Of a stretch of 24,126 bases of DNA, positions 1 to 24,126 are shown in pieces. The position numbers and the translations under genes are program-made. Each line of letters opens with the position of its first letter. Within the stretch, counting starts at the first letter, position 1. The notes under the pieces were generated by a model. The model did no database searches. It saw only the letters and a list, made by a program, of their open reading frames with translations, and had not been told where the DNA came from. Origin of the DNA: a virus; IMG/VR virus record IMGVR_UViG_3300025154_000380, positions 1-24,126 of that record, one strand, 5' to 3'.

Positions 1-425
1 TTGCTATTAACTACAAAATCGCCGACATTAGGCTTGTTGGGGTTGTCTATGCCAGTTATGATTTCCCCGGCAGCCATGGATGATCTGTCAATCCATTTTT
101 TCGTAGCATCGAGGGATGGACCGGGAATACCTCCCGGCAACACCCCTCCTAGTTTGCTGTCAAGAGATTTGTATAAACCTTTTGGTTGTTCTGGTGCTTT
201 AAATTTTGGCATAAGAGGTACATCATCGTAATTCAAAATATTATCTGCTTGACTCGGATCGCTGGTAATCTGCGGAATTTTCAGCGTCGTGTTAGTAGGA
301 ATATTTTGGTATATTTCGTTATACTTGTTTTGCAGTGCCTCATTAACTAGGGCATTGAAACCCCTATAACCTGAACCATCAACCCCACCACCAGAAGGAA
401 CCCATCTACCGTTAACTACTGGCAT
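1..425 (-). CDS. Partial unknown phage protein, probably virion or ejection protein (3' end outside window)
   Basis: An open frame on the minus strand starts at ATG 425..423 and runs without a stop off the left edge, giving 141 codons. The start follows a G-rich ribosome binding site (GGGCGGTGA) 12 bases after the stop of the preceding gene, so it belongs to the same leftward operon. The N-terminus begins MPVVNGRWVPSGGG and the visible part is rich in Pro, Gly, Asn and Asp with no membrane segment or catalytic motif. I do not recognise the family. Its place after the tail/fibre genes and directly behind the putative ejection protein suggests another internal virion or tail protein, but that rests on position only. 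Confidence 0.75.
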   Translation of the reverse strand, partial: MPVVNGRWVPSGGGVDGSGYRGFNALVNEALQNKYNEIYQNIPTNTTLKIPQITSDPSQADNILNYDDVPLMPKFKAPEQPKGLYKSLDSKLGGVLPGGIPGPSLDATKKWIDRSSMAAGEIITGIDNPNKPNVGDFVVNS

Positions 426-437
426 CTTATCACCGCC

Positions 438-1409
438 CTAAAAACCATAATTGTTGTATACACTCCACACAGTACCCAAGTCTACGCCTGACTCAGAGGC
501 ATCTGCAATATTTTCCTGTAGGAACTGCTCTTTGTTTGGCGACATTAACAGTTGAGAAATAAAATCTTGCGTAACTTGCCTATTCTGCATCTGATATTGT
601 TGGTAAGGACTAAACCCACCAGGATTATTTTGTGCCGACAACAACGAATTAGCCGTTGGATATTGGTACGGGAACATAGCCTGTTCCTTACTCCAACCAA
701 ACCTCTCTAGCGCAAGTCTGTTGTTGAAAGCATCCTGCTCCCGTTTATACGCGTCCTGCTCCTGCTTGTACGCCATATCTTCCTGATCTGCACTATACTT
801 CCGCAAAGTATCAGCTAACGCCTCCTGCCAATTCCGGAACCCCTGTGTATCCTGCTGCATCAACCTAGTCGCTTCGGCAGCAACCTTCAGATTGCGATCT
901 TCCTTCTGTTCGTCAATCTTACCTAAAGCACCCCGGTACTTGCTGTAAACATCATCCGTTCCCTCATTGTAGTTCCTGAGTAAAATCTTCATGTTGACCG
1001 CATTATCTCTGTCTAACCTCTCAAAAGATGGCTTAAAATTATCCTTAATCGCATCAGTTCGGTAATTAGCCAGTCCTACCCCTGGGCCTTGTCCCATGCC
1101 ACCTAATCCACTAGCCAGCGACCGCTTGATTGCAGAATTAGTCTGGTTGGTCTGACTTGACTGTAGATTAGACATTGCATCGGAATATGAGTTTTTAAGC
1201 TTAGTCCTGCTGTCTCCGTAGTTACTCTTGAGTCTGCCAAGTGCCGTATCCCTGCCCTGGTATGCTTGTCTGCGTAGACCACTTAAATCAGGATTTGCTA
1301 CCTGCTGATTAGCGATATACTGCCAATCGTTATATTGTTTCGGCTTATAGCTAGACAGAGCATTTTGAAGAAAGTTCTGATTTTCTTTATTTGGGTCGTA
1401 ATAAGCCAT
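438..1409 (-). CDS. Putative internal virion / DNA-ejection protein
   Basis: The product has 323 residues and starts at ATG after GGTGGTGA. It is strongly hydrophilic and rich in Gln, Asn, Asp and Arg. Residues about 40-240 look mostly helical with coiled-coil character, and there is a short internal duplication near residue 215 (AYKQEQDAYKREQDAF). A Gly-rich break (GLGGMGQGPGVG) near residue 101 interrupts the helices. There is no signal peptide, membrane helix or enzyme motif. Long Gln-rich helical proteins at this position, behind the adaptor and plug genes, are commonly ejection proteins of short-tailed phages; I infer that role from composition and place. A minor tail or scaffold-like protein is the alternative. 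Confidence 0.8.
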   Translation of the reverse strand: MAYYDPNKENQNFLQNALSSYKPKQYNDWQYIANQQVANPDLSGLRRQAYQGRDTALGRLKSNYGDSRTKLKNSYSDAMSNLQSSQTNQTNSAIKRSLASGLGGMGQGPGVGLANYRTDAIKDNFKPSFERLDRDNAVNMKILLRNYNEGTDDVYSKYRGALGKIDEQKEDRNLKVAAEATRLMQQDTQGFRNWQEALADTLRKYSADQEDMAYKQEQDAYKREQDAFNNRLALERFGWSKEQAMFPYQYPTANSLLSAQNNPGGFSPYQQYQMQNRQVTQDFISQLLMSPNKEQFLQENIADASESGVDLGTVWSVYNNYGF

Positions 1410-1421
1410 AAAGTCACCACC

Positions 1422-1736
1422 TTATAATGTGTCAACAATTCTTAAATCTCCCTGCGTAACGGTAGTAAACTCACTACCTCCATAATCAATGTTAACCTCT
1501 ATACTGTAATCTCCTGGGACGCTCGTATCTTCTGCGGTAAGTATGTAGTGACACGTCCCGGCGACAGCACTATCTATAACGCAAGTACGTTCTAATTTGG
1601 TGTAAGTGTAACCACCTGCAAGTATTACCTTAACTGTCGCCCCGGTTAGATTTAGCGCAACATCATCTTGGTCGGTCAAGGTAAATGACAACTGATTACC
1701 AACATCATTTTTCTTAATATGTTTTGAGACAGCCAT
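1422..1736 (-). CDS. Small beta-sandwich virion protein, BppU N-terminus-like
   Basis: The product has 104 residues. It starts at ATG 1736, sharing one base with the TAA of the upstream gene (TAATG), so the two are probably translationally coupled. The pattern of a short basic N-terminus, then alternating beta strands with a central NLTGATVKVIL segment and a final GDYSIEVNIDYGG...GDLRIVDTL segment, resembles the N-terminal domain of upper-baseplate proteins (BppU type) and other Ig-like phage modules. It would be a structural protein joining fibres or other surface parts to the virion. The fold assignment is by pattern only; the structural role is supported by its neighbours. Confidence 0.78.
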   Translation of the reverse strand: MAVSKHIKKNDVGNQLSFTLTDQDDVALNLTGATVKVILAGGYTYTKLERTCVIDSAVAGTCHYILTAEDTSVPGDYSIEVNIDYGGSEFTTVTQGDLRIVDTL

Positions 1737-2167
1737 TACGATCCACCACCTAATTTCAAGGTATAACTTATATTATCTGTTGCCTTTAAATTAAACGATA
1801 ACACCTTAACCGCTTTGAGAATATATTCCAATTTGACCACATTAACAATTAGTATCGGCGGTAAGGCGGTTATAGTAATAGTCGCAGTTACCGCACTAAC
1901 TACATTGTTAGGTATAACTGGTATGGGCATGTCTTGTGTTGCGTTGGCGACTACTGCTATAACAATATTAGGCATATCGGGGTTAGGCATACTTGCCGTA
2001 GTCTGTGCTGTTACCGCATAGATAATGTTATCCGGTACAGCAGGTATAGGCATACTGACTTGCACATCAGCAACTAATGCCGTTATTGTATGATCTATCT
2101 GTATATCCAGAGTAGGCATTTCTGCTGTAATCTCAGCAACTGGGGACAATATTGTAACGTCAGCCAT
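1736..2167 (-). CDS. Virion protein with 21-residue tandem repeats
   Basis: The product has 143 residues and starts at ATG behind GGTGGGGTG. Residues about 8-110 contain a repeated unit of 21 residues with the pattern MPxPxxPxxxxxAVxA, seen clearly three times (MPIPAVPDNIIYAVTA, MPNPDMPNIVIAVVANA, MPIPVIPNNVVSAVTA) and in weaker form before and after. A non-repetitive tail rich in Leu, Lys and Val ends in GGGS. Regular Pro-flanked beta strands of this kind suit a fibrous or solenoid-like surface protein. The repeats are also visible in the DNA as recurring ggtataggcat-like blocks. I do not recognise a named family. It sits between two small beta-rich genes in the same operon. Confidence 0.75.
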   Translation of the reverse strand: MADVTILSPVAEITAEMPTLDIQIDHTITALVADVQVSMPIPAVPDNIIYAVTAQTTASMPNPDMPNIVIAVVANATQDMPIPVIPNNVVSAVTATITITALPPILIVNVVKLEYILKAVKVLSFNLKATDNISYTLKLGGGS

Positions 2168-2189
2168 CTAAACACCCCACCTTCTGAGA

Positions 2190-2624
2190 TTACGAAACGG
2201 TTATTTTAAATATTCCATCTGCGCTCCATTGAATTAGAAATGTACCTGCTGAACTAGACTCATCTGCTCCGAAATCAACGTAACCTAGCAACGGACTTGT
2301 CGAAGCAACACCAGTATCCACATAAATAACTGCATATCGAGCGGTAATGGTGGCGGTTGTCCAACTTGTATCAGCGGCATCGAGTTTTATTATGTTTGTT
2401 CCGGTATCATAGGCTATTGTTTTACTTGCTAAAGTAGCACCGCCAGCAGAATAACCAACGCCAGTTACTTCGTTAGTCACATCATCTTTATAATCATGCG
2501 TATCTTGATTGGGCGTATAAGTTGATGTGCATAGCATTACCTTTACGGTGTCTGTATCGAAATCAATTTCCTTGTTAAGCGCCTTAAGTAAGGCCTGACC
2601 AAACCATTTAGCTGAAACTGCCAT
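2190..2624 (-). CDS. Phage structural protein, 144 aa
   Basis: The product has 144 residues and begins MAVSAKWFGQALLKALNKEIDF after a strong AAGGAGGTAGAACTAAT leader. The order of elements (short amphipathic helix, DTDTVKVMLCTSTYTPNQDTHDY, then a beta-rich half ending in FGADESSSAGTFLIQWSADGIFKI) is one I associate with small phage structural proteins found beside fibre genes in many phage and prophage genomes. There is no enzyme motif. It probably forms part of the tail, neck or capsid surface. Confidence is high that it is a real virion gene and low for its exact location in the particle. Confidence 0.82.
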   Translation of the reverse strand: MAVSAKWFGQALLKALNKEIDFDTDTVKVMLCTSTYTPNQDTHDYKDDVTNEVTGVGYSAGGATLASKTIAYDTGTNIIKLDAADTSWTTATITARYAVIYVDTGVASTSPLLGYVDFGADESSSAGTFLIQWSADGIFKITVS

Positions 2625-2645
2625 ATTAGTTCTACCTCCTTAAGT

Positions 2646-4157
2646 TTATTCTGGTGCTGGCATTATTCCAGCGGCAATCAATAATGTTTCAAGGTTAGCA
2701 ATATAAGCATTCATGTCTGTTTGGTACTGCGTTATTGCGGCGAAGTTCTGATTATACTGTTTCATCGTCTTAGTTACTGCCCCGGTATAACTGCTAACCT
2801 GCCGGAAATTATCGTTTGTAGCATCTGCCGCCTGCTTAGTGTCGGTATGGGATGCACGTTTAAATGTTAGGGTTTTTAGTTCTTTCGTTATTAGTGCAGG
2901 AACATTAGGGTTATCTCCGCCGGGGTCTGGTTCGGCATTTTTAATAAACTTAGCACTTACAACATCGCTCCATAACCCTGTTATCAAGTTATATGCCGCT
3001 ACTTTCATGCTTGCGGAAACAGACAACGTAAAAGGTATGATATATGCCGTACTATCAGTTGTAGGAGTGGTTCCATCAGTCGTATAATACGCAACACAGT
3101 CAGTATCCACATTGCCTATAGTTACAGTTACGCTACCACTAAATGTTTCACCGCTAGGAGTTGTGGTTGGTGTATCTAGGTAAAACGCAGGGTAAGTATT
3201 TCCTTCATCTATTTTCCATTTTTCAGCAAAATCCCAGCTTAAAAATGTTGCCTGTGCTTTCATTTCTATTGTGGTTTTGGGAATACCCTTGTCTATATCA
3301 GATTGGCCGGAAGTTTCGGAATCGTAGTATGAATTAGTTATCTGGTATTCCGTGCTTGACCACTCGTAACTCTCGATGACACCTATTAAACCACCCATAG
3401 AACCGTAAACCGTAATACCTTGCGAAATTAAACCAATTGAGTAGCAATTTATTGCACTAAATTCTCCACTGGCTGATGCGCCATAATAACCTATAAGACC
3501 GCCAAAATTACATGTTGTGAATTCGTTTGTAGTTACACTAACAACACTACCTCTTGCAAAACAATCTAGTAGATAGCCAAAATCTATGTCACCTATCAAA
3601 CCTCCTGCATTTCCATACATTACCTGAACATTACCATAGGCATAGCACTCTGTGGCATTAATACCTGACAAAACTTGACCTATTAGACCACCAACATAGT
3701 TACCTGAATAAATATCTGCGATTCCATTTATATTTATCCCGGAAGAACATTTATCTATGGTTGGATTACCAAATACCTGCCCTATTAGACCACCAAGGGT
3801 ATTTGTTCCGGTGATTTGGCCACTTAATGCTTTACAATTAATTATCTCGCTGCTACTACCCGAAACCTGAGCGCAAAGCGCACCAATTGCATTAGTTCCT
3901 GTAATACTAACATTAGTTAGTCTTACGTTTTTTATCGTTGCATTACTTACGGAACCAAATAAACCCAAAAAGGAAGTTTCATTTTGACTTAAGTTGTCTA
4001 TGATAAACTTGTTACCGTCATACTGACCATCAAAAGAATCAATGGGAACCCAATTAGCATAGCCACTCAAATCAATATCGGCCATCTGGATATATTCACC
4101 AGACAGATTATTCCGAACATTATCAAGGTCTTCTGCTGTCAAAATTTCTATTGCCAT
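2646..4157 (-). CDS. Adhesin-like virion protein: GLUG repeats plus chitobiase-type C-terminal domain
   Basis: The product has 503 residues. An N-terminal lead typical of GLUG proteins (residues 1-64, including FDGQYDGNKFIIDNL) is followed by a run of GLUG-type repeats: GLFGSV near 65, GALCAQV near 92, then GGLIG cores near 122, 156, 185, 219 and 255. Residues about 333-404 match the chitobiase/beta-hexosaminidase C-terminal pattern (YYTTDGTTPTTDS, then VAAYN). The last 90 residues are helical, possibly a trimerising or virion-binding end. GLUG repeats occur in cell-surface adhesins and some proteases; here, with no catalytic domain, the likely job is binding host surface glycans or protein. 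It starts at ATG after GGTGAGAGT and ends 21 bases before the next gene. Confidence 0.85.
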   Translation of the reverse strand: MAIEILTAEDLDNVRNNLSGEYIQMADIDLSGYANWVPIDSFDGQYDGNKFIIDNLSQNETSFLGLFGSVSNATIKNVRLTNVSITGTNAIGALCAQVSGSSSEIINCKALSGQITGTNTLGGLIGQVFGNPTIDKCSSGININGIADIYSGNYVGGLIGQVLSGINATECYAYGNVQVMYGNAGGLIGDIDFGYLLDCFARGSVVSVTTNEFTTCNFGGLIGYYGASASGEFSAINCYSIGLISQGITVYGSMGGLIGVIESYEWSSTEYQITNSYYDSETSGQSDIDKGIPKTTIEMKAQATFLSWDFAEKWKIDEGNTYPAFYLDTPTTTPSGETFSGSVTVTIGNVDTDCVAYYTTDGTTPTTDSTAYIIPFTLSVSASMKVAAYNLITGLWSDVVSAKFIKNAEPDPGGDNPNVPALITKELKTLTFKRASHTDTKQAADATNDNFRQVSSYTGAVTKTMKQYNQNFAAITQYQTDMNAYIANLETLLIAAGIMPAPE

Positions 4158-4165
4158 ACTCTCAC

Positions 4166-5650
4166 CTACTTCAAAGCCTTCGGTATAACCGTAAGCGTAG
4201 CACTCTGCAACTCGTCAACTTTATTAGTAGACTCCAACCTAACTGAGATATTTTTACCTCTGGCATTTATCCTTATTTTCTGTGTAGACAAAACACCTTC
4301 TTCAAAACTAACCGTACCTTGCGAAACTTCTGCTTCACCATCAACTGAGGTATAAACTGCTATGTCAATGTCATTTGCCGGATCAGCGGTAAGGTGCAGG
4401 GTTTTAGTATTCATAACCCTACCCTGTGAGTTTAAAGGTCCTACCGTTAGTGATGTAGTAATATCTACTTCATCATCGACTACTACAGTATCATCCATGA
4501 CGAGTATCTTACCTTCTTTAGTCCCTAGATGAATCTTACCGTCATAAATGCCTGCGCTAAGGATATGACCGGAAAACTCATAAATATACCACTCTCTTTC
4601 TGCCGGGTCATAGACGTAGCAATTCGTGGTTTCCTTGTCTGTGTCGCCTACTAGAATGTTCCTCAGCGCAAACAGCCAAAACTTATTGTCCAGAGAATAA
4701 ACTCTTGGTATTAAACCCGCTTCCGCAAATTCATCTTCCAGCAAATCATCAATCGGTTGGCTAATAGGTTCCACAACCGAACCAGTATAGCGATAAACCT
4801 TACGGTCATTTCCTAACCACATAGGCATATCAGACACTAATGCGGCAGGACAGAAATCACCGTTTTCATATGCACCTACACGAGAACCTTGATGAACCTC
4901 GAAATCGTCCTCATTGTTACCGTAAATGTGCCATGTTGACGCCCCGGTTATGCAGAATAGCGACGAACCTAACGGTAATCCTGCCATCAGAGACGTTCCA
5001 TCACTCATAGGTACGTTATATTCTTCTGGCCATTCGGTAATATCTCGGTCAACTATCTGCTGCTCTCCGTCAGGTACTTCTGGGTCAACAGGTTCATACT
5101 GATAGCCGTTGAATTGTGTTTTGTACGCCGGAGCCCAGTTCGGTCCAGGTATTGTCCAGAGATAGTCCTTCCATGTTGCGGTAAATAAACAACCAGGCAT
5201 TGCCGTAGCACCACCGCGTAAATCGCTGGCACTAGCAGTTTCAATACTATAGTCCAGAACTTTTGCTCCGAACGATAAAATTAAGTGATCTCTCCAGACG
5301 TTGCCGTACCCATAGCCAGATATGCTGCTCGCCAACAATGCCCAAGGGTTTAATTCATCCGTTCTGTGGTGCAACTCACTTCCTGATTGTATGATTAATC
5401 GTTCTGTAAGTTGTGCCTGCTTACATGAGTGTATGCTATAAATTGGTGCGGTTACGCTGGGAGGATCGCTTATCTCAACCAAACCAGGACGAGTAAACAA
5501 CGCTCCGTTTTTTGTGTAGAAGTTTTTGCCGATAGATGGTTGCTTGACGTTTCTTGTGTGACTTTTATTTATACCGCCGAAACCTTTGATGTCGATAGGT
5601 TTTTTGTTATTGCCGCTATTACCCCTCTTGGGTATCTGTGCTACTACCAT
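4166..5650 (-). CDS. Head-completion / packaged-DNA stabilisation protein (P22 gp10-like)
   Basis: The product has 494 residues and starts at an ATG that overlaps the last 7 bases of the adaptor gene. The N-terminus (FGGINKS near 24, then FYTKNGALFTRPGL near 45) and the following series of strands with many Trp, Gly and Tyr suggest a beta-propeller-like fold. Proteins of this pattern act as the plug or hub beneath the portal in short-tailed phages, holding DNA in the head and connecting to the tail needle or fibre. Position directly after the adaptor gene agrees with that. The C-terminal 110 residues look like a separate beta-sandwich. Assignment is by general pattern and gene order, not by a catalytic motif. 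Confidence 0.75.
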   Translation of the reverse strand: MVVAQIPKRGNSGNNKKPIDIKGFGGINKSHTRNVKQPSIGKNFYTKNGALFTRPGLVEISDPPSVTAPIYSIHSCKQAQLTERLIIQSGSELHHRTDELNPWALLASSISGYGYGNVWRDHLILSFGAKVLDYSIETASASDLRGGATAMPGCLFTATWKDYLWTIPGPNWAPAYKTQFNGYQYEPVDPEVPDGEQQIVDRDITEWPEEYNVPMSDGTSLMAGLPLGSSLFCITGASTWHIYGNNEDDFEVHQGSRVGAYENGDFCPAALVSDMPMWLGNDRKVYRYTGSVVEPISQPIDDLLEDEFAEAGLIPRVYSLDNKFWLFALRNILVGDTDKETTNCYVYDPAEREWYIYEFSGHILSAGIYDGKIHLGTKEGKILVMDDTVVVDDEVDITTSLTVGPLNSQGRVMNTKTLHLTADPANDIDIAVYTSVDGEAEVSQGTVSFEEGVLSTQKIRINARGKNISVRLESTNKVDELQSATLTVIPKALK

Positions 5651-6486
5651 GCCATTTGCACCTGAAACGATTTACTATCAATTTCCATTTCATTGACCAG
5701 TTTATTGATAGAATTCTGAAATTCAAGCATCCATCTCGAAGCATCGGCATCGTCAGAATCGTCATTACTCCTAAATCTTGAAGCAATAAACTTAGCTATG
5801 GCATATTGGCAAGCATCGGGCAATGATATGTTCTCCGATATGCTAGAAATAGTAGGATAGGCAACATATGTAAGAGCATAGTTGTCGGCATAGGTAAAGG
5901 AAATCTTCCTGTTGCGGATAAAAAAATCATCGTAAGTATCTCCAGTAGTATCCTCTGTAGGGATATTTTCAGAGTCACCGGCAAGTCCCGTATCATCGAA
6001 GGTAGTTTCTGTAGTTGTACCGATTAAACCTGTTGTGGTGCCTCCGTAAGTACGATAAATATTATAACTTGCAGCATCGTCAACCGCTGTCCATGACAAT
6101 GCGTTATAGTTTGTTTCTGATAACGTGGCATTGCCGGTAGTAGATGTGACTTCGGCGCATGGGATAGTTTCCCCGGAGTCCGAAGTAACTGCCGTAATTC
6201 GGTATTTATATGTAGTTGTTCCGGTAGTTCCGGTTGGTGTTACCGTTAGTCCTGCCGGTGATCCGATAGTTTTCGATAGACTCACTAAACTAAAAAAGTC
6301 GCTCGGTAGGTTGTAAGACCTCTTTGCAACCGCTGATTTGTATTCTTTTGAATTTTCTTGCCATAACTGAGAGGGAATATTGTCTTGCAGACACTCTTTT
6401 CCCCATATAAGCAAGTTAGTGCTATCTATGGTTTCATTTATTAATGAGTCGGCAATTGATTTGCAGTTTGTTAGTGTGAAGGACAT
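5644..6486 (-). CDS. Head-tail adaptor (gp4/connector-like) with inserted fibronectin-III-like domain
   Basis: The product has 280 residues. Residues 1-75 (helical, ending SYNLPSDFFSLVSL) and residues about 176-280 (FFIRNRKISFTYADNYALTYVAYP, then LPDACQYAIAKFIASRF and a helical end) together look like a phage portal adaptor that binds the bottom of the portal ring. Between them lies a domain of about 100 residues (77-176) with TTYKYRITAVTSDSGET, LSWTAVDDAASYNIYRT and a final Gly/Thr-rich strand, the pattern of a fibronectin type III or Ig-like fold. Such insertions are known to decorate phage surfaces. The gene begins at ATG close to a GAGGTGATAAA leader and follows a small hairpin in the intergenic gap. 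Confidence 0.78.
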   Translation of the reverse strand: MSFTLTNCKSIADSLINETIDSTNLLIWGKECLQDNIPSQLWQENSKEYKSAVAKRSYNLPSDFFSLVSLSKTIGSPAGLTVTPTGTTGTTTYKYRITAVTSDSGETIPCAEVTSTTGNATLSETNYNALSWTAVDDAASYNIYRTYGGTTTGLIGTTTETTFDDTGLAGDSENIPTEDTTGDTYDDFFIRNRKISFTYADNYALTYVAYPTISSISENISLPDACQYAIAKFIASRFRSNDDSDDADASRWMLEFQNSINKLVNEMEIDSKSFQVQMAW

Positions 6487-6504
6487 TTTATCACCTCTTT
6501 TATG

Positions 6505-6529
6505 TAAAATGGGAGGCTGTTAACCTCCC
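6505..6529 (-). terminator. Hairpin with T-rich tail between the 72-codon gene and the adaptor gene
   Basis: On the minus strand GGGAGG (6529..6524) and CCTCCC (6516..6511) form a 6-bp stem around a 7-base loop, followed by ATTTTACAT. It lies 11 bases after the stop of the 6540..6758 gene and 25 bases before the adaptor start. It is short for a full terminator and may only reduce read-through from the capsid/fibre genes into the adaptor gene. Confidence 0.5.
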
Positions 6530-6539
6530 CATAGTTTAC

Positions 6540-6758
6540 TTAGGGTTCAATAGGTGGCTCCTCCCAATCAGGAGGGAAATTATCCCCTAGCCATACATTT
6601 CCTAGACTAATCAAATAGTCAATGTCCATCTGAACGAAATTGTATATAACAGCAACTCTACCATCAATTGCTATGGGGACGGGATAAATACCTAGACCGG
6701 ATGGCATAACCGCTGATTCTACAGCTTCCGTATTCGGGAAAATCGCATACTTATCCAC
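6540..6758 (-). CDS. Small unknown phage protein, 72 aa
   Basis: The product has 72 residues and starts at GTG 6758, immediately after the TAA of the LamG-like gene, with AAGGTGGTG placed about 8 bases upstream as ribosome binding site. It begins MDKYAIFPNTEAVESAVMPSG and ends in an acidic, Pro-rich tail (DWEEPPIEP). There is no recognisable motif, signal peptide or membrane helix. Being tightly coupled to the LamG-like gene, it may be an accessory or chaperone for that fibre-like protein, or a minor structural protein; this is inference from position. Confidence 0.7.
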   Translation of the reverse strand: MDKYAIFPNTEAVESAVMPSGLGIYPVPIAIDGRVAVIYNFVQMDIDYLISLGNVWLGDNFPPDWEEPPIEP

Positions 6759-7493
6759 TTATAACACCACCTTATATTTTTTTAAATCTTCCTTATTCCC
6801 CTCATAATTTTGTTGTACCTCATACTTACTTAGTTGTCTATTGTAAAATAACGATCTAAACAACCTAAACTTTGAGTAGTTAGCGTTCCACTTACCCACC
6901 CATAAGGACGTATTAGGTACTACTACTTGCCCAACTAAAGTATCTACCGATTGTATTTTACCGTTTAAATAAGCAGAGACAGTTGTAACATTCCCGTTGT
7001 ATTTCCAGGTGCAAGCGTAAATTAAATTTATACCGTAAGATAATAGCACTCTACCTGTTTTTGATGCTGTACCGTTAAATAAAGTCAGACCAAATTGGTT
7101 GTTTGCTGCTACAAAAGACCTGACTTCACTATTAGTCCCTGCGGTATGATCAGAGCCTAAAATTCGTAAACCACCATAGCTATCTACAGCATTAAAAACT
7201 ACCTCGAATGTACCCTCAATAGAGTTCAAAACCCCTATAGGTATAGTGGTAAAATCATCAGAGTTATAAAACAAATTATTGGCTTCTTGTGTAGGGTCTC
7301 CACTATCAGCTGTAACCATATTACCGTGATCTCCGTGGTTACTTAAACCTGAAAAGTCAATTAATTTTTGACTATCCAGGTTTAAGGAGAACTGTTTAGC
7401 AGGAAAATAATCAGCATTTAACCCTGTTTTTGATACAAGTATTTGGCTACATTGCTGTATTGGGATAGGTCTGTTTAATTGAGGTTGCTTCAT
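6759..7493 (-). CDS. LamG / concanavalin-like jelly-roll virion protein
   Basis: The product has 244 residues. After a short N-terminal segment, residues about 25-220 show the LamG/concanavalin-like lectin pattern: DFSGLSNHGDHGN, then TFEVVFNAVDSYGG, LTLFNG, ACTWKYNGNVTTVSAYLNG and WVGKWNANYSKFRLFRSLFYNRQLSKYEVQQNYE, which is the typical closing strand and helix of these modules. In phages such domains sit on the capsid or tail and bind glycans. It starts at ATG directly abutting the TAA of the upstream structural gene. No catalytic residues are visible. The fold is fairly confident; the ligand is unknown. Confidence 0.82.
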   Translation of the reverse strand: MKQPQLNRPIPIQQCSQILVSKTGLNADYFPAKQFSLNLDSQKLIDFSGLSNHGDHGNMVTADSGDPTQEANNLFYNSDDFTTIPIGVLNSIEGTFEVVFNAVDSYGGLRILGSDHTAGTNSEVRSFVAANNQFGLTLFNGTASKTGRVLLSYGINLIYACTWKYNGNVTTVSAYLNGKIQSVDTLVGQVVVPNTSLWVGKWNANYSKFRLFRSLFYNRQLSKYEVQQNYEGNKEDLKKYKVVL

Positions 7494-8483
7494 TTAAAAC
7501 AACTCCACATCAATATTAATCGAGGCGTCTTGTCCTGTTAGGGTATCAATCAAGACAATCATGCCCTCCGCACTGTTAACATCAATTTCTAAGACCTGAT
7601 TTAACGCTTGACCAGCGGTACCAGACATAATCAACACAGTTTGAGCCTGTCCAGCGTACCAATCGTTATTACCATTTTGCAAGAACGGTACAATAACAAG
7701 GGTAGGTAAAGTCCTGTTATCAGTTAACGACATTTTTGTATGGATATAGGCTTTAGTTTTACCTGTACAATCCAAAGCAGTTATTGCGGCGGGGATGTAG
7801 GCGTTGTTATATGCAAAATTGACTGAAGTTGATGCCTGACCTGTTCCAACAACTTGAACATTTACAACACCTGCACTGCCCCCTTCGCCGACAGTCCCCA
7901 CCGCTGTAATAGCACATCCTGTAGCACGTTGCCCCTCAGTTATTCGGGCAACCAACAAAGGTGCGGTTGGTGTAGTTCCGACAAAAACCTCATAGTATGT
8001 TGCACCAGTTGCCTGGGGAATGGTTATGTCGATAGATTTATTGACGGTTGGCGTAACAGTTACTAAAGCACTAACACCAGCAGAACCATAAATATTCCCA
8101 GGTGCTACTCCAATACCGTGAGAGACAGCAGTCAAGGAACCTGCTGTTGCTGGTTGGTCTGCTGCGGTTATTGTTACAGTTGCAGCTTTGTCTGCTGCGG
8201 TTATCGCTGCCCTGTGTGCTACTGGTGCAGTTCTACTACCGGTTACTTTCACACTAGCCGGGTTAGTATTGGTAAACTTTTCGTCACCGTCAGTATCTAC
8301 GGGAATAAATTTTCCAATAATAGCCGTGCCTGCAGCTAATTTAGCAGTTATTGAACCATCGGAGTTAAGTACCATTCCGATAACTTTATTATCTCCATCA
8401 ACTCCGGCAATGGTAATAGGGTTTTGTTTTGCCGCACTCTCACCTACTGGATTTTTTCCTTCTACGATAGAAATTTTTTCCAC
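7494..8483 (-). CDS. Large beta-rich virion fibre or decoration protein, 329 aa
   Basis: The product has 329 residues and is rich in Ala, Thr, Val and Gly. Residues 20-65 look like a short beta module, residues about 95-190 include ATYYEVFVGTTPTAPLLVARI, a fibronectin-III-like strand pattern, and the C-terminal 100 residues form a separate beta domain ending INIDVELF. It is probably a capsid decoration or fibre protein working with the LamG protein that follows it with no gap. The frame opens at GTG 8483, but the AGGGGG directly abuts that codon, which is poor spacing; a start a few codons later (for example ATT, codon 4) is possible. It begins just after the terminator that ends the capsid gene. 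Confidence 0.78.
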   Translation of the reverse strand: MEKISIVEGKNPVGESAAKQNPITIAGVDGDNKVIGMVLNSDGSITAKLAAGTAIIGKFIPVDTDGDEKFTNTNPASVKVTGSRTAPVAHRAAITAADKAATVTITAADQPATAGSLTAVSHGIGVAPGNIYGSAGVSALVTVTPTVNKSIDITIPQATGATYYEVFVGTTPTAPLLVARITEGQRATGCAITAVGTVGEGGSAGVVNVQVVGTGQASTSVNFAYNNAYIPAAITALDCTGKTKAYIHTKMSLTDNRTLPTLVIVPFLQNGNNDWYAGQAQTVLIMSGTAGQALNQVLEIDVNSAEGMIVLIDTLTGQDASINIDVELF

Positions 8484-8490
8484 CCCCTAC

Positions 8491-8525
8491 ATAAACAGAA
8501 AGGGCAGGGCGATAAACCCTGCCCT
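8491..8525 (-). terminator. Rho-independent terminator after the major capsid gene
   Basis: On the minus strand AGGGCAGGG (8525..8517) pairs perfectly with CCCTGCCCT (8509..8501) around a 7-base loop TTTATCG, followed by TTCTGTTTAT. The 9-bp GC-rich stem and T-rich tail are typical. It lies 13 bases beyond the true capsid stop at 8539, which supports that stop as the real end of the capsid gene. Confidence 0.85.
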
Positions 8526-8538
8526 AATATTCATTAAT

Positions 8539-8704
8539 CTAGCTAGGATTACAGCCATAGATAAAGCTGAAATCATCCCAACCATAAGAGAAACGTGCAA
8601 TTGTCGCATACTTAGCAATTTCAGTGTCGAAGTCCTCAGTTGCCTTAAATCCAGGTTGCCTTCTCCAATACCAATTTAAGAATTGCTTCATTCTCTCGCT
8701 ATCA
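8539..8704 (-). other. Second exon of the major capsid gene
   Basis: This 166-base segment has no start codon or ribosome binding site of its own. It encodes residues 245-298 of the capsid protein in the frame created by splicing, up to TAG at 8541..8539. The sequence (RMKQFLNWYWRRQPGFKATE, then FSYGWDDFSFIYGC) is what an intact coat protein of this type ends with, which is why a mutated or truncated capsid gene is unlikely. Confidence 0.88.
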
Positions 8705-9900
8705 CACATGCCATATGTTAACTGTATGTTTCCATGCAGAGCAGACTATATCATCCCTTTCGGGGACGGCGCTTATGGACATTATTGTTTCCTCAGTCCT
8801 AGTCGTTGAACCTTCACCCGCCCTCGTCTCTATTGACTACATCGGGTGCTTGGCTGCTGATTTCCCATTGTTTCATCCACTAACTTTTCAAGCCATCACA
8901 TTCACCGTTACCAGTCGTGTTGTGGCATAGTGGTTTTAGGGGGTTCCAGCAATTCACCGTCTTTGCAATTATATCTGTGAACATTTTTTCATAATCTTTT
9001 TCATGTCCATTGACCTTACTTCTATGACAGTCATCGCAAAGCGAAATTAAGTTATTTTTGTCAAATATTTTAGATGGATCTTCTTTTACTGTTATTATAT
9101 GAAAAAGATTGTCAACGGACTAATTAGATTACTAATTGGTATCACATATATAATGGGTCCTAGTGTTTGAACCAAGCGTTAGCGTCTGTCAACCAAGGCC
9201 ATTCAACTACATTGAACACGCCTTTCCAGACGTTTACGCCGTGGTCGGTTGTCCCAGGCTTTTCCTCAGTATCGGCAATAACCCTTGCAGGTTCAAATAA
9301 TTCAGTCGGCACGATCAGAGTATCCGGCATAACCAAGAATGGATTACCCTTATCGTCCTCCCAACGACGCATATTGTTTCTAACGGTAGTCACGTTAGCG
9401 GCAGTCAGCGCATATGTGCCGAAGTTTGAAGTTACGGCAGAACTTCCAGGTGCTTTCGGGTGCGATGCAGAACAAAGAGCAACCCCATCTGGACCGGCAT
9501 AAGATGCGTTAAAAGCGTTATTAAACGGTATAGCAGCATGATACTGAATAGTTCTATATTCAACCATACGGAGATTACGGACACGCTTTTTAATCTCGCC
9601 GTATTGTTCGTCCTCAACTAACTCGCGCTCAATCTGTGTACCTTTAGAATATTTACGGTGAATATAGTTAGAAGTGAAACCTTTCCTAAAGTCCTCATAA
9701 GAAACTTTATTCCCTGTTGCTCCCCATTCTTCCATTAACCCTAAGTCACCGATGCCCTGATTAGTTTCCTGCGCTTTTGTGGAGTTTTCCACGTTATACA
9801 TCAGACCAAGGAAGTCCTTTTCTTTCTTACCGGCCAAGTCAAATATCTTCCTTAGACCAGGTTCAAGTTGCTCTGCCCAATTGTCAGAAATTAACGGCAT
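8539..9900 (-). CDS. Major capsid protein, split by a group I intron (exons 9170..9900 and 8539..8704)
   Basis: The unspliced frame gives only 246 residues and stops at TAG 9162..9160 after DANAWFKH. Removing 8705..9169 joins TT (end of exon 1) to T (start of exon 2) and continues NAWF-DSERMKQFLNWYW, giving 298 residues, a normal length for this type of HK97-fold coat protein. The restored end (FDTEIAKYATIARFSYGWDDFSFIYG) is the conserved closing segment of such coat proteins. Other features are an N-terminal helical arm (residues 1-45), a long E-loop-like stretch near 80-120 and a conserved EWPWLTDANAWF. Start: ATG with GAGGAGG 9 bases upstream. It follows scaffold and decoration genes, is preceded by a hairpin at 9921..9953 and ends at a terminator. 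It should form the icosahedral shell. Confidence 0.9.
8705..9169 (-). ncRNA. Self-splicing group I intron (IA-like) in the major capsid gene
   Basis: The 465-base intron shows the whole catalytic core on the minus strand. P1: exon GGUU plus intron C pairs with GGACC (9160..9156), putting a U.G pair at the 5' splice site. P3: GACGGUG (8961..8955) with CGCCGUC (8771..8765). P4: UGCUG (8951..8947) with CAGCA (8859..8855). P6: CACCCG (8848..8843) with CGGGUG (8820..8815). P7: GACUA (8804..8800) with UAGUC (8748..8744). P7.1: GGAC/GUCC (8799..8796, 8780..8777), typical of subgroup IA. P8: CCC-GAAA-GGG. The P/Q/R/S consensus blocks are recognisable, for example GUUCAACGACUAG and GAUGAUAUAGUCUG. The last intron base is G8705. 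Splicing restores the capsid frame exactly. A P10 helix is weak. Confidence 0.9.
8880..9119 (-). pseudogene. Degenerate HNH homing endonuclease inside the intron
   Basis: An open stretch of 79 codons between TAG 9122..9120 and TAG 8882..8880 reads VDNLFHIITVKED, DKNNLISLCDDCHRSKVNGHE. The FHII, NNL and CDDCHR segments are the three parts of an HNH nuclease core, with one CxxC pair. There is no ATG, GTG or TTG before the core, and the N-terminal DNA-binding half and first CxxC of intron-borne HNH enzymes are absent. The first of the usual two His residues is Phe. The tail runs into P3-P5 of the ribozyme, as is common for free-standing intron ORFs. I judge it a dead remnant of the enzyme that once spread the intron; expression from a non-standard start cannot be excluded. 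Confidence 0.78.
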
Positions 9901-9911
9901 TTGTTTTCCTC

Positions 9912-9953
9912 CTCAAAACAAAAAGACCCAGGCTAAAATTGCCTAAGTCTTTT
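9912..9953 (-). terminator. Terminator-like hairpin between decoration and capsid genes
   Basis: On the minus strand AAAAGACTTAGGC (9953..9941) pairs with GCCTGGGTCTTTT (9933..9921): 13 pairs including two T.G wobbles, with a 7-base loop and a TTTTTGTTTTG tail. The wobble positions become mismatches on the plus strand, so it is built for the leftward transcript. It sits just upstream of the capsid ribosome binding site, so it may be a partial terminator, or the processed 5' end of a stable capsid mRNA. Confidence 0.65.
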
Positions 9954-9987
9954 GTCATTTAATTTTTATTTTAATTTGCGGTTATTG

Positions 9988-10686
9988 CTATGCATTATAG
10001 ATGTGCTTGCGGATAACAACATCCATCATTAAATCGGCAGGGTAAATATTTACTACCAACAATGGACCTGCTTCGTTGGCGATAGTAGCGTTTGCATCAA
10101 TGGTATTTTCATCTTTCAGGTCAACACCAAAACTGCCAATATTAATAACGTCACCGGAACCTCCAGCACCAAGCAGAATATACTTACTCGCGGTTGTCGG
10201 AGCAGTCGGAAATGGTTCTTCAACGGTCAGTGTGTCGCTTGAACCCGTGTAATCCTTTACTGTGCGAATACTTCCTGCTGCCGGACCTTCGTAAATATAC
10301 AGCAATGCACCATTCCAATCATCATCAGATGATGTACTTAATGCAGTGTCAACCAAAGTAGTAGTTGTCCCGCCAGTTGCTGTAGCGTCCCTATGGTCAG
10401 CAAAAGAGCAGCGATAGACAATAAATGGATTATCATATACCCTACCGTAAGTTGTTGTCGCTGCCGGATTGTCTGCTGCTGCAATAGTCTCAGCCATTAC
10501 GCCAAGTACATTAGTCGCGTTTGCTGCCGCTTTAGCAACCCTATTGGCAGTCAATACAACCATGTCGCCTGCGCTAAAAGCAACGCCGGGAGTTAATTCA
10601 TAATCGACTGCGTTATCTACAGTCCCGCCAAGTTTGTTATATTTAGGTTCAAACCCATTTGTAGTTCTAGATGCAGTTAAAGCCAT
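9988..10686 (-). CDS. Capsid decoration / head-stabilising protein
   Basis: The product has 232 residues, rich in Ala, Thr, Asp and Val. The N-terminal part (YELTPGVAFSAGDMVVLTANRVAKAAANATNVLGVMAET) has the pattern of small capsid cement proteins that bind coat-protein edges (lambda gpD/DUF2190-like strands), followed by a second beta domain (residues about 85-180: DTALSTSSDDDWNGALLYIYEGPAAG, a pattern common in phage cement proteins). It lies between scaffold and coat genes, the usual place for a decoration protein. It starts at ATG after GGTAGGTTGAGAAA. A minor head protein is the alternative. Confidence 0.8.
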   Translation of the reverse strand: MALTASRTTNGFEPKYNKLGGTVDNAVDYELTPGVAFSAGDMVVLTANRVAKAAANATNVLGVMAETIAAADNPAATTTYGRVYDNPFIVYRCSFADHRDATATGGTTTTLVDTALSTSSDDDWNGALLYIYEGPAAGSIRTVKDYTGSSDTLTVEEPFPTAPTTASKYILLGAGGSGDVINIGSFGVDLKDENTIDANATIANEAGPLLVVNIYPADLMMDVVIRKHIYNA

Positions 10687-10695
10687 TTTCTCAAC

Positions 10696-11676
10696 CTACC
10701 TTCTTTTCTTAGATTTTTTCGTTATACCGGAGGCAAAATCTTTTTCGGACATATCTAGCCTTGCGGCGAAATGTTTTTGCAGCGGAGTTAAATCAACCTG
10801 CTCGGATTTACTTCCTACCGGCAGGTTAGCATCTTCAACCCTAAGTTTTTGGCGACCTTTAATATTGGCAAGCGTCTTTTGTTCGGCGGCAGTTTTTACT
10901 GATTTCCTTAATTCTCCAGATGTAAACTTTTCACCGATAACAAACTTCATAGCAGTTTCAAAATCAATGGCGGCACCATTTTGACTTACCGCATCAATCT
11001 CGGCAGCGTACATAATAGCATATGGTCTAATTTGAGGATTACTATTTAATACCGCCTGCCTTTGCCTTTCGTAGTCAGTTGACTTTCCGGTAAATTCAAT
11101 CTGTTGTTTTGCGCTAATCAGTTCTTGTTCAAGTCGGGCAATTCTCTGCTCCTTCTTAATTTCTTCCGAAGCAAGTTTCTTTGCCTTTGTTTCATCAAAA
11201 CCAAGTGCAGCGAAATATTCCTCTTTCTCCGTCTGCTGTTCTATCCAATAGGTTTTTGCCTCTGCCTCTACCTGCGCCTGACGTTTCTCTGCCTGCTTAT
11301 CAGCTTCAATTTTTGCTCTCTCACGGGAAAGTCTATCCGCTAATACCCGGTCAATTTCTGTCTGCATTTCTGCTTTCGTGTATGTTTTTTCTTTAACGGT
11401 AGGTTCTTTTTTTAATTCCGGTTCTTGTTCAACTTCTTCTTCCCTTAAGTCCTCGTCCCCACCGGAAAAATCGTCGCTTACCTCATCGTCAGTTGGCAAC
11501 TCAACGAGTTCAACGTCCTTATCGCCGTCTTTGTCTGGAATATTTGGATCGTCAATTTCGGTATCATCAACAAAACCACCGCCAGAAAAACCACCATCCG
11601 TTACCATTAAAGCGCGATTGAATCTGCCTAAGAATTTATCTTCTGCCGCATTAATTCCTAATAAGTCTTTAAACAT
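10696..11676 (-). CDS. Capsid scaffold protein
   Basis: The product has 326 residues. An acidic disordered region (residues about 30-100, DDTEIDDPNIPDKDGDKD and a run of Glu) is followed by a long charged helical, coiled-coil-like stretch (residues 100-200, many Glu, Lys, Gln, Ala) and a basic C-terminus ending KKSKKRR. This layout, placed between portal and coat genes, is that of phage scaffolding proteins that guide procapsid assembly and leave before DNA packaging; the basic C-terminal end is where scaffold usually binds coat. No protease motif is seen. The start is ATG with GGGAGG 7 bases upstream. It is separated from the portal by 120 bases in which I see no gene. Confidence 0.85.
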   Translation of the reverse strand: MFKDLLGINAAEDKFLGRFNRALMVTDGGFSGGGFVDDTEIDDPNIPDKDGDKDVELVELPTDDEVSDDFSGGDEDLREEEVEQEPELKKEPTVKEKTYTKAEMQTEIDRVLADRLSRERAKIEADKQAEKRQAQVEAEAKTYWIEQQTEKEEYFAALGFDETKAKKLASEEIKKEQRIARLEQELISAKQQIEFTGKSTDYERQRQAVLNSNPQIRPYAIMYAAEIDAVSQNGAAIDFETAMKFVIGEKFTSGELRKSVKTAAEQKTLANIKGRQKLRVEDANLPVGSKSEQVDLTPLQKHFAARLDMSEKDFASGITKKSKKRR

Positions 11677-11796
11677 AATTTGCCTCCCGTTTTAAACCCG
11701 TCGGTTATAATATCCTTGCACAGTTTAAAGTCTTGTGCATGTTTTGGACTGTTCCTTGCGGTTTTTAACGTCTACAGCACGTTTCAGACATTTATG

Positions 11797-13797
11797 CTAT
11801 ACATCTTGTTGTATTAATAATTGCAGTTCTGACATCATTTGTTCTGGCGGTAGGGACATTAGGTATTCCCTAATCTCCGGAGGCAATTGAGATAAAATTT
11901 GTTCTATCTCGTTACCTTGTTGTGAAACTTCTTCCTGCTCAGGAGGTTGTTCTCCAGGAACAGAACTTCTTTTCATTGCTTCCTGCTCCATTTCCATCCG
12001 TTGCTGTTCTTCCTTCTGCTTATTCATTCTCTCCATAATTTCGGGTATGGGAGGGAACTTGCCGTATTCCATAACATAGAAGAAAGTTTCCGGATCAATG
12101 ACACTTGCTACCAATAAATCCTTAGCTATTTCCATATGATACATGCGGTCACTCGGTATTACCGATGAAACTTTACAGTAACAATCAAAGTCAGGGAAGT
12201 ATTCCTCAAAATCCTTTTGGTAGGTATTGGCATCTAACATCCTGCCGTCCGGCATTATTGTTTCTCCGGTATTTAACTTTCCTACCTCATTAAAAGGCAT
12301 GGTTATGCCGTTTTCTTTGTCGTAAACCTTTTTCATTTCATCAGCATTGAAGGTGTTATACTTATAACCTTCTTTGTCGTTCTTGCCATTAATCCGGTAA
12401 GTTCTTTGCTCTGTGTAAAACTTGCCGATTAGGCGGTTAGTAAATTGACCGGCATCCTCATAGGAAGAATTAATTTCCTGCTCTGCTGTCCTTAACCTTA
12501 TCTTAGCTTGGGAAACTAGCTCGGCAATTGCCTTAAATGCGGTTACGCTGCCGGGAGTTCTGCCTTGACTTACATCAAAACGACCTATCATGCCCTCCAT
12601 AGAGGACTGTAAACGCCCCATTTCCTGTATTAGACTGCCGGGAATAGGTTGTCCATGCTCTCGCTTAACCCCTTGAATATCGGCAACCGGGAACCACATG
12701 CCGGGGGCAGTACCACGTTCCTCAATTAACCTCTTTTGTCTAGGAGTAAGCGACCTTTCATCATACCAGGTTTGCCCAATGGCCCCGTGAATATGACCTT
12801 CAAGTATAATCTCAGCAGTCTTATTCCTAACAATTTGCGGATTCTTAAGATAGAACGCATCGCCAAATCCCCAAACGCTATTTTCTCTTGGGTATCTCTG
12901 CCGCACAAAAAACGGAAATACCGGAGTTTCTCCGGGGTCGAAGTACATATAGTTACTGTGTCTAAGATAAACTCCTTGATGTTCTCCTGCCCATAAAATA
13001 ACGTGTAAACCTATTCCCTGGTCTTGTTCTCCTGGTGCTAAAATCATCGGTTTGCCAATATACCATGTTTCAATAACGGGAACCTGTTCTTGGTTATATG
13101 AGCGACTAAAACCTTCGGTATCAAGTTGGTCAGTATCCAGCAAATCATCGTCGTGCAACCCTTGTTCTTGAACCAACTTTGCCCTATCGGGGAAGTTCTC
13201 TTGTATATACTCCATTGTGCGCCATACGGGTTTATGGCAACGATTTCCCTCATTTATATCCTCCCGACAACGTGCATCAGGCACTAGGCATAACGGGTGC
13301 AATGCTTTCCAGCGAATATCGCCTTCCCATCTGTTCGGACCTTTGCCACCTCGCCAATTAGAGTCCCAATAGATATGCCAAATACCTGTGCCGTACAGAA
13401 AAAACCACCGAAGAAACTTAATTCTCTCGGAGGTTAGTTTGTTCTTATAGAATAAGAATTTTTTAAGGTCGGTCATAATATTAGATTTTTCTTCGTCACC
13501 CGGTTCAACGCCCTGGTCTATTAACTCTATCTCGTTAGCAAACTCGGCTACCGTACCTTCTATTAGAGAAAAGGTAATATTCTCAACGCTGTTCGGTCTA
13601 TTCTGTTGCTGTGCCTCGGTTCTTAGCGGATTACCATTCGGACCAAGTAAGTCCCAATGCCTAGAAGTATAGAGTTTATACATTTCCCGCATTTCATCGA
13701 CATAAAATTGCCTTGCCGCTTTATCATCGTCATACCAATCCATACAAATTCTAACGGCATCACTTTCTGCCTGTGAATTTCCTCTTACGTTTTCCAT
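11797..13797 (-). CDS. Portal protein (P22-like)
   Basis: The product has 666 residues, close to the usual size of P22-type portals. Features: helical N-terminus (AVRICMDWYDDDKAARQFYVDEM), the clip/stem area around residues 80-150 (LLYGTGIWHIYWD-like segment at about 131-144), conserved PRENSVWGFGDAFYLKNPQ near 305-325, and a long helix region (SQAKIRLRTAEQEINSSYED) as in the wing/stem. The last 70 residues are Gln/Glu/Pro-rich and helical, like the barrel or tail extension of P22-type portals. It forms the dodecameric ring at the packaging vertex and interacts with TerL, adaptor and scaffold. It starts at ATG behind AAAAGGTGGTGAACT. Confidence 0.9.
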   Translation of the reverse strand: MENVRGNSQAESDAVRICMDWYDDDKAARQFYVDEMREMYKLYTSRHWDLLGPNGNPLRTEAQQQNRPNSVENITFSLIEGTVAEFANEIELIDQGVEPGDEEKSNIMTDLKKFLFYKNKLTSERIKFLRWFFLYGTGIWHIYWDSNWRGGKGPNRWEGDIRWKALHPLCLVPDARCREDINEGNRCHKPVWRTMEYIQENFPDRAKLVQEQGLHDDDLLDTDQLDTEGFSRSYNQEQVPVIETWYIGKPMILAPGEQDQGIGLHVILWAGEHQGVYLRHSNYMYFDPGETPVFPFFVRQRYPRENSVWGFGDAFYLKNPQIVRNKTAEIILEGHIHGAIGQTWYDERSLTPRQKRLIEERGTAPGMWFPVADIQGVKREHGQPIPGSLIQEMGRLQSSMEGMIGRFDVSQGRTPGSVTAFKAIAELVSQAKIRLRTAEQEINSSYEDAGQFTNRLIGKFYTEQRTYRINGKNDKEGYKYNTFNADEMKKVYDKENGITMPFNEVGKLNTGETIMPDGRMLDANTYQKDFEEYFPDFDCYCKVSSVIPSDRMYHMEIAKDLLVASVIDPETFFYVMEYGKFPPIPEIMERMNKQKEEQQRMEMEQEAMKRSSVPGEQPPEQEEVSQQGNEIEQILSQLPPEIREYLMSLPPEQMMSELQLLIQQDV

Positions 13798-13817
13798 AGT
13801 TCACCACCTTTTAGGCA

Positions 13818-13881
13818 TAAAAAATAGAGGTAGAGTATAAGACAATGCCAATAATGACACTTTCCTACACCCTACCTCTAT
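13818..13881 (-). terminator. Long-loop hairpin with T tract upstream of the portal gene
   Basis: On the minus strand ATAGAGGTAG (13881..13872) pairs with CTACCTCTAT (13833..13824), a perfect 10-bp stem enclosing 38 bases, followed at once by TTTTTATG. It lies in the 110-base gap between the CxxC gene (stop 13908) and the portal start (13797). It looks like an intrinsic terminator or attenuator separating the accessory genes from the portal; the long loop makes its strength uncertain. Confidence 0.6.
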
Positions 13882-13907
13882 CGTTCTCGATTCGAGATAT
13901 TGGTTAT

Positions 13908-14345
13908 TTAGTTATCGTCTAAATCATCACATAGTGTTGCGTAGAAGTTTTGGACTGCTTTTATTGTACGATCATTGCGCTCTGCCCGTTCTTCTGGAGT
14001 ATATTGCTTCCTTGGAGGATAAGCGTCTATATGCCATTTTTGAGCATAATACCAAGCATAGAAATCATTATAACCCCATACAGTAATAGCTTTTTCGCAC
14101 TCACTAAATAATCCGTTTTCTTCCCAAACATTTTCTTCCGCATAACCTGTTTCAATGTTCTTGAAGGGATAGTTACTACCCTCGTATTTAGCCTCTAAGT
14201 CTGCCTCATGCTCAGAATAGACTAAAACACTATGCCCCTCATGCTCTTTTAGGAGAGTAGGCATCATGCGGATAGTGGTTGTATCCTTGCCAATATCATA
14301 ATATTTCTTGCAGTCCTCACACACAAAAGTATATTCAGTTCCCAC
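13908..14345 (-). CDS. Putative zinc-binding accessory protein (CxxC...HEGH), paralogue 1
   Basis: The product has 145 residues. The N-terminus has FVCEDCKKYYDIG, then LLKEHEGHSVLVYSEHE near residue 33-50: two Cys and two or more His spaced as a possible zinc site. The rest is acidic with many Trp and Tyr, ending DDLDDN. The same N-terminal layout recurs in 20183..20626, so the two are paralogues or members of one phage family. It starts at GTG 14345, preceded by the repeated leader ACCGAGGACGGTG. Function is unknown; a small nucleic-acid-binding or protein-binding finger is plausible. Confidence 0.78.
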   Translation of the reverse strand: MGTEYTFVCEDCKKYYDIGKDTTTIRMMPTLLKEHEGHSVLVYSEHEADLEAKYEGSNYPFKNIETGYAEENVWEENGLFSECEKAITVWGYNDFYAWYYAQKWHIDAYPPRKQYTPEERAERNDRTIKAVQNFYATLCDDLDDN

Positions 14346-14350
14346 AATAA

Positions 14351-14367
14351 CACCGTCCTCGGTTATT
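14351..14367 (-). repeat. Repeated gene leader AATAACCGAGGACGGTG, copy 1
   Basis: The 17 bases are identical to the copy at 14653..14669 and share ACCGAGGACGGTG with 19879..19894. It overlaps the TAA of the gene before and contains the ribosome binding site (GAGG) of the GTG-started gene at 14345. Confidence 0.7.
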
Positions 14368-14647
14368 TAGTTTCCTTCTCATACCTGTCAATCCAAGGTT
14401 TTAATTCTTTATGGAATTCTGATGGCAATAAAAAATCATTCAGTACCAGTTCGCCAATAAATAAAATCTTATCTTCTGTACAGTTTTTATGTAGCCAATC
14501 ATAGAATTTTACACGTTTTTCATGTATTACTGCTTGCCTACGCATATATTCATCGCGTCTATCAAGACTTTTTGAAAAACTTTCCCTAAACTTATCAAAA
14601 GCATCAACAGTTAATTCTACTGTCTGTGTGTTCGAATGGTTTTGCAC
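14363..14647 (-). CDS. Small unknown phage protein, 94 aa
   Basis: The product has 94 residues and starts at GTG 14647 behind the repeated leader. It is mostly helical and charged (ESFSKSLDRRDEYMRRQAVIHEKRVKFYDWLHKNC), with a short hydrophobic middle (ILFIGELVLNDFLLP) that is too short and charged for a membrane helix. No known motif. It lies in the accessory block between large terminase and portal, in the same transcript, and shares its leader with the next gene. Confidence 0.7.
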   Translation of the reverse strand: MQNHSNTQTVELTVDAFDKFRESFSKSLDRRDEYMRRQAVIHEKRVKFYDWLHKNCTEDKILFIGELVLNDFLLPSEFHKELKPWIDRYEKETK

Positions 14648-14652
14648 TATGT

Positions 14653-14669
14653 CACCGTCCTCGGTTATT
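14653..14669 (-). repeat. Repeated gene leader AATAACCGAGGACGGTG, copy 2
   Basis: Identical over 17 bases to 14351..14367. It directly follows the TAA of the 37-residue peptide and supplies the ribosome binding site of the GTG-started gene at 14647. Confidence 0.7.
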
Positions 14670-14781
14670 ATTTCTTCTTCCCGTAACCCATACCCTTTCC
14701 CATTTCTTTCTTTTCGGACTTAGGCATCGACATACCTTTACCCATGCCCTTCATACCTTTACCGCCCTTACAACCTGCCAT
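14668..14781 (-). CDS. Met/Gly/Lys-rich phage micro-protein, 37 aa
   Basis: A 37-residue frame begins at ATG 14781 with an excellent site, AGGAGGTGG, 5 bases upstream, which itself overlaps the stop of the previous gene. It reads MAGCKGGKGMKGMGKGM, then MPKSEKKEMGKGMGYGKKK: about one residue in five is Met, and most others are Gly or Lys. Two TAA stops end it. Such a composition is not expected from a chance frame with so strong a ribosome binding site. It might bind nucleic acid or metal (Met clusters, one Cys), or act as a small structural filler; function is unknown. Confidence 0.72.
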   Translation of the reverse strand: MAGCKGGKGMKGMGKGMSMPKSEKKEMGKGMGYGKKK

Positions 14782-14793
14782 TGTTACCACCTC

Positions 14794-14928
14794 CTAATCT
14801 AATTTAATATCCTTAGTAGGACTTATCATAACTACCCTGCCGCCCTTTGCTTTGACGGTAAGTGTTCCCCATCCTCCAAGGTTGCGTAGTTCTAAAATGA
14901 CTTTCTTTTCTGCATCAGTTAGTTGCAT
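14794..14928 (-). CDS. Small unknown phage protein, 44 aa
   Basis: A 44-residue frame starts at ATG 14928 with GGAGGTAAACG immediately upstream and ends at TAG 14796..14794, whose bases form part of the next gene's AGGAGG. The product (MQLTDAEKKVILELRNLGGW, then GTLTVKAKGGRVVMI) looks like a helix followed by a beta hairpin, similar in shape to a small winged-helix fragment or host-takeover protein. It overlaps the gene before by 10 bases. I do not recognise it. Confidence 0.68.
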   Translation of the reverse strand: MQLTDAEKKVILELRNLGGWGTLTVKAKGGRVVMISPTKDIKLD

Positions 14929-15071
14929 CGTTTACCTCCATAAACCCTTTCTGCTTCTTTGCCGGAAAGGATATAACTTTCTCCTTTAACCATACTCCTA
15001 TATTCAAAACTACCATTCCACTCTTGAATTTCCTCTGCCGTTGCTAATTGTATGCTTTTTATTTTAGCCAC
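14919..15071 (-). CDS. Small unknown phage protein, 50 aa
   Basis: A 50-residue frame starts at GTG 15071 behind ACCGGAGGTAATAAAA and ends at TAA 14921..14919, inside the next gene. The sequence (MAKIKSIQLATAEEIQEWNG, then VKGESYILSGKEAERVYGGK) is charged and compact. The 3' end of this gene contains the ribosome binding site of the 44-residue gene, so the two are probably translationally coupled. No family recognised. Confidence 0.68.
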   Translation of the reverse strand: MAKIKSIQLATAEEIQEWNGSFEYRSMVKGESYILSGKEAERVYGGKRCN

Positions 15072-15095
15072 TTTTATTACCTCCGGTTATCCGTT

Positions 15096-15386
15096 TTAGT
15101 TATTGCATTCAGGCATATCACAAATAAACATCACATGATTAATAGGTACTCTTACGGTATCGCTAAACATAAGTTCGTTAGTTGTTAAAACAACAGCATC
15201 ACTAATAATATAGCAACCGTCCTTTTCCTTATATTCTCCGGTGTAGTATATTTTATATTCACCCAATAAAAACATAATTTTTATTTTTAATTTTGGATTA
15301 TGACTAACAGAAATCCATTGTATATTATTAAGACTAAGCATTAAGTCACGTTCTCTTAATGCCTGTCTAATTGTTAATTCGCTCAT
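15096..15386 (-). CDS. Small unknown phage protein, 96 aa
   Basis: The product has 96 residues and starts at ATG 15386 after AAGGAGAACCTTAA. A helical N-terminus (ELTIRQALRERDLMLSLNN) is followed by beta strands (KLKIKIMFLLGEYKIYYTGEY, CYIISDAVVLTTNEL). No catalytic or metal motif is evident, although it ends CDMPECNN. It belongs to the accessory block between terminase and portal. Confidence 0.72.
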   Translation of the reverse strand: MSELTIRQALRERDLMLSLNNIQWISVSHNPKLKIKIMFLLGEYKIYYTGEYKEKDGCYIISDAVVLTTNELMFSDTVRVPINHVMFICDMPECNN

Positions 15387-15398
15387 TTAAGGTTCTCC

Positions 15399-15722
15399 TT
15401 ATCTATACTTTGTTTCCTCAACAACAAACCTATTCCCCCGCTTCCTGCCGATAACCATTATCTTAATCAACTTATCATCCGCTAAATATCCCAATTCCTT
15501 TGGGCAGATAGATAACGGTATTGATATAGAGTTGTCAGACTCTTCTTCTGTTTCCGGTTCTTCGGCAACGTCCGGCACTTCAATAAATTCTTCATCGTTG
15601 ATAGTTTCGCTTATGTGACTGTCCTTGCCTGCCTCTTTCTTACATAGTCGGCAATGAAGGAGAAACTTACTTACGCTATCGAAATCAGTTTCCGGTTTTC
15701 CGCATACCTTACACTTTCTCAC
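15399..15722 (-). CDS. Small zinc-finger-like phage protein, 107 aa
   Basis: The product has 107 residues. The first 30 residues hold CKVCGK and HCRLCKK, two CxxC pairs 17 residues apart that should bind one zinc ion. A long acidic linker (residues about 38-65) and a short basic beta segment (KIMVIGRKRGNRFVVEE) follow. It starts at ATG 15722, overlapping the stop of the previous gene by four bases (ATGA), so translation is probably coupled. A nucleic-acid-binding or partner-binding role is plausible but unproven. Confidence 0.75.
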   Translation of the reverse strand: MRKCKVCGKPETDFDSVSKFLLHCRLCKKEAGKDSHISETINDEEFIEVPDVAEEPETEEESDNSISIPLSICPKELGYLADDKLIKIMVIGRKRGNRFVVEETKYR

Positions 15723-16057
15723 GAATAAAACCCCTTTTCTTCCTCTCTTGCGTTGCGTTCCTCGGCAGTTTCTACCTGTTTTACATCGTCCTCATGCGTA
15801 CCTTCGGGGTATTCAAGGGGAATGTCAACGCCCTCTAGGGATAGGACTGCTCGCATAAGTTTAAGTTGTGTATCGACAAGAGTTTTGATTGTGTCGGCAT
15901 CCACTTCGGTAGGGTCATTAATAAACGATATTTTACCAACTTCATTGCTCATGTCGGTAATGTTCAAGAAAGGGAAAGTAGCTAAAGAAACAACAACTTG
16001 ATGTAAAGCATCAATCTGATCGTCAAGTACCTTTTTATATTTAAGAATATCTACCAT
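15719..16057 (-). CDS. Small unknown phage protein, 112 aa
   Basis: I place the start at ATG 16057, because AAGGGAGAACC lies 4-10 bases upstream; the frame could extend six codons to a TTG at 16075, but that codon is within the Shine-Dalgarno area. The product is helical (YKKVLDDQIDALHQVVVSLA, LKLMRAVLSLEGV) with an acidic, Glu-rich end. It overlaps the gene before by 17 bases and the one after by 4. There is no recognisable motif. Confidence 0.72.
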   Translation of the reverse strand: MVDILKYKKVLDDQIDALHQVVVSLATFPFLNITDMSNEVGKISFINDPTEVDADTIKTLVDTQLKLMRAVLSLEGVDIPLEYPEGTHEDDVKQVETAEERNAREEEKGFYS

Positions 16058-16550
16058 TATAGGTTCTCCCTTCAATCAGAAAATCAACTCCATACCTAGG
16101 TACATAGTATTTTTCAAACATATTCTTATCTTTTAACCAGATAACTTCTTCCGGTCTAGTAGGTTTTTTGTAAAAACCAACAAATTCTTCATATTCTTCT
16201 GGAGTTATACTAGAATCGTTATATCCACACTGTATACGAGTAATTAAATAAGACCAATCATCGCAATCAATAACTGGGCCAATATTACCCGAAGTAACAC
16301 GCCTAACAAATACTCTCTTTCCTAAAGATTTTTGATATTCAATTTCATCTATAACCATTTTTATGTGAGCAGGAACTAGTTCATCTACATGGTAAACCAT
16401 TTTTAACTTATCAAGAGTTCTGTACTTTCTTCCTGGTTTCCATAATGCTGTTATCATTTTTATAGCATTTTCACATCCAAGAGCAACATCCAGTACGTGA
16501 GATTGCGGCATTGATAATAAATAATTCCTAAATTCTTGCAATGTTTTCAT
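16041..16550 (-). CDS. Unknown phage protein, 169 aa
   Basis: The product has 169 residues and starts at ATG 16550 after GAAGGAGAAAACTCAA, inside the end of the upstream gene (23-base overlap). Features are a helical beginning (LQEFRNYLLSMP), a basic middle and an aromatic-rich end (DNMFEKYY-like, VPRYGVDFLIEGRTYNG). No enzyme signature is seen. The dense overlaps here, with adjacent genes sharing bases, suggest the block is translated as a coupled unit. Confidence 0.75.
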   Translation of the reverse strand: MKTLQEFRNYLLSMPQSHVLDVALGCENAIKMITALWKPGRKYRTLDKLKMVYHVDELVPAHIKMVIDEIEYQKSLGKRVFVRRVTSGNIGPVIDCDDWSYLITRIQCGYNDSSITPEEYEEFVGFYKKPTRPEEVIWLKDKNMFEKYYVPRYGVDFLIEGRTYNGRYS

Positions 16551-16830
16551 TTGAGTTTTCTCCTTCTGGATTATTGAATATAATCGTACTTATATCTTGT
16601 GGATTAGACATATCTATACCAACAAAATATTGTGATATGCGATAAATAGCATCAATTAGAGTCTGCATCTTTTTCACTTTCTCTAATGCGCTATTACAAT
16701 CACCGAGGTCAATTCCTCGTACTTGCTTACCTAATGGTGCTTCTCCATTAAGTTCTCCGTCAGCACCATAAAATTTTACGACCATTGTTATTTGAGAAAC
16801 CTTTTCCGCATTTTCAAATACATGATCCAT
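16528..16830 (-). CDS. Small phage protein, tandem paralogue of 16830..17108
   Basis: The product has 100 residues. It shares with the gene just upstream the layout KV(S)...V(R/K)G(I/M)xL, then LEKVKKMQTLIDAIYRISQYFVGID, matching LQEKVKAIQEITRAVYWKMQELIGIE. Both have an N-terminal beta hairpin and a long helix. They are therefore probably the products of a tandem duplication. It starts at ATG sharing one base with the TAA of its partner. The function is unknown; a heterodimer is possible. Confidence 0.75.
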   Translation of the reverse strand: MDHVFENAEKVSQITMVVKFYGADGELNGEAPLGKQVRGIDLGDCNSALEKVKKMQTLIDAIYRISQYFVGIDMSNPQDISTIIFNNPEGENSNENIARI

Positions 16831-17108
16831 TATAGGTTATCCCTTATAGAAGTATTAGATTTTTCTTCTAAACCTTCAATTTTTTGAAATGTTATTGAAC
16901 TGTACTCAATCCCGATTAACTCCTGCATTTTCCAATAAACAGCCCTTGTGATTTCTTGAATTGCTTTTACTTTCTCCTGTAAATTTTTGTAATTACTTAA
17001 TCTCATTCCTTTTACATATGTTTTTAATGGTACTTCTTCTCCTGTCTTATCGTCAAAGGTATAAGTAGATACCTTTGCACCTATACAAACAATACTGTCA
17101 TCTTGCAT
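16830..17108 (-). CDS. Small phage protein, tandem paralogue of 16528..16830
   Basis: The product has 92 residues and starts at ATG 17108, 24 bases after the large terminase stop, behind AGGGAGGACTTAAAAT. The N-terminal half is beta (VCIGAKVSTYTFDDKTGEEV), the second half is one long helix containing the shared EKVKxxQ core. Its position next to terL is not evidence enough for a packaging role. Both paralogues lack Cys pairs or catalytic motifs. Confidence 0.75.
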   Translation of the reverse strand: MQDDSIVCIGAKVSTYTFDDKTGEEVPLKTYVKGMRLSNYKNLQEKVKAIQEITRAVYWKMQELIGIEYSSITFQKIEGLEEKSNTSIRDNL

Positions 17109-17132
17109 ATTTTAAGTCCTCCCTTTTTAATG

Positions 17133-18779
17133 TTACATTCCGTAGAATCCCGGTAATCCTTCTTGTTCCTCATCGTCCTCATCTTCTGCCCATTGTTCCA
17201 TTGACTGAGCATTCAACCTTCTGCCCTTATCTTGACCAGGGAGAAAGGGAATGCTGTCGTTATTCTTAAAGGCAGTAGTCATATGAATATGTACTCCGAT
17301 AGCACACATTATAATTACATCATCATGCTGCCCACCCCTTGCCGCTTCTTTTCCGTTTGGGTGTCGGACAAAATTCATCGCTTCATCAACAAAGCGTTTC
17401 CAATAACACTCGAATACTCCTTCACGCACAACCTTTTTAATGGCATCAACGATTAACGGACGAGTCTTAGGAGTTGTATACCATCCTAGCTTCTGCCTTG
17501 TTTGGTCGCTGCGCTTATCGTAAACTTGCGTTCTGTATATATCATAGTAAACACGTTTAAGGTGACTGATTGTAGTTAGACCATGATTATTGCCCTCCGG
17601 TACTAGCATAGGCAGACCGTAGTATACGGCTAGTCTGTGCATATAGTCGGCTAAAACGTCCGGTTCAACGTGTCCATGATAGACAGCATCTAACCTTAAT
17701 CTATGCCGGTTAACAACGCCCACAGCATCGAAGTCGCCATGCTCTAAACCTTCGGCAACGTCAGCAGGTATTAGATATTCCGCGCCCTTCTCAGGATGGA
17801 ACCATATCTCGTATTCGCCCTTTTCTTCGGGTTGCCAATAGACTTGTACCTTTGCCGGACTTGTCCATATGAGGTTTCCACGCTCGCCGGGATAGCAGTT
17901 CTTCTGCATTTCAGCTATTCTGCCGATATTAAAAGAACATTTACCGGGCATAATAAAACGCCCATATTTCCGCGCTTCTAACTCCGCCTCATCCATAGAC
18001 GCTTCAAGGCGTTTCTTTTCATTTGCTGATAAATAAGGGTTATCGTTCCATTCAACCATTATCAAGAATATTTCATCGTCACGTTTTTCAATAGGTTTCG
18101 AGTCATTAAGATAGATGTCGTTATATACCCATGTCATACCTTGTAGCGGAGTCATTGTTCCAAATAAATCACCCTCGGTATCCATAAGGCGCATCATTAT
18201 TTCCGTGTATATATCCTTGGGACTTTCTTCGTCAAGCCACGCCCAATGCTGAGATGAACCTTGAAACTTCTCTCTGCCTTGGTCGTAGGACTTAAATCCG
18301 ATAATCCCACCCCCGACAAGGCGTATAGTGTCGATAATGCCTGTACTGCGGTAGGTTATCTTTTTAATCTCCCTTAATGGCAATAATCCAGGTATTCCGG
18401 TTTCAACATCACCCAATATTTTCTTTTGAGTAACGTCCCTTTGTACCTCGAAGGATACTGAACATACCCAACCACGGGTAGGTTTTCCGCCAAAACGAGT
18501 TATCAGAGGTTCGTACTTCTCTCTTAAATCATCCGGCCAATCTATAAGATAAGGGCGTATTCTCTCACCTAATGCAAGGAATACTGCCCTAATTGCGCCA
18601 GATTCCGTTTTTCCTGTACGATTCCCACCCAGTATCCAGCTATTCCTTTTATTGGATAATAGAAACTTTTCTTGCTTATCGTAGGGCCGGATAAAACGAA
18701 TATGTTCTTCTTTTTGCCGCCGTTCTAGTTCATTAATAAACCGTAACGCTTCTTTTTCCTTTGCTGTTAGTTTTGCCAT
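17133..18779 (-). CDS. terL: Terminase large subunit (packaging ATPase-nuclease)
   Basis: The product has 548 residues, a normal length. ATPase part: Walker A GGNRTGKTES at residues 51-60, Walker B WAWLDEE at about 179-185, and the coupling motif GTMTPL at 207-212. Nuclease part (RNase H-like): an acidic residue at D340 in PADVAEG, E395 in VPEGNN, and the paired Asp in GQHDDVII at 486-487. It pumps DNA into the procapsid through the portal and cuts the concatemer. All key residues are present. It starts at ATG with GGTGA upstream, directly after a fibre-like gene rather than after terS, with which it is normally adjacent. Confidence 0.96.
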   Translation of the reverse strand: MAKLTAKEKEALRFINELERRQKEEHIRFIRPYDKQEKFLLSNKRNSWILGGNRTGKTESGAIRAVFLALGERIRPYLIDWPDDLREKYEPLITRFGGKPTRGWVCSVSFEVQRDVTQKKILGDVETGIPGLLPLREIKKITYRSTGIIDTIRLVGGGIIGFKSYDQGREKFQGSSQHWAWLDEESPKDIYTEIMMRLMDTEGDLFGTMTPLQGMTWVYNDIYLNDSKPIEKRDDEIFLIMVEWNDNPYLSANEKKRLEASMDEAELEARKYGRFIMPGKCSFNIGRIAEMQKNCYPGERGNLIWTSPAKVQVYWQPEEKGEYEIWFHPEKGAEYLIPADVAEGLEHGDFDAVGVVNRHRLRLDAVYHGHVEPDVLADYMHRLAVYYGLPMLVPEGNNHGLTTISHLKRVYYDIYRTQVYDKRSDQTRQKLGWYTTPKTRPLIVDAIKKVVREGVFECYWKRFVDEAMNFVRHPNGKEAARGGQHDDVIIMCAIGVHIHMTTAFKNNDSIPFLPGQDKGRRLNAQSMEQWAEDEDDEEQEGLPGFYGM

Positions 18780-18794
18780 GTTGTCACCTAAACG

Positions 18795-19523
18795 CTATGC
18801 AGTAGCCAACGTACCTTCCAACTGAACCATAAACGCCGGTGGGTTAGCATTTGTGCCGTTAGTAATAGAAAACTTAACTATCTCACCTGCCGCCAATATC
18901 TTGTAGGTTGCGGATAATGCGCCTAAACTTGCCGCCGTACCGGATGCCGGAAACGCTGTTCCAGTATTGTATGTTTTGGTAACGATAGCACTTGAACCAT
19001 TCTTAACCACGACAACGCAGGTATTAGAATCGTCAATACCTGCCGGTGCGCCCTGAGATAGTACTTTAATGTCGGTTAATGTTAGTGCGTAACCAGTAGG
19101 TATTACCAGTAGTGGTCTATCTGCTATGTCTGCATCTGCTGATAAATCCTCAATTTGATAGGAGAATATTTTAGCATTAGCAGCGTTTAGTTGCGCTGCG
19201 GTTATAGTGGAACTTGCTAGTTTATTTAACTCTGCAGCGGTTGCTGTAACCGAAGTTCCTGCAGCTGCACCTAGTTTTAAGTCTGCTACTGCCAATACAT
19301 CTACGTTTTTATTGGTTCCTAAAACGAGTGCCTTACCTGCTACCGCTGTACCGGCAACTGATGTGTCGATTAAATTAAGTTCTGCTGCCGATGCGGTTAC
19401 TGCTGTACCGGATTGATATAGCACACCTGTTGGACCTGCTACCTGTACCTCTGCACCTTCTGGACCGGCGAATAATCCTTCTTCGCCGGATGGTTTGCCG
19501 ATGTGTGTATATTCTTTTGCCAT
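18795..19523 (-). CDS. Fibre- or decoration-like virion protein with AELN repeats
   Basis: The product has 242 residues. Residues about 25-125 hold repeats of the type AVTASAAELNLID and SVTATAAELNKLA, then ITAAQLNAAN, a pattern common in phage tail-fibre shafts and capsid proteins. The C-terminal 115 residues form a beta-sandwich-like domain (PLLVIPTGYALTLTDIKVLS, CVVVVKNGSSAIVTKTYNT, KILAAGEIVKFSITNG). It starts at ATG behind GGAGGAACAATCA and ends 15 bases before terL. The place upstream of terL is unusual for a virion gene; a head fibre or decoration protein is most likely. Confidence 0.8.
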   Translation of the reverse strand: MAKEYTHIGKPSGEEGLFAGPEGAEVQVAGPTGVLYQSGTAVTASAAELNLIDTSVAGTAVAGKALVLGTNKNVDVLAVADLKLGAAAGTSVTATAAELNKLASSTITAAQLNAANAKIFSYQIEDLSADADIADRPLLVIPTGYALTLTDIKVLSQGAPAGIDDSNTCVVVVKNGSSAIVTKTYNTGTAFPASGTAASLGALSATYKILAAGEIVKFSITNGTNANPPAFMVQLEGTLATA

Positions 19524-19536
19524 TGATTGTTCCTCC

Positions 19537-19872
19537 TTAGAATGTTAATTTATTATCCTTAAGTACCTGATATAATCCTGCTTCGAGTGCCGTTATTTGC
19601 CGATGTTCTAAATTAATTTCAAGACTTTGATTAATTGCCTCAATTATCTCATGCAGAAAAGTTGATTCAATCTGACTTTGAGTTTTATTTTTATTTACTC
19701 GGATAGTATTGGTGTTTGGATTCATGCTACCATAATTGCTTGTTTCGTTATCGTCAAGCATAATGACTTTGAAATCATGCCCAAGGATTTTAAGGCTATT
19801 TGGTATTTTAGGGCCAATCCATTCACATGCCAATCCTTCCGGAAATTTATGCTCAGAGCAATTCATGCACAT
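19537..19872 (-). CDS. Minimal zincin-like phage metalloprotease (HExxE)
   Basis: The product has 111 residues. Residues about 69-110 carry FLHEIIEAINQSLEIN, then LEHRQITALEAGLYQVLKDN: an HExxE helix followed by a Glu/His-containing segment. Small phage proteins with this HEIIEAI core and the LYQVLKDN ending recur in phage genomes and look like zincin/ImmA-type peptidases reduced to a minimum. The N-terminus has MCMNCSEH, a CxxC. If active, it would cut a host or phage protein; activity is not shown by sequence. Start: ATG 19872 after the repeated leader ACCGAGGACGGTG. Confidence 0.75.
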   Translation of the reverse strand: MCMNCSEHKFPEGLACEWIGPKIPNSLKILGHDFKVIMLDDNETSNYGSMNPNTNTIRVNKNKTQSQIESTFLHEIIEAINQSLEINLEHRQITALEAGLYQVLKDNKLTF

Positions 19873-19878
19873 TCTTTA

Positions 19879-19894
19879 CACCGTCCTCGGTATT
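19879..19894 (-). repeat. Repeated gene leader ACCGAGGACGGTG, copy 3
   Basis: Thirteen bases are identical to those at 14351..14367 and 14653..14669, 5 kb away, again just upstream of a start codon and just after a TAA. A weaker relative (ACCGAGAACGGAGGTG) leads the gene at 21001. Confidence 0.65.
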
Positions 19895-19899
19895 TTTAT

Positions 19900-20166
19900 T
19901 TAACAGTCCCATTTATCCAGGGCTAATTTCTTCCTCGTTGGTCTGCCCTTTTCATCCTTCATAGGTCCCGGCATACCACCCATACGAGCACAGAAGGACT
20001 TTCTTCTTGCCGCTGATTTAGGTGATTTTTTAGCTTGTTCCTTAGATACGGGAGGTTTAAGATTACTGCCGGGGTTTTCTTTTTCGTAGGACTTACGACC
20101 TTTCTCTGTTAATCCTCCAGTTTTACTTTTCCCTTCTGCCCTAGTCCAAGCAGGAGTTTTAGGCAT
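19900..20166 (-). CDS. DUF6321-like small basic phage protein
   Basis: The product has 88 residues, very basic. The layout AWTRAEGKSKTGGLTEKGRKSYEKENPGSNLKPPV, then a Lys/Ser linker and RRKSFCARMGGMPGPMKDEKGRPTRKKLALDKWDC, matches the family of small phage proteins that I know as DUF6321 (conserved AWTRxEGK, GGLxxKGRxSY, RxSFxARMxGMPGP and the closing W). The function of the family is not known to me; DNA binding or a virion role is possible. It starts at ATG behind AGGTGGTGACAAT, 17 bases after the CxxC gene. Confidence 0.85.
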   Translation of the reverse strand: MPKTPAWTRAEGKSKTGGLTEKGRKSYEKENPGSNLKPPVSKEQAKKSPKSAARRKSFCARMGGMPGPMKDEKGRPTRKKLALDKWDC

Positions 20167-20182
20167 ATTGTCACCACCTGTT

Positions 20183-20626
20183 TTAGTCTATAAATTTAGG
20201 TATCAATAAACCACTTTCCGTTTCCTCTACATATATATCTATATCATTTACAACATCATCAACGGTAACAGACTTAGTTATCTTTGGACTACTATCACAA
20301 CTTGTATCAGACTCCATATTGATATACTCGTATTCGGAGAATCCTTCGCACAATAATTCATCTTGCCTACCATATACTCCATCTACATATAGATTGCCGT
20401 TACTCTCCGAACAATGATCATCTGACCATGCAAACCAATCATGTCCTTCATGTTCAATAAGACATTTATGGAAATTTTGATTCTTAGACAAACTCTTGTT
20501 TTCACCATCTAAGGCATCGTATTCTTTAATTGTTCCTACATGATCAAGCCAACTTAAATATGAACCATATCCAAGATAATAAGTCTTTTTGCAGTCAACA
20601 CAGGTGAAATTTCCACTCCTACCCAT
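20183..20626 (-). CDS. Putative zinc-binding accessory protein (CxxC...HEGH), paralogue 2
   Basis: The product has 147 residues. FTCVDCKKTYYLGYGSYLSW at residues 7-26 and LIEHEGHDWFAWSDDH at about 57-72 match the two blocks of the protein at 13908..14345. Residues further on are acidic and carry no clear domain. The two Cys and the His pair may bind zinc. The start is ATG 20626 with AGGGGTG about 8 bases upstream. It has an insertion of about 20 residues between the two blocks relative to its paralogue. Function unknown. Confidence 0.8.
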   Translation of the reverse strand: MGRSGNFTCVDCKKTYYLGYGSYLSWLDHVGTIKEYDALDGENKSLSKNQNFHKCLIEHEGHDWFAWSDDHCSESNGNLYVDGVYGRQDELLCEGFSEYEYINMESDTSCDSSPKITKSVTVDDVVNDIDIYVEETESGLLIPKFID

Positions 20627-20707
20627 ACACTACACCCCTGTTCTCAGTGGTCTCGGAATTTATAGAGAAATTTTTAAAAATTTTAGGTTGCCGGAAAAAT
20701 GGTTTTT

Positions 20708-21001
20708 CTAATCTGAAATGGGGATGGGGTGGTACTGTAATTCCGCTATCCTTAACTCTATGTCATTCTTAATAATGTTCATTGCATCATCGAATCTGCC
20801 GTTAACAATAACCTCTCTGCCGATAGATATGTTAATATCGTACCTGTCGGATGACTGGTTCTTAGATGCAGTAACCTTAATAAAGTCAGATAGGTATAGT
20901 TCATTTGTAGGTTTCTGGGAATATAGTTCGTTGACATACTTATCAAACGACTTCTTTATTTCGGGAGATAGTTCTTTTTGCCAGTTAGATGATGTTAGCA
21001 C
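20708..21001 (-). CDS. Small unknown phage protein, 97 aa
   Basis: The product has 97 residues and starts at GTG 21001, with AACGGAGGTG about 6 bases upstream; the ATG one base before would be out of frame and stop at once. It is helical at both ends with a central beta hairpin (DRYDINISIGREVIVNGRFDDA). No motif known to me. It is the first gene after the long non-coding stretch behind terS. Confidence 0.7.
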   Translation of the reverse strand: MLTSSNWQKELSPEIKKSFDKYVNELYSQKPTNELYLSDFIKVTASKNQSSDRYDINISIGREVIVNGRFDDAMNIIKNDIELRIAELQYHPIPISD

Positions 21002-21371
21002 ATTGACACCTCCGTTCTCGGTTGATGGATAATGGATGTTTTAATATGAATGATATAGATTGTTGATAAAATTTATAAATTGGTGTGATCTGTGTTGGTA
21101 CTATATATACTAATGCAACCCCACCCCCGGTACCGATTGTCTCATAGGGGGGGTGATCGCACAGGCACAGCTACAGGGCCGGCGCACAGGCCAGCACAAT
21201 GGTACAATGTAGGTTAACAACCCTAGGGTTGCGACTACTACAAATAATGGTAGATTGTCTTTTTGGGGTGGACTACTGCCGGTTTTATTATTGACAGCTT
21301 CAAGAAACCCAGTAAACACAAGGCCTACAGCGTTTTAGGTAGTTAACATAATATTTATTATCGGTACTTAG
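21002..21371 (-). other. 370-base mostly non-coding stretch after terS with GC-rich patch
   Basis: The part 21112..21200 is GC-rich within an AT-rich genome: runs of C and G (CCCCACCCCCGG, GGGGGGG), two copies of CGCACAGGC and GGCCGGCGC. A perfect 14-bp palindrome CAACCCTAGGGTTG lies at 21218..21231. The flanks (21232..21371 and 21002..21110) are AT-rich. A 69-codon minus frame (21110..21319, GTG start) exists with one membrane-like segment but no good ribosome binding site. Next to terS this could be a packaging (cos/pac) site or recombination junction; I see no proof. Confidence 0.5.
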
Positions 21372-21764
21372 TTATTCTCCTAATACTTCCTTGGCTTTTC
21401 GGGCTAATTCTGCAGAAGTGAGTTCCAACTCCACAGGGCCGCCGTCTTTGCCGGTCAGCTGAAGTTGTTGTGTATCGCTCCAGCCGTGGTTTTTCATCCA
21501 AAAAATAGCTCCGGCAGGATTCTTGCCGGAAAACAAGCTAGACTCCACAAAACGCTCTACTTTTGCCTTTGCCTTTTTAAGAACGTGTGAAAACTCTTCT
21601 ACTTCGGACCAATCAATCAGTCCTCGTCTATCCGTCCCAATCGCCAAAGCTAATCCTGTAATTGTTAAAGGTTCGCCCTTTTCTTCACACTCAGCAAAAT
21701 AAGCATCTATTAAAGGTTGCATTTCTTCGCCGCTCTTATATTTTCTCGGTCTACCTCCTGGCAT
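21372..21764 (-). CDS. terS: Terminase small subunit (gp3-like DNA-packaging protein)
   Basis: The product has 130 residues. It begins MPGGRPRKYKSGEEMQPLIDAYFAEC, then GEPLTITGLALAIGTDRRGLIDW (a helix-turn-helix-like DNA-recognition part), a long helix (residues about 57-77) and AGAIFWMKNHGWSD near residues 83-96. This order is that of the P22 gp3-type small terminase family. It binds the packaging site and recruits TerL. It starts at ATG behind GAGGTGAAGTT. Unusually, nearly 2.6 kb and seven genes or spaces separate it from terL. Confidence 0.9.
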   Translation of the reverse strand: MPGGRPRKYKSGEEMQPLIDAYFAECEEKGEPLTITGLALAIGTDRRGLIDWSEVEEFSHVLKKAKAKVERFVESSLFSGKNPAGAIFWMKNHGWSDTQQLQLTGKDGGPVELELTSAELARKAKEVLGE

Positions 21765-21862
21765 AACTTCACCTCATCTCAATACTTCTACAAACAAAAA
21801 AACTCAGCTCTACCCACAAAGCAGGCAAAACTCAATTCTCAATCAAATTTAACCCCTCTCAC

Positions 21863-21911
21863 AGCCCCATACAGCCGAGATAATCATGTTGCAGGTGTTT
21901 TGTACCTGCAA
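21863..21911. repeat. Diverged direct repeat, copy A (with hairpin 21889..21911)
   Basis: This 49-base segment and 23345..23394 share about 70% of bases in the same orientation, including AGCC, CATA, AGCC, GTTTT and TACCTGCAA. Copy A contains a perfect 8-bp inverted repeat TTGCAGGT/ACCTGCAA around a 7-base loop, just after the stop of the 21913..22503 gene; no T tract follows on the minus strand, so it is not a standard terminator. Confidence 0.45.
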
Positions 21912-21912
21912 G

Positions 21913-22503
21913 TTATCCCTTAGCCATATACGACCGGTTAACGTAATAATGACTACCCTTTTTAAACATCACACCGGTATTAATCAACGGATTAACTCTG
22001 TTGTAAGCATTTCGCTTAGTCTCTCCGATTTTTTCAGCTATATCATTAATTGTTAATTTCTCCTTAGTTTTCCGGTCTATTAGTGCACCGCTATGCCAAT
22101 CAATTAAAGGCGCAACCGATATTAAAAAACCTATATCGTTATAACTGAGTCTGTCAGCTAATTCCATTAGTTTTTCGTTATACAGTTTAACGTATGTAGG
22201 TTTATTTGTGCTTCTTTTTTTTGGAGGGTTTTTATTCTCTCCTTTTTTATGCCAAAAACCGTAATATTCGTGTTCTATCTCCGCATCTCTAATGTGAATG
22301 TATTCAGATTGCTTGTCCGGCGCTTCTTCCCTCGTAAATATAGCTTGTGCGGTTGTAGCGTTTACACCTAACGGAAATATACCGTTTTCCGGTTTATTAT
22401 GCCAGACTTCAGCTATCATTTCCCCTGTTTCCGGATCTATAACTTGTCTGCGCTTTCTGCCATAACCAAAGTCATCATCCAGTATCAAGCATCTTTTAAT
22501 CAA
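21913..22503 (-). CDS. Winged-helix-like phage protein, possible replication or regulatory role
   Basis: The product has 196 residues. The C-terminal half (residues about 105-190: LMELADRLSYNDIGFLISVAPLID, then LTINDIAEKIGETKRNAYNRVNPLINTGVMFKKGSHYYVN) is a clear winged helix-turn-helix. The N-terminal half has RQVIDPETGEMIAE, which is like the lead of phage/plasmid initiator or MarR-like HTH proteins. The first start codon is TTG 22503, with AAGTGAG some 11 bases upstream; the weak signals mean the true start may lie further in. It probably binds DNA near the control region at 22.5-22.7 kb. Role unresolved: regulator or replication protein. Confidence 0.72.
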   Translation of the reverse strand: MIKRCLILDDDFGYGRKRRQVIDPETGEMIAEVWHNKPENGIFPLGVNATTAQAIFTREEAPDKQSEYIHIRDAEIEHEYYGFWHKKGENKNPPKKRSTNKPTYVKLYNEKLMELADRLSYNDIGFLISVAPLIDWHSGALIDRKTKEKLTINDIAEKIGETKRNAYNRVNPLINTGVMFKKGSHYYVNRSYMAKG

Positions 22504-22532
22504 ACAAAAATCAACTCACTTTTTCGATATAT

Positions 22533-22562
22533 ATAATAGCAAATCACACCTTAAAACCGCAA
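22533..22562 (-). promoter_or_regulatory. Possible promoter for the winged-helix gene
   Basis: On the minus strand TTGCGG (22562..22557) and TATTAT (22538..22533) are 18 bases apart, placed 30 bases before the TTG start. The match is moderate. Confidence 0.4.
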
Positions 22563-22597
22563 AACCTTGATATTGCTGGGCTAAAGCCTATTTTAGT

Positions 22598-22616
22598 TGT
22601 GAACGAATCGTTCACA
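22598..22616. promoter_or_regulatory. Perfect palindromic operator-like site TGTGAACGA-A-TCGTTCACA
   Basis: Nine-base arms with a single central base form a perfect inverted repeat in otherwise AT-rich non-coding DNA between the sigma-like regulator and the winged-helix gene. This is the form of a binding site for a dimeric repressor or activator. No other copy is seen in the window. Confidence 0.6.
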
Positions 22617-22695
22617 TAGTATTTAATACTAGATACATAAAAAATAAGCTAAATATACATAATTACAACTTCCCCATATTAATATAATACTGCAT

Positions 22696-22710
22696 GTAGT
22701 AAATTACTAC
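22696..22710. promoter_or_regulatory. Palindromic site GTAGTAA-A-TTACTAC
   Basis: A perfect inverted repeat with 7-base arms and one central base, 22 bases beyond the stop of the 22732..23181 gene. It may be another operator. Its short arms and AT content make chance possible. Confidence 0.4.
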
Positions 22711-22731
22711 CCTATACGGTAATTGAAAAAC

Positions 22732-23181
22732 TCACAAAGCAACACTTCCAAACAGCTGCACCGCAAACCTATGTATAGCACTTTTCCGCAAATTATAGAT
22801 GCTACGTTCCGTGCTGTAGTTCAGTTTCTCCGCGATCTTCTCCTTGGTCAACTGGTCTATATACCACATTCTCAATACTTGTCCAAAAAGCTGACACTTA
22901 TCCGTCCGCGATATCGCCTCCAAAGTCTCATCAATCTCCTTAAGCTGTTGCGCTGTCAATTCCCGATTCTCCTGCAACTCCACAATATTATAAAACAAAA
23001 AGCCGGTATTATCGTTTCTACTCCCTCTTACTCCGGTTTCGTCCAAAATAGCTGCTCGCATCTGCCGGGGACAAGTAGACATAGACAATCTCCGGATCTG
23101 CCTGTCCATATTTTCCACGGCCAACTGCATGTCCACATAAAACTCTAAAACTTTCTCCGCCTGCTCAATATAATCTATCAT
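22732..23181 (-). CDS. ArpU/RinA-type late-gene regulator (sigma-like HTH)
   Basis: The product has 149 residues. Residues about 105-145 (LRMWYIDQLTKEKIAEKLNYSTERSIYNLRKSAIHRFAVQLFG) have the sigma-70 region-4-like helix-turn-helix of the ArpU/RinA/LmaC-type phage regulators that switch on late genes. The N-terminal part is helical. The ORF begins at ATG behind TTGGAGGAGTAAA and has its own promoter just upstream. It lies at the head of the packaging and structural block and is transcribed in the same direction, as expected for a late activator. I am confident of the HTH, fairly confident of the role. Confidence 0.85.
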   Translation of the reverse strand: MIDYIEQAEKVLEFYVDMQLAVENMDRQIRRLSMSTCPRQMRAAILDETGVRGSRNDNTGFLFYNIVELQENRELTAQQLKEIDETLEAISRTDKCQLFGQVLRMWYIDQLTKEKIAEKLNYSTERSIYNLRKSAIHRFAVQLFGSVAL

Positions 23182-23217
23182 TTTACTCCTCCAATATTAT
23201 CAGCTAAATATATCTAT

Positions 23218-23246
23218 ATTATATATATTTTTCAGCGAAATCTCAA
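23218..23246 (-). promoter_or_regulatory. Sigma-70-like promoter for the late regulator
   Basis: On the minus strand TTGAGA (23246..23241) and a perfect TATAAT (23223..23218) are separated by exactly 17 bases, with the ATG 36 bases further on. This is a strong match. A run of alternating AT lies in and next to the -10 box. Confidence 0.75.
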
Positions 23247-23277
23247 TAATCAGCACCGGCAAGTTAATAAGACAGTT

Positions 23278-23310
23278 AATAAACCGCTAACCATGCGGTT
23301 TATTCTTTTT
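23278..23310 (+). terminator. Intrinsic terminator on the plus strand without an upstream gene
   Basis: AATAAACCGC (23278..23287) pairs perfectly with GCGGTTTATT (23295..23304), loop TAACCAT, then CTTTTT. The T tract is on the plus strand only. No plus-strand gene precedes it in the window, so it may end an antisense or small RNA, or stop transcripts moving leftward without a T tract. Confidence 0.7.
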
Positions 23311-23344
23311 ACCTTCACCCGCAACAAAAAACACCCTCCACAAC

Positions 23345-23394
23345 AGCCTCATATAGCCACACAAAACACCCTTCAAGTAGTTTTATACCTGCAA
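23345..23394. repeat. Diverged direct repeat, copy B
   Basis: This is the second copy of the element at 21863..21911, about 70% identical with one gap; the inverted repeat seen in copy A is not preserved here. It lies in the intergenic space before the rightward promoter. Confidence 0.4.
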
Positions 23395-23481
23395 TTCCTG
23401 TTTGACGTTCTGAAAGCTATTTTAAGGCATTTGTCTTGTTTCTTCTATTATATGCGGCGAAAAGTTTATACAATACGGTAT

Positions 23482-23510
23482 TTACACCATAACGATATAG
23501 TAGTATTATA
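23482..23510 (+). promoter_or_regulatory. Sigma-70-like promoter for the ribbon-helix-helix gene
   Basis: TTTACA (23482..23487) and TATTAT (23505..23510) are 17 bases apart, with the start codon 28 bases after the -10 box and AAAAGGAGTTGATTAA in front of ATG. The region 23182..23538 (357 bases) otherwise holds the leftward promoter, the orphan terminator and repeat copy B; I see no gene in it. Confidence 0.7.
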
Positions 23511-23538
23511 TATCTATCATCAAAAAGGAGTTGATTAA

Positions 23539-23727
23539 ATGGCAGTAGGTCCAAACACAACGCAGATAACTTTTTACGTCAGCAAAGACTTAAAAGAGCG
23601 AGTCAAGCGGGCAGTCGAAAAATTAAATAATTCCGAATTGGGTAAAGTTTCCATAGGTACGATCGGCACAATAGCCCTGGAACAATACCTCGCAAGCCTT
23701 GAAAACACTACAAAAACTCAGGGATAA
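23539..23727 (+). CDS. Small ribbon-helix-helix-like DNA-binding protein, 62 aa
   Basis: The product has 62 residues and starts at ATG with AAGGAG 7 bases upstream. TQITFYVSKDLKERVKRAVEKL is a beta strand followed by a long helix, then IGTIGTIALEQYL: the shape of CopG/Arc-type ribbon-helix-helix proteins, though the loop between helices is longer than usual. It would bind an operator as a dimer and could control its own promoter and the neighbouring ones. The stop overlaps a terminator hairpin. Confidence 0.75.
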   Translation: MAVGPNTTQITFYVSKDLKERVKRAVEKLNNSELGKVSIGTIGTIALEQYLASLENTTKTQG

Positions 23728-23744
23728 AAATTCCCTGATAATTT
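23718..23744 (+). terminator. Intrinsic terminator after the 62-codon gene
   Basis: TCAGGGA (23718..23724) and TCCCTGA (23732..23738) form a 7-bp stem around TAAAAAT, followed by TAATTTTTT. The stop codon of the gene lies in the loop, so the transcript of 23539..23727 should end here. Confidence 0.85.
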
Positions 23745-23757
23745 TTTAAATAAAGTG

Positions 23758-23786
23758 TTGACACTGTGTTTATACTGTGATAATAT
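23758..23786 (+). promoter_or_regulatory. Strong sigma-70 promoter
   Basis: A perfect TTGACA (23758..23763) and TAATAT (23781..23786) lie 17 bases apart, just after the terminator. The spacer has two copies of ACTGTG ten bases apart (CACTGTG...TACTGTG), which may be an operator. It drives the gene at 23829. Confidence 0.85.
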
Positions 23787-23828
23787 AATAATCAAGAACA
23801 GCGAGACACAAACGAAGGGGGAAACGAA

Positions 23829-24041
23829 ATGACCAATAAAGAATTAAAACAGCAGGCATTAGACCTAAAACTGCAAATGAGTCGCCGCCGGGTGGCATGT
23901 GCTAACGGTAACGACATAATAAAGTTAATGCAATGTCACCAAGCAGGAGACTACGCACCAATGCAAGAAACCAAACTATATAATAAATACTCCGGCGAAT
24001 ACTGCGAATACTTGGAAATATTAAACAAACAACCTGCCTGA
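23829..24041 (+). CDS. Small unknown protein, 70 aa
   Basis: The product has 70 residues and starts at ATG behind GAAGGGGGAAACGAA. It is charged and helical (NKELKQQALDLKLQMSRRR), with three Cys and several Tyr (YNKYSGEYCEYLEIL). No recognisable domain. As the first gene behind the strongest promoter in the window, it is probably an early-expressed phage gene. Function unknown. Confidence 0.75.
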   Translation: MTNKELKQQALDLKLQMSRRRVACANGNDIIKLMQCHQAGDYAPMQETKLYNKYSGEYCEYLEILNKQPA

Positions 24042-24059
24042 CGGGCTGTAGACAGCGAA

Positions 24060-24075
24060 AACGGGGAAACCCGTT
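24060..24075 (+). promoter_or_regulatory. GNRA hairpin in the mRNA before the last gene
   Basis: AACGGG and CCCGTT enclose a GAAA tetraloop, in the 67-base gap before the start at 24109. There is no T tract, so it is more likely a stability or translation element than a terminator. Confidence 0.4.
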
Positions 24076-24108
24076 AGCAGGATAAACTAAATACGAGGGG
24101 GATAAAAA

Positions 24109-24126
24109 ATGATAAAAAGAATTTTT
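24109..24126 (+). CDS. Partial gene start at the right edge
   Basis: ATG 24109 follows GAGGGGGATAAAAA, a strong ribosome binding site, and the frame reads MIKRIF before the window ends. It is the next gene in the rightward unit. Nothing can be said about its product. Confidence 0.55.

Follow-up and report, generated by a model that had tools for sequence, protein, structure and literature searches.

In mycobacteriophage LittleE (Cluster J), the major capsid gene is interrupted by an intron whose splicing was proven by RT-PCR and protein sequencing (PMC3706429). That paper also refers to the lactococcal phage Tuc2009, whose capsid subunit gene carries a group I intron. Furthermore, a survey of introns in Bastillevirinae described HNH endonucleases encoded in intron loops as well as split endonuclease genes (PMC11878797). 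The locus analysed here lies in a 24,126-nt stretch of viral DNA (IMGVR_UViG_3300025154_000380; the whole stretch is referred to as the window), in which a phage major capsid gene almost certainly holds a P7.1-bearing group I intron of mobile origin (9169..8711) that is predicted to splice and whose endonuclease has been mostly deleted. Like this intron, the one in LittleE is most likely of group I, resides in the major capsid gene, follows an exon ending in U, ends in G, was recognised against intron-free relatives and contains a putative homing endonuclease (PMC3706429). In contrast, the LittleE intron, likened here by description, measures 819 bp and lies close to where the mature capsid begins, while its endonuclease is encoded on the opposite strand and is LAGLIDADG-like according to the text (PMC3706429). 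Introns of the Bastille/SPO1 type share with the window the group I class, the phage context and an HNH homing endonuclease in a loop, but reside in genes for DNA polymerase, ribonucleotide reductase, thymidylate synthase and terminase, and capsid is nowhere mentioned in the main text of that survey (PMC11878797).

All features of the locus are encoded on the minus strand. The capsid frame runs from 9900 to a stop at 9160..9162 and, read unspliced, yields 246 aa ending in ...NAWFKH, as had been predicted. Profile searches with this frame revealed matches to Mu-like_gpT of Pfam (PF10124, E 1.4e-14) and to the PHROG major head protein family phrog_371 (3.4e-16), and the spliced protein matched PF10124 (1.6e-15) and PF25209 (4.1e-8); a Mu gpT-like major capsid protein of the HK97 type (HK97 fold) is supported as the product of the interrupted gene. 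Exon 1 (9170..9900, 731 nt) comprises 243 codons and two bases of F244 and aligns with all empty alleles, while exon 2 (8539..8710), supported by the empty alleles (L002, L004, L034-L039) and a dN/dS of ~0.07, supplies the third base of F244, residues 245-300 and the stop. The insertion at codon 244 is close to the 3' end of the gene, and without splicing the protein would lack its last 56 residues, which are conserved; 54 had originally been counted. The original prediction had also placed this C-terminus in another frame, which proved incorrect: both exons share one frame (459 and 465, the present and the earlier intron length, are both multiples of three), and the unspliced protein ends early because of stops inside the intron, with no frame change. 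The capsid had no relative among the 84,980 species genomes searched, and no host was therefore assigned to the phage.

A cmscan search against Rfam matched 8722-9055 of the minus strand to RF00028, the model for group I introns, with 61.8 bits (E 1.1e-13), above its gathering score of 50 bits, and no other Rfam family was detected in the whole window, even at E<=1. The intron of a second phage contig, L014 (IMGVR_UViG_3300024999_000162), scored 63.3 bits with this model, and the match was absent from the 20 intron-free loci scanned (L002-L004 and 17 further). Among the capsid loci compared, the site is occupied in the window, L005-L007 and L014 and empty in L002-L004, L034, L036-L039 and L042, and the IMG/VR capsid search provided eight distinct uninterrupted alleles spanning it. 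The proteins of the empty alleles are 87-96% identical to the window capsid (L002/L003 96%, L004 87%), and all complete ones are exactly 300 residues long without a gap at the insertion point (L042, which runs out at its contig end, was left out of this length count). In each of them the insertion point is preceded by an invariant TGGTT. Excision of 9169..8711 likewise gives 300 aa (...LTDANAWF-MCDSERMKQF...), in which the MCDSER following AWF aligns with LADSER, MLDSER or MMDSER of the empty alleles; distant phage capsids (26-29% identity) also run on past AWF, gapless at the site.

The intron is accordingly delimited to 8711..9169 (459 nt, first base C9169, terminal G8711) on the basis of RF00028, the 300-aa empty alleles and the boundaries in L014. 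The predicted spliced junction (9170/8710) reads TGGTT followed by CATGTGTGAT, and the predicted junction-spanning peptide is ...LTDANAWFMCDSER. The intron and exon 2 both start with C, so that cutting one base further on would result in an identical mRNA, and 9169..8711 was chosen because of the U.G and terminal-G rules. The original prediction had the 5' end of the intron right, but placed the 3' splice site at 8705/8704, giving an intron of 465 nt (8705-9169) and a product of 298 residues across NAWF-DSERM. With this site the frame is likewise preserved, and a terminal G of the intron would again be obtained; however, the junction would read TGGTT-TGATAGC, the complete empty alleles all have 300 codons with MCDSER aligning directly after AWF, and P10 is better with 8711. 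The 8705 site was therefore rejected on empty-allele length and appears very improbable. The gapless alignment with intron-free capsid genes moves the 3' end by 6 nt to 8711, and the predicted restoration of one capsid frame stands with a product of 300 aa across NAWF-MCDSERM.

Analysis of the predicted RNA structure revealed that the group I core helices are paired in both the window and L014, comprising the P3-P8 and P4-P6 domains and P7, the helix of the guanosine site. P1 (9156..9173), which was assigned by hand, pairs exon GGUU and C9169 with the internal guide GGACC (9160-9156), is present in the unconstrained minimum-free-energy fold and is identical in L014; GGUUC/GGACC contains the U9170.G wobble at the 5' splice site, which, like the G at the intron end, had been correctly recognised. 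The P2 stem (8968..9154) joins AUUAUAUAUGUG (9154-9143) with CACAGAUAUAAU (8979-8968), with 11 of 12 positions paired according to the minimum-free-energy fold and pairing count, and its loop contains most of an endonuclease remnant. The placement of P1/P2 by Rfam (~9055-8970) was rejected, as this stretch codes for the endonuclease and a proper P1 is formed where exon 1 meets the intron. The ribozyme core follows in the order P3-P4-P5-P6-P7-P7.1-P3'-P8-P7'-P9 (8722..8964; cmscan alignment, folds and pairing list), including P3 (GACGGUG/CGCCGUC), P7 (GACUA/UAGUC) and P7.1 (GGAC/GUCC). P3, P4, P5, P6, P7, P7.1, P8 and P9 pair in the window and in L014, with one mismatch in P9 of the window, so that all helices of the original prediction (P1, P3, P4, P6, P7, P7.1 and P8) were recovered and P5 and P9 can be added to them. 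The P7.1 element would fit subgroup IA, which is marked by P7.1 (and P7.2) between P7 and P3'; of these two, P7.1 alone was assigned. Unconstrained folding of the intron recovers P1, P3, P4, P5, P6, P7.1 and P8. As the core fold energy is only mildly better than that of shuffled sequences (z -1.8), it is the covariance model and the comparison of alleles that carry the group I case. A possible P10 (8704..8710) between the exon-2 start CAUGUGU and intron ACACUAG is weak and imperfect, with 5/7 pairs.

Comparison of exon 2 of the window with L002, L004 and L014 gave dN/dS values of 0.068-0.078, similar to those of exon 1 (0.03-0.09), with 4-6 amino-acid changes and 11-16 synonymous-only codon changes. 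Exon 2 is evidently under purifying selection and the spliced protein evidently used; as the C-terminus behind the intron appears to be kept as protein, splicing would be required. Because the covariance model, the empty-site alleles and the purifying selection on exon 2 agree, we consider the full-length capsid protein to be restored by splicing, and the same three lines bear out the prediction of a group I intron near the 3' end of the major capsid gene.

A loss of splicing, with the truncated 246-aa protein as the working capsid or with the locus being dead, would be in keeping with the decayed endonuclease gene and with the KH-stop end that the unspliced frame has in both occupied alleles. 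However, this stop is common to both alleles because the P1 loop and the guide sequence are conserved. The ribozyme core, moreover, is fully paired and nearly unchanged compared to L014, the selection on exon 2 is strong, and the window sequence recurs identically across 12.7 kb in three IMG/VR records, all of which leaves a loss of splicing barely credible. A use of both products, with a controlled ratio between the 246-residue unspliced variant (WFKH end in both occupied alleles) and the form of 300 residues, strikes us as just as far-fetched; if true, the endonuclease-free intron would regulate the composition of the capsid. An insert in a conserved gene could also be explained by a transposon insertion, a group II intron or an intein, but their probability is negligible, as the insert has stops in every frame, which excludes an intein, its sole RNA family match is group I, which led us to reject a group II intron as well, its 459 nt encode neither a reverse transcriptase nor a transposase, and the U.G and terminal-G rules are obeyed.

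Within the intron, an HNH homing-endonuclease remnant (8880..9101; Pfam HNH 3.1e-5) was identified, which the original prediction had overlooked. Its sequence (HIITVKEDPSKIFDKNNLISLCDDCH...) covers the C-terminal portion of such an enzyme, the start and ~230 N-terminal codons being deleted, and from the P2 insert it extends across the P3 and P4 5' strands into the P5 loop. A scan with this remnant revealed one other phage contig, L014, from a relative with the same capsid gene, which carries, at the identical site, an intron of 1185 nt with an intact ORF of 301 codons (Pfam HNH 2.9e-8), to which the remnant is 89-90% identical; weak HTH-like matches were observed at the N-terminus of this ORF. 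Both introns follow TGGTT in the capsid gene and share the same P1 and guide and the same 3' structure. They differ in the P2 insert, which contains the intact HNH gene in L014, whereas the window, with its 459-nt intron, encodes no intact intron-borne HNH endonuclease and lacks ~730 bp (junction ~9107-9101). In L014, the last ~30 codons of the HNH ORF (2314-3219) also form P2 3', P3 5' and P4 5' of the ribozyme; coding and catalytic sequence thus overlap, and translation and folding should therefore compete.

Over 254 nt, the intron core of the window shares 95.7% identity with that of L014, compared to 81% for exon 1, and RNA constraint may partly explain this higher identity. For the P2-loop part of the remnant, dS amounts to 0.53, whereas exon 1 stretches of the same length have a median of 0.85; this may point to a transfer of the intron after the two phages had diverged. 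In exon 2 the window resembles L014 (88%) more than L002 (85%), whereas in exon 1 it resembles L002 more (89% vs 81%), and bases 2-25 of exon 2 are identical in the window and L014. This pattern, which comprises few sites, hints at co-conversion of the 3' flank.

For the group I intron that we favour, the transcribed RNA would fold, guanosine would attack after U9170 at the U.G pair in P1, and ligation of the exons would lead to the 300-residue capsid protein. The intron would have come in as a mobile element, with the HNH endonuclease, still intact in L014, cutting an empty site into which the intron is then copied; later deletion of most of the endonuclease gene in the window phage would have left an intron that still splices but has lost its self-mobility. 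At the sequence level, this reading draws on the match to the ribozyme model, the exact empty sites, the occupation of the site in two diverged phages, the intact and truncated endonucleases and the purifying selection on exon 2, while splicing in vivo, endonuclease activity and homing would follow by analogy with established group I introns. Empty alleles, alleles with intron and nuclease and alleles with intron and dead nuclease coexist in a single group of phages, in agreement with the homing cycle. From the empty site via the intron with its HNH gene intact to the intron with that gene truncated, the locus thereby provides a compact natural series within one uncultured phage group, which can serve to exemplify this cycle in a structural gene that is essential and highly expressed. 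Automatic annotation would report a truncated major capsid protein that misses the conserved C-terminus.

Several further features were observed in the window and a related contig. A RAGATH-18 RNA (60.3 bits, gathering 44.9) is located downstream of the intron-free capsid gene of L037 (4912-4973) and is absent from the window. The latter contains the genes of the large and small terminase subunits (17133-18779 and 21372-21764, minus strand), separated by ~2.6 kb of small ORFs. The N-termini of two small ORFs on its minus strand (13908-14345 and 20183-20626) resemble each other (F.C.DCKK.Y..G), and these ORFs seem to encode paralogous zinc-ribbon-like proteins. Coding sequence is dense in the rest of the genome, but ~450 bases (14648-15095) contain no ORF of at least 60 aa and gave no match in Rfam.

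Comparison of the intron core with 50,697 phage records gave Alicyclobacillus phage KKP_3916 (OQ846916.1) as the best DNA match (72% over 166 nt), the intron-like matched stretch of which carries no annotated feature. Regarding other capsid-gene introns, only the Cluster J paper (PMC3706429) was a clear case in the literature searched. Tuc2009, as cited there, shares with the window a capsid gene interrupted by a group I intron, but belongs to a different phage lineage. Phage capsid genes with introns have been described before, and the window adds another case while leaving the knowledge of group I introns unchanged.
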